Of a DNA stretch of 64,000 nt, positions 1-64,000 are shown piece by piece. The DNA is from Holophagales bacterium (GTDB taxonomy: Bacteria; Acidobacteriota; Thermoanaerobaculia; Multivoradales; Multivoraceae), in NCBI GenBank assembly GCA_009845425.1, contig VXZQ01000003.1, forward strand, positions 124,001-188,000, written 5' to 3'. The notes below the pieces were generated by a model, which was not told the DNA's origin, did no database searches, and saw only the letters and a program-made list of their open reading frames with translations. Numbering within the stretch: position 1 is the stretch's first letter; each line of letters starts with the position of its first letter. The position numbers were made by a program, and so were the translations under genes.

Positions 1-409
1 TCCGCCTGAGTTCCCGGTTCTCGTCCCGGAGCCGTTGCCGTTCGACGGCGTTGCGAAGAGCCAGGAGCACCCGGTCGCGCTCCAGCGGCTTTTCCAGGAA
101 ATCGTACGCGCCCAGCCGTGTCGCCTCGACCGCCGCGGCGATGTCGCCGTGACCGCTGATCATGACGACCGGCATCTCGTGGCCCTGCTCCCGCAAGCCG
201 GACAGTGTCGCCAGACCGTCCATCTCGGGCATCTTGATGTCGAGCAGGACGGCGGCCGGGGGCCGCGTCATCACCCGCCTCAGTGCTTCCCGGCCGTTCG
301 GCGCCTCGTCGACGCGGTAGCGCTCGAACTCCAGGATCATCCGGAGCGACGCCCGGATCGACTCCTCGTCGTCGACCACGAGCACTCGCGGACCTGTGGG
401 CCGCGTCAA
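1..409 (-). CDS. Response regulator receiver domain, NtrC/NtrX-like (3' end cut by window edge)
   Basis: Minus-strand reading gives VLVVDDEESIRASLRMILEFERYRVDEAPNGREAL...AVLLDIKMPEMDGL...VVMISGHGDIAAAVEATRLGAYDFLEKPLERDRVLLALRNAVERQRLRDENRELR; likely TTG start at 409 with GGAG upstream; no stop before position 1. Confidence 0.85.
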   Translation of the reverse strand, partial: MTRPTGPRVLVVDDEESIRASLRMILEFERYRVDEAPNGREALRRVMTRPPAAVLLDIKMPEMDGLATLSGLREQGHEMPVVMISGHGDIAAAVEATRLGAYDFLEKPLERDRVLLALRNAVERQRLRDENRELRR

Positions 410-431
410 GGGGAGGATCTCCGCGGAGGCG

Positions 432-1943
432 TCAGGGTACTTCGATTACAGCGAAGAGCCGCTGGCCACCCGGGGCGAGTGCTTCGACGCGCACCAGATC
501 ACCGGACTCGAGATCGACCGTTGCGTTGCCCAGGTCGCCCAGGTTCTCGATCCCGGCACCGTTCAGTCCGACGATCACCAAACCTGCCTGGAAGCCCTTC
601 TCCGCGAACACGCTGCGAGCGGAGACGCCGGATACGAAAACACCGCGCTGGCGGCGGTCCAACTGGGCCCGCTCGCGCAAGGTCGAGGTCAGCGGCCGGA
701 GCTCCAGACCGAGCCAGTCCATGCTCTCTTCCCGAGGCGGCGCGGCCGGCGTCGGTTCCTCCTGCTCAGCGACGAGAGACGGTCGCTCCTCGAGCTTGAC
801 ATCGAGTCCGATGCGCTCGGAGTCGCGCAGGACATGTAGTTGAACCTCGCGGCCCGGCGGCAGCGCGGCCACGTAGTCGATCAGATCGCGCGTTCCCTCC
901 ACCTCGTGCTGGTCCACACCGAGGATGACGTCGCCGGCCTCGACCTGCGCCTTCCCTGCCGGAGTCTCAGGCTGAACGTCCGTGACGAACGCGCCATTCG
1001 GCCCCTCCAGCCCGTAGTAGCGGGCCTCGATGTGTTCCAGATCACGAATCTGAACACCCAGATAGCCGCGCCGGACACGGCCCTCGTCGCGCAATTGGGG
1101 AAGCACACCCTCAAGAACGTCGACCGGCACCGCGAAACCGATGTTCTCGGCGAACGCCTTGCCGGTCGCGATCCCCACGACCTCTCCGGCCGTGTTGACC
1201 AAGGGCCCGCCGGAGTTGCCCAGGTTGATCGCGGCGTCGGTCTGGATGTAGTTCGCGAAATCGGCGCGGTTGTTCTCGATCGGGATCGACCGGCCCTTGG
1301 CGCTGACCACGCCGACCGTCACCGACGCTTCGAAGCTCAGGGGATTGCCGACCGCCATGACCCAGTCGCCTACGCGGAGCGCGTCCGAATCGCCGAGCGG
1401 CAGGTGCGGGAGCTCATCCCCGGCGTCGATCTTGAGCAACGCCAGATCCGTCTCCCGGTCGCGGCCCTTCAACTCGGCAGGATACTCGCGGCCATCCATG
1501 CCGACGCGGATCGTCTCCGCGCGCTCCACCACGTGGTTGTTGGTGACGATCCAGCCGTCGGAGGAGATCAGGAAGCCACTACCCGCGCCGGGGAAGCGCT
1601 GCTCTTCCTGCTCCGGGTCCGGCTGTCCCGGAATGCGTCGGAAGAAGTCCTGGAAGCGCCGTACCTCCGGCGCCTCCTCGATCCGCACGACCTCGACCGT
1701 CACGACGGCCGGAAGGACCGCCTCCGCCAGGTCGGCGAAGCTGTCGATGGCGGTCCTCGCGTGCCGCTCCACCCGTCGCGCCTGCTCGTCCCGCGAGTCC
1801 TTCTCCGCTGCCAGCGCAGGCCGTGAGGTCTCCTCGGCCCGCGTCGGTTCGGTGAGGTTCAGCCCGCCGGCGATGATCATGCCGAACACCAGGGCCCCGA
1901 CGACCATCAGGACGGTAAAGAGGATCTGCTTCTTCGTGTTCAT
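432..1943 (-). CDS. Do/HtrA-family periplasmic serine protease with PDZ domains
   Basis: N-terminal TM; GSGFLISSDGWIVTNNHVV, DLALLKID, GNSGGPLVN motifs; two PDZ-like regions; start at MNTKKQ. Confidence 0.93.
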   Translation of the reverse strand: MNTKKQILFTVLMVVGALVFGMIIAGGLNLTEPTRAEETSRPALAAEKDSRDEQARRVERHARTAIDSFADLAEAVLPAVVTVEVVRIEEAPEVRRFQDFFRRIPGQPDPEQEEQRFPGAGSGFLISSDGWIVTNNHVVERAETIRVGMDGREYPAELKGRDRETDLALLKIDAGDELPHLPLGDSDALRVGDWVMAVGNPLSFEASVTVGVVSAKGRSIPIENNRADFANYIQTDAAINLGNSGGPLVNTAGEVVGIATGKAFAENIGFAVPVDVLEGVLPQLRDEGRVRRGYLGVQIRDLEHIEARYYGLEGPNGAFVTDVQPETPAGKAQVEAGDVILGVDQHEVEGTRDLIDYVAALPPGREVQLHVLRDSERIGLDVKLEERPSLVAEQEEPTPAAPPREESMDWLGLELRPLTSTLRERAQLDRRQRGVFVSGVSARSVFAEKGFQAGLVIVGLNGAGIENLGDLGNATVDLESGDLVRVEALAPGGQRLFAVIEVP

Positions 1944-2196
1944 CGTTCGCAAGTTCCAGTTCAAGTAGGGGAAGCAGGCGCCGCGGCGAGGCGGCACCTG
2001 AAGCATACAACCGTAGAGCGCCGGCCTCTCCGACGCGTTGCTCCCAGAGCGTGCAAGTCGCCTGCCAACCCATTCGACCCCGAGCACACCGCCGGCTTCC
2101 GATCACGTGGTCCGTAGCGCTTCGGGGCAATTCCGCCGCCGGCGTCACGTCAACGATTGGAGCCGCGCCATTCTGGCGCGAGAGCCCGGACACCGC

Positions 2197-2225
2197 TTGC
2201 CGGGCCGATCCGGCCGTTGTATAGT
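2197..2225 (+). promoter_or_regulatory. Sigma70-like promoter upstream of rimP (TTGCCG-17 bp-TATAGT)
   Basis: -35 TTGCCG 2197-2202, spacer 17, -10 TATAGT 2220-2225. Confidence 0.6.
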
Positions 2226-2231
2226 CACTGC

Positions 2232-2320
2232 CCGACGGCCGGCGCCTCTCCCACGGAGAGCGATCCGCCGAATACCGGCTGTCGGCTGCTGAGAGTGGGT
2301 GCTTCGGCCCGCTCTTTTTT
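2232..2320 (+). ncRNA. Candidate structured leader RNA or sRNA ahead of rimP-nusA-infB
   Basis: 11-bp stem 2232-2242/2275-2285 (one G-U) enclosing hairpin CTCTC/GAGAG (2246-2250/2256-2260), then an intrinsic terminator. Confidence 0.5.
2292..2320 (+). terminator. Rho-independent terminator / attenuator
   Basis: GAGTGGG(TGCTTCGG)CCCGCTC stem followed by TTTTTT. Confidence 0.7.
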
Positions 2321-2381
2321 GTTCTAAGGGATCGCGCGTAACTCCAGGGAACTGGCCAGCGAGAACCGACTCCGCTACCAC

Positions 2382-2843
2382 ATGACCTCTCTCACCGACG
2401 TCCGCTGCCGGCTTGAACGCCTGGCCGCGAGCCATGCCTGCGAGCTGCTGGACGCGGCCTTTCGGGGCGACCGCCTGCGCCTGGTGATAGACCATCGCGA
2501 AGGGGTCACCCACGATCTCTGTGCCAATGTCTCCAGGGAAGCCTCCGTCCTCCTCGACGCGGAGGACTTCGGGCCGGCCTCGGGATACGTGCTGGAGGTC
2601 AGTTCTCCCGGCCTGGATCGGGAACTCTACGGCGTTCGTGACTACGAACGGTTCAGCGGCAGCCGCGTCCGCGTGACCTACGCCGACGCCGGAACTGCCC
2701 ACCGGCGCACCGTGCGCGGGCAGCTCCTCGGCCTGAGTTCGGACGACCCGGGCATCGCACTTCTCCTCGAGGACGACAGCGGCGACACGCTGCGCCTCAC
2801 CATCGACAGCATCCACAAGGCCAGGCTTCTGGTCGAACTCTGA
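2382..2843 (+). CDS. rimP: Ribosome maturation factor RimP
   Basis: YVLEVSSPGLDREL motif; directly upstream of nusA-infB. Confidence 0.92.
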   Translation: MTSLTDVRCRLERLAASHACELLDAAFRGDRLRLVIDHREGVTHDLCANVSREASVLLDAEDFGPASGYVLEVSSPGLDRELYGVRDYERFSGSRVRVTYADAGTAHRRTVRGQLLGLSSDDPGIALLLEDDSGDTLRLTIDSIHKARLLVEL

Positions 2844-2859
2844 CGCCGGGGATACCAAA

Positions 2860-4317
2860 ATGGCTCAGACCCACACTCCCGAAGTGAACATCAACGAGGT
2901 TCTCAGGCAGGTAGCGCACGAGAAGGACATCGACTTGGACAAGTGGATCGTTGCCCTCGAGGACGCGGTCGCATCGGCGGCCAAGAAGCAGCACCACATC
3001 AAGGAACCCGTACGCTCCTACATGGACCGCGAAACCGGTCAGTTCAGCGCCTTCCTCTACCGCCAGGTGGTCGAAGAGGTCGAGGATCCCTTCGCCGAAT
3101 GGACCCTCGAAGAAGCTCGGGAGCACAAGGAGGACGCCGAGCTGGGCGAGGAGATCGAGATTCCCATCTCGACGGACGGACTCGGCCGGATCGCGGCCCA
3201 GTCGGCCAAGCAGGTCCTCTATCAGCGGATCCGCGAAGCCGAGCGCGAGAAGATCTTCAACGAGTTCGAACACCGGGTCGGCGAGGTCGTGAACGGCACC
3301 GTGCGGCGGTTCGAGCGAGGAGACATCATCGTCGACCTCGGCCGGACCGAGGCGATCGTGCCCCGGAGCGAGCAATCGCGCCACGAGCGCTACAGCCAGG
3401 GCGAGCGCATCCGCGGCGTGATCGTCGAGGTCCACAAGCAACCCAAGGGGCCACAGGTCGTCATGTCACGGACCGACCCCCGCCTCCTGGTCAAGCTGTT
3501 CGAGATGGAGGTGCCGGAGATCTACGACGGCACGGTGGTCATCAAGACCGCGGTGCGCGCCCCGGGTGAGCGAGCGAAGGTGGCAGTGCTCAGCCGCGAG
3601 CGGGACGTCGACCCGGTCGGTGCCTGCGTGGGCATGAAGGGCTCCCGCGTGCAGTCGATCATCCGCGAACTCCGGGGCGAGAAGATCGACATCATCGAGT
3701 TCTCGGAGGACCAGGTGACGTTCGCGCAGAGCGCGCTGGCGCCGGCACGGATCACTCGGGTCTCGGTGACCCACGAGGGCGCGACGCCGCACCTCGACGT
3801 GATCGTCGAGGACGAGCAACTCTCCCTGGCGATCGGCAAGCGGGGCCAGAACGTGCGTCTCGCCAGCGAGTTGATCGGAGCGCGCATCGACATCAAGAGC
3901 GAGTCGGACGTCAAGGACGAGGTCGCGGACGCCCTGGCCAAGATGCTGAACGTCGACATCGGCGGAGACAAGCTCGATCTGACGGAGATTGCCGGTGTCG
4001 ACGAGGACCTCGCCACAGCGCTTGAAGGAGCGGGCTTCGGCGAACTCGAAGCCCTGCAGAGCGCCGGCGCGGAGGCCCTGACGATGGTGCCCGGGGTCGA
4101 TGAAGCTGTGGCCGTTTCGATCATCGAGTGGGCTACCGCTCAGGCCTCGCCCGAGGACGTTGCCGCGCCGTCGGAAAGCGAAGGCCCCGCGATGGACGAG
4201 GACGACTTCATGGCGGCGCTCACCCGCGTCTTCGAGGAAGAATCCGGCGACGCCGGAAACGAAGCCGCGCAAGAGTTACCGGCTGACGGCGACGAACCGG
4301 GGAACGGCGAAACCTAG
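2860..4317 (+). CDS. nusA: Transcription termination/antitermination factor NusA
   Basis: S1 and KH domains (DPVGACVGMKGSRVQSIIREL; LSLAIGKRGQNVRLASELIG). Confidence 0.97.
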   Translation: MAQTHTPEVNINEVLRQVAHEKDIDLDKWIVALEDAVASAAKKQHHIKEPVRSYMDRETGQFSAFLYRQVVEEVEDPFAEWTLEEAREHKEDAELGEEIEIPISTDGLGRIAAQSAKQVLYQRIREAEREKIFNEFEHRVGEVVNGTVRRFERGDIIVDLGRTEAIVPRSEQSRHERYSQGERIRGVIVEVHKQPKGPQVVMSRTDPRLLVKLFEMEVPEIYDGTVVIKTAVRAPGERAKVAVLSRERDVDPVGACVGMKGSRVQSIIRELRGEKIDIIEFSEDQVTFAQSALAPARITRVSVTHEGATPHLDVIVEDEQLSLAIGKRGQNVRLASELIGARIDIKSESDVKDEVADALAKMLNVDIGGDKLDLTEIAGVDEDLATALEGAGFGELEALQSAGAEALTMVPGVDEAVAVSIIEWATAQASPEDVAAPSESEGPAMDEDDFMAALTRVFEEESGDAGNEAAQELPADGDEPGNGET

Positions 4318-4375
4318 GGGCTCGCCTGGGGCAGGACGAGCGGGTCAATAGAGAACTGAGGGGACCAAGGACTTC

Positions 4376-6790
4376 ATGGGCAAAATCCGGCTGCAGGACC
4401 TGGCCAAGCGGATGAACGTGGCCGAGCAGGACTTGCTGTTCAAGTTCCGGTCGATCGGTGTGCGCGTCGAGGGTGAAGACGCGATGATCGACACGGACAT
4501 CATCAAGGCCCTGCTCGAGGGCAAGAAGATCGCCGGACCCCAGCGGGAGGTGATTCTCCGCGATCGTGCGGCGCCGCCGGCGGCGCCCCGGCGACGGCCC
4601 ATCTCGAGCCTCCGGCCGCCCGCCGGACCGATGCGGCCGAACCGACGTCGTTCGATCGTCCACAAGCAGACGATCCGCACCCTGACGCCTACGGAAACGA
4701 AGCCGAAACCGCTTACTCCGGAGGAGGTCGCGGCGAAGGAGATTGCCGCGGAAGAAGCCGCGGCGGCTGCGCGAGCGCCCGCCGAGACCGCCGAGACGCC
4801 CCCCGCGGCGCCGGCCGGAACTCCGAAGGCCGAACCCGACTCCGCACCGGCGGCGGAGACGGTGCAGGTGCCGCCAGCGGCGGAGATGTCACCGGCGATC
4901 GAGGTCCGCGCCCAACCGGAGCCCGCGCCACCCCAGGTCGACCTGCGCACTCGCCGCGAGCGCCAGGAAGACCGGCTGAAGGCCGGCGAGGTCACGGCCG
5001 ATGATGCCAGCCAGCGGGGCACGATCACGATCTCGGAAGGGCTACAGGTCCGCGACCTGGCCGAGAAGATGGGCGTCAAGGCGAAGGACCTGCTGAAGAT
5101 GCTGTTCGACCGGGGCCTGATGGCGACGGTGAACCATCTGCTGGAGCCTGAGCTCGCGGTGGAGCTCGCGGAACAGATGGGCTTCGAGGCCCTGATCGTC
5201 TCCTTCGAGGAGGAGATCCAGCTCGAGCAGGAAGAGGAACTGGAAGCGAGCCGCGCCGAGGCCGATGGGCCGACCCGGGTCGAACGTCCTCCGATCGTCA
5301 CGATCATGGGCCACGTCGACCACGGCAAAACGTCGCTGCTCGACGCGATCCGCAAGTCCCGGCTCACGGAAGGCGAGTTCGGCGGCATCACGCAGCACAT
5401 CGCGGCCTACCAGGTCGCGCACAACGGCGGCCGCATCACCTTCCTGGACACGCCCGGGCACGAGGCGTTCACTCAACTGCGGGCCCGCGGGGCGCAGGTC
5501 ACGGACATCGTCATCCTCGTCGTCGCCGCGGACGACGGCGTGATGCCGCAGACCCTCGAAGCGCTCGACCACGCCCGGGCCGCGGCCGTGCCGATCCTGG
5601 TCGCGATCAACAAGATCGACCGGCCAAACGCCAATGTCGACCGGGTCAAACAGCAACTGGCGGACCGCGACCTGGTGACCGAGGACTGGGGCGGCGACGT
5701 GATCGCAGTGCCCGTCTCCGCAATCAAGGGAGACGGGATCGACGATCTGCTCGAGATGATCAATCTCACGGCTGAGGTCGCCGAACTCCGCTCCAGCCCG
5801 GAACTGCAGGGTCAGGGCGTGGTGATCGAAGCGAGCAAGGAAACGGGTCGCGGCTCGGTCGCGACGATCCTCGTCCAGGACGGCACCCTGCGCGTCGGCG
5901 ACGTTTTCGTCTGCGGGTCGACCTGGGGTCGCGTACGGTCGCTGATGAACGATCTGGGCAAGCGCGTGACCGACGCGCCTCCGTCCACACCGGTCGAGGT
6001 TTCGGGATTCAACGAGCTGCCGGAAGCCGGCGATCCGTTCCAGGCTACGGCTCAGGAAGCGCGCGCGCGGTCCATCGCCGAGTTCCGCAGTGAGGAGAAG
6101 CGCCGCATGGACCTGGCGCCGACCACCGGCGGCGTCTCCCTGGAGAGCCTGTTCGCGAGCCTGAAGGAGGGCGAGGTCAAGGAGCTGCCCGTCATCCTGA
6201 AGGCCGACGTCCAGGGCTCGGTCGAGGTGCTGCGCGAGACCCTGCAGAAGCTCTCCACCGAGAAGGTCAAGGTTCGGGTGATCCGCTCCGCTGTCGGCGC
6301 CGTGACCACCCACGACGTCCTCCTCGCCTCCGCCGCCGGCGCGATCATCTATGGCTTCAACGTTCGACCGGAGCGCAGCGCCACGGAACTCGCCGCCAAG
6401 GAAGAGGTCGACGTGCGGCTGCACACGGTCATCTACGAGCTGACGGACGAGTTGATCGCGGCGATGACCGGACTGCTCGAGCCCACCTACCGGGAGGTCT
6501 CCCGCGGACGGGCGGAGGTCCGCGAGATCTTCAAGGTGCCGAAGGTCGGCATGATCGCCGGTTGCCATGTGATCGCCGGCGTCATCTCGCGAAACTCCCA
6601 GATCCGCCTGGTCCGGGACAGCGTCGTCGTCCACGAGGGTCGGATCGGCTCGCTGCGCCGCTTCAAGGACGACACGGCGGAAGTGCGGAGCGGCTTCGAC
6701 TGCGGCATCGGCATCGACCGCTTTCAGGACGTGAAGCCGGGCGACCTGATCGAGGCGTTCGACCACGAAGCCGTCGAGCCGACGCTCTAG
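4376..6790 (+). CDS. infB: Translation initiation factor IF-2
   Basis: [58 protein letters not shown]; Ala/Pro/Glu-rich linker. Confidence 0.98.
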
Positions 6791-6797
6791 CGGCCCC

Positions 6798-7133
6798 GTG
6801 ACATCCGTATCCCAGGCCCGCGCACGCGACCTGCTGCGCCGGGAGTTGACGGACATCCTGCGCCGGGAGGTCCAGGACCCCCGGGCGGCGCTCGCGAGCA
6901 TCGCCGATCTCACGCTCAGCGCCGACCGGGCTCATGCGCACATCCGGCTCTCGGTGCTCGGCGGCGACCAGGAACGCCAGGCGGCGATCCGCGCGATCCG
7001 GCGGGCGGCCGGGTTCATCCGCCGACGCCTCGGCCGCCGCCTGCGCCTCCGGCGCACCCCGGAGCTCCACTTCGAGCTCTATCGCGGCGCTGAACACGCC
7101 GAACGCATCGACCAGCTCCTGAGCGACCTGTGA
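6798..7133 (+). CDS. rbfA: 30S ribosome-binding factor RbfA
   Basis: RbfA-like sequence immediately 3' of infB. Confidence 0.9.
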   Translation: MTSVSQARARDLLRRELTDILRREVQDPRAALASIADLTLSADRAHAHIRLSVLGGDQERQAAIRAIRRAAGFIRRRLGRRLRLRRTPELHFELYRGAEHAERIDQLLSDL

Positions 7134-8125
7134 ACTCTCCAGGCGACACTGGCGGCACCGTTCCCCGCGACCTGCTCGAGTTGTTCCGCTCCGGCGGACG
7201 CTTCCTGCTATCGAGCCACGCCCACCCGGATGGCGACGCGATCGGCTCGGAAGTGGCGCTCGCTCGCCTCCTGCGCAAGGCGGGCAGAACCGCCACGATC
7301 TGGAACGCGGATCCGGCCCCGGACACTTACGCCGGAGTCACCGCAGACCTGCCGATTCACGTCGGTCGGAAGCCGCCGGCCGGCTTCCCGGACGAGTTCG
7401 ACTTCGTCGTGCCGCTCGAATGCCCGCGACTCGACCGTACCGGTCTGGAAGACGCGCTGAGCCTCCTCCCCATCCTGAACATCGACCACCACCTGGGCAA
7501 CGAGCTCTACGGTCGTGCCAACTGGGTCGACACCGAAGCGCCGGCAGTGGCGGAGATGGTCCTGCGCCTGGCGCGGGCGCTCGATCTCGAGATCGACGAA
7601 CCAACCGCCACGGCGCTGTATCTCGGCCTGTCGACCGACACCGGGAGTTTCCGCTTCTCGAACGCGACGCCCCGGGCCTTCGAGGCTGCGGCCGATCTCG
7701 TCCGATACGGCGCGCGGCCCGAGCGGGTCGCGACCTGGGTCTACGAGTCGCAGTCCCCGGGAGCGGTGCGACTGCTGGCGGAAATGCTCGGCACGCTGGA
7801 GCTTCACTGTGACGAACGGATCGCCAGCGTGCGCCTGGAACTTTCGATGTTCGAGCGCGCCGGCGCCCGCCAGACGGACTCCGAGGGCCTGATCGATCAC
7901 CCGCGCGCGATCCGGGACGTCGAGGCCGTTGTACTCTTCCGCGAACGTCCGGAAGGGGACGTCAAGGTGTCGCTCAGGAGCCGCGGCCGGATCGACGTGG
8001 GCGCCATCGCAGCCCGGAGGGGCGGCGGGGGCCACCGCAACGCCGCCGGCTGTCTGGTCAGGGACCGGGAAGACGAGCAGACCTTGATCGCCGAACTCGC
8101 GACCGCCGTGGAGGCGACGCGGTGA
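7130..8125 (+). CDS. nrnA: DHH/DHHA1 phosphoesterase (NrnA-like oligoribonuclease/pAp phosphatase)
   Basis: SSHAHPDGDAIGSE, NIDHHLGNELYG, LSTDTGSFRFSN and C-terminal GGGGHRNAAG motifs; overlaps rbfA stop. Confidence 0.88.
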   Translation: MNSPGDTGGTVPRDLLELFRSGGRFLLSSHAHPDGDAIGSEVALARLLRKAGRTATIWNADPAPDTYAGVTADLPIHVGRKPPAGFPDEFDFVVPLECPRLDRTGLEDALSLLPILNIDHHLGNELYGRANWVDTEAPAVAEMVLRLARALDLEIDEPTATALYLGLSTDTGSFRFSNATPRAFEAAADLVRYGARPERVATWVYESQSPGAVRLLAEMLGTLELHCDERIASVRLELSMFERAGARQTDSEGLIDHPRAIRDVEAVVLFRERPEGDVKVSLRSRGRIDVGAIAARRGGGGHRNAAGCLVRDREDEQTLIAELATAVEATR

Positions 8126-9069
8126 CCTCTGGTAGCGAACGCCACGGTCTGCTCCTCGTCGACAAGCGGCCCGGCGGCACATCCCATGACGTCGTTCGCA
8201 TCGCGCGGCGCGCGCTCAGCGAGCGAAAAATCGGACATTGCGGCACCCTCGACCCCAATGCCACCGGCCTGCTCCTCCTGACCGTCGGTCGCGGCACACG
8301 GCTTACCCGTTTTCTGATCCAGGCGCCGAAGGTCTACGAGGGCGAGATCCAGCTCGGCGCGGCCACCGACACGTACGACGCCGCCGGCGAGGTCACGTTC
8401 GAGGGTTCCACCGCCGCTCTGACCCCGGGCGACATCGCCAGCGCGATGAAGGAGTTCGAAGGCCCGCAGCACCAGTTGCCGCCTCCCTACTCCGCCAAGA
8501 AGATCGGTGGCCGGAAGTACTACGAACTCGCGCGCCGGGGCGAGGACTTCGAGCGCCAGGGAAAGGACGTGGAGATCTACGAGTTCGGGCCGTGCGGCGC
8601 GTTCGGCGATCCGGGCTCCGACCGGATCCCGTTCCGCCTGAGTTGCTCCACCGGCGCCTACGCCCGGTCGCTGGCACACGATCTCGGCGAGCGACTCGGC
8701 TGCGGCGGCCACCTGGCGACGCTCCGGCGGCTCCGGATCGGCTCCTTCGAGGTCCAGCGGGCGGTGGACTCCGAGCGGCTCGAGGGAGTCGCTCGCGGCG
8801 CGGAATCGTTGGACCTGAGTGAACTCGGCTCCGCCTGGGTGCCTTTCGACGAGATTCCTCTCCCCTTCCCCACCGCCGCGATGGACCCGACTCAGGAGCG
8901 GCGCGTCACCCACGGCCAGACGGTGCTGGCGCCGGGTATCGAGGCCGGCGAGGGGGATTGGGTCCAACTGACGGACGGCCGTGGCCGGTTCCTCGCCGTG
9001 GCGATGGTCTCCGAACGGATCGGCGACCGGGGCCTGGCGGTGGTGCAGCCCAGGATCGTCTTCCGCTGA
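8122..9069 (+). CDS. truB: tRNA pseudouridine(55) synthase TruB
   Basis: LLVDKRPGGTSHDVV...KIGHCGTLDPNATGLLLL motif; C-terminal PUA-like domain. Confidence 0.96.
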   Translation: MTSGSERHGLLLVDKRPGGTSHDVVRIARRALSERKIGHCGTLDPNATGLLLLTVGRGTRLTRFLIQAPKVYEGEIQLGAATDTYDAAGEVTFEGSTAALTPGDIASAMKEFEGPQHQLPPPYSAKKIGGRKYYELARRGEDFERQGKDVEIYEFGPCGAFGDPGSDRIPFRLSCSTGAYARSLAHDLGERLGCGGHLATLRRLRIGSFEVQRAVDSERLEGVARGAESLDLSELGSAWVPFDEIPLPFPTAAMDPTQERRVTHGQTVLAPGIEAGEGDWVQLTDGRGRFLAVAMVSERIGDRGLAVVQPRIVFR

Positions 9070-9190
9070 CGGCCCCGTGCTACACTCCGCGCCGCGAAAG
9101 AACCTGGGAACGACGAAGGAAACCGCAAGAAGGCGACACTGAGAAAGAACCCGCAGAACAGAACAAGCAGAGTCAGCGAGGAATCAGAGC

Positions 9191-9460
9191 GTGCCACAAA
9201 CAACCGAAGTGAAGGACCAGATCATCCGTGACTACCGTCTCCACGAGACGGACACGGGTTCGCCCGAGGTCCAGGTCGCGCTGCTGACGAACCGCATCAA
9301 CGAGCTCACCGAGCACTTCAAGGTCCACAAACACGACCACCATGGCCGACGCGGCCTGTTGAAGCTGGTCGGACGCCGCCGGCGGCTGCTCGGCTACCTG
9401 CGCGACCAGAGCTTCGACCGCTACCGGACGACGATCGAGCGCCTCGGCATCCGCAGGTAG
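9191..9460 (+). CDS. rpsO: 30S ribosomal protein S15
   Basis: [50 protein letters not shown]. Confidence 0.98.
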
Positions 9461-9634
9461 CTCCTGCGACGGGCGCGGAGTCCTGACCGGCCCCGCAACC
9501 GGAAGAACGACCGGCTTGGCCGCCGATTCGGCGGAGCGGACACTACCCGCGCGTTCCACGCGCAAGCCTGCGACATGAACCCGCCGGCAGACAACCGGCG
9601 ACGCAAACACAGAGAAGGAAGTACAGACAAAACC

Positions 9635-11899
<2,265 letters not shown>

Positions 11900-11967
11900 G
11901 CGACAGGCCCTCCGCGGCTTGGGGCGTCGCGATGGCCTTGTCGGCCAGCCGACGAAGGCGGTTGGTG

Positions 11968-13182
11968 TCAGTCCGCGGCGCGGAGGGCGGCGCGATAGAC
12001 GTCGCGGAAGGGGACTCCCTGTTCGCGGGCGATTCGGCGGACGTCTTCGTACTCGGGGGCCGCGCCGAGGGAACGGCCGGCGACGGTGGCTCGCTTCACT
12101 TTCACGTCGCCGAATGGCGTCGGGACAACGAAGATCGAGCGTTCCGCTTCCAGGCGATCCACGACGGTGCGGCGGCAGCCCAAAGAGCCGGTCTCGAGGA
12201 GGAGGCACTCCGCTAGCTCCGAGGACTGCTCCGGGCGGGAGATCACCGTGATCGCCACGCCGGGCCGGGACTTCTTCATCTGTACGGCGGTCGCGAAGAC
12301 GTCCAGGGCGCCGGCTTCGAGGAGCGATTCGACGGCATGGCCGACTGCCTCACCGGTCACGTCGTCGAGCTGACACTCGAGCACGGCGACCTGGCGCCAT
12401 GAGCTCTCGGCAAGCTCCAGAGGCCTTGCCCGCTGCAGACGCAGTGCATTCGGGCGATCGGCCAGCTCCCGGCTGCCGAGTCCGATTCCGCAACTCTCGA
12501 TTCGCCGCGGAGCCACTGTCGCGGACGGTTCGAACTCCTCTACGAACTCCCGCGCGATGACGGCGCCGGTGGGTGTCGTGAGCTCGCCCGAGGCCCCGCC
12601 GGAGGTGATCGGAACGCCCTCCAGCAGCAGAGCGGTCGCGGGCGCGGGGACCGGCATCACGCCGTGACGCGTCGAGATGGTGCCGCTCCCCACGACGACA
12701 ATCGACGAGGAGACCCGGGCCGGGCCGAAGTGCTCAAGAGCGACCGCCGCGCCTACCAGGTCGACGATCGAGTCGTCAGCGCCAACCTCGTGGAAATGGA
12801 CCTCATCGATGTCCACGCCATGAACCTGGGCTTCCGCCTCACCCAGTCGCCGGAACAGGGCGGAGGCGCGCTCGACCACACCGGCGCTCAGACCGCTCTC
12901 CTCGATCATCCGCAGAATGGTCGACAGCCGCCGATGCGATGCACCCTCGCTGCCTGCCCCCTCGACCGGCCGCCCATCCCGAAGAACCGAGAACCGAACC
13001 CCCGTCAGACCGCCCCGCTTCGCCCGCTCGACCCGTAGCTCGACCCCATCCAGACCCAACCGGTCCACCATTCCCTCGAGCAGCGACACAGGCAGACCCA
13101 GGTCCAGACACGCCCCCAGGAACATGTCTCCCGAGATCCCACTCGGACAGTCCAGATGCAGGTGAACGGGCCCGCCCGCCAT
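11968..13182 (-). CDS. larC: Nickel-pincer cofactor biosynthesis protein LarC
   Basis: LHLDCPSGISGDMFLGACLDLG, FHEVGADDSIVDLVGAA, TPTGAVIAREF motifs; start at MAGGPVHLH. Confidence 0.9.
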   Translation of the reverse strand: MAGGPVHLHLDCPSGISGDMFLGACLDLGLPVSLLEGMVDRLGLDGVELRVERAKRGGLTGVRFSVLRDGRPVEGAGSEGASHRRLSTILRMIEESGLSAGVVERASALFRRLGEAEAQVHGVDIDEVHFHEVGADDSIVDLVGAAVALEHFGPARVSSSIVVVGSGTISTRHGVMPVPAPATALLLEGVPITSGGASGELTTPTGAVIAREFVEEFEPSATVAPRRIESCGIGLGSRELADRPNALRLQRARPLELAESSWRQVAVLECQLDDVTGEAVGHAVESLLEAGALDVFATAVQMKKSRPGVAITVISRPEQSSELAECLLLETGSLGCRRTVVDRLEAERSIFVVPTPFGDVKVKRATVAGRSLGAAPEYEDVRRIAREQGVPFRDVYRAALRAAD

Positions 13183-13192
13183 GAGAGGCACC

Positions 13193-13930
13193 CTACAGCA
13201 GCCGGCGCTCACGTAGAGAGACCCAGCGCCGGCCGCCGGCGAGGACGAGGTGGTCGACGAGGTCGATGCCCACGGCGGCCGCGGCGCGGCTGAGGCGGCG
13301 GGTGAAGGCGATGTCCTCGGGGCTGGGCTCGGGATCGCCGCTGGGGTGGTTGTGGAAGATGACGACCGCCGTCGCGCCCAGGCGGAGCGCTTCCTTGAGG
13401 ACTGCCCGGGGTTCCACCGACGCGCGGTCGAGGCCGCCGACGAAGTGCTCGCGCTCGGAGATGATGCGACCGCGCACGTCCACGTAAATCGCCCCCATCG
13501 CTTCCTGGTCGAGGCGCGCGTAGCGCAGATTGAGGTAGCGGGCGAGAGCGGCGACGTTGCCCAGGGGCCTCCGTTCGGGCAGTTGCGCCCGCGCAAGCCT
13601 GCGAGCCAGCTCCACCGCGGCCAGGACGGTGGCCGCCTTGGCGTCCCCCAAACCCCTCCTGCGCAAGGATGGCAGGTCGTGTTCCACCAGGAGGGCGAGC
13701 GCCGGCAGGCCGCCCAGCCCCCGACCCTCGTCGTAGAGCAGGTCACGGGCGAGGTCGACCACCGAACAACCGCGGTGGCCGGTGCGCAGGAGGATGGCGA
13801 TCAGCTCGCAGTCGCTCAGAACCCCTGCGCCGTGGGCGAGCAAACGTTCCCGGGGACGTTCTTCGGACGGCACTTCCCGGAGCGTGGTGGTCGGCCTGTC
13901 GTTTCCGCGCATCGAACCTCCTGCCGACAC
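13193..13930 (-). CDS. radC: RadC/JAB-domain protein
   Basis: HNHPSGDPEPSPEDIAFTRRL metal-binding motif plus N-terminal UPF0758 region. Confidence 0.95.
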   Translation of the reverse strand: MSAGGSMRGNDRPTTTLREVPSEERPRERLLAHGAGVLSDCELIAILLRTGHRGCSVVDLARDLLYDEGRGLGGLPALALLVEHDLPSLRRRGLGDAKAATVLAAVELARRLARAQLPERRPLGNVAALARYLNLRYARLDQEAMGAIYVDVRGRIISEREHFVGGLDRASVEPRAVLKEALRLGATAVVIFHNHPSGDPEPSPEDIAFTRRLSRAAAAVGIDLVDHLVLAGGRRWVSLRERRLL

Positions 13931-14001
13931 TGACGGAAGGGCCTCCCGGGAGTTCGCGCGAGGCGGCCGGTAGCACCACGGACTGCTAGCGTGCCGCGGC
14001 C

Positions 14002-14904
14002 ATGCGCGGATCCGACCTGCCCAGGTTTCTAAGGCTCGACGTGCCTGCCCGGGAACCCGCCGTCGCGGTGCTTCCCGTTCCCTACGAACGGACCACCTCG
14101 TGGGGGCGCGGCACGGAGAACGGACCGCGTGCGCTCCTTGTGGCCTCGCGTTACGTCGAACTCTACGACGAGGAACTGGACGTCGAGCCCTGCCGCATCG
14201 GCATCGAGACGCTGCCGCCGGTAGACATAGGCGGCAGCGACGAGTCCGTCCTGCGACGCATCAGCGCAGCGGCCGAGGCCACGCTTCGGGATGGAAGGTT
14301 CCTGGCGGCGATCGGCGGGGAACACACGGTGACGCCTGCGCTGGTGCGCGGCGCGCAGGACGCCGCCGAGCGGGATCTGGGAGTCGTCCAGTTCGACGCC
14401 CACGCGGATCTCCGCCAGACCTATGGCGGCAGCGTCTGGAGCCATGCCTGCGCGATGAGCCGCGTGCTGGATCTCGGTCTGCCGACGCTGGCGGTCGGCA
14501 TCCGTTCGCTGACCCGGCCGGAGGCCGCACGGATAGCGAACGAGCGTCTCCCGATCCTCTGGGCGGAGCAGCTTGACGCCCTTCCCCGGCCTGAACTCGA
14601 AGGCCTGTTCGAGAGTCTGCTGGCTTCACTTCCCGACACGGTGTATCTGACCTTCGACCTCGACTTCTTCGACCCGTCCGTGCTGCCGGCCACCGGAACG
14701 CCCGAGCCGGGGGGCGGCACGTGGTATCAGGCGCTGGCGCTGCTGCGCCAGTTGTTCGAGCGCAAGCAGGTGATCGCGATGGACGTGGTCGAACTGGCGC
14801 CGATCCCGGGCCAACCCGCCAGCGACTTCACTGCCGCCAAGCTGCTCTACAAGTGCATCGGCTACCGCTTCCGGCGGCAACTGGCCGGCATGGCCGGCAC
14901 CTGA
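14002..14904 (+). CDS. speB: Agmatinase/arginase-family ureohydrolase
   Basis: GGEHTVT, QFDAHADLR, TFDLDFFDPSVLPATGTPEPGG. Confidence 0.9.
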   Translation: MRGSDLPRFLRLDVPAREPAVAVLPVPYERTTSWGRGTENGPRALLVASRYVELYDEELDVEPCRIGIETLPPVDIGGSDESVLRRISAAAEATLRDGRFLAAIGGEHTVTPALVRGAQDAAERDLGVVQFDAHADLRQTYGGSVWSHACAMSRVLDLGLPTLAVGIRSLTRPEAARIANERLPILWAEQLDALPRPELEGLFESLLASLPDTVYLTFDLDFFDPSVLPATGTPEPGGGTWYQALALLRQLFERKQVIAMDVVELAPIPGQPASDFTAAKLLYKCIGYRFRRQLAGMAGT

Positions 14905-14911
14905 GCCCCCA

Positions 14912-16432
14912 TCAGACGCCGATCAAGCCGCCCGCGACGTAGACCCAAAACACGATCAGCACCAGGCCGATCACGTTCAGCCAGACGCCGGCCCGGACCA
15001 TCTGCGGAATGGTGATCTCACCGGAGCCGAAGACGATCGCGTTTGGGGGCGTCGCCACCGGCATCATGAAGGCGCAACTAGCCGCCAGCGTGGCGGGAAC
15101 GATCAGGAGCAGCGGTTCCACGTTGATGGCGGCGGCCGTCGCCGCCAGGATCGGCAGGAACGTGACCGTCGTCGCCGTGTTGCTCGTCACCTCCGTGAGC
15201 AGAATGAGGAGACCGGCCGCGCCCAGGACCAGGATCAGCACCGGCGTCCCCTCGAGCACCTGAAGCAGGCCGCCGATGAACTGGTCCACTCCGGTTGCCC
15301 GGATGGAAGCGGCCAGACTCAGACCGCCCCCGAAGAGCACCAGGATGCCCCAGGGCGCTTCCAGCGCCTTCTTCCAGCTCAGCAGGAAAACGCCGCGACG
15401 CAGGTCGACCGGCGCCGCGAACAGGCACAGGGCAGCCGCGATCGCAATCCCGGAGTCCGTCAGTCCCGTGAAGGGCGCGATACCACCGATCTCCAGCCGC
15501 GCCAGCCAGGATCCCGTCGTCCACAGCGCGGCGGTCGTGGCGAAGATGGCCAGTACTCCCTTCTCCGGTCCCGACATCGGCCCCATCTTCCGCAGCTCGC
15601 TACGGATGAGCTCCGCTCCCCCGGGCACCTCGCGGATGCGCAGAGGGAAAGCGACCCGCGTCAGGACGATCCAGGCCAGGGGCAGAAACAGCGCGCTCAG
15701 CCCGAAGCCGAACGGCAGCCAGTGGGCGAACGTAATCTCCCGACCGTAGTTGTCGCTCACGAAGGCCATCATCTCCAGGTTTGGAGGAGTGCCGATCTTC
15801 GTCGCGACGCCGCCGATCGAGGCGCCGTAGGCCGTCCCCAGCAGCAGGCAGAGAGCAAACGGGAAGGTCTGCCCGGGGGGTGGCGCCGCCTCGCCCAGGC
15901 GCCGCCGCACGAGTGCGATGACCGAGAGGGCGATGGGCAGCATCATGACCGTCGTCGCCGTGTTCGAGATCCACATGCTGAGGGCGGCGCTCGCGGTCAT
16001 GAAGCCGAGCACGACGCGGCGGGGACGCGTGCCCACCAGCAGGATGATGCGCAGCGCGAGCCGCCGGTGCAGCCCCCAGGTCTGCATGGCTAGGGCGATC
16101 ATGAAGCCGCCCAAAAAAAGATAGATGTTCGGGTGGGCGTAGGGTGCCGCGACCTCCCTGATCCCGAGTTCGCCGCCCGTCAGAAGCGGCATCGCCGCCA
16201 GCGGAATGAGCGCTGTGGCCGGTACCGGCAGCGCCTCCGTGAGCCAGAGCGCCGCCATCAGGACGCCGACCGCGGCCACGGCCCTGCCAGCGGCCGGGAG
16301 GCCGGAGACGACCTCGCCGTCGGCGCCCACGACGGCTTCGGGAATCGCGAGGTAGACCAGCGCCGCGAGAAGGGGCGCACCGATCAGCCCGGCAACGGCA
16401 AGCGGACCGACGCCACGGTCCTTCTCAGCCAC
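14912..16432 (-). CDS. SLC13/DASS-family anion (dicarboxylate/sulfate-type) transporter
   Basis: Multi-TM; SNTATTVMMLPIALS and SNTATTVTFLPILAA pair, TPPNAIVFGSG. Confidence 0.88.
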   Translation of the reverse strand: MAEKDRGVGPLAVAGLIGAPLLAALVYLAIPEAVVGADGEVVSGLPAAGRAVAAVGVLMAALWLTEALPVPATALIPLAAMPLLTGGELGIREVAAPYAHPNIYLFLGGFMIALAMQTWGLHRRLALRIILLVGTRPRRVVLGFMTASAALSMWISNTATTVMMLPIALSVIALVRRRLGEAAPPPGQTFPFALCLLLGTAYGASIGGVATKIGTPPNLEMMAFVSDNYGREITFAHWLPFGFGLSALFLPLAWIVLTRVAFPLRIREVPGGAELIRSELRKMGPMSGPEKGVLAIFATTAALWTTGSWLARLEIGGIAPFTGLTDSGIAIAAALCLFAAPVDLRRGVFLLSWKKALEAPWGILVLFGGGLSLAASIRATGVDQFIGGLLQVLEGTPVLILVLGAAGLLILLTEVTSNTATTVTFLPILAATAAAINVEPLLLIVPATLAASCAFMMPVATPPNAIVFGSGEITIPQMVRAGVWLNVIGLVLIVFWVYVAGGLIGV

Positions 16433-16449
16433 TTCGGCCGCTTCCGGAC

Positions 16450-18156
16450 CTATCCGGAGTCACGGCCGCCCTTCCCGAGGTGGCGGCGGAAGTAGGACCT
16501 GGTCAAGCCGGTGACCACTCCCGAGAGCAGGAGCAGCGAAATGAGGTTGGGGAAGGACATCAAACCGAGCGCCACGTCGCCGAAGGTCCACACGGTCGTC
16601 AACGGCAGCAGGCAGCCCATGAAGAAGAACCCGACGTAGATCCAGCGGTAGACCGGAATCGCCCTGGCGCCGAAGAGGTACTCGGTCGAGCGGTCGCCGT
16701 AGTAGGACCAGGAGATCGCCGTCGACACCGCGAACAGCAGCACCGAGAGGGTGACGATCAGGTCGCCACGACTGCCCGGAAGACCGAGGCTGAAGGCTCG
16801 GGCCGTAAGAGGAGCACCGTTCAGCAGGGCGCCGCCCTCGATTCTCGGCTCGGCCCCGTCGGTGCTTAGAGAGCCGTCGGCGCCCAGTTCCAGCCTGCCG
16901 CTCCAGGCGGACCCGTCTTCCTCCACCAGACGCGCGTCGACGATTGTCGCGTGGAGGAACACGAACGAACCACTGGCGGTTCCGTCGACGACATCGAGCG
17001 CGCCGCCGCCCAGGCCGGCACGCTCCTCCCGCGCCGCCAGCAGCTCGGAGTCATCGTTCAGCACCAGGTGAACGCCCTCGACCTCGTCGAGGCCGAAACT
17101 CTGGGGCGCCGCGTCGCGCCAGGCGTCGGTCGTCACGATCACCAGGCCGGTCATCGTGCAAATGACCAGCGTGTCGATGAAGGGCTCCAGCGAGGCCACC
17201 AGACCCTCACGCACCGGTTCGTCCGTCTTGGCCGTGGCGTGTGCGATCGGCGCGCTGCCCTGTCCCGCCTCGTTGCTGAACAGACCACGCCGGATGCCCC
17301 ACATCATCGTCATCAGGAAAGAGCCCGCGGCGCCGCCGACCATCGACGTCGGCCGGAACGCCTGCTCCACGATCAGGGCGAAGCTTGCCGGCACGCTGTC
17401 GATGTTCGCCAGCAGGATGAAGAGAGCGCCGCCAACGTAGATCACGGCCATGCCGGGCGCGAGAATCGAGGTCACCCTCCCGATGCGACGGATGCCGCCG
17501 ATGATCACGAGCGCGACCAGGGAAGCGAAGACGAGACCGCTCCAGACCGGCGCCAGGCCGAACTGGGACTCGAGCTGATCGGCCATCGTGTTCGCCTGGT
17601 TCATGTTGCCGGTACCGAACGAGCAGATGACGGCCAGGCCGGCGAACAGCATGGCCATCCACTTCCACTGCGTCCCCAGGCCCTTCTCGATGTAGTACAT
17701 CGGACCGCCGGAGACGGAGCCGTCCCGATGCACCCGCCGGTAGGCCACGGCCAGCGTGCACTCGGCGAACTTGAGCGCCATGCCGAAGAACGCCGTCACC
17801 CACATCCAGAACAGGGCCCCGGGACCTCCCATGCGAATCGCGATCGCGACTCCGGCGATGTTGCCGATGCCAACGGTCGCCGAGAGGGCCGTCGTCAAGG
17901 CCTGAAAATGAACCAGATCGCCTTCGTCATCCGGGTCGTTGTACTTTCCAGCGAGAATGGCCCAGGCGTGCCGGAAGCCTCGCAACTGGATCAGACCCAG
18001 CCGAACGGTCACGAACAGGCCCGTTCCCAGCAGGACGAGGGCAAGAAGGGGCGCCTGCGGCGGCGTGTTCCAGACCACGCCCTCCAGCCAGCCGGCCACC
18101 GGCCCGAGCAGCCCGTTCACTCCATCGGCAATCGAACCGAACACCTCCTCGGGCAT
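16450..18156 (-). CDS. AGCS-family sodium:alanine/glycine symporter with internal soluble insertion
   Basis: GTGNMNQANTMADQL, GLFSNEAGQGSAPIAHATAKTDEPVREGLVASLEPFIDT; ISWSYYGDRSTEYLFG. Confidence 0.92.
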   Translation of the reverse strand: MPEEVFGSIADGVNGLLGPVAGWLEGVVWNTPPQAPLLALVLLGTGLFVTVRLGLIQLRGFRHAWAILAGKYNDPDDEGDLVHFQALTTALSATVGIGNIAGVAIAIRMGGPGALFWMWVTAFFGMALKFAECTLAVAYRRVHRDGSVSGGPMYYIEKGLGTQWKWMAMLFAGLAVICSFGTGNMNQANTMADQLESQFGLAPVWSGLVFASLVALVIIGGIRRIGRVTSILAPGMAVIYVGGALFILLANIDSVPASFALIVEQAFRPTSMVGGAAGSFLMTMMWGIRRGLFSNEAGQGSAPIAHATAKTDEPVREGLVASLEPFIDTLVICTMTGLVIVTTDAWRDAAPQSFGLDEVEGVHLVLNDDSELLAAREERAGLGGGALDVVDGTASGSFVFLHATIVDARLVEEDGSAWSGRLELGADGSLSTDGAEPRIEGGALLNGAPLTARAFSLGLPGSRGDLIVTLSVLLFAVSTAISWSYYGDRSTEYLFGARAIPVYRWIYVGFFFMGCLLPLTTVWTFGDVALGLMSFPNLISLLLLSGVVTGLTRSYFRRHLGKGGRDSG

Positions 18157-18171
18157 CGCGCCAGAGCCTCC

Positions 18172-19335
18172 CTACACGTAGTTGGCCGGATGGCCGGTCG
18201 CGAAGACCAGCACGGACTCGCCGCGACGGATCGTACCGGAGTCGCTCAGGCTGGCGACCGCCGCCATCGCCGCGGCGGTTTCGGGACCGATCAGCAGTCC
18301 TTCCTCCGCCGCCATCCTCCGCGTCGTCTCCGCCACCTGATCCTCCTGGACGGCCACTGCCGTTCCCCCGCTCTCGCGGACCGCGCGCAGGACGAGGAAA
18401 TCGCCGATCGCCCGCGGTACCCGCAAGCCCCAGACGCGCGTTTCCGGCGCATCCCAGGGCTCGGCGTGCTCGCTGCCGTCCCGGAAGGCCCGCACGATGG
18501 GGGCACAGCCCGCCATCTGCACGACCGCGAACTTCGCGGGCGGCCCGCTCAGAAGGCCCAGCCCGCGGAGTTCGGCGAACGCTTTCGCCATGCCGACGAT
18601 TCCGGTGCCGCCGCCGGTCGGATAGACGATCCAGTCCGGCAGCCGCCAGCCGAACTGCTCGGCGACCTCGAAACCCATCGTCTTCTTGCCCTCGACCCGG
18701 TACGGCTCGCGCAGGGTCGACAGATCCCAGAGTCCGCCGCCGCGCTCCTTCAGCGCGGCGCCGGCGTCGACCAGGGTACCGCCCGATTCGACAACCTCCG
18801 CACCGAACGCACGACAACGTTCGGCAACGGTAGCCGGAGTATCTTCCGGCAGCGCTACGCGGCAGGGCAGCCCGGCCGCGGCGGCGTAGGCGGCGGCCGA
18901 AACGCCCGCGTTGCCGGCGCTCGGAAGCTGAACCCCGGGGGCGCCGAGTTCACAGGCCCGGTTCACGGCCAGGGAGAGTCCCCGGTCCTTGAACGAACCC
19001 GTCGGGTTTCCCGCTTCGTTCTTGACGAAGACACTCATGCCGTCGGGCCCCGCGCGTTGAAGCCGCACAACGGGAGTGCCGCCTTCGCCCAGATCGACCC
19101 GAGCGTGGAAGCGGGACACCGGCAGCAGCTCGCGATAGCGCCACAGGGTCCAGGGGCGGTGACGGAGATCACGGGCGAGCGTCTCGCCCCGCCACCGATC
19201 CAGTTCGTAGCTCACAAGCCACGGTTTGCCGGCGGGCGACAGGAAAGCCGGCTCGTCCAGAGGCCTCTTGACCCCGGTAGCGGAGCAGACGAGCTCTCGG
19301 GCCCAGCGCTCCCTGCTCTCACCACCTGACTCCAT
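18172..19335 (-). CDS. thrC: Threonine synthase-like PLP enzyme
   Basis: GEGGTPVVRL, KNEAGNPTGSFKDRGLSLAV, PTGGGTGIVGM; start at MESGGE. Confidence 0.85.
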   Translation of the reverse strand: MESGGESRERWARELVCSATGVKRPLDEPAFLSPAGKPWLVSYELDRWRGETLARDLRHRPWTLWRYRELLPVSRFHARVDLGEGGTPVVRLQRAGPDGMSVFVKNEAGNPTGSFKDRGLSLAVNRACELGAPGVQLPSAGNAGVSAAAYAAAAGLPCRVALPEDTPATVAERCRAFGAEVVESGGTLVDAGAALKERGGGLWDLSTLREPYRVEGKKTMGFEVAEQFGWRLPDWIVYPTGGGTGIVGMAKAFAELRGLGLLSGPPAKFAVVQMAGCAPIVRAFRDGSEHAEPWDAPETRVWGLRVPRAIGDFLVLRAVRESGGTAVAVQEDQVAETTRRMAAEEGLLIGPETAAAMAAVASLSDSGTIRRGESVLVFATGHPANYV

Positions 19336-19430
19336 CTTCGCTTCCGCCGTGCCGACCCTAGCAGCGCCGCCGGCGCGCTGTCGTTCAGCAGACACAAGCC
19401 ACTGAAACACAACAACTTACGGCCGAAATG

Positions 19431-19439
19431 TGCTATCAT
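19431..19439 (+). promoter_or_regulatory. Extended -10 promoter element (TGCTATCAT) upstream of pseudokinase
   Basis: TGnTATCAT about 34 nt before the ATG; no clear -35. Confidence 0.45.
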
Positions 19440-19472
19440 CGCCTCCTCGCATCAACTTCTTGGCATTCGCGC

Positions 19473-21221
19473 ATGAGTCAACAAATTGGTCACTTCGAGA
19501 TTCTCCGCCGCCTCGAAGCGAAGCCTGGAGCAGCCTCCTATCTCGGTCGCGACACGCGGGACGAAAGCCCCGTCATTCTCGACACCTGGACCGGAGAGAC
19601 GGCCGAGGCTCAGGCCCTGTTCCTGAAGCGGGCCGCCGCGGTCGGACGGTTGGAACACGTCTCGATCGCCCGGATCCTCGACTTCGGAATCGACGGCGCA
19701 ACGTCCTGTCGAATCGAACAGTCCCTGGGCACCGAGACGCTGGCGGCGCGCCTTGAACGGTGCGACAAACTGCCGATCCGCACGGTTCTGGGCTGGCTTG
19801 CGCAGGTTGCGCGCGCACTGGAACACGCGCATGGCCAGGGCGTCGTCCACGGAGACGTCCACCCCGGCGCCATCACGATCCGTTCCGACGACAGCGCCGC
19901 TCTTCGGGGTTTCGCGAGTCCGCGACCGTACGCACACGTCAGGTACGGCGCACCGGAGCTGCTGCACGGCGGCACTGTCGATGTGCGAAGCGACGTCTAT
20001 GCGTTTGGTGTGCTCACGCACCGGGTGCTGACCTTCCAGCCCGCCGAACGGCAGGTGCCCTCCCGCCGGCTGAAATCGAAGGACCGGCGTTTCGTGCAAA
20101 AGGCAATCAAGGCCCAGCTTCCACAACATGTGGCGAGATCACTCGTTACCGTTCTCGACGCCTGCCTCCGGGACGATCCTGCGAAGCGTGCAGCGGACTT
20201 CGGCCCCATTGTCAACGCCCTCGAAGACGCGCACGAGGAACTCGTCGGGACGCCCAGCGACGAGGCCTCCCCGCAGGGCGAGCCGAACGACTGGACGGCC
20301 ACGACGGTGCAGACACCCAGAGCGTCCGACTCCTCGCTGATCGAAGTCGAGATCAACGCAGGGGTCGCGCCGCCGGAGACGACTTCTCCGCCGACTCTCG
20401 ACACGGTCGCCGACGCGATCCGGCGTCCGCCCCGCTCCCGCCTCCGGCGCCGCTGGTTGACGTTCGCCACGGTCGCCGGAACCGCGCTCTGGCTCGGCGG
20501 TACGCTGTGGTGGTCGAAGGGTAGTCCGGTCGCCGGATCGGAGGCCCCCGAACCACGGACCGAGCCTCCGGTCGAACGGCAGGCGCTCGCCTCGGAGACC
20601 GAAGACGAGAGTCCCGCCTCGGAGCCCGTCAGCCTGACTACGCGCGAGAATCCGACGCCCCAACCCCCAGACGCGACTCCAGCCGTTAGCCGGGGAACCG
20701 GCCGCCTGGCCCTGGCGCCCGCCTGGAATCCGCAAATCACCGTCTCTGTCGACGGCGAGGCGCCCGTGGTCCTCGACCGCAGAAGGGTGTTCGAAGTCGA
20801 AGCCGAGATCGATCATGTGCTCACGTTCGAACTTGTCACTCGCGACTACCAGATCCGGGAACAGGTCCTGACCCAGGTCGGCGTGGACCGGTTGCTGGAG
20901 ACGCCGGTGCCTCTGGTTCGGCCCGGCGCCGTCAGCATCGCGCCGGCAACCGAATCGGAACGTCCCGTCTTCGTACGCATCGGCGATGAAGCGATCGGCT
21001 GGACGCCCATCCTCGACCTGCCCGTCCCCGCAGGCGCCCACGTCCTCAGCCTTCTCCGAAATCCCAGGTGGCAGCCGGAGGACCGGATCGACCAGAAGAT
21101 CCAGGTGAACTCCAGGCAGGAGACGATGGTCCAGTTCGACCTCGAAGCTGAACCGCCCGTGCTGATCGTCAACGGCCAGAGGATCGAGTACGCTCCGGTT
21201 GATGAGGGGCCCGCGCCGTAG
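19473..21221 (+). CDS. Membrane-anchored pseudokinase with PEGA-like extracytoplasmic region
   Basis: Kinase fold recognisable (HGDVHPGAI, YGAPELLHGGTVDVRSDVYAFGVL) but catalytic residues replaced; one TM (WLTFATVAGTALWLGGTLWW); two PEGA-like segments. Confidence 0.8.
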   Translation: MSQQIGHFEILRRLEAKPGAASYLGRDTRDESPVILDTWTGETAEAQALFLKRAAAVGRLEHVSIARILDFGIDGATSCRIEQSLGTETLAARLERCDKLPIRTVLGWLAQVARALEHAHGQGVVHGDVHPGAITIRSDDSAALRGFASPRPYAHVRYGAPELLHGGTVDVRSDVYAFGVLTHRVLTFQPAERQVPSRRLKSKDRRFVQKAIKAQLPQHVARSLVTVLDACLRDDPAKRAADFGPIVNALEDAHEELVGTPSDEASPQGEPNDWTATTVQTPRASDSSLIEVEINAGVAPPETTSPPTLDTVADAIRRPPRSRLRRRWLTFATVAGTALWLGGTLWWSKGSPVAGSEAPEPRTEPPVERQALASETEDESPASEPVSLTTRENPTPQPPDATPAVSRGTGRLALAPAWNPQITVSVDGEAPVVLDRRRVFEVEAEIDHVLTFELVTRDYQIREQVLTQVGVDRLLETPVPLVRPGAVSIAPATESERPVFVRIGDEAIGWTPILDLPVPAGAHVLSLLRNPRWQPEDRIDQKIQVNSRQETMVQFDLEAEPPVLIVNGQRIEYAPVDEGPAP

Positions 21222-22179
21222 CAGCGACGCCGGCGCTGACGCCACGCCGCTCGACGTCAGTGTCCTGGTGCCGGTCCTCGACGAAAGCGCGACGGTCTCC
21301 GCCCTGGCCGAGCGCGTCCTTGCCAACCTAGACGCCCTTCAGGTCCTGGCGGAACTCGTGTTCATCGATGACGGCTCGACCGACGGCACGTCCGATGCGG
21401 TTCGCCGCGAACACGAGCGCGACCCCCGGGTGCGGCTGATTCGGCTGCGGCGGAACTTTGGCAAGGCAGCCGCCCTCTCGGCCGGGGTCGATCACTCGCG
21501 GGGCCGGATTCTCGTCACGATGGACGGCGACCTGCAGGACGATCCCGACGAGATTCCGCGACTGCTGCAGGCGCTGGAAAACGGCCCCCTCGATCTCGTC
21601 TCCGGCTGGAAGCGCACCCGGCGCGACCCGTGGCGCCGTCGACTGGCGTCCAGGGTCTTCAACTGGGTGACGCGCACCCTCTCGAACGTCAGGCTGCACG
21701 ACTTCAACTCCGGCTTCAAGGCCTACCGCCGGGAAGTTCTGGAGCAGGTCGCCGTGTACGGCGAACTCCATCGTTACATCCCCGTTCTCGCCAGCCGGCG
21801 CGGTTTTCTCGTCGGCGAGATTCCGGTAGCGCACCATCCGCGCCGCGTCGGCCGCAGCCGGTACGGATGGGACCGCTCCTACAAGGGACCCGTGGACCTG
21901 ATCACGGTCCTGTTCATCAGCCGCTTCACGCGCCGCCCGCTGCACCTCTTCGGCCCGATCGGCCTGATCAGTTTCGCGGCCGGTCTGGGTATCTGTACCT
22001 ATCTCGCCGCGCTCTGGTTCGCCGGCGCCTCGCTGTCCAACCGGCCGCTGCTGCTGCTCGGGGTCCTGTTGATGGTCCTGGGCATCCAGATCGTCACAAC
22101 TGGCCTGATCGGCGAACTGATCACCTTCAAGAACTTCCGGCGGCCCGACAGCTACTCGGTGCGAGAGCGGGTCGGCTGA
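21202..22179 (+). CDS. GT2 family glycosyltransferase with two C-terminal TMs (DPM1/GtrB-like)
   Basis: SVLVPVLDESATV...FIDDGSTDGT...TMDGDLQDDPDEI...FNSGFKAYRREV. Confidence 0.92.
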   Translation: MRGPRRSSDAGADATPLDVSVLVPVLDESATVSALAERVLANLDALQVLAELVFIDDGSTDGTSDAVRREHERDPRVRLIRLRRNFGKAAALSAGVDHSRGRILVTMDGDLQDDPDEIPRLLQALENGPLDLVSGWKRTRRDPWRRRLASRVFNWVTRTLSNVRLHDFNSGFKAYRREVLEQVAVYGELHRYIPVLASRRGFLVGEIPVAHHPRRVGRSRYGWDRSYKGPVDLITVLFISRFTRRPLHLFGPIGLISFAAGLGICTYLAALWFAGASLSNRPLLLLGVLLMVLGIQIVTTGLIGELITFKNFRRPDSYSVRERVG

Positions 22180-22185
22180 ACCCGG

Positions 22186-23466
22186 TTGCCCGGCGGCAGG
22201 AGCGCGACCCTGCGCATCCTCTTCCTCACCCAAACCTACCCTCGCTGGCCCGGCGACACGGCCGGACCGTTCATCCGTGAACTGGCCCGTGGGCTGGTCC
22301 GAGCCGGCGACCGCGTCACCGTTCTCACGCCGCGCGCGGCGCACGTGCGTCGCGCCTGGAACGACGACGGCGTCGAAGTTTGCTCGTTCGCGTACGCCCC
22401 CCGTCCACTGGAGGTCCTCGGCTACGGCCGAAGCCTAGCCGCGGACGAACATGTACGGCCGGGCGCCGCACTCGCCGCTCCCCTCTATCTGCTCGCGGCG
22501 GCGAGGGCGGTGGCCCGGCATCTCGGGCGGGAACGGCACGACCTGTTCCACGCTCATTGGGTCGCCCCGAACGGGTTGGTGGCCCTCTGGCCGGGGGTGC
22601 ATGGAAGAGGAACGCTGATCGCGGCGGGCCTCCACGGCAGCGACGTCTTCCTGGCCGAGAAGGCGCTCGCGCGGCCAGCGATCCGTCGCGCCCTGACCCG
22701 TTGCGATTTGCTGACCGGATGCTCGCCCGAACTTGTCGAGAGAGTCCGGCGGATCGGCTTTCGCGGCAAGCCGTCGCGCGTCATCCCCTACGGCGTCGAT
22801 ACAGACATGTTCCGCCCGCTGGCGGAGGTCCCGGACGAGCCGGTGGAGGAAACCTGGCGCGAACGCCTGAACATCCCAGACAACTCCACCGTCCTGCTCG
22901 GTGTCGGCCGCCTGGCGACGAAGAAGGGCTTCCAGGTGCTGATCGATGTCCTGCCGCGCCTGCTGTCCGATTTCAGCGACTTGCACGCGATCATTGCCGG
23001 CGATGGCGATCAGATGGCGGATTTCCGGGCGACAGTCGACGGATGGAGGCCCGACCACACGGGCCGGATCCACCTACCCGGCGCCGTCGCCCACGACGAT
23101 CTGCCCGGTCTCTACCGCAGTGCCGACCTGTTCGTCCTCCCCGCCGTTCACGATCCCCAAGGCAACGTCGACGGCCTGCCCAACGTGATCCTGGAGGCCC
23201 TCGCCAGTGGGCTCCCGGTGGTCGCCACTTCGGTTTCCGGCATCCCTCTGGCGGTCGAATCGGGAGTCCAGGGAGTCCTCGTTCCGGAGCAGGATCGGGC
23301 CGCTCTGAGGGAAGCGATCGCGGGCATCCTCGGCAATCCGGAACAGCGGCGCCTGATGGGCGCCCGGGCCCGCTCCCGCGCGGTTTCCCAACTGACCTGG
23401 GACATCGTGGCCGGCAGATACCGGCAGGCCTACCTCGATGCTCTGACGGATGGCGACCGGCGATGA
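22186..23466 (+). CDS. GT4 family glycosyltransferase
   Basis: RILFLTQTYPRWPGDTAGPFIRELARGL...HAHWVAPNG...LLGVGRLATKKGFQVLI...EALASGLPVVAT; TTG start. Confidence 0.92.
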   Translation: MPGGRSATLRILFLTQTYPRWPGDTAGPFIRELARGLVRAGDRVTVLTPRAAHVRRAWNDDGVEVCSFAYAPRPLEVLGYGRSLAADEHVRPGAALAAPLYLLAAARAVARHLGRERHDLFHAHWVAPNGLVALWPGVHGRGTLIAAGLHGSDVFLAEKALARPAIRRALTRCDLLTGCSPELVERVRRIGFRGKPSRVIPYGVDTDMFRPLAEVPDEPVEETWRERLNIPDNSTVLLGVGRLATKKGFQVLIDVLPRLLSDFSDLHAIIAGDGDQMADFRATVDGWRPDHTGRIHLPGAVAHDDLPGLYRSADLFVLPAVHDPQGNVDGLPNVILEALASGLPVVATSVSGIPLAVESGVQGVLVPEQDRAALREAIAGILGNPEQRRLMGARARSRAVSQLTWDIVAGRYRQAYLDALTDGDRR

Positions 23467-24203
23467 ACCGACCCGGCGAGCACGGACCGATCGAGCCACG
23501 ACGTCGAGGGCTCTGGTGGGCGATCCTGGTCGCCGCGATGACGTTGCCCACGGTCGCCTCGCTTGCCTACTTCGTCTGGCTCGAGGGAACGGCCTGGGTC
23601 GCCCCCGTCTACCTCGGCGCCAAGGCGCTCCAGTTCGCCGGACCGGTAGCCGTCCTGGGCGCCCTGCTGGCGGCCGCCTTCGGCCCCTCGCGGCCGGGCC
23701 GATCGGTTGCCCTCGGCCTGGGCACCGGAATCGCGGGGGCCAGCTTCACCTGGCTGGCCTATGCCGTTCTGTTTCGCGGCGGGGAGATGGCCGCGACCGC
23801 CGCCGAGGCGATCACGGTGAAGCTGGCCGACTTTCACCTCGACACCCTGGGCCGCTACGTCGTCGCGGCGCTCTTGATCAGCTTCATCCACTCCTGGCTC
23901 GAGGAGGTCTACTGGCGCGCCTTCGTCTACGGCAGGCTCCGCCGCCTGATCTCTTCCAGGTGGTCGCACCTGGTAGCCGCCATCGGTTTCGCCGCTCACC
24001 ACGTGGTCGTCATCGGCGTCTACATTGGCGACACTTCGGTCCTGGTCCTGACCGTCATGTCGCTTCCGGTCGTCCTCGGAGGCGTCCTCTGGTCGCTGAT
24101 CTACCGCAGCACGGGCAACCGTCTGCTGGCGCCCTGGCTCAGCCACGTCTGTCTCGACCTCGCGATCATGGCCGTGGGTTATGACCTGATCTTCGCCGGC
24201 TGA
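23463..24203 (+). CDS. CPBP-family intramembrane metalloprotease
   Basis: Multi-TM; HSWLEEVYWRAFVYGRL, AIGFAAHHVVV, LAPWLSHVCLDLAI motifs. Confidence 0.85.
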   Translation: MNRPGEHGPIEPRRRGLWWAILVAAMTLPTVASLAYFVWLEGTAWVAPVYLGAKALQFAGPVAVLGALLAAAFGPSRPGRSVALGLGTGIAGASFTWLAYAVLFRGGEMAATAAEAITVKLADFHLDTLGRYVVAALLISFIHSWLEEVYWRAFVYGRLRRLISSRWSHLVAAIGFAAHHVVVIGVYIGDTSVLVLTVMSLPVVLGGVLWSLIYRSTGNRLLAPWLSHVCLDLAIMAVGYDLIFAG

Positions 24204-25252
24204 GGCCCGCGTTCGCCGCGTGAGATGGGCAGCCCCTGTTCGCGCAGCCAGTCGTCGTTGTAGATCGTGCTGAGGTAGCGGGTCCCCGAATCGGGGAACA
24301 GGGTCACGACCCGGGCGCCCGGCCGCAGTTCCCGCAGCATCTGCCGCACGCCCCAAAGGGCCGCGCCGCTCGAGCCACCAACCAGCATCGCTTCGTACCG
24401 GGCAAGCTCGCGCGCCGCCAGGAACGCCTCAGCGTCGCTGACCTGGAGCATCCGGTCGAAGACCTCGAACTCCGGACAGTCGATGATCTCTTCGTCGCCC
24501 AACCCCTCGAGCAGATACCGACCCTCGGGCGCGGATGCGTCGGGGCCGCCGGAGAGAGCCGCGAAGTGACGGCTGAACACGGATCCTTCGACATCGACCG
24601 CCACGACCTGAATCGTCGGGTCCCTCTCCTTCAGAAAACGGCCCACCCCGGAAACCGTACCGCCGGTGCCGATGCCGCCGACGAAGACGTCGACCCGGCC
24701 CTCCATCTGCCGCCAGATCTCAGGAGCCGTCGTCTCGTAGTGGCACTCGTTGTTGTCCCGGTTGTTGTGCTGGTCCGGGAAGAAAGCTCCCGGCTCGGCC
24801 GCCGCCAGACTCCGGGCCTTCCGGTTGTACGACTCCGGGTGCTCGGGGTGCAGATCACCGTCGACCAGGACGAGTTCGACCCCCAGAGCCCGGAGGCAAT
24901 CGAGCTTCTCGCGGCTGGTCTGGCGGCGGACGACGGCGCGACAGCGCAGCCCACGGGTCGTGGCCATCATCGCCAGGCCCATCGCGGTGTTGCCGGAGGA
25001 CGCCTCGATCACGAGTCCGCCGGGCTGGAGCGAGCCGGACGCGAGCGCGCGGTCCACCAGGTAGCGCGCGACCCGGTCCTTCACGCTGCCCATCGGGTTG
25101 AGGAACTCGAGCTTGGCGAACACCTCGACGCCGGCGCCGGCGTCGCCCAGGGAACGCCGGAGACGCACCATGGGCGTACCGCCGATCGCCTCGCACACGT
25201 CCTCGCAGATGCCCAGCGAGGCTCCCGCGGATTGGTTAGCCGCCGCCTTCAA
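24179..25252 (-). CDS. Cysteine synthase / cystathionine beta-synthase-family PLP enzyme
   Basis: IGGTPMVRL, KLEFLNPMGSVKDRVA, EASSGNTAMGLAM, GGIGTGGTVSGVG; likely TTG start at 25252. Confidence 0.88.
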   Translation of the reverse strand: MKAAANQSAGASLGICEDVCEAIGGTPMVRLRRSLGDAGAGVEVFAKLEFLNPMGSVKDRVARYLVDRALASGSLQPGGLVIEASSGNTAMGLAMMATTRGLRCRAVVRRQTSREKLDCLRALGVELVLVDGDLHPEHPESYNRKARSLAAAEPGAFFPDQHNNRDNNECHYETTAPEIWRQMEGRVDVFVGGIGTGGTVSGVGRFLKERDPTIQVVAVDVEGSVFSRHFAALSGGPDASAPEGRYLLEGLGDEEIIDCPEFEVFDRMLQVSDAEAFLAARELARYEAMLVGGSSGAALWGVRQMLRELRPGARVVTLFPDSGTRYLSTIYNDDWLREQGLPISRGERGPQPAKIRS

Positions 25253-25263
25253 GGTAGCGAAGA

Positions 25264-25938
25264 CTACTCCGCCCCGTCGGCACCGAGCAGCCGGTCGCGG
25301 ACGACCTGCATGTCCTCCCAGACGGGCCGCCTGTACGACGAATTCCGAAGCAGGGCCGCCGGGTGATACGTGACGCGAACCGGCACGCCTCGAGCTTCGT
25401 GCCATGTCCCGCGCAGGCGCCCCAGGGAACTGGTCGTCCCCAGCAACTGCTGCGCGGCCACTCGGCCCAGGGCGACGATCACGCGCGGTGCTATGAGGTC
25501 GACCTGGCGATCGAGAAACGAACGGCAGGCCGCCGTCTCGTCAGGCTGCGGGTCCCGGTTGTTCGGCGGCCTGCACTTCACGACGTTCGTGATGTAGACG
25601 TCCTCGCGGCGGAGGTCGATGGCCCGGATGATTCGCGTCAGAAGTTGTCCGGCCGGCCCCACGAACGGCAGCCCCTGCCGATCCTCCTGCGCGCCCGGGC
25701 CCTCGCCCACGAACATCAGGTCCGCCTCGCCGTCACCGTCGCCGAAGACGACCTTGTTCCGCGCCCTGCAGAGGCCGCACGCCGTACAGCCCTGGGCCTC
25801 CTCGGCAACCGCGTGCAGGCGTTCCAGACGGCCACCTGTCGCCACCGGCGCCGACGCCGGCGGCGGATAAGCGTCCGTGAAGCCCAGATCCCGCAGCAGA
25901 TCGATCTCCCGGGTAATCGGCAGGCGGGTTCGGTTCAC
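25264..25938 (-). CDS. Family 4 (Fe-S) uracil-DNA glycosylase
   Basis: MFVGEGPGAQEDRQGLPFVGPAGQLL, TNVVKCRPPNNRDP, VTYHPAALLR; Cys ligands. Confidence 0.93.
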   Translation of the reverse strand: MNRTRLPITREIDLLRDLGFTDAYPPPASAPVATGGRLERLHAVAEEAQGCTACGLCRARNKVVFGDGDGEADLMFVGEGPGAQEDRQGLPFVGPAGQLLTRIIRAIDLRREDVYITNVVKCRPPNNRDPQPDETAACRSFLDRQVDLIAPRVIVALGRVAAQQLLGTTSSLGRLRGTWHEARGVPVRVTYHPAALLRNSSYRRPVWEDMQVVRDRLLGADGAE

Positions 25939-27167
25939 GTCGCCTCGGCGGCGAACAGCTCCAGCAACCGTCCGGCCAGTTCATCCTTGGACTGCTTCGG
26001 AAACCTCTTGATTTCCCCGTTCCCTCCGAACACGACGACCTCGTTGTCTGCGGACTCGAAACCGATGTCCGAACGGGAAACATCGTTGGCAACGATCCAG
26101 TGCGCCCCCTTCGCCTTCAGCTTGTGCCGCGCCGAGCGCTCCAGATCTTCGGTCTCCGCGGCGAAACCGACCCGCACCGCCTGCGGCGCCACTGCCGCCA
26201 GACCGGCCAGCAGGTCCGGATTCTGTTCGAGCTCCAACACCAGACCGTCTCCGCCCGACTTCTTCATTTTCTGCTCGGCGCACTCGCGGGGCCGGTAGTC
26301 GGCAACGGCCGCCGCCATGACGACGAGGTCCGCGTCCTCCGCCGCCTCGCGGAGCGCCGCCTCCATCTCGGCGGCCGAGACGACGTCGACCCGTCGCACG
26401 CCGGCGGGCGTCTCGAGCTTCACGGGACCGGCAACCAGTGTGACCATAGCGCCACGGATCGCCGCCTGGCGCGCCAGCGCGAACCCCATCCGGCCGCTCG
26501 ATCGATTGCCCAGGAAGCGCACCGGGTCGATCGCCTCGTAGGTCGGACCGGCGGTGACGACGACCCTCCGGCCGGCGAGGGGGCCGACGGGCGCTTCGTT
26601 TTCCGCCGCGGGCAGGCCAAGGACCCGGCACACGGCCTCGACGATCGCCTCCGGCTCGGCCATGCGGCCCCAGCCGCGTTCACCTGAAGCCAGCGCACCC
26701 TCGACCGGGCCGACCACCTCCACGCCGCAGTCGCGCAGAGTGGCGACGCGGGCCTCGACCGCCGGCTTCCGCCACATGGCGTCATGCATGGCCGGAGCGA
26801 CGACCACCGGCCCTTCGAACATCAGCGCGGCCGTGCTCAGGAAGTCGTCCGCCAGGCCCAGGGCCAGACGGGCGAGCGTGTTCGCGGTCGCTGGTGCGAC
26901 GCACAGCAGGTCGGCCCATTGCGCGGCCTCGACGTGGAGCTCCGCTCCGTCGCTGCCGCCATCGCGCGCCAGGTATCCCTGGCCGTAGACCCGGTCGCCG
27001 CTCAGCACCTCCAGCGTCAGTGGCGAAACGAAGCTCTCTGCAGCCAGGGTGGGCGCACAGCGGACCTCAAGGCCGCGCTCCCGCAGCCGACGAACCAGGT
27101 AAGCCCCCTTGTATGCGGCGATACCGCCGGTGATCCCGAGGAGGACTCTGGCCGCCCGTTCAGGCAC
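25935..27167 (-). CDS. coaBC: Bifunctional phosphopantothenoylcysteine decarboxylase/phosphopantothenate-cysteine ligase
   Basis: LLGITGGIAAYKGAYLVRRL, APATANTLARLALGLADDFLST, PAMHDAMW, TAGPTYEAIDPVRFLGNRSSGRMGFALA. Confidence 0.96.
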   Translation of the reverse strand: MPERAARVLLGITGGIAAYKGAYLVRRLRERGLEVRCAPTLAAESFVSPLTLEVLSGDRVYGQGYLARDGGSDGAELHVEAAQWADLLCVAPATANTLARLALGLADDFLSTAALMFEGPVVVAPAMHDAMWRKPAVEARVATLRDCGVEVVGPVEGALASGERGWGRMAEPEAIVEAVCRVLGLPAAENEAPVGPLAGRRVVVTAGPTYEAIDPVRFLGNRSSGRMGFALARQAAIRGAMVTLVAGPVKLETPAGVRRVDVVSAAEMEAALREAAEDADLVVMAAAVADYRPRECAEQKMKKSGGDGLVLELEQNPDLLAGLAAVAPQAVRVGFAAETEDLERSARHKLKAKGAHWIVANDVSRSDIGFESADNEVVVFGGNGEIKRFPKQSKDELAGRLLELFAAEAT

Positions 27168-27179
27168 GCGGTACCGTCC

Positions 27180-27452
27180 CTAGTTGACGGTACTGGGGGG
27201 GCTCAGTCCGCCGTTCTCCGCGTCCGCTCCGTCCTCGTCGGCGCCATCCGCCTCCGAGGATTCGGGCGCCTCGCCGTAGTCCCAGTCGACCATCTCGTTC
27301 GCGATCTCCTTCATCGCATGCCGGGCGAACTTCGGGCTCTCCCTCGGCATCCGTTCCTGGGCACCCCGAATCAGTTGCTCGGCCCGGCGCGCGGCCAGGA
27401 GCACGTAACGGAACTTGCTGTCGATCTTCTCAGGAATACGGTCCATGTGCAT
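27180..27452 (-). CDS. rpoZ: DNA-directed RNA polymerase omega subunit
   Basis: DRIPEKIDSKFRYVLLAARRAEQLIRGA...KFARHAMKEI between coaBC and gmk. Confidence 0.85.
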   Translation of the reverse strand: MHMDRIPEKIDSKFRYVLLAARRAEQLIRGAQERMPRESPKFARHAMKEIANEMVDWDYGEAPESSEADGADEDGADAENGGLSPPSTVN

Positions 27453-28128
27453 GAAAGTCCGCGAGAACGCGGTTGACGCGTTCTCGCATCCGCCCCCTTC
27501 GCTGTCGTTTCTCGAGAATGATGGCCGCCAGGATTCTGCTGGCGGCCTCAGCGCGGTCATTGACAATAACATAGTCATAGTCCCGGACTTGGTCGACCTC
27601 AGCCAGCGAGCCGGCCAGACGCTGCGTGATCTCGGGCGCATCGTCCAGGTCCCGCCCCCGCAATCGGGACACGAGAGCCTCGTAGCTGGGCGGCATGACG
27701 AAGATTCCCCAGACCGCAGTCTGAAGGATGCCTTCAGCACCGCCCGGCAACGACATCACCTGCTTCGCGCCCTGCACGTCGATGTCGAGCAGGACGTCGA
27801 CTCCCCGCTCGACGCGCGGCAGGACCTCGTCCACCGCCGTGCCGTAGAGATTGCCGTGAACCTCCGCCCACTCCAGGAACCGGCCATCGACCACCATCCG
27901 GTCGAAGGTCCTCCGGTCGACGAAGTGGTAGTCATACCCGTCCCGCTCGTTCTCGCGAGGCCGGCGGGTGGTATGGCTGATCGAGAACTCGACACCGTCG
28001 ATGAGCTTCATGCCGTGGTGGACCAGGGTGGTCTTGCCGGCGCCCGACGGCGCCGAGAGAATGAACAACTCCCCCCTGGCGACGACCGGTTCAATCCCGG
28101 CGTTCGGCTCTCTGTCCGCGCCCTTCAT
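27430..28128 (-). CDS. gmk: Guanylate kinase
   Basis: LFILSAPSGAGKTTLVHHGM, EFSISHTTRRPRENERDGYDYHFV. Confidence 0.97.
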   Translation of the reverse strand: MKGADREPNAGIEPVVARGELFILSAPSGAGKTTLVHHGMKLIDGVEFSISHTTRRPRENERDGYDYHFVDRRTFDRMVVDGRFLEWAEVHGNLYGTAVDEVLPRVERGVDVLLDIDVQGAKQVMSLPGGAEGILQTAVWGIFVMPPSYEALVSRLRGRDLDDAPEITQRLAGSLAEVDQVRDYDYVIVNDRAEAASRILAAIILEKRQRRGRMRERVNRVLADFHAHGPYS

Positions 28129-28138
28129 CTACCCGCTG

Positions 28139-29017
28139 TCATTCGACGTTCTGCGCCTGCTCGCGCAACTGCTCGCACAGCACCTTACCCTCGACGACAC
28201 CGCGCTGCATCTCGAGATCGCGGCACTTGGAACCGACCGTGTTGAGTTCACGCAGGATCTCCTGGCTCAGGAACACGAGCCGCCGACCGACCGCGCCGCC
28301 CTCCTCCATCGCCGCCTTGAATCCCTCCAGATGGCCATCGAGGCGCTCCAGTTCTTCAGAAGTGTCGCTGCGCTCCACGAGCAGCGCGACTTCCTGAACC
28401 AGGCGAGCCGGGTCGAGCGGGCCGCCAGTTCCCAGCAGTTCGCCGACCCGGCCCTCAAGTTCGCCGGCCGCCTCTGCGACGACCTCGTTCCGGCGCGCCG
28501 CCAGAGCGCCGACACAGGCACGCAGGGAGACCAGATGCCCGTCCAACGAGTCGGCGAGAACCCGCCCTTCCCGCTCCCGTTCGGCCACCATGGACGCGAT
28601 CGCGCGCCGGCAGGTTTCGATCACGACCGCTCGCTCTTCCCGATCAGCGGCGGCGCTTCCTGATTCGGAGCGAAGTGCCCTGATGGCGGAGAGGAGCTCT
28701 CCGGCGCTCAGCTCCGAGTTGACGATGCCCCGTCGCCGCCAGCGCCGCACAGTCCGCAGAACGTGTTCCTCGGCCGCGTCGGTCTCGTCGAGGTCGGCCG
28801 CGTCCCAAGCCGACTCGACCTCGACGCCGATCTCCACGCGACCGCGCCGGACCTCCGCCGCGACCGCCGTCCGCAGTTCGGGTTCGAGGCTCCTGAACGG
28901 GCCCCGAACGCGCATGGCGACGTCCAGGTTGCGGTGGTTCACGGACCGTGCCGTAACGGTCACCCGATGACGGCGGTCCGTCGCCGTCGCCTCGCCGTAG
29001 CCGGTCATGCTCCTCAC
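28139..29017 (-). CDS. YicC/YloC-family endoribonuclease
   Basis: MTGYGEATA...ARSVNHRNLDVAMRVRGPF; C-terminal EILRELNTVGSKCRDLEMQRGVVEGK. Confidence 0.93.
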   Translation of the reverse strand: MRSMTGYGEATATDRRHRVTVTARSVNHRNLDVAMRVRGPFRSLEPELRTAVAAEVRRGRVEIGVEVESAWDAADLDETDAAEEHVLRTVRRWRRRGIVNSELSAGELLSAIRALRSESGSAAADREERAVVIETCRRAIASMVAEREREGRVLADSLDGHLVSLRACVGALAARRNEVVAEAAGELEGRVGELLGTGGPLDPARLVQEVALLVERSDTSEELERLDGHLEGFKAAMEEGGAVGRRLVFLSQEILRELNTVGSKCRDLEMQRGVVEGKVLCEQLREQAQNVE

Positions 29018-30189
29018 GGCCGTGCTGTCCCCTCGCGGCCCCGGCGCGCCTCTTCCGGAAGACCCAGTTCCTCGAGCAGGCAGCCGGCCGCGCGGTCGCT
29101 CGCTCCGGACTCGCCGAGGGCCGGCCGCAGTTCGGCCAGCGCCCGACGCATGGCGTCGATGCGACCTCGCCGACCCAGCAGCCTGGATGCCGCGGCGGCC
29201 ATCCGCTCGTGATCCGCCTCCGCCTGCAGCAGTTCCGGCACCACCTGGCGGCCGAGCACCAGGTTCACCAGGCTGACGAACGGCAGGTCCACGAGGAGGC
29301 GTCCGATCGCGTAGGTCAGCGGGGACACACGGTAGACCACAATCATGGGCGTTCCGAGCAGCCCCACCTCGAGGGTCGCCGTACCGGAGGCGCAGAGCGC
29401 GAGGTGCGCCCCCGCGACCGCTGCGAACCGGTCGGCGCGCACAACGTCCACTTCATCCGCGTCCAGGGGCCCGCCGGCGATCAGGCGCCGCACCAGTTCC
29501 TGGTCGACCGTTGGCGCCTGGATCAGACGAACCTGGCCGGCGCGTCCCGCGGTCCCGACCAGCGTAGCGGCGGCCCGCAGCATGGGGGGCAGGATCCGCC
29601 GAACCTCGCTGTTGCGCGAACCCGGCAGGAGCGCCAGCACGGGTCGCTCCGGCACGCCGTCCTGCCGGTCCCATGCCGACTCGAGTTCCGGTACGTCGTC
29701 GACCAGAGGGTGCCCCACGTGATCCACGTGGAGCTCATGTCCCCGGTACACGTCGACCTCGAACGGGAAGAGCACGAGCATGCGATCGACGAGGCGCGCG
29801 ATCGTCCGTACTCGCCACCGACGCCACGCCCACACCTGGGGCGAGACGTAGTACAGAACCGGTATGCCGCGGCGACGCAGGCGGCGGGCCAACCGCAGGT
29901 TGAAGTCAGGGAAATCGACGAGAACGGCCAGGCTCGGTCGGCGCGTCTCAGCTGCTCGCAACAACTTGCGAAACACAGCGCGGATTCGCGGCAGCTCGCG
30001 AACGACTTCGGCGATGCCAACGACGGCGACCTCATCGCTGTGCGCGACGGGGTCCAGTCCGGCCGCGGCCATCGCGTCGCCTCCGAGCCCGAAGAAGCGG
30101 ATTCGCCCGCGATCCCCGGCCAGCCGGGCGGCCGCCTCCATGAGGCCCGCTCCGTGGCGGTCCCCCGACGCCTCGCCGGCGGAGATCAA
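29014..30189 (-). CDS. lpxB: Lipid-A-disaccharide synthase
   Basis: ISAGEASGDRHGAGLM, FFGLGGDAM, YYVSPQVWAWR, LALLPGSRNSEVRRI. Confidence 0.96.
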   Translation of the reverse strand: MISAGEASGDRHGAGLMEAAARLAGDRGRIRFFGLGGDAMAAAGLDPVAHSDEVAVVGIAEVVRELPRIRAVFRKLLRAAETRRPSLAVLVDFPDFNLRLARRLRRRGIPVLYYVSPQVWAWRRWRVRTIARLVDRMLVLFPFEVDVYRGHELHVDHVGHPLVDDVPELESAWDRQDGVPERPVLALLPGSRNSEVRRILPPMLRAAATLVGTAGRAGQVRLIQAPTVDQELVRRLIAGGPLDADEVDVVRADRFAAVAGAHLALCASGTATLEVGLLGTPMIVVYRVSPLTYAIGRLLVDLPFVSLVNLVLGRQVVPELLQAEADHERMAAAASRLLGRRGRIDAMRRALAELRPALGESGASDRAAGCLLEELGLPEEARRGREGTARP

Positions 30190-30214
30190 AACTCCGGTCA
30201 GGGCAGAACCCTGG

Positions 30215-30412
30215 TCAGGGAAGGGGCGTTGGCGGCGACCATGGAAACGGGAACATCAACCAGGCGAGCACCAGGCCCCCGCCGACCATGCCGATCATCA
30301 TCTGCAGGAAGAGCCGCACCCTGTCCCTGAAGCGCCGCCGCCAGAGCACGGCGAAGAACAGGCTCACCTGGAGGGCGTAGATCACCATCAGGGCAAAGTG
30401 ACTGGTCAGCAC
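30215..30412 (-). CDS. Small hydrophobic membrane protein (~65 aa)
   Basis: VLTSHFALMVIYALQVSLFFAVLWRRRFRDRVRLFLQMMIGMVGGGLVLAWLMFPFPW; two TMs; GTG start. Confidence 0.6.
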   Translation of the reverse strand: MLTSHFALMVIYALQVSLFFAVLWRRRFRDRVRLFLQMMIGMVGGGLVLAWLMFPFPWSPPTPLP

Positions 30413-30416
30413 AGCA

Positions 30417-30830
30417 TCAGTCCTTCGAGCCGCTGGCGATGTCCCAGGCATCGAGTACGGCGAGCAGGTTCAACAGACCGGCGGTGAGCAGGAAGGCCTT
30501 GCCGTACTCGAACGTCGAAGAGAGGATGTCGCCTTCGTACTCCACCAGGTAGCGGGCAAGAAAGTAGGGCGTGCCGGCCCCCATCGAGCTCAGCGTCGCA
30601 AGACGGCTGAGCGGCTGCTCGGGAATGACGACATAGAGATGGCCCCGCAGCCAGCACCCGAACAGGAAGGAGAACAGGACCACGCCGCAGACAACGGCGG
30701 CGCGGCGGGGCTTCTTCAACAACAGATGGCCGGATCCGGGCACGGCCCAGGCCGCTACCGCGACCAGAATCTGCCGAGCGAGTCCCTGTGGCTGCGAGGG
30801 GGAGCCGGCAGGAGGCGGAGTCGTCGTCAT
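30417..30830 (-). CDS. Conserved membrane protein (AVPGSGHLLL / TM2-like N-terminus)
   Basis: 137 aa, several TM segments, in-operon position between HU and lpxB. Confidence 0.65.
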   Translation of the reverse strand: MTTTPPPAGSPSQPQGLARQILVAVAAWAVPGSGHLLLKKPRRAAVVCGVVLFSFLFGCWLRGHLYVVIPEQPLSRLATLSSMGAGTPYFLARYLVEYEGDILSSTFEYGKAFLLTAGLLNLLAVLDAWDIASGSKD

Positions 30831-30892
30831 GCGTGCGCGGCGGCGGGCTCGGCCACGGGGACCTGGCTGCTTCTTTCAGCCCCCGGGCGGAC

Positions 30893-31216
30893 CTACTCGT
30901 CGGAGTTGAGGCGTTCCCTGAGTTCCTTGCCGGGCTTGAAGTAGGGAATCTTCTTGGACGGGACGTCGACCCGAGCCCCGGTCTTGGGATTTCGGCCGAT
31001 CCGGGAACCCCGTTCGCGTATGCGAAAGCTCCCGAATCCGCGAAGCTCGATCTTGTCGCCGTCCTTCAGGGAGTCGACGATGCTCTCGAAGACCGTGCTG
31101 ACGATGACCTCCGCGTCCTTCTTGGTGAGGTTGGCGGTACGTGCCACCTCCTCGACCAACTGTGCCTTCGTCACGCCGTGGCGAATGTCGGAAGGGAACT
31201 GGATCGCGTCTTTCAT
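30893..31216 (-). CDS. HU/IHF-family DNA-binding protein
   Basis: GFGSFRIRERGSRIGRNPKTGARVDVPSKKIPYFKPGKELRERL. Confidence 0.96.
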   Translation of the reverse strand: MKDAIQFPSDIRHGVTKAQLVEEVARTANLTKKDAEVIVSTVFESIVDSLKDGDKIELRGFGSFRIRERGSRIGRNPKTGARVDVPSKKIPYFKPGKELRERLNSDE

Positions 31217-31246
31217 TCTCGGCTCCTCCCACAGGTCCAGCAGGTA

Positions 31247-33289
<2,043 letters not shown>

Positions 33290-33429
33290 GGGTTCCTGTG
33301 TTCTCGCCGCGGTTCTCTCCCCCGCAGCGGTAGGCGTTTCTAGGTGCTTCGGACGGCGACAATCGACCCTTGGACGAACCACCACTGGCAGTCGCCTGAG
33401 GACGAACCGGCGCCGGGGTCAGACGAACA

Positions 33430-33458
33430 AGTATAGGGACGCGGCACTGAGCGGTCAA
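33430..33458 (-). promoter_or_regulatory. Sigma70-like promoter for rpsA (TTGACC-17 bp-TATACT)
   Basis: Minus strand TTGACC GCTCAGTGCCGCGTCCC TATACT; about 135-nt 5'UTR. Confidence 0.7.
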
Positions 33459-33497
33459 CCGTTCTGCGGTTCGTCGGTAGAGTCGATTCGACCGCCC

Positions 33498-34601
33498 TTA
33501 GTCCCTGATTTCAAGTGACTTACGGACCCTGCCGCAGTCCCCGGCCAAGCGTTCCAGCGACCACTCCGCATGGCTGCTGACGACCGGATCGTCGCTCTCC
33601 CGAGCCCGTTCGAGGGCCGCCGCGTAAGACTGATCGGCGCGGTTCCCCATCGCCACGGCGGCGTTGCGCCGCAGGCCGGACCTGCCCGCGCGCTTCATCG
33701 GACTGCGCCGGAAACGGCTGTGGTAGCCGTCCTCGGAAATCGACAGAAGGCCGGACAGGTCCAACTCGACACGGTCTGGCGGAAGCTCGAAGATCCCGGC
33801 CCGCTGCCGTTCGACGGGCGCCGCCCGGTGCTGATTCCAGGGGCAGACCTCCTGGCAGATGTCGCAGCCGAACACCCAGTCGCCGACCATCGTGCGCGCC
33901 TTCTCGGGCATCTCCCCACGGTGCTCGATCGTCCAGTAACTGATGCACCGCTCCGCGTCCAGCACCCAGGGCTCCGGCAGCGCCCCGGTCGGACACGCGT
34001 CCAGGCACCGGCGGCAGTTCCCGCAGAGGTCCTCGGCCAGCGGCTCGCTCGGCTCGAGTTCCAGGGTCAGAAACAGCTCGCCGAGCAGGAACCAGGAGCC
34101 GCTCCGGTCGAGCAACTGGGTGTTCTTGGCCACGGCACCGAGGCCGGCCCGCGCCGCCAGCGCCCGCTCCAGCACGGGCCCCGTATCAACGTACGGGCGA
34201 GCCCCGGCGCCCGGAAACGCTTCCCGGATACGCGACGAGAGCCGCCGCAGACGGCGCTCCATCACGTCGTGGTAGTCGTCGCCGCGGGCGTAGCGCGCCA
34301 CGCGGGGCCAGAGGTCGCCCGCCGGTTCCGGCTCACCTTCCAGGGGGTGGTAGTGAAGGGCGACACAGAGCGCCGACCTGGCGCCGTCGAGAAGCGAGGC
34401 CGGAACCACCCGCCGGCCCGGCCGGCGGCCCAGCCAGGACATCGAGGCGAAGAGGCCCCGTTCCAGCCGGCGCAGAAAAGAGGAACCGGTACCGGTCTGG
34501 GGCTCCAGCGTGGCGATGCCCGCGCGGTCGAAGCCCGCTTCGAGCGCCCAGCCGAGCAGCAGGTCGGCGCGACTCGCCGGGCTGGCGAGGCCCTCACTCA
34601 C
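33498..34601 (-). CDS. queG: Epoxyqueuosine reductase QueG
   Basis: Two 4Fe-4S motifs CGNCRRCLDACPTGAL and CDICQEVCPWN; YVDTGPVLERALAARAGLG. Confidence 0.95.
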   Translation of the reverse strand: MSEGLASPASRADLLLGWALEAGFDRAGIATLEPQTGTGSSFLRRLERGLFASMSWLGRRPGRRVVPASLLDGARSALCVALHYHPLEGEPEPAGDLWPRVARYARGDDYHDVMERRLRRLSSRIREAFPGAGARPYVDTGPVLERALAARAGLGAVAKNTQLLDRSGSWFLLGELFLTLELEPSEPLAEDLCGNCRRCLDACPTGALPEPWVLDAERCISYWTIEHRGEMPEKARTMVGDWVFGCDICQEVCPWNQHRAAPVERQRAGIFELPPDRVELDLSGLLSISEDGYHSRFRRSPMKRAGRSGLRRNAAVAMGNRADQSYAAALERARESDDPVVSSHAEWSLERLAGDCGRVRKSLEIRD

Positions 34602-35104
34602 CGGTCGTCAGCCGGCCGTGTCAAAACCTCGAAGCGAGTGGGATGGTCGTCTTCAGGCCCGGCAGGCACATCCTCCGACGTCTCCACCCGCCAACCGTCG
34701 AGCGGAGACAGATCGACCGCCGTGTCGCCTTCGACCTCAGCCAGTACGCGGGTCAGGTACACGCGGTCCGCGAAGCGAAACGTCGCGCTGAACAGCCCGG
34801 CGCCGCCGATCACGAACATCTCCTCCTCGCCCGCCCGGCGGGCGGCCTCGACCGCCGCTTCCAGTGAGCGGCGCACGTCGGCGCCGGGGGCCTCGAACCC
34901 GGGCCGCCCGCTCAGAACGATGCACGTCCGGCGCGGCAGCGGCCGGCAGCCGATCTCCTCCCAGGTGCGCCGGCCCATCACCACGTGGTGGCCCGTGGTC
35001 AACCGCTTGAAGCGTCGTACGTCGGTCCTGAGCTTCCAGGGCAGTTGACCTTCGAACCCGATCACGCCATTGGTCGCTGCGGCCAGAATCGCCGAGACCC
35101 TCAC
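34598..35104 (-). CDS. folA: Dihydrofolate reductase
   Basis: MRVSAILAAATNGVIGFEGQLPWKLRTDVRRFKRLTTGHHVVMGRRTWEEIG. Confidence 0.96.
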   Translation of the reverse strand: MRVSAILAAATNGVIGFEGQLPWKLRTDVRRFKRLTTGHHVVMGRRTWEEIGCRPLPRRTCIVLSGRPGFEAPGADVRRSLEAAVEAARRAGEEEMFVIGGAGLFSATFRFADRVYLTRVLAEVEGDTAVDLSPLDGWRVETSEDVPAGPEDDHPTRFEVLTRPADDR

Positions 35105-35124
35105 TGTCGCACCCCTCGACCTTC

Positions 35125-35919
35125 TCAGATCGCGACCGCGGCGCGGATTGGCGGATGAGGCTCGTAGCCCATGAGTTCGAAGTCGTCGAGCGTGAAGTCG
35201 AACACGGAGTCGACGTCCGGATTGATATGCATCCTCGGTAACGGTCGAGGCTTCCGGGTCAACTGCTCGCGCGCCTGGTCCACGTGGTTGCTGTACAGGT
35301 GCGCGTCACCGAACGTATGGACGAACTCGCCGGCTTCCAGTCCGCAGGTTCGTGCGACCATCATCAGGAGCAGCGAGTAGGACGCGATGTTGAAGGGCAC
35401 TCCCAGGAAGAGATCGCCGCTGCGCTGATAGAGCTGGCATGACAGCCGGCCGTTCGCCGCGTAGAACTGAAACAGCGTGTGGCAGGGCGGCAAGGCCATC
35501 GTGTCGACATCGGCGACGTTCCAGGCGCTGACGATCAGGCGCCGCGAATGCGGCTCGCTCCGAATGCGCTCGATCACCGCCGCGATCTGGTCGATCGACC
35601 GGCCGTCCGGCGCGGGCCAGGACCGCCACTGCGAGCCGTAGACGGGACCGAGGTCACCGCGCTCGTCCGCCCATTCGTCCCAGATCGACACGCCGTACCG
35701 GTGCAAATAGTCGACGTTCGTGTCGCCACGCAGGAACCACAGCAGCTCGACGATGATCGACCGCAGGTGCAACCGCTTCGTCGTCAACACCGGAAACCCG
35801 TCCGCGAGATCGAAACGCAACTGCCGGCCGAAAACGCTGCGAGTCCCCGTGCCCGTGCGGTCGTCCCGGACCACGCCCTCGTCGAGCACTTCCCGCAACA
35901 GGTCGAGGTACTGGCGCAT
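35125..35919 (-). CDS. thyA: Thymidylate synthase
   Basis: [49 protein letters not shown]. Confidence 0.98.
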
Positions 35920-35982
35920 CGCGCCGGTCTCAGGTTCCGGTCCGCGGCAACCGGCGATCGCCCGAACGGCTCGGCACCCCCC

Positions 35983-36762
35983 CTACCCCGCCGGTGAGAT
36001 CCGCAGGTTGCGGAAGTGGGCCACGGTGGAACCTTCCATCCACAGTGCGACCTTGCCCCGGCCGTCCGCTCCGGACTTCAGATCGTTGACGATCAGGGTC
36101 GGCTGGGCGGCGCCGTTCACGTACAGCCTGGCCTTCTCGCCCGTCACCTCGATCTTCACGGCGATCCATTCCGCCGGACCGATGTCCACGTAGGTCTCGT
36201 ACTGCCCCGGTGTCTCCGCGCGTAACCGGAACCAGGTCCAGTGCGGGTGGGATATGTACTGCGCACTGTGGTTGCGTCGGAGCTGGTCCTCCGCCCGGCC
36301 GTTGGTCGGCCGCAGGTAGAAGCAATCGTACGTCTCGTCGTCCTCCCGGACCCGGAAGGCGACGCCGACGAAACCGCGAGCGCCACCCTGGGCGCCCGGC
36401 GCCGGCTGGCCGGCCAGTTCGACCTCGATCGAACCACTGCCGAACTCCACGTCCTCGACGATTGCGAGGAAATCCCTCCGCGACTCTTCGAATGCCGCCG
36501 GGCCCGGTCTTTCGCCGCGGGCCCGCAGCTCCGCCATCACCTCCCGGCGTTCCGTGGCGATCGCCCCGAGCACCTCAGGATCGCCGGCAACGCGCAGCGC
36601 GGAGCGGCCTTCGAGAGCTTCGCCGCGGACCTCGACGTTGAGGAGCCGGAAGTCGCTGGCCGAAGGCACGTCCCGGTGGAATCCGGCGTCCTGGCTCAGG
36701 ACCGGAAACGCGGCCGGAATCGAGATGAGAACGAGAGCTATTCCGAGACGATGAACAGACAT
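35983..36762 (-). CDS. Secreted DUF1080/LamG-like (concanavalin-like) protein
   Basis: Signal-peptide-like N-terminus MSVHRLGIALVLISIPAAFPVLS; beta-sandwich signatures (FVGVAFRVREDDETYDCFYLRP; WIAVKIEVTGEKARLYVNG). Confidence 0.7.
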   Translation of the reverse strand: MSVHRLGIALVLISIPAAFPVLSQDAGFHRDVPSASDFRLLNVEVRGEALEGRSALRVAGDPEVLGAIATERREVMAELRARGERPGPAAFEESRRDFLAIVEDVEFGSGSIEVELAGQPAPGAQGGARGFVGVAFRVREDDETYDCFYLRPTNGRAEDQLRRNHSAQYISHPHWTWFRLRAETPGQYETYVDIGPAEWIAVKIEVTGEKARLYVNGAAQPTLIVNDLKSGADGRGKVALWMEGSTVAHFRNLRISPAG

Positions 36763-36782
36763 CGGTCTTTCCTCCGCAGTCA

Positions 36783-37706
36783 TCACACTAGCAGCCGTAG
36801 CAGTGCCGTCCTCTGCTCTTCGTCGGCAACGCCGAGGAATTTGCGGCGCAACCGCCGCCGCAGGTACGAACACTCCCAGCGTGGCCGGTGAAGGCCGTAG
36901 TAGCGCAACTGGGAAGCACGGTAGTAGCGTTCCACATCGGGTGAAAGGAGCCGCTTCCCCAGCCGCCCCGTCGTGACGCCGCGCGAGTGCCAGGCCCGGG
37001 CCCCCTCCACATGCCGCTGCCGCCAACCGCCGCGACCAAGGCGAAGCCCCAGATCGGCGTCCTCGAAGTAGAGAAAGAAACCCTCATCGAAGCCGCCGAC
37101 TTCCTCGAACGCGCTCCGGCGAACGAGCAGGCAGGCGGCCGAGAACCAGCCTTGCCCGAGCAGCGGCCGGAGCAGCCGTGGCAACCGCGCGTGGTTCCAG
37201 GCTCTCCCCTCGAACCGGTTCCGAAACTTCTGGATCGCCTCCCCCACGACTCCCACCGGAGGCGCCCAGCCCAACTGCAGCGAACCGTCCGGGTAGTGAA
37301 GCCGGGGAGCGGCTAACCCGAGCCTGGAGTCCGCTTCCAGCGCTTCCACCAGGCGCCGCAATGAGGTCGCGTCGATCCAGGCGTCCGGGTTGAGCAGCAG
37401 CAGGTAGCGACCCGCGGTCTCCCGGGCCGCCAGGTTGCAAGCGGCACCGAAGCCCAGGTTGCGCGCCGACGCGATCAGCCGCACCTTCGTCGGCTCCGGG
37501 GCCGGGTCCTGATCCTCAAGTTCACGGGCCGCGTCCAAGGAACCGTCAGTCGAGGCATTGTCCACCACAACGATCTCCAACCCGGCGCTTGCCGTCCGCC
37601 ACTCGTCCGCCACCGAACGCAGGCGCTCCAGGCAATGGCCAAGATGAAGGCCGGCATTGTGGTTGACGACCAACACGCTGACCGCCGGGACGTCGGGCCC
37701 GCTCAC
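36783..37706 (-). CDS. GT2 family glycosyltransferase (rhamnosyltransferase-like)
   Basis: SVLVVNHNAG, VVVDNASTDGS, NLGFGAACNLA, LLNPDAW, GFDEGFFLYFEDADLGLRL; GTG start overlaps upstream stop (GTGA). Confidence 0.9.
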   Translation of the reverse strand: MSGPDVPAVSVLVVNHNAGLHLGHCLERLRSVADEWRTASAGLEIVVVDNASTDGSLDAARELEDQDPAPEPTKVRLIASARNLGFGAACNLAARETAGRYLLLLNPDAWIDATSLRRLVEALEADSRLGLAAPRLHYPDGSLQLGWAPPVGVVGEAIQKFRNRFEGRAWNHARLPRLLRPLLGQGWFSAACLLVRRSAFEEVGGFDEGFFLYFEDADLGLRLGRGGWRQRHVEGARAWHSRGVTTGRLGKRLLSPDVERYYRASQLRYYGLHRPRWECSYLRRRLRRKFLGVADEEQRTALLRLLV

Positions 37707-38941
37707 GGACGTCTCCCCTGCGCCGCCAGCCAGGCTGTCTCGACCTCGCTCGCGAACGTCTCCGCGGCCCGGGCCCATGTCAGCGACCGAACGCGCTCAG
37801 GGCCCTGAACCTCCGCGACGCTCCGCGCTTCGCGGTCGAACAGCAGCCGGCGCAGGCCGTCGGTCACGCCGTCGACATCAAGCCGGTCGCACCTGAGCGG
37901 ATAGTCCGGCCAGAGTTCGAGCAACGCCGGCGCGTCCGAAACGAGCGCCGGCGCGCCGGCCGCCAGCGATTCGAGCGGCGGTAGGCCATACCCCTCGTAC
38001 TCCGACACATAGATGGTCCCGACCGCGCCCGCATACAGCTTGGGGAGAGCCTGGTCGTCCACGTAGCCGATACGGATCACGCGGTCCACGCAGCCACTCG
38101 ATCGAATCATGCGGTCCAGGTCGTCCGGCCTCGGCAACTGGTTCGCGCCGGCCACAACGAGCTGAAGTTCTTCGACGGGCAGATCGCCGGCAGCCGTCGC
38201 CACCCCCGCCCGAGCCGGCTCCCCCAACAACCTGGTCAGGCCGGCCAGCACCAGGTCCAGTCGACGGCGTTGCAAGATGGAACCCAGGATCAGCAGGTAA
38301 GGAGGCCGTACCCCCAGCCCCGCGAGGTCTCCCGCCCCTGCGTTGCGGCGAGAAACCGACTGCCCGGCCTGCTCGAACCGGGGCGACACGCCCAGTGGCG
38401 CGACCGCGATCCGTTCCTCCGGTACCCCGTACCGCCCCTGCAGTTCGGCGGCGGTCCGACCCGTGTCGGTCAGCACCCTGGTCGCCGAGCGGGCCGCGCG
38501 GCGTGCGAGGAAGCGTCGCCGCCACCTCTCCCTGAAGCCGAAGTCGCGCGGCAGGACCTCGAACGACAGGTCGTGGATCGTGACGAGCGAAGCAGGAGAG
38601 GCCCCGCGAGGCAGGCTGTAGCCCGGCGAGAACAGGAGGTCCACGGCTCGCGTCCGAAGGATGCGGGGCAGTCGGATCTGCTCCCAGAAGATCGGATGCG
38701 CATCGGTCCGCCGGTCGAACACGGCCTCGCAAGTGCAACCCCCCGCGTCCTTTCCGGTCCACAGTGGATGCTCGAAGGGATCGCCCTTGAAGAACAGCTT
38801 CAGCCGCCAGCCACGTGCTCGGGGCGTACCTCTGAGAGCCCTCAGGAGCTCCTCGAGGTACCTGCCCACGCCGGTCGGCGCGCCCTCCATCTCGTAGGCG
38901 ACGACGCCGATCGTTCCCGGCCCCGCAGCCCCGTGCGTCAT
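37703..38941 (-). CDS. GT4 family glycosyltransferase
   Basis: YEMEGAPTGVGRYLEELLRAL; TIHDLSFEVLP; VSEYEGYGLPPLESLAAGAPALVSD. Confidence 0.92.
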   Translation of the reverse strand: MTHGAAGPGTIGVVAYEMEGAPTGVGRYLEELLRALRGTPRARGWRLKLFFKGDPFEHPLWTGKDAGGCTCEAVFDRRTDAHPIFWEQIRLPRILRTRAVDLLFSPGYSLPRGASPASLVTIHDLSFEVLPRDFGFRERWRRRFLARRAARSATRVLTDTGRTAAELQGRYGVPEERIAVAPLGVSPRFEQAGQSVSRRNAGAGDLAGLGVRPPYLLILGSILQRRRLDLVLAGLTRLLGEPARAGVATAAGDLPVEELQLVVAGANQLPRPDDLDRMIRSSGCVDRVIRIGYVDDQALPKLYAGAVGTIYVSEYEGYGLPPLESLAAGAPALVSDAPALLELWPDYPLRCDRLDVDGVTDGLRRLLFDREARSVAEVQGPERVRSLTWARAAETFASEVETAWLAAQGRRP

Positions 38942-40065
38942 CGGGCGCCGGCCGTCCGTGGACCCGTTCCGCGCACGATCTCATCGTAGATCCCGGCCAC
39001 CTCCTCGGCGGCCCGCCGCCAGGAGAAGGTGGCCGCGCGCTCCAGACCGGCCTGTCGGTAGCGATCACGCCGCGACGGCTCGCGCAGCAAGGCGTCCAGG
39101 CCGCGCCGGATCGCCGCCACGTCGAAGGGATCGACGCACAGGGCGGCATCTCCAGCCACCTCGGCGAGCGACGACCGGTCCGAGGTAAGGACCGGCGTCC
39201 CGCAGGCCATCGCCTCCACCACCGGCAGGCCGAATCCCTCGACCAGCGACGGATAGGCCACCACCGAGGCGACATTGTAGAGAGCGATCAGGTCTTCCTC
39301 CGACACGGCGCCGAGGCGGCGCACGAAGTCAGGCCAGTCGCCAGCGAACACCGCGTCCCGCTTCCAGCCGCCACCGCCGACCAGCGCCAGCGGAACCCGG
39401 TTCCGCAGATCCGGACCGAGGCCGCCGTACGCCTCGATCAGTCGTGCGATGTTCTTGCGCGGTTCAAGCGTTCCCACCGAAAGGACAAAGGGCCCGTCGA
39501 GACTGAAGCGCTCCGCCAGTCGCCGCCTCGCCGCCTCCAGGTCGGCGCCGTTGAATGCCACGAAGGCCGCCGAAGCCGCTTCGTAGACCACCCGAAGCCG
39601 GTCATCCGGCAACGCGAACCACTTCCGCACTTCCCCGGCCGTGGCCTCCGATACGGCGATGATCGTTGCCCCTTGCGCAACCGCCCGCAGCGTCGCCAGC
39701 AGACACTGGTTCCGGTTAGCCGGCACGTGGAACTTCGGGTGGGTGAGAAAGGTCAGATCGTGGATCGTGAACACGACCGGTCCGTCGAAGCAGGCGGGGT
39801 CGGCGAAGGTCGGGATGTGGAACAGATCGAGTTCCCGGCGTCGCGGCCAGCGGCCCGGTCCACGACGAACGTTCCCCGGAAGCCCTTCAAGGAGCCGCCT
39901 CCATCCACGTGAGTCGACCTCCGCGTCGAGCGCATACAGGACGAGGCCCGGCCTGCCGCCCCGCTCCTCCGACAACTCCGCCAGCGCCTCCAGCAGACTG
40001 GCTGAGTACCTGGCTACGCCGTCCCGGGGCCCGAACAGCTTGCTCACGTCGAAACCGACGCGCAT
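38938..40065 (-). CDS. GT4 family glycosyltransferase
   Basis: FTIHDLTFLTHPKFH; SVGTLEPRKNIARLIEAY; SLVEGFGLPVVEAMACGTPVLTSD. Confidence 0.94.
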   Translation of the reverse strand: MRVGFDVSKLFGPRDGVARYSASLLEALAELSEERGGRPGLVLYALDAEVDSRGWRRLLEGLPGNVRRGPGRWPRRRELDLFHIPTFADPACFDGPVVFTIHDLTFLTHPKFHVPANRNQCLLATLRAVAQGATIIAVSEATAGEVRKWFALPDDRLRVVYEAASAAFVAFNGADLEAARRRLAERFSLDGPFVLSVGTLEPRKNIARLIEAYGGLGPDLRNRVPLALVGGGGWKRDAVFAGDWPDFVRRLGAVSEEDLIALYNVASVVAYPSLVEGFGLPVVEAMACGTPVLTSDRSSLAEVAGDAALCVDPFDVAAIRRGLDALLREPSRRDRYRQAGLERAATFSWRRAAEEVAGIYDEIVRGTGPRTAGAR

Positions 40066-40072
40066 TGCGGCC

Positions 40073-40366
40073 TCAGGCGCTCCGTGCTTCCCGCCTCACT
40101 TCGGCGCGAATCCCCCTGGCCACCGATCGCAGTCTCCTCGCGGCACCGGCCCTCAGATGTCCGGCGCCGTCGAGCTGATCGATCAACGGCAGGATGTCGG
40201 CATGAAGCGGATCCACCTTCGCGACCTCCTTCGCCCGCGCCCACACCGCCAGGCGAAGACGATCGTACGCACCCACGCCGACGACGCGGCGAAGCGCCAA
40301 CCGCAACGGCCGCGCAGGGCCGGAACGGGCAAGGCGTCCCAAGAAGGCAACGATGACCCGCCCCAT
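40073..40366 (-). CDS. Small hypothetical basic protein (~97 aa)
   Basis: MGRVIVAFLGRLARSGPARPLRLALRR...; fits the gap between GT4 and acyltransferase; no clear RBS. Confidence 0.4.
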   Translation of the reverse strand: MGRVIVAFLGRLARSGPARPLRLALRRVVGVGAYDRLRLAVWARAKEVAKVDPLHADILPLIDQLDGAGHLRAGAARRLRSVARGIRAEVRREARSA

Positions 40367-40416
40367 GGCACCGGGAGGGTACAACAACCGGCTGGCCGCG
40401 GATCCGTTGGCCACCG

Positions 40417-41868
40417 TCAGACGTCGAGAACAGCCACCATGCCGATCACCTCGTCGTACAGCGCGGAACGTTGCCGGCGCAGCCGCTCCACCGTACCCCT
40501 GCGAAACCCACCCATCCATAGCGCGCGCAGGCCGCGACCGAGTTCCTGGATGAAACGGTGGTAGCGGAGGCCGAGCAGGGCCGACAGCCCGCACAGGGCC
40601 ATCATTCCTCCAACCCGAACCCAGAGTGCCTCCGGCCTCCAGTCGAAACCGGGCAGAGGCTCGGTCCAGGCAAGGCCGACCGCCAGACTGGCGACGATCC
40701 AGGCCGTGGGCAGGATCACCAGCCCCAGGAACATCTTGAGTCCCGCCTGTTCCTTTCGGGTCTTCGAGAACTTCCTGGCGCCGAAGGCGACGAGAAGAGC
40801 CGCCGGCAGGTTCACCAGGTTGCCGACCAGAACCAGCGTTGGCAACAGGAGAAGCATGATCAACGCCTCCGCGCACAGCAGGATCAGGCGCATCGCCGTT
40901 CGGCGCACCGGGAGCCGGTCCAGGTCCCGGTCGTTCAGACCGAGCAACTGCAACGCCTCTCCATAGCGGCTCACCCGCGCCACGAGCCGCTCCACGACGC
41001 GAGGATCGATCGCGCGCTGCTTTCGGTAGCCGGCCCAGACCCGGGCGAAGCCCGCATCCCGCTCCTGCATCGGCGCTCGTCCCAGGCGTGCCACGCCCTC
41101 GCGCAGGGCCTGTTCCGCGCGCACCAGCGACCGCACCCTCTCCATCGCCCGGTGAAGCTCCCAGCTCTCGGTTGGATGGGTGACCTCGATCAGGTGCTGC
41201 TGGATCAGGCCGGTAAGGCGGTCCACGAAAGTCCCTTCCGTAGCGGGCCGATCGGGGTCCGGGCACCGTGCGCCACCTCGCTCCGGGCGTAGATCTGCCG
41301 GCAGGTCGACCGGCGGATAGAAGGCGATCAGGGCCCGGGAACGGAAGGCGTGCTTCCGCTCGTAGTGGAGACCCACGGGCACGAGAGCGGGATCGCCGCC
41401 GTCCTCCTGGGCAAGTTCGAACAGCCGCGCAGCCCCCGCCCGCAACTCGAGCAACCGGGGCTCGTCGTGAGTTGCACCCTCGGGGAAGATGGCTACGAAA
41501 GAGTGCCGGGCGGCGACCGCGAGCGCTCCCAGACTCCGTTGGTTCGCCGCCCGGCGCTCCTCGTCGCTCATCCGGGCACCGGGTTCTCCCCGATCCCGGC
41601 GGCGATAGAGGGGCACCGCGCCGGCGCCCCGCAACAGCCAGCCCACGATCGGCAGCCTGAACAGGCCGTGGCGGGCCCCGAAGGTGACGGGCCTCGGACT
41701 GAAGCCGAGCAACAGGATGCCGTCCGCCAGTCCGTTCGGGTGCCAGGCGACGAGAAGACCGCCACCCTCTCGCGGCACGTTCTCGGTGCCGACGATCTCG
41801 ACGCTGCGGAAGAAGAGCCTCGCCAGCAGCCGCAGGAACCACCTCAGGCTACGCATTCCTGAGCCCAT
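40417..41868 (-). CDS. PlsC-superfamily acyltransferase (Sct1/Gpt2-like arrangement, C-terminal TMs)
   Basis: VAWHPNGLADGILLL and FPEGATHDEPRLLELRAGAARL motifs; hydrophobic C-terminal segments. Confidence 0.85.
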   Translation of the reverse strand: MGSGMRSLRWFLRLLARLFFRSVEIVGTENVPREGGGLLVAWHPNGLADGILLLGFSPRPVTFGARHGLFRLPIVGWLLRGAGAVPLYRRRDRGEPGARMSDEERRAANQRSLGALAVAARHSFVAIFPEGATHDEPRLLELRAGAARLFELAQEDGGDPALVPVGLHYERKHAFRSRALIAFYPPVDLPADLRPERGGARCPDPDRPATEGTFVDRLTGLIQQHLIEVTHPTESWELHRAMERVRSLVRAEQALREGVARLGRAPMQERDAGFARVWAGYRKQRAIDPRVVERLVARVSRYGEALQLLGLNDRDLDRLPVRRTAMRLILLCAEALIMLLLLPTLVLVGNLVNLPAALLVAFGARKFSKTRKEQAGLKMFLGLVILPTAWIVASLAVGLAWTEPLPGFDWRPEALWVRVGGMMALCGLSALLGLRYHRFIQELGRGLRALWMGGFRRGTVERLRRQRSALYDEVIGMVAVLDV

Positions 41869-41963
41869 GCTCGACCGACCTGGTCACCTCCCGCTGAACT
41901 CCGTCCGACTCCGATCAGTCTACCCACCGGCGATTCGGCCTGACCATCCGACCGGTCGGTTGC

Positions 41964-41992
41964 TTGACAACCCCCTGCCGCACCCCTAGCGT
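41964..41992 (+). promoter_or_regulatory. Promoter-like TTGACA-17 bp-TAGCGT upstream of micro-ORF/comM
   Basis: Perfect -35 and 17-bp spacer; weaker -10. Confidence 0.45.
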
Positions 41993-42022
41993 GGTTTCAC
42001 CGATGCAAGGGAAGGAGGCTCC

Positions 42023-42112
42023 ATGACCCCACCGGGCCATCTTCAGCCCCCGGTTGACCCTACGCTGATCGCCGAGGGAGCCAATCCGGGGGCCGCCGAG
42101 TCCAGGGCTTAG
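42023..42112 (+). CDS. Putative 29-aa micro-ORF / leader peptide (MTPPGHLQPPVDPTLIAEGANPGAAESRA)
   Basis: GAAGGAGG SD 4-5 nt upstream of ATG, downstream of TTGACA promoter. Confidence 0.4.
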   Translation: MTPPGHLQPPVDPTLIAEGANPGAAESRA

Positions 42113-42278
42113 ATGGACGAATGACTTCCGGCCGCTCGACCGTCGCCTGAACCGCCCGAGCGCCCAGCGGACCCGCAGTCCGACCCGGGCCGCGCCGGGG
42201 CAAACCAGAACGAGTCGGGGCCCATCGGGCACAAACCGCCTACCGCGAAAACGCATCCATCCCGAGCCCGAGACACTC

Positions 42279-42307
42279 TGAGAGCGCAGGTTCAGCCTGC
42301 GCTCTCA
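42279..42307. other. Perfect 12-bp inverted repeat, 5-nt loop, upstream of comM
   Basis: TGAGAGCGCAGG-TTCAG-CCTGCGCTCTCA; no T-tract. Confidence 0.85.
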
Positions 42308-42362
42308 CTGCGTTAAGGAAGGACGGAGCCGGCTTCTGGAGCGGCTTCGCGTCTTAGTCCAT

Positions 42363-43886
42363 GTGATCGCATACATGAACTCCGCGACGCCCTGGGGCAT
42401 CGAGGCGCGGGAGGTCCAGGTTGAAGTCGCGGCCTACTTCGGCCTGCCGGCGATGCAGCTGATCGGGCTGCCCGACACCGCCGTTCGGGAGAGCCGCGAC
42501 CGTGTGCGGGCGGCGATTCGCAGCAGCGGCTACGACCTCGAGAGCCGCAACGTCGTCATCAATCTGGCGCCAGCGGATCTGCGCAAGGAAGGCAACCAGC
42601 TCGACCTGCCGATCGCCCTTGGGCTCCTCACCGCCAATCGGGAACTCTCCGCCGAGTCGCTCGAAGGCCGGATGGCCTGCGGCGAATTAGGTCTCGACGG
42701 CGAGGTGCGCCCCATCCGCGGCTCCCTGTCTATCGCGGAGCTGGCCGGAAAACTCGGCATCCGCGAAGTCCTCCTGCCGGCGGCGAACAGCAGACAGGCC
42801 GCCGCACTGGCCGGCACGAAGGTGATCCCCGTCGCCCACCTCCGTGAGGCGATCGAGCATCTGACCGGAGACCGGCTGATCGCACCGGCGACGGCGATGC
42901 CGCCCCGGCAGGGCAAGAACGGCACCGGTCCCGACTTCTCCGACGTCCGCGGTCAGGAAACGGCCAAGCGGTCGCTCGAGATAGCAGCGGCCGGCGGGCA
43001 CAACGTCCTCTTCGTCGGACCGCCGGGAACCGGCAAGACGATGCTCGCGCGGCGCCTGCCCGGAATCCTGCCGCCGCTCACCGGCGAGGAGGCGATCACC
43101 GTGACGAAGATCCACTCGCTGGCCGGCCTGGCGCGCGGCGCCGATGGACTGGTCTGGACCCGCCCTTTCCGCAGCCCCCACTCCGGCGTCTCCGCGTCGG
43201 GCCTGATCGGCGGCGGCTCGGTGCCGAGGCCTGGGGAGATCAGCCTGGCGCATGCCGGCGTGCTGTTCCTGGACGAACTGCCCGAGTTCAGGCGCGACGC
43301 CCTCGAGGCACTCCGCCAGCCGCTCGAGGACGGGGTGGTCACGGTCGTCCGGGCGAAGGCCCGGCTCAGCTTCCCCGCCCGGTTCACCCTCGTCGCCGCC
43401 TGCAACCCCTGCCGTTGCGGCCACTTCGGTGATCCGCGGGCGGACTGCGTCTGCGCCGCCAGAGACATCGACCGCTATCGCCGGCAGCTTTCGGGCCCCC
43501 TGCTCGACCGGATCGACCTCCACGTCGAGATGCCGGTTCCCAGCCTGGAGGACCTGAAGGGACCGGCCTGCGAGTCCTCCGCCGACATCGCGGAGAGGGT
43601 CGCGGGTGCGCGCCGTAAGCAGGCATCCCGCTTCCCCGCCGGCCATCCGGCGCCCCTGAACAGCACGATGTCGCGCCGGGATCTGGAAAGCCACTGCCGG
43701 CCAACCGAAGCGGCCCAGAGCCTGCTCGACGCGGCCTTCGAGCGCCTGGCCATGTCGGCACGGGCACTGGCCCGGGCACTCAAGGTAGCCCGTACGATCG
43801 CCGATCTCGACTCATCCCGGCGAATCGACGTCACCCACGTTGCGGAGGCGATCCAGTACCGGCCGCTGGACCGTCACAACCCATGA
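42363..43886 (+). CDS. comM: YifB/ComM-family Mg-chelatase-like AAA ATPase
   Basis: VGPPGTGKTMLARRLPGILPPL, AGVLFLDELPEF, NPCRCGHFGDP, SGPLLDRIDLHVEMP. Confidence 0.95.
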   Translation: MIAYMNSATPWGIEAREVQVEVAAYFGLPAMQLIGLPDTAVRESRDRVRAAIRSSGYDLESRNVVINLAPADLRKEGNQLDLPIALGLLTANRELSAESLEGRMACGELGLDGEVRPIRGSLSIAELAGKLGIREVLLPAANSRQAAALAGTKVIPVAHLREAIEHLTGDRLIAPATAMPPRQGKNGTGPDFSDVRGQETAKRSLEIAAAGGHNVLFVGPPGTGKTMLARRLPGILPPLTGEEAITVTKIHSLAGLARGADGLVWTRPFRSPHSGVSASGLIGGGSVPRPGEISLAHAGVLFLDELPEFRRDALEALRQPLEDGVVTVVRAKARLSFPARFTLVAACNPCRCGHFGDPRADCVCAARDIDRYRRQLSGPLLDRIDLHVEMPVPSLEDLKGPACESSADIAERVAGARRKQASRFPAGHPAPLNSTMSRRDLESHCRPTEAAQSLLDAAFERLAMSARALARALKVARTIADLDSSRRIDVTHVAEAIQYRPLDRHNP

Positions 43887-43942
43887 CGTCGACGCGGAAG
43901 GCGGCCGGGCGGGGCTCCCCTCCGCCTCGCCCGGTCGCCGCC

Positions 43943-43971
43943 CTGACGGCCCCGGCGTTTGCTGTTAAAAT
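43943..43971 (+). promoter_or_regulatory. Promoter CTGACG-17 bp-TGtTAAAAT before M23 peptidase gene
   Basis: -35 43943-43948, extended -10 TG 43963-43964 / TAAAAT 43966-43971. Confidence 0.5.
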
Positions 43972-43985
43972 CGACTCTGGTCGAT

Positions 43986-44873
43986 ATGCCGCCCAGGAAC
44001 CACACGATCGTCTTCGTTCCTCACTCGATGAGGCGGACCCGACAGTTTCGGGTCAGCGGCCGCTGGCTGGTCGCTATCGCGGCGGCAGCCGCGTTCGTGC
44101 TCGGCATCACGGGCTGGGTAACCGTCTATCAGGTCCGATCGGCGGTCCAGCTCCACGACCTGGAGCGGATCCAGCAGGAAAACGCGGATCTGCGTCGCGC
44201 CAACGCCTCCTTCGAGGCGAGCGTCTCCCGTCTGCAGCAGGCGTTGACCGAGGCCGAGGACCGCACTCGCGACCTCGCGATCGTCGCCGGGCTCGAGCAG
44301 ATCGTCGGCGGCGAGCCGGAGAGTCGGTTGTCGGAAGCCGGGGCCGGCGGCATCTTCACGAGCCTGAGCGCGCCAGACAGCTCCGATCTGTCTCTGCTGG
44401 AGGCCCGGGCGGCGCTGCTCGGGGGTCGGCTCGACGCCGTCGACAGCGCCTTCGAAGAGCGTCAACTCGTCCTCCGTTCCACGCCCATGATCTGGCCGGT
44501 CCGCGGCGTGATCAACAGCGGCTTCGGTTTCCGGCGGGATCCGATCACGGGCCAGCGCGCCCACCACTCCGGTCTCGACATCTCCGCGGACCGAGGCATT
44601 CCGGTGCTGGCGACCGCGGACGGAATCGTCGTCCGCGCGGAACGGATGGGCAACCTGGGCCGGGCCGTCTACGTGCTTCACCGCTTCGGCTACGAAACGC
44701 GCTACGGGCACATGGCGGAGATTCTGGTCGAAGAAGGCCAGGAGGTTCGCCGCGGCGACATCGTGGGCCGGGTCGGGAACTCGGGGCGGACGACGGGCTA
44801 CCACCTGCACTACGAGGTCCGGCTGGAAGGCGACGCCCGCAACCCGTTCGAGTACTTGCGGAGCCAGGGCTGA
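43986..44873 (+). CDS. M23-family metallopeptidase with N-terminal TM and coiled coil
   Basis: HHSGLDISADRGIPVLATADGIV...YGHM...GNSGRTTGYHLHYEVRLEG. Confidence 0.93.
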   Translation: MPPRNHTIVFVPHSMRRTRQFRVSGRWLVAIAAAAAFVLGITGWVTVYQVRSAVQLHDLERIQQENADLRRANASFEASVSRLQQALTEAEDRTRDLAIVAGLEQIVGGEPESRLSEAGAGGIFTSLSAPDSSDLSLLEARAALLGGRLDAVDSAFEERQLVLRSTPMIWPVRGVINSGFGFRRDPITGQRAHHSGLDISADRGIPVLATADGIVVRAERMGNLGRAVYVLHRFGYETRYGHMAEILVEEGQEVRRGDIVGRVGNSGRTTGYHLHYEVRLEGDARNPFEYLRSQG

Positions 44874-45035
44874 CGGCCCGCTGCGTAACGAAACGCCGCG
44901 CTAGGATGCCGTCGCATCGCCCGCTGACGGACGATGCGACCGGGTCGCTGGCGGCGCGGAGACGCTCCGCCAGGGTTCCCAGCCTTCTTCCCGGCATCGG
45001 ACGGCGCCGTCGCGCGGACCGATGGGAACGAGCTC

Positions 45036-47870
<2,835 letters not shown>

Positions 47871-47951
47871 GAGCTTGCTCCGCAGAACGCTACGTGTGAG
47901 GTCGGCGGCGCAACCGGGTGCGCCACGGCCTCCCAGTTGATAGCGTTCGGC

Positions 47952-49433
47952 ATGGAAACGTCGGACTCCGGGGGTGGCACCCCCGCACTTGCCCTCACCT
48001 TCGACGATGTCCTCCTGGCCCCGGGCCTGTCGGAGGTGCATCCGAACGATGTCCGCCTCGACACCCGCGTCACGCGCGGGATCGAGCTGAACATTCCCTT
48101 GATCTCGGCCGCGATGGACACCGTCACCGAGGCCGAACTGGCGATCGCCGTGGCCCAGGAGGGCGGCATCGGGGTGATCCACAAGAACCTCTCCATCGAA
48201 GCCCAGGCCACCGAAGTCGACCGGGTCAAGCGCTCCGAAGCGGGCATGATCGTCAACCCGATCACGATCCGGCCCGAGCAGCGCATTCACGAAGCGCTCG
48301 ACCTGATGGCCCGCTACAAGATCTCCGGCGTTCCGGTCACCGACCGTGACGGGCATCTGGTGGGTATCCTGACCAACCGCGATCTGCGGTTCGAGACGAA
48401 CACCAGCCGTCCGGTATCGGAACTGATGACGCACGAGGACCTGGTCACGGTTCCCCAGGGAACGACGCTGGACCAGGCCAAGGCCCAGCTCCATCGACAC
48501 CGGATCGAGAAACTGCTGGTCGTGGACGACGACGGCAACCTGAAGGGTCTGATCACCGTCAAGGACATCCAGAAGATGATGGAGTACCCGATCGCCTGCA
48601 AGGACGATCTGGGTCGGTTGCGGGTGGCGGCGGCGGTCGGCACGGCGGGCAACTACCTGGAACGGGCGCAAGAGCTGGCCTCGGCCCAGGCCGACGTGCT
48701 CGTCGTCGACTCCTCTCACGCCCACAGTCGCGGTGTGCTCGACGCCGTGGAGTGTATCCGCGAGACCCTTCCCGACGCTCAACTCCTGGTCGGCAACGTC
48801 GCGACCGCTGACGGCGCGCGCGAGCTCGCCGAACGCGGCGCGGACGGGATCAAGGTCGGCATCGGTCCGGGCAGCATCTGCACGACCCGGGTGGTCACCG
48901 GCGCCGGCATGCCCCAGGTGACGGCGATCCGCGACACGGCCTCGGCGGCCGGGGATCTGCCGGTGGTCGCGGACGGTGGAATCCGGTTCTCGGGGGACCT
49001 GACGAAGGCGCTTGCCTGCGGCGCCCACAGCGTGATGGTCGGCTCCCTGCTCGCCGGAACCGAAGAGAGCCCCGGCGAAACGATCCTCTATCAGGGACGC
49101 AGCTACAAGGCCTACCGCGGCATGGGCTCGCTGTCCGCCATGGCCGAGGGAAGCGCCGACCGCTACTTCCAGTCCGACGAGCAGCCGCTGTCGAAGCTCG
49201 TGCCGGAAGGCATCGAGGGCATGGTGCCGCACAAGGGCAGCGTCCACCAGGTGATCGGTCAGCTCACGGGCGGTCTCCGCTCGGGCATGGGCCTCTCAGG
49301 CTGCGCCAGCGTCAGCGAACTCAGGAAGCAGGCGCGCATGATCCGTGTCACGGCCGCCGGCCAGAAGGAAGGCCACGCCCACGACGTCGTCATCACGAAG
49401 GAAGCGCCCAACTACTGGGTCGAACGCAGCTAG
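47952..49433 (+). CDS. guaB: IMP dehydrogenase
   Basis: [18 protein letters not shown] pair, [31 protein letters not shown]. Confidence 0.98.
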
Positions 49434-49479
49434 CGCAACCCGCCAGCCCGGGAGTCCAGGGCGCGGTCCCTGTGGCCGC

Positions 49480-50706
49480 CTACCAGGAACGGGGGTCGAG
49501 ATCGTAGGGCAGCGGTGTGAGGTTCGTCATGCCGTCCTCCGTGACGACCACGAGATCCTCGAGTCGTACTCCCCATCCGGCGTCTGGATCGTAGAGACCG
49601 GGCTCGATCGTCACCACGTCGCCAGCGACGAACTCGTCTGTTCCCGGTCCGGTCTTCCGGAAGCTGGGCAGCTCGTGCAGTTCGTAACCGACGCCATGGC
49701 CGAGCAGGTGGAAGTAGCCCCTCTGTGTGCCGGGGTTCTTGTCGGGCACGGCGAAGCCTTCGTTCTCGAACAGGCGGCAGACCCGCTCGTGCAGGGTCCA
49801 GCCCCGCACGCCGGGCCGGACCGCTTTGAGACTGGTCTCGAGCGCCTCCAGCACAAGGCCGTGCGCTCGCGCCAGCCCCTCCGGTGGCTCTCCAACACAG
49901 AAAGTCCTCGTGCAATCGGCGAACAGTCGGCCGCGCGGGAACAGGTCGACGACGATGGACTCGCCGACTCTCAGGACCCGTTCCAGGGTGCCCGTGCTGT
50001 GCCCCGTGGCCCCCTCTTCCGCCGGACCGACAATCGAACTCTCCGGCTGTTCCAGACCGTGGGCAGCGAACACCTGCGCCGCGAGGGCCTTGACCCGGGC
50101 CACGGTGACGCGTTCTTCGTCCAGCCAGAGCTCGCCACGCTCCCGGACCGCGCTCTCGGCCAGCGCTTCCGCCACCGACCTGAAGGCATCAACCGTCGCT
50201 TGCGCGGCGGAGGCGACTCCCTCGACCTCGGCTGTGGTCTTGGTGCGGCGGAGCGCCAGCATCAGGCCGCGTCCTGAAACAGGCTTCCACCCACCTTCCT
50301 CGAGCGTCCTCGCCGTTGCCACGGCAATGCCCGCCGCCGGCCGACCGGCAAGAGCTACTCGACCCGGAACCACGCCTGCCCGATCGAGTGCGGTCTGCAC
50401 GGCCGCCGCGAGGATCTCCTCGTGCGTCTTCCCGTCGCGGCGCAGAGTTTCCATCCCGAAGTCGGCGGGATGAACCAGCTCGACACCACCCGCTTCCGCC
50501 CGGGCCGCCTCCTCCCGCTCCATCGACGTGAAGTACACGAGCCAGACCCCGCCGCCGTGCGCCACCACGCATGCCTGTCCCAGACGAGCTCCTCCGACGA
50601 AGGGCGCCAGGTCCGGGTCACGGCTCGACCCGGCCAGGACCACGAGCGCCTCGACACTCTCCTCCGCAAGGAGAACCCCCAGGAGATGGCTACGCGGCCA
50701 GGTCAT
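49480..50706 (-). CDS. M24-family (Xaa-Pro) aminopeptidase
   Basis: VVDLFPRGRLFADCTRTF, GHGVGYELHELP, TIEPGLYDPDAGWGVRLEDLVVV. Confidence 0.9.
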   Translation of the reverse strand: MTWPRSHLLGVLLAEESVEALVVLAGSSRDPDLAPFVGGARLGQACVVAHGGGVWLVYFTSMEREEAARAEAGGVELVHPADFGMETLRRDGKTHEEILAAAVQTALDRAGVVPGRVALAGRPAAGIAVATARTLEEGGWKPVSGRGLMLALRRTKTTAEVEGVASAAQATVDAFRSVAEALAESAVRERGELWLDEERVTVARVKALAAQVFAAHGLEQPESSIVGPAEEGATGHSTGTLERVLRVGESIVVDLFPRGRLFADCTRTFCVGEPPEGLARAHGLVLEALETSLKAVRPGVRGWTLHERVCRLFENEGFAVPDKNPGTQRGYFHLLGHGVGYELHELPSFRKTGPGTDEFVAGDVVTIEPGLYDPDAGWGVRLEDLVVVTEDGMTNLTPLPYDLDPRSW

Positions 50707-50728
50707 CCCACTGGCGCCGGAGCCCGGA

Positions 50729-51058
50729 TCAGACGTGGTCGTTCAGGAAGGCCTCGAACCGCATCTTCGGCGCGGCGCCGGTCATGCGGCCCAGGATCTC
50801 GCCATCCTTGAACAGGATGAAGTGCGGGATGCCCTGCACGCCGTAACGAACGGCCACGTCCTGGGCGTGGTCGACGTCGAGCTTGGCGATGCGGAGGCGC
50901 CCGTCGTACTCGCCGGCCAGTTCGTCCAGGATCGGCGCCACCATCCGGCACGGGCCGCACCAGGTCGCCCAGAAGTCGACCAGCACCGGGGTGTCCGACC
51001 CCAGTACCTGATCCTGGAAGCTCTGACTGTCCACATTGAAGATCTGCTCACTTGCCAT
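50729..51058 (-). CDS. trxA: Thioredoxin
   Basis: VLVDFWATWCGPCRMVAPILDELA; YGVQGIPHFILFKDGE. Confidence 0.97.
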   Translation of the reverse strand: MASEQIFNVDSQSFQDQVLGSDTPVLVDFWATWCGPCRMVAPILDELAGEYDGRLRIAKLDVDHAQDVAVRYGVQGIPHFILFKDGEILGRMTGAAPKMRFEAFLNDHV

Positions 51059-51085
51059 CGGTTCGGTTCCTCGTGTCCGTTACAA

Positions 51086-52024
51086 CTAGTCCGTTCGTCG
51101 AAAATACTCCCTCGCGGCGTCGGCGTCGCGGCCGATTTGGGCGGAGAGGTCCATCATGGACGAGAAGAGCTTCTCCTCCCGCAGGTGACGGCAGAAGGAG
51201 AGGTGCACCTGCTCGCCGTACACGTCGCTCGAAAAGTCGAGGATGTGGCTCTCGATCACCCGCCTGTAGTTCTCGTAGACGGTGGGCCGGGTGCCGATGT
51301 TCGTGACCGACCGGAAGGTCGCCTCGAAGCTCGGGAAGTAGACCCTGGTCACGTAGACGCCGTTGTGGGGGTAGAGCTCGTTCTCGGGCGCCAGGTTGAT
51401 CGTCGGCCAGCCGAGCCGCTGGCCCATGCGGTCACCCTGGGCGATCGTGCCCGTCATCGTGTACGGGCGGCCGAGGAGAGCGTTCGCCTCCTCGATTCGA
51501 CCGTCGAGGACCAGGCTCCGAATACGGCTGCTGGAGACCCGCTCGCCGGCGGTCCGGACCTCGTCCATCTCCACCGCGGCGAAGCCTAGGGACGCGCCCA
51601 TCTCCTTGAGCAGCGCGATGTCGCCCTCCCGCCGGCGGCCGAACGTGAAGTGCGAGCCGACGTAGAGCTCGGCGACCGCCAGCCTCCCGTGCAGGAAGTC
51701 CCGGACGAACGTCCGCGCCCGGGTGTTCGAGAACTCATGGGTGAATCCGATCGTCAACACGTAGTCCAGGCCCGCATCCCGCAGCAGATCCTCCTTCTGC
51801 GCCTGAGTCACGAGCCGGGGCGGCGCGTCGTCCGGACGGACGACGCTCAGCGGATGGGGATCGAACGTGATGACCGCCGAGGGCGCCCCGAGTTCGCGCG
51901 CCCGGCCCGTGACCATCTCGAGCACGCTCTGCTGCCCGATGTGGATGCCGTCGTAGTTGCCGATCGTCGCGATGACCCCGCGCGGCAGTTCGGTCGAGGC
52001 GATGGCGTCGCGGATGGCCTGCAT
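51086..52024 (-). CDS. ribF: Bifunctional riboflavin kinase/FAD synthetase
   Basis: ATIGNYDGIHIGQQSVL, TFDPHP, GRPYTMTGTIAQGDRMGQRLGWPTINL. Confidence 0.95.
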   Translation of the reverse strand: MQAIRDAIASTELPRGVIATIGNYDGIHIGQQSVLEMVTGRARELGAPSAVITFDPHPLSVVRPDDAPPRLVTQAQKEDLLRDAGLDYVLTIGFTHEFSNTRARTFVRDFLHGRLAVAELYVGSHFTFGRRREGDIALLKEMGASLGFAAVEMDEVRTAGERVSSSRIRSLVLDGRIEEANALLGRPYTMTGTIAQGDRMGQRLGWPTINLAPENELYPHNGVYVTRVYFPSFEATFRSVTNIGTRPTVYENYRRVIESHILDFSSDVYGEQVHLSFCRHLREEKLFSSMMDLSAQIGRDADAAREYFRRTD

Positions 52025-53487
52025 CAGGAGCCTGCCTCGGCAGTCGCTGACCCGGCCGTTGAAGCAGCCGCGTCGAAGCCCACGATGCGACCGACGGAGT
52101 CGTCGGCGAAGGCGTCGGTGATCTCCACATCGACGATCCGACCGGCGGTAAACCCCGCCAGCCCGGGAGTCGCCTCACCGTCGCCGGCAACGTCGTTGAT
52201 GAGGACGCGACCGTCGACCTCCGGCGCCAACCCCTGATGCCGCGCCTGGAGCAGGTGCTCGGTCTCTTCGCACGGCCCCTCGATCAGCATCGGCAGGGTC
52301 CTGCCGACAAGACGCCCGCGGCGCTCCAGCGCGATGCCCCGCTGCAACTCGAGCAGGCGCGCCTTGCGTTCCTCGGCGATCCGGCGCGGCACCTGGTCCG
52401 GCAGTGACGCCGACGGCGTGTCGCTTTCGGGGCTGTAGACGAACGCGCCGAGGTGGTCGAAGCGGACCTCGGAGACGAACCCGAGCAGCCGTTCGAAAGC
52501 GGCTTCGTCCTCGCCGGGAAAACCGACGATGAAGGTCGTCCGCAGGCTCATCTCCGGGTCGAGCTCGCGCGCCCGCTCGAAGATCCGCCGGTAGCGGTCA
52601 GCCGATCCGCCCCGGCGCATCGCCCGCAGCACCTCGCGGTCGCTGTGTTGCAACGGCATGTCGAGGTAGGACGCCACCCGCGGCTCGCTCGCCATGAGCC
52701 GGAGCAGGGACTCGTCGAGGGTCGTCGGGTAGGCGTAGAGGAACCGGATCCAGTCCGCCTCCGTCTCGGCGAGCAGCGCCTCCACCAGGCGCAGGAGACC
52801 GTGCCGGCCATAGCCGAGATCCTCGCCGTAGCGGGTCGTGTCCTGGGCTACCAGCACGAGTTCGCGGGCGCCCCGCTCGACCAGGTCCCGCGCCTCGAGG
52901 ACCAGACTTTCGACCGGCCGGCTGCGCAGGCGTCCTCGCCAGACGGGAATGGCGCAGAAAGTGCACGGATTGTTGCAACCCTCCGCGACCTTGAGGTACG
53001 CGTAGCCCCTGGTGGTCAACAGCCGGGAGTCGCGATGGTCGAACACCAGGTGGGACGCGGCCGGCTCCGGCGCCGGCGCACCGCCGAGCCGCACCAGGGC
53101 GCCGACCTGCCTCAGCGAATCGAGATCGACGAAGCCGTCGATCTCCGGGATCTCCGTCGCAAGCTCCCGGCCGTAGCGATTGGCCATGCAGCCCGCGACC
53201 AGCACCTGCCGCACCGGTCCGGCGATATCCGCCTTGCGGGCCGCGGCGTCGAGGATGGCGTCGATCGATTCCTCCCGGGCCTCGTTGATGAAGCCGCAGG
53301 TGTTCACGATCACCGTGTCGGCCCGGTCCAGGTCCGCGACCAGTTCGAAGCCCTGGCCATCGAGGACTCCGAGCATGACCTCGCTGTCGACGTGGTTCTT
53401 CGCGCAGCCGAGACTGACCAGACCCACACGGTGTCCGGCCGCGTCGACCGGCGGACCGGCCTCCACCCTCCTCGCGGGGGTCGACAC
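52024..53487 (-). CDS. rimO: Ribosomal protein uS12 methylthiotransferase RimO
   Basis: VSLGCAKNHVDSEVMLG, VNTCGFINEAREESIDAIL, EGCNNPCTFCAIPVWRGRLRSRP. Confidence 0.95.
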   Translation of the reverse strand: MSTPARRVEAGPPVDAAGHRVGLVSLGCAKNHVDSEVMLGVLDGQGFELVADLDRADTVIVNTCGFINEAREESIDAILDAAARKADIAGPVRQVLVAGCMANRYGRELATEIPEIDGFVDLDSLRQVGALVRLGGAPAPEPAASHLVFDHRDSRLLTTRGYAYLKVAEGCNNPCTFCAIPVWRGRLRSRPVESLVLEARDLVERGARELVLVAQDTTRYGEDLGYGRHGLLRLVEALLAETEADWIRFLYAYPTTLDESLLRLMASEPRVASYLDMPLQHSDREVLRAMRRGGSADRYRRIFERARELDPEMSLRTTFIVGFPGEDEAAFERLLGFVSEVRFDHLGAFVYSPESDTPSASLPDQVPRRIAEERKARLLELQRGIALERRGRLVGRTLPMLIEGPCEETEHLLQARHQGLAPEVDGRVLINDVAGDGEATPGLAGFTAGRIVDVEITDAFADDSVGRIVGFDAAASTAGSATAEAGS

Positions 53488-53493
53488 GGTTCC

Positions 53494-55365
53494 CTAGGAA
53501 GCGGCGGCCGCTGCCCGGCGCGGAGCCCGGCCCGAAGGATCGAGGTCGTCCAGGAGCTTCTCGCGGCCGATGTGCCGGCCTCCCATCACATCCTGCGCGG
53601 TCCGGTACTTCAGGTCGTCCTCGTTGTGCCACAGCTCGCGGAAGAGCTGCTTCACCCGGCGCCGCGACATGCGGCAGAAGAGGTCGCAGAGCGCCGCGGA
53701 GTGAGCTGCGTCCGCCGTGCCCGCCTGCTCCTCGGAATGGGCGCGGGAGACCGAGGCGGCCATCGCGAACAGTTCGTTGACGACGTCGACGAGGCGGAAC
53801 AGGAACATCTGCCGACGCTCCATCTTCTCCCGGTAGACGAGCATCCCGTGGAAGCTCTCGCGCGCCAGCTTGCGCGCCGCCCGATCGATGAAGCGAAGGT
53901 GCTTTCCGTACTTTCCGTACCCGGCGTAGCGGGGCCAGCGGCTCCAGGCCAGCCAGCGGGTCGGATACCACCAGGCGTAGAACAGGCCGATCTTCGGCAG
54001 CGCCAGGAGCTTGGCGCCCGTGCCGGCTCGCCGGTCGATCAACGTGCCCGCCACCTGCAGGTGCTTGTCCACCGCTTCGCGGGCCATGATCAGGTGCATG
54101 ATCTCGCTGGAGCCCTCGAAGATTCGGTTGATCCGGAAGTCCCGCATCATCCGCTCGATCCCGACCGGTTCCTCGCCGCGATCCCGCAGGGACGATTCCG
54201 TCTCGTAGCCGCGGCCGCCCCGCACCTGCATCGTCTCGTCGATGATCTGCCAGCCGCGCCAGGTGTTCCACTCCTTGCAGGCGGCACTCTCCAGGCGCAG
54301 GTCGAGTCGCTTGTCGTTCGACATGTGGCTGGCCAGCTTGACGATCGCCTCCATCGCGAAGGTGTAGGCCGCGATGTCGGAGATCTTCTGCGCGATCGCC
54401 TCGTGCTTTCCGATCGGCACGCCCCACTGGATCCGGCTGCTGCCGAACTCGCGCACCGCCTTGAGACAGTACTTGGCGGCGCCGACCGAGCTGTTCGGAA
54501 TCGACAGGCGACCGTCGTTCAGGGTCGTGAGGGCGATCTTGAGCCCCCTGCCCTCCTTGCCGATCAGGTTCTCCTTCGGCACCTTCACGTCGTCGAAGGT
54601 GATGACGCCGTTGGCGAGTGCGTTCAGTCCCATGAAGTGGCAGCGGCGCTCGACCTCGACACCCTCCCAAGCGGTCTCGACGACGAATGAGCTGATCTTC
54701 TCGGTCACCGGGTCCATCGCCATGACGACGAGCAGCTTCGCCTTCGTGCCGTTCGTGCACCAGAGCTTGGTGCCGTTCAGCACATAGAAGTCGCCGTCGA
54801 GCACGGCGGACGTCGAGAGTCTTGCCGGATCGGAACCGACCTCCGGCTCGGTCAGGGCGAAGGCGGAAATCTCGCCCGCGGCGCAACGCGGCAGGTACTT
54901 CCGTTTCAGCTCCTCGGTGCCGAACAGGTTGACCGGCTGCGGCACGCCGATCGACTGGTGAGCCGAGAGCAGAGCGGTCAGGTTGCCGTCGAACGAGCCG
55001 ATCAGTTCCATCACCTGGGCGTACTCGACCTGGTCGAACCCGAGGCCGCCGTACTCCGTCGGGATCTTCATGCCGAAGGCGCCGAGCCGGGCGAGACCGT
55101 CGATCACGTGGTCGGGGTAGTCCTCCGAGACGTCGATCTCTACCGGATCGACCTCGTCGCGAAGGAAGTCCGTCAGCGCGGAGTAGAACGACTCGAACTC
55201 CGGCCGCCACTCGTCGCGGGAGGGATAGGGGCTGATCAGGTCGAAGCGGAAGTTGCCCAGGAAGAGCTCCTTCATGAAGGAAGGGTTCTTCCACTCCTTC
55301 TGGCGGGATTCCTCGGCGACCGCGCGCGCCTTCTCTTCGCTGACCTGAACCTGTTGCTGGCTCAT
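53494..55365 (-). CDS. Acyl-CoA dehydrogenase family protein (long, ~623 aa form)
   Basis: AFALTEPEVGSDPARL, LSIPNSSVGAAKYCL, INRIFEGSSEIMHLIMAREAV; extended C-terminal helical domain. Confidence 0.94.
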   Translation of the reverse strand: MSQQQVQVSEEKARAVAEESRQKEWKNPSFMKELFLGNFRFDLISPYPSRDEWRPEFESFYSALTDFLRDEVDPVEIDVSEDYPDHVIDGLARLGAFGMKIPTEYGGLGFDQVEYAQVMELIGSFDGNLTALLSAHQSIGVPQPVNLFGTEELKRKYLPRCAAGEISAFALTEPEVGSDPARLSTSAVLDGDFYVLNGTKLWCTNGTKAKLLVVMAMDPVTEKISSFVVETAWEGVEVERRCHFMGLNALANGVITFDDVKVPKENLIGKEGRGLKIALTTLNDGRLSIPNSSVGAAKYCLKAVREFGSSRIQWGVPIGKHEAIAQKISDIAAYTFAMEAIVKLASHMSNDKRLDLRLESAACKEWNTWRGWQIIDETMQVRGGRGYETESSLRDRGEEPVGIERMMRDFRINRIFEGSSEIMHLIMAREAVDKHLQVAGTLIDRRAGTGAKLLALPKIGLFYAWWYPTRWLAWSRWPRYAGYGKYGKHLRFIDRAARKLARESFHGMLVYREKMERRQMFLFRLVDVVNELFAMAASVSRAHSEEQAGTADAAHSAALCDLFCRMSRRRVKQLFRELWHNEDDLKYRTAQDVMGGRHIGREKLLDDLDPSGRAPRRAAAAAS

Positions 55366-55430
55366 CGACTCGGCTCCTGTTTTCTGCTGACTGGCAAGGC
55401 CCGTCCCGATCGCCGGGACGGGCGGGCATT

Positions 55431-56972
55431 CTATCCCCCCCAACCGCCGCCGCCGGGAGTCTCGAGCACGAGAAGGTCACCGGGCATCACGTCCGCCTGG
55501 TCGACGGAGGAAAGCTCGCGGACACCGCCCGCGGCACGCACGATACGCGCGCGGCCGACACTCCCGCTCTCTCCGCCTTCGACACCGTAGGGACGCTCCA
55601 CCCGGTGCTGGCCGAGCACCGAAACCTGCTGCGGCACGAGGAACCGCAGCTCCCGGCGCAGGCCGTCGCCGCCGGGATAGCGGCCCCGCCCGCCCGATCC
55701 GCGGCGCACGGCGAACCGCTCGAGACGCACGGGATAGCGGTGCTCCAGCACTTCGGGGTCGGTGATGCGCGTGTTCGTCATGTGGGTATGGACGCCGCTC
55801 GCGCCCCGGAAACCCGGTCCGGCCCCGGCCCCGCCGCCGACCGTCTCGTAGTAGCCGAACGTATCGTCGCCGAACAGGGTGTTGTTCATCGTGCCTTGCC
55901 CGCAGGCACAGAGTCCGAGCGCCTTGATCAGGGTGTCGACGATCCGCTGACTGGTCTCGACGTTTCCGCCGACGACAGCCGGACAGCGCCCCGGATCGGC
56001 CGGGAACTCCGGGTTCAGCATGCCGCGCGGGATCTCGATCTCGACCGGTTCGAGCAGCCCCTCGTTGAGTTGGAGCGGCACGCCGATCAGCAGCCGCAGC
56101 ACGTAGATCGTGGCGCTCCGGACGATCGCCGGAGTGGCGTTCAGATTGCCGGAGTGGACGGGAGCGCTGCCCGTGAAATCGATCCGCGCCGAACCGCGGT
56201 CCACCGTCACCTCGACCTCGATCGGCGAGCCGTCGTCCAGGCGTTCGCGGGCGTGGAAGGACTGGCGGCCGGTGCTCCGCACGTGGTCCTCCAGCGCTGA
56301 ACGCATGCGGTCGGCGGCGCGCGAGTAGAGCGCCGACATGTAACGACGCACCTCCTCCTCGCCGGCGTCCGCGGCGAGCTGACGAAGGGCCGCCACCCCG
56401 CGCCGGTTGGCGGCCACCGCCGCGCCCAGGTCGGCCAGGTTCTCGGCCACCGAGCGGGAAGGCGCCGGGCCTCTGCTGAGCAGCGTTTCGATCCGCTCCC
56501 ACTGCGGCTCTCCGGCCCGCACGAGGTACTGAGGCGCGATGACCACACCCTCTTCCGCCAGGTTGCGTGCCTCGGGCGGCATGGAGCCCGGCCGGATGCC
56601 GCCCAGTTCAGCGTGGTGGGCCCGGTTGGCGACGTAGCCCAGCAGCCTGCCGTCCACAAGGACCGGGGAGATGACCGTGATGTCGGGCAGGTGGGATCCG
56701 CCGTAGCCGGGGTGGTTGGTCACCGCGACGTCGCCGGCGCCCAGCTCGAGTTCCGCCGCGACCCGTCGCACGCATTCGCCGAGCGCGCCGAGGTGGACCG
56801 GAATGTGCGGCGCATTGACCAGCAGCCGCCCTTCCGCGTCGAGCATCCCGCACGAGAAGTCGAGGCGCTCCTTGACGTTCACCGACATCGCCGTCCGCTG
56901 CAGCATCACGCCCATCTCGGACGCGATGGCCCCGAACCGGTTACTGAACAGCTCCAGCCGAACGGGATCCAT
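55431..56972 (-). CDS. Hydantoinase B/oxoprolinase-family protein (HyuB-like)
   Basis: MLDAEGRLLVNAPHIPVHLGAL, NHPGYGGSHLPDITVISPV, FRGASGVHTHMTNTRITDPEVLE. Confidence 0.93.
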   Translation of the reverse strand: MDPVRLELFSNRFGAIASEMGVMLQRTAMSVNVKERLDFSCGMLDAEGRLLVNAPHIPVHLGALGECVRRVAAELELGAGDVAVTNHPGYGGSHLPDITVISPVLVDGRLLGYVANRAHHAELGGIRPGSMPPEARNLAEEGVVIAPQYLVRAGEPQWERIETLLSRGPAPSRSVAENLADLGAAVAANRRGVAALRQLAADAGEEEVRRYMSALYSRAADRMRSALEDHVRSTGRQSFHARERLDDGSPIEVEVTVDRGSARIDFTGSAPVHSGNLNATPAIVRSATIYVLRLLIGVPLQLNEGLLEPVEIEIPRGMLNPEFPADPGRCPAVVGGNVETSQRIVDTLIKALGLCACGQGTMNNTLFGDDTFGYYETVGGGAGAGPGFRGASGVHTHMTNTRITDPEVLEHRYPVRLERFAVRRGSGGRGRYPGGDGLRRELRFLVPQQVSVLGQHRVERPYGVEGGESGSVGRARIVRAAGGVRELSSVDQADVMPGDLLVLETPGGGGWGG

Positions 56973-57064
56973 CGGCGCAGTCTACGCGGGCCGTCGCGGA
57001 GTCGCTAAGGTACCGCTCCGACACCAGCAAACCTCCCAGAACTGCCGCACCCTGGAGCGCCGCG

Positions 57065-58690
<1,626 letters not shown>

Positions 58691-58699
58691 CGGTGACCC

Positions 58700-61600
58700 A
58701 TGCGACTTGAAGACCTGAAGCCGGGCGCCGTCGTTCGGGGGCTCGACCCGGACGGCCCAGCCACGATAGCGGCGGTGACGGCGCACGGGTCAGAAGTCGT
58801 GGAGGTCTTCTACAAGCGGGCCGACGGCCGCGCCGCCTCGGAACTTCTCTACCGTTCGGACGAAGGCCGCCTGGATCTCTCCTCATCCGGCAGAGCCTGG
58901 GCCTTCGACGGCGATGGCGCCCTGTTCAGGTTGGCGGCCGAAGCGCAGCGCATCCGCCTCGCCCACTTGTTCGACCCGCTGCTCGCCGTTCACACGTCCG
59001 ACGTCGAGCCGCTGCCCCACCAGATCACCGCCGTCTACGAAGCGATGTTGCCGCGGCAGCCACTCCGCTTCCTGCTCGCCGACGACCCGGGCGCTGGCAA
59101 GACGATCATGGCCGGTCTGCTCATCCGGGAGCTCATCGCTCGCGGCGATCTGGAGCGCTGTCTCATCGTCTGCCCTGGGTCGCTCGCTGAACAGTGGCAG
59201 GACGAACTGGAGCAACGCTTCAATCTGCGGTTCGCCATCCTCACAAACCAGGGCCTGGAAGCGACGCGCGGCAACTGGTTCGAGCAGAACGACCTGGTCA
59301 TCGCCCGCCTGGACAAGCTCTCCCGCGACGAAGAGCTCCAACTGAAGCTCGGGTCCCGTGACGCCGAGTGGGACCTCGTGGTGTGCGACGAGGCCCATAA
59401 GTTCTCGGCACGCCGCTTCGGCAGCGAGGTCCGCTACACCAAGCGCTACCAACTCGGCCGGCTGCTTTCCGACCGGACGCGCCACTTCCTGCTGATGACC
59501 GCCACGCCGCACAACGGCAAGGAGGAGGACTTCCAACTCTTCATGGCTCTGCTCGACGGCGACCGCTTTGAGGGCCGTCCGCGTGACGGCGCCCATTCCG
59601 TCGACACCACCGACCTGATGAGGCGTATGGTCAAGGAGAAGCTGGTCACCTTCGACAACAAGCCGTTGTTCCCCGAGCGGATCGCCGAGACCGTCCCGTT
59701 CCGTCTCTCGGACGACGAGGTCAGGCTCTACGGTGAGGTCACGGCCTACGTCAGGCAGGAGTTCAACCGCGCTGAGGCCCTGGCCAGCAGGAAACGGGCC
59801 GGCACAGTGGGCTTCGCCTTGACCATGCTTCAGCGTCGCCTCGCCTCCTCGCCGGAAGCGATCTACCAGTCGCTCAGGCGTCGCCGCCGGCGCCTCCAGG
59901 AGCGACGTCGAGAACTCGAGACGCTTCAACGAGGGGGCCAGCACTCTCTGATCGTGCAATCCCTCCAGCCGCCCGAGCTGGACGAGGACGACTTCGAGGA
60001 CCTTGAGGACGCTCCCGAAGACGAGTTCCGCGAGACCGAGGCGCAGGTGCTGGACCAGGCGACTGCCGCCCGGTCGATCGCCGAACTGAAGGCCGAGATC
60101 GCCACTCTGGCCCGGCTGGAGTCGCTGGCCCGAGAGGTCCGCGAAAGCGGGCAGGACACGAAGTGGCGAGAACTCTCGGCTGTCCTGAACGACGAGATCT
60201 TCCGGCCCGTTGACTCAGGGGCCGGGCCGGACACCGCCAGGAAACTCGTCCTCTTCACCGAGCATGTCGACACGCTGCGCTACCTGCGCGAGCGCATCGC
60301 GACCCTGCTGGGCCGGGACTCCGCCATCGCCGTCATCTACGGCGGAGTGGGCCGAGAGGAGCGACTCAAGGTGCAGGAATCCTTCCGCAACGACCCGCGT
60401 GTCCTCATCCTGCTCGCCACGGACGCCGCCGGCGAAGGGATCAACCTTCAGCGCGCGCACTTGATGGTGAACTACGACCTGCCGTGGAACCCGAACCGCC
60501 TTGAGCAGCGCTTCGGACGCATCCACCGAATCGGCCAGACCGAGGTCTGCCGCCTCTGGAACCTGGTAGCCGAAGACACGCGGGAAGGCGATGTCTACCG
60601 CCGGCTCCTGGAGAAACTCGAGCAAGCCCGCGAAGCCCTGGGCGGCCAGGTCTTCGACGTGCTCGGCAAGCTGGACTTTGGCGGCCGGCCGTTGCGGGAC
60701 CTCCTGCTCGACGCGATCCGCTACGGCGAACGGCCAGAGGTAAGGGCCCGGCTCGACACGGCGCTTGCGGAGGCGCTCGACACGGCGGCGCTCACCGATC
60801 TGCTCGAAGAGCGCCAACTGGTCCACGACGCGATGGACGACACGCGAGTGCGCCGGGTACGGGAGACCATGGAGCGTGCAGAAGCGCGCCGCCTACAACC
60901 CCACTACATCGAGTCCTTCTTTCGCGAGGCCTTCGAGCGAGCCGGCGGCAGCTTGGCACGGCGCGAGAAGGGCCGCTACGAGGCGACCCGGGTGCCGGCG
61001 GCGGTCCGCCGTCGCGACCGGCAGCTTGCCGTGGCCGCCGCTCCCGTTCTTCCCCGATACGAACGGATCACATTCGAGAAGCACCTGATAGCCGTTCCCG
61101 GGAAACCTCACGCCGCCTTCGTCTGCCCGGGTCATCCTCTGCTCGACGCGGTGCTCGATCTCACCCTCGAACAACATCGTGACCTGCTGAGGAGAGGCAC
61201 GGTGCTCATCGACGATCGGGACGAGGGCACGGCTCCGAGGGTTCTCTTCTCCATCGAGCACGAACTGCAGGACGGCTCTTTGACCCGCTCCGGCCACCGG
61301 CGCATCGTCTCGAAGCGCATGCTCTACATCGAGGTGGATCGCGAAGGCCGGGAGCGCTCCGCCGCCCACGCCCCCTACCTCGACTACCGGCCGGTCGCCC
61401 CCGGCGAGCCCTCCACGGAGGAGATCCTCGGCCGCCCGGAATGCAGCTTCCTCGATGCCGGTCTGGAGCAGCAGGCCGTGACCTACGCCGTGCGCCACGT
61501 CGTGCCTGGGCATGTCGAGGAGGTACGCGAAGAGCGCCGCCGCCATCTCGACAAGGCGGAAGCCGAAGTTCGAAAGCGGCTCACCCGCGAGATCGCTTAC

Positions 61601-62230
61601 TGGAGCCACCGGACCGAGGAGCTCCGGGTCGCTGAAGCGGCCGGCAAGCCTGCTGCGAAGCTCAACGCCGCCCAGGCCCGTGACCGGGCTGAGAACCTCG
61701 CGGCTCGCCTCGAAGCCCGCATGAAGCAGATCGAACTGGACCGGCAGGTTTCGCCCTTGCCGCCCCAAGTTCAGGGAGGCGTGCTCGTGATCCCGCGCGG
61801 GCTCCTCCGCAAGATGGCCGGCGAGGAGCCGCTCGCGCAGCGGTCGCCGAACACCCAGGTTCCGGCCGCCCGTGCCCGAGCCGCAGTCATGGACGCCGAG
61901 CGAGCACTCGGCCATGAGCCGACGGACAGGGAGTTCGAACGCCGCGGCTACGACATCGAGAGTCGGGACGGGGAGACCGGCAAGCTCCGCCTGATCGAGG
62001 TCAAGGGACGACAGAGCGACGCCGACACGATCACCGTGACGAAGAACGAGGTACTCACTTCGTTGAACAAGCCGGACAGCTACATTCTCGCACTCGTCCT
62101 CTTCGGCGACGACGGCGACCACTCGCTGCACTACGTCCGCAGACCGTTCCAACGCGAACCCGACTTCGGCGTCACAAGCGCGAACTACCGCATCGCCGAC
62201 CTGCTCAAGCGCGCGGCGCCCCCCTCCTAG
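58700..62230 (+). CDS. SNF2-like DEAD/DEAH helicase with C-terminal DUF3883-like domain (defence associated)
   Basis: [69 protein letters not shown]-terminal [21 protein letters not shown]. Confidence 0.92.
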
Positions 62231-62294
62231 TAGACAAGTTCGCTTGACGCTGGTGGCGCCCGACCGCCCAGCCCCATAGACTGCGCGACGCTCC

Positions 62295-64000
<1,706 letters not shown>

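What the first reader, a model, noticed from the sequence alone, without database searches (positions are those of the whole stretch)
19473..21221. Membrane-anchored pseudokinase with all catalytic motifs replaced
By alignment to Ser/Thr kinase motifs, the Gly loop is AKPGAA, the VAIK lysine is Asp (PVILDTW, codon at 19581), HRD-K-N becomes HGD-H-A (HGDVHPGAI, 19848-19874) and DFG becomes RGF (ALRGFAS, ~19902). APE and the C-lobe DVRSDVYAFGVL are kept. It has one TM and two PEGA-like extracytoplasmic segments. This suggests a bacterial pseudokinase scaffold or receptor rather than an enzyme.
Basis: partly seen in the sequence, partly recalled or inferred. Interest (0 to 1): 0.65.

Follow-up and report, generated by a model that had tools for sequence, protein, structure and literature searches.

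The report
Dead receptor kinase, kinase-free bacterial genus
This gene encodes a membrane receptor that descends from a working protein kinase but has lost most of its catalytic machinery, and it lives in a genus of Acidobacteriota most of whose species have no working enzyme of this kinase type left, only this dead one and a second dead one, so both probably act without phosphorylating anything.

Summary
Window 19473-21221(+) encodes a 582-aa Hanks-type kinase fold with the beta3 Lys, alphaC Glu, catalytic-loop Lys and Asn, DFG Asp, Gly loop and most of the activation loop lost. One correction: the HRD aspartate survives (HGD). The substitutions are (near-)invariant in all 21 genomes of the genus (Ca. 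Multivorans-like Acidobacteriota), and the ORF is under purifying selection. By gene neighbourhood, full-length co-linearity and ectodomain tree it is the orthologue of a usually single-copy receptor kinase that is intact in all 18 complete relatives outside the genus, two of them in the same family. The larger finding is genome-wide: relatives carry 13 to over 60 kinase matches, but 15 of 21 genomes here carry only two kinase-like proteins, both dead, and 16 of 21 lack any FHA phospho-reader. In most species PK-A therefore cannot serve an active Hanks kinase or act as an MviN-FhaA-like phospho-scaffold. Best reading: a phosphorylation-independent transmembrane sensor/scaffold, probably of envelope state; the GT2 and GT4 glycosyltransferases encoded just downstream are first candidate partners (a guess). 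A new pseudokinase lineage of a known kind, in a context (all-pseudokinase kinome) beyond the 67% maximum cited in a 2025 review.

The parts
19473..21221 (+). PK-A, receptor pseudokinase, 582 aa (start ATG 19473; the in-frame ATG at 19428 is absent or replaced in several orthologues)
19473..20246 (+). kinase-like domain, residues 1-258
   Evidence: PF07714 6.5e-15 / PF00069 3.1e-13; Foldseek of the AF2 model to Nek7/PknB/EphA2 E about 1e-11, model of moderate confidence only
19512..19544 (+). degenerate Gly loop LEAKPGAASYL (GxGGFG in active orthologues)
19581..19583 (+). Asp37 in place of the VAIK lysine, invariant in 21/21
19629..19631 (+). Arg53 in place of the alphaC glutamate (20/21; Gln in one)
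19848..19871 (+). catalytic loop HGDVHPGA: HRD Asp kept (D128), Arg->Gly, Lys->His, Asn->Ala/Met/Leu
19905..19913 (+). R[G/S/A]F in place of DFG; Arg145 and Phe147 invariant; activation loop after it about 13 residues shorter than in active orthologues and without their Thr
20454..20513 (+). transmembrane segment residues 328-347, most conserved part of the protein (dN/dS about 0-0.06)
20694..21143 (+). extracytoplasmic double PEGA-like region (residues 408-557), dN/dS 0.15-0.22
21199..22179 (+). GT2 glycosyltransferase with C-terminal hydrophobic helices, overlapping or just after PK-A; next to it in all 16 genomes examined with flanks; near the active orthologue in several relatives
22186..23466 (+). 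GT4 glycosyltransferase, same cluster
18172..19410 (-). PLP-dependent (threonine-synthase-like) gene, divergent neighbour shared with some active orthologue loci
19411..19472 (+). conserved leader with an extended -10-like TGCTATCAT
   Evidence: upstream 60 bp of 17 loci

Best explanation
PK-A is the vertically inherited, catalytically dead orthologue of a PEGA-type receptor Ser/Thr kinase of this bacterial order. SHOWN by sequence: orthology; loss of Lys, alphaC Glu, Asn, DFG Asp, Gly loop and most of the activation loop in this genus only; continued purifying selection; collapse of the rest of the Hanks kinome. INFERRED: the domain cannot transfer phosphate, and PK-A works as a phosphorylation-independent transmembrane sensor/scaffold. 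The PEGA-like ectodomain senses envelope state, the strictly conserved TM transmits or clusters, and the pseudokinase domain binds a cytosolic or membrane partner. The first candidates are the GT2 (polyprenyl-phosphate type, by general knowledge of such proteins) and GT4 encoded directly downstream (partner guess about 0.3).
For: 21/21 genus members carry the same substitutions. 18/18 complete outside orthologues are intact at VAxK, alphaC Glu, HRDxKPxN, DFG and activation-loop Thr, including G001 and G023 of the same family. Full-length co-linearity including the ectodomain. The ectodomain is single-copy in nearly every genome that has it. Neighbours arginase, Na/Ala symporter, PLP gene and GT4-GT2 recur, in different combinations, at active loci in four families. 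The ectodomain tree puts PK-A as one clade (100/99) beside G023 (95/90, or 98/95 without G001). dN/dS: TM about 0-0.06, ectodomain 0.15-0.22, kinase domain 0.20-0.44. Kinase-hit counts 2-5 in the genus against 13 to >=30 elsewhere. FHA 0 in 16/21.
Against: The HRD Asp is kept and several substituted residues are invariant, which could mean a retained or altered chemistry. No expression or biochemical data. The GT2/GT4 link rests on gene order only; near the active orthologue the pair was convergent with it, and in several relatives the gene upstream of GT2 is a BTAD-type regulator. The structure model is of modest confidence (pLDDT about 70 in parts of the kinase domain, below 50 elsewhere).
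Confidence: 0.75

Rival explanations
1. Atypical enzyme: the kinase pocket has been repurposed (Asp37, Asp128, His130, Arg145) for a different reaction, as in SelO (AMPylation) or SidJ (glutamylation), or for metal-free nucleotide binding as proposed for DLHK.
For: D37, H126, D128, H130 and R145 are invariant across orthologues 56-97% identical, more than a bare scaffold obviously needs; HRD Asp retained as in DLHK (PMC12599244).
Against: No Gly loop, no Lys on beta3, no Asn, no DFG Asp; the activation loop is largely deleted.
Confidence: 0.1
2. MviN-FhaA-like or accessory pseudokinase: PK-A modulates or is phosphorylated by an active Hanks kinase and recruits an FHA protein.
For: Closest functional precedent for a bacterial envelope pseudokinase (MviN, reviewed in PMC12599244).
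Against: 15/21 genomes contain no other kinase except PK-B, which itself lacks the catalytic residues, and 16/21 contain no FHA domain; five of the species that have extra kinases carry them with FHA and PP2C genes as a separate cluster.
Confidence: 0.07
3. PK-A and PK-B (second, tail-anchored pseudokinase) form a hetero-complex that is the functional unit.
For: Each is single-copy in 21/21 genomes and together they are all that is left of the kinome in 15; both are predicted membrane-anchored.
Against: Unlinked genes; PK-B lost its motifs earlier (a dead relative is already in G023, which has about 70 kinase hits).
Confidence: 0.2
4. Decaying pseudogene on its way out.
For: Catalytic residues are lost and the kinome has collapsed around it; one genome (G010/L018) has a compensated frameshift in the ectodomain.
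Against: Frame intact in 20/21, dN/dS well below 1 in every structured region, TM nearly invariant, leader conserved.
Confidence: 0.03

Closest known systems
Its own active orthologues: PEGA-type receptor Ser/Thr kinases of the same order (e.g. L194, L196, L204, L188, L189)
   Same: Kinase-TM-double PEGA-like ectodomain, co-linear over full length, shared gene neighbours, usually one copy per genome
   Different: Outside the genus every complete member has the full catalytic set and an activation loop with Thr; PK-A has none of these except the HRD Asp
MviN (MurJ) pseudokinase domain, ActPs3 family
   Same: Membrane-associated bacterial pseudokinase with short activation loop, tied to envelope biosynthesis (PMC12599244)
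   Different: MviN's domain is part of a larger transmembrane protein needed for peptidoglycan synthesis and its tail is phosphorylated by PknB to recruit FhaA; here no active Hanks kinase and no FHA protein exist in most species
EssB/YukC
   Same: Single-TM cytoplasmic pseudokinase used as a non-catalytic scaffold, degenerate Gly loop and short activation loop (PMC12599244)
   Different: T7SSb component of Firmicutes; PK-A has a PEGA-like ectodomain and its cluster holds glycosyltransferases and housekeeping genes
DLHK pseudokinases
   Same: Retain HRD Asp, lose beta3 Lys and DFG Asp (PMC12599244)
   Different: DLHK keep the catalytic-loop Asn, lack TMs and are often tied to helicase domains; PK-A loses the Asn and has a TM and ectodomain

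Membership tests
Hanks-type (eukaryotic-like) protein kinase fold | Significant match to the kinase profile over both lobes | tested here: met
   PF07714 residues 27-240, E=6.5e-15; PF00069 3.1e-13; kinase-like secondary structure and Foldseek hits
Active Hanks-type kinase | beta3 Lys, HRD Asp, catalytic-loop Asn, DFG Asp | tested here: not met
   Lys, Asn and DFG Asp absent in 21/21; HRD Asp present
Pseudokinase | At least one of beta3 Lys, HRD Asp, DFG Asp missing (definition in PMC12599244) | tested here: met
   Two of three missing in PK-A; all three in PK-B
Pseudokinase | No phosphotransfer in vitro | not testable with these tools
   needs purified protein
PEGA-type receptor kinase orthologue group of this order | Co-linear ectodomain, usually one copy per genome, shared gene neighbours | tested here: met
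PEGA domain (PF08308) | Pfam PEGA match | tested here: inconclusive
   window ectodomain alone: no hit; 7 of 8 scanned family members hit at E<=10, best 6.9e-7
ActPs3 / MviN | Function through kinase-dependent FHA recruitment (known for MviN) | tested here: not met
   no active Hanks kinase in 15/21 and no FHA in 16/21 genomes
DLHK | HRD Asp retained, catalytic-loop Asn conserved, no TM | tested here: not met
   Asp retained, but Asn->Ala/Met/Leu and TM predicted
EssB/YukC | Part of a type VIIb secretion locus | tested here: not met
   neighbours are arginase, symporters, PLP enzymes, GT2/GT4, CAAX-type protease

The most novel reading that the evidence does not exclude
A bacterial genus whose core Hanks-type kinome consists only of pseudokinases: after losing its inherited active kinases and, in most species, all FHA readers, it kept the receptor and one tail-anchored kinase fold as a phosphorylation-free signalling or scaffolding system for the envelope, so that a receptor kinase's non-catalytic output is selected on its own.
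Probability: 0.45. Interest if true: 0.8.

Novelty: new variant of a known kind. Interest (0 to 1): 0.64.

Why it matters
Receptor kinases are suspected of having non-catalytic jobs, but active paralogues usually mask them. Here a natural experiment separates the two: the same receptor, active in every complete relative and dead in this genus, with no other active Hanks kinase left in most species and yet strong selection on TM and ectodomain. A 2025 review cites 67% as the highest pseudokinase share of a bacterial kinome (PMC12599244); 15 genomes here are at two of two. It gives an active/dead orthologue pair for testing what a receptor kinase does without phosphate transfer.

Tried and rejected
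Pseudogene: rejected by dN/dS and intact ORFs. Accessory to an active kinase: rejected for 15/21 genomes. Phospho-scaffold with FHA: rejected for 16/21. Relative of EssB or DLHK: rejected on features. Syntenic ancestor directly upstream of GT2 in sister genera: where identified, that gene is a BTAD-type regulator (my reading of the sequence), not a kinase; the real orthologue was found through the ectodomain instead. The PK-B model was too poor to use. PDB profile search with the ectodomain gave nothing convincing. The library holds no paper naming Ca. Multivorans thiocomprendens. The accessory kinase cassette (L225) was read by ORF only and not assigned to a system.

Full report
What is there. 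Window 19473-21221(+) is an intact 582-codon ORF. Its first 258 residues match the protein kinase profile (PF07714 6.5e-15, PF00069 3.1e-13) and solved bacterial kinases such as PknA and StkP. Positions check out: Asp37 for the VAIK lysine (codon 19581), HGDVHPGAI at 19848-19874, RGF at 19905-19913. The alphaC glutamate is Arg53.

It is a fixed family, not a one-off. Sixteen orthologues came from a scan of 84,980 genomes, and a scan of relatives gave one copy in each of the 21 genomes of the genus and none of the pseudokinase form elsewhere in the class. The genus includes Ca. Multivorans thiocomprendens (L013; lineage). Several other public records are Holophagales and Thermoanaerobaculia MAGs that I take, from general knowledge and not from a tool result, to be largely sponge-derived. 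Asp37, HGD-x-His, Arg145 and Phe147 are invariant over sequences as low as 56% identical. Pairwise dN/dS (Nei-Gojobori) is about 0-0.06 for the TM, 0.15-0.22 for the ectodomain, 0.20-0.44 for the kinase domain and up to about 1 in the linkers, so the folded parts are maintained while the linkers drift.

What it descends from. The best matches outside the genus are kinases with the same architecture and a co-linear ectodomain. A profile of that ectodomain finds it in 48 of 72 genomes of the order, nearly always once, including two sister genera of the same family. All 18 outside members with a complete kinase domain keep VAxK, the alphaC Glu, HRDxKPxN, DFG and an activation loop with Thr; all PK-A have lost them, with about 13 activation-loop residues, and keep only the HRD Asp. 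Outside loci share neighbours with the window: arginase, Na/alanine symporter, PLP-dependent enzyme and the GT4-GT2 pair, in different combinations in four families. The ectodomain tree gives PK-A as one clade (100/99) next to G023 of the same family (95/90; 98/95 when the long branch G001 is left out; unresolved when G023 itself is left out). PK-A is therefore the dead orthologue of a conserved receptor kinase, and its inactivation came after the split from the sister genera.

The kinome around it. The window's own genome (98% complete) has only two kinase-profile matches: PK-A and PK-B, a 360-aa protein with a C-terminal hydrophobic anchor (L040/L102). PK-B has HG[S/G]LRP for HRDxKP, Gln/Glu/Ala for the beta3 Lys and APS for DFG. 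PK-B is also single-copy in 21/21. Fifteen of 21 genomes have exactly these two. The other six carry one to three extra kinases, ten in all; the nine examined look like canonical active kinases. In five of the six, the extras sit with FHA and PP2C genes, mostly on the same contig. Other genomes of the order have at least 13 and mostly about 30 or more matches (which scored at most about 30 per genome); the sister genera have 60-70. FHA domains are absent in 16/21 but number 14-21 in sister genera. One PP2C-like protein remains in most. PK-B was dead earlier: its relative in G023, followed by the same VWFA-type gene, already lacks the motifs.

How it most likely works. Shown: no complete catalytic set; no active Hanks kinase partner in 15/21; no FHA partner in 16/21; selection on TM and ectodomain. 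Inferred: PK-A senses something through the PEGA-like region and passes it on by conformation or clustering to a partner of the pseudokinase domain, without phosphate transfer. The downstream GT2 and GT4 follow PK-A in all 16 genomes with flanks and lie near the active orthologue in several relatives, which makes them the first candidates; that step is a guess. The C-lobe hallmarks (APE Glu162, Arg239, Asp174) are invariant, which fits a preserved protein-binding platform. The alternative that the invariant polar pocket residues do other chemistry is not excluded.

Limits. The genomes of the genus that bear titles here are MAGs; absence of kinases could in part reflect gaps, although 19 of 21 are over 90% complete and one of the two-hit genomes is in 3 contigs (G008). 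Histidine kinases, HPr kinases and other non-Hanks enzymes were not counted. Structure models are weak because only 20 close sequences could be used. The kinase counts rest on one Pfam model (two for the own genome).

Comparison with the known. A 2025 review lists bacterial pseudokinase families (ActPs1-3, DLHK, GLW, CP1, DYD), MviN and EssB, and cites up to 67% pseudokinases in a bacterial kinome (PMC12599244); Acidobacteria are not mentioned in its main text. PK-A fails defining features of MviN, DLHK and EssB as tested here; ActPs1, ActPs2, GLW, CP1 and DYD were not tested with their own profiles, which are not available here. I therefore rate it a new variant of a known kind, with the unusual part being the all-pseudokinase kinome.

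Noticed in passing
L040:1201-2283 (-), G000:C10:6378-7457: Second pseudokinase of the genome (PK-B), with C-terminal hydrophobic anchor, next to a VWFA-type gene; single copy in 21/21 genomes; a dead relative already exists in G023 (L220:6551-8119).
   Followed up: partly
G006:C34, G009:C111, G018:C23, G020:C1, G021:C8 (e.g. L225): Patchy cassette of active kinases with FHA and PP2C genes; about 100 kb from PK-A in G009, G020 and G021, so it may be ancestral to the genus and repeatedly lost.
   Followed up: partly
window 19411-19472: The 60 bp upstream of PK-A are unusually conserved (extended -10-like TGCTATCAT and an almost unchanged TCAACTTCTTGGCATTCGCGC leader before the ATG in the closer orthologues), with no obvious Shine-Dalgarno.
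   Followed up: no
L018:6001-7776 (G010): PK-A of this MAG has a compensated frameshift across part of the ectodomain; sequencing error or real change not settled.
   Followed up: no
L156, L190, L191, L192, L193 (f2 genomes): The active orthologue is preceded by a second tandem kinase in this family.
   Followed up: no
L151, L154, L155, L156: In relatives the gene directly upstream of the GT2-GT4 pair is a BTAD/SARP-type regulator; PK-A takes that place in the genus.
   Followed up: partly
L056 (G022:C230): Lone canonical-looking kinase on a 4.5 kb contig beside a PIN-domain-like ORF, perhaps a defence or mobile element.
   Followed up: no
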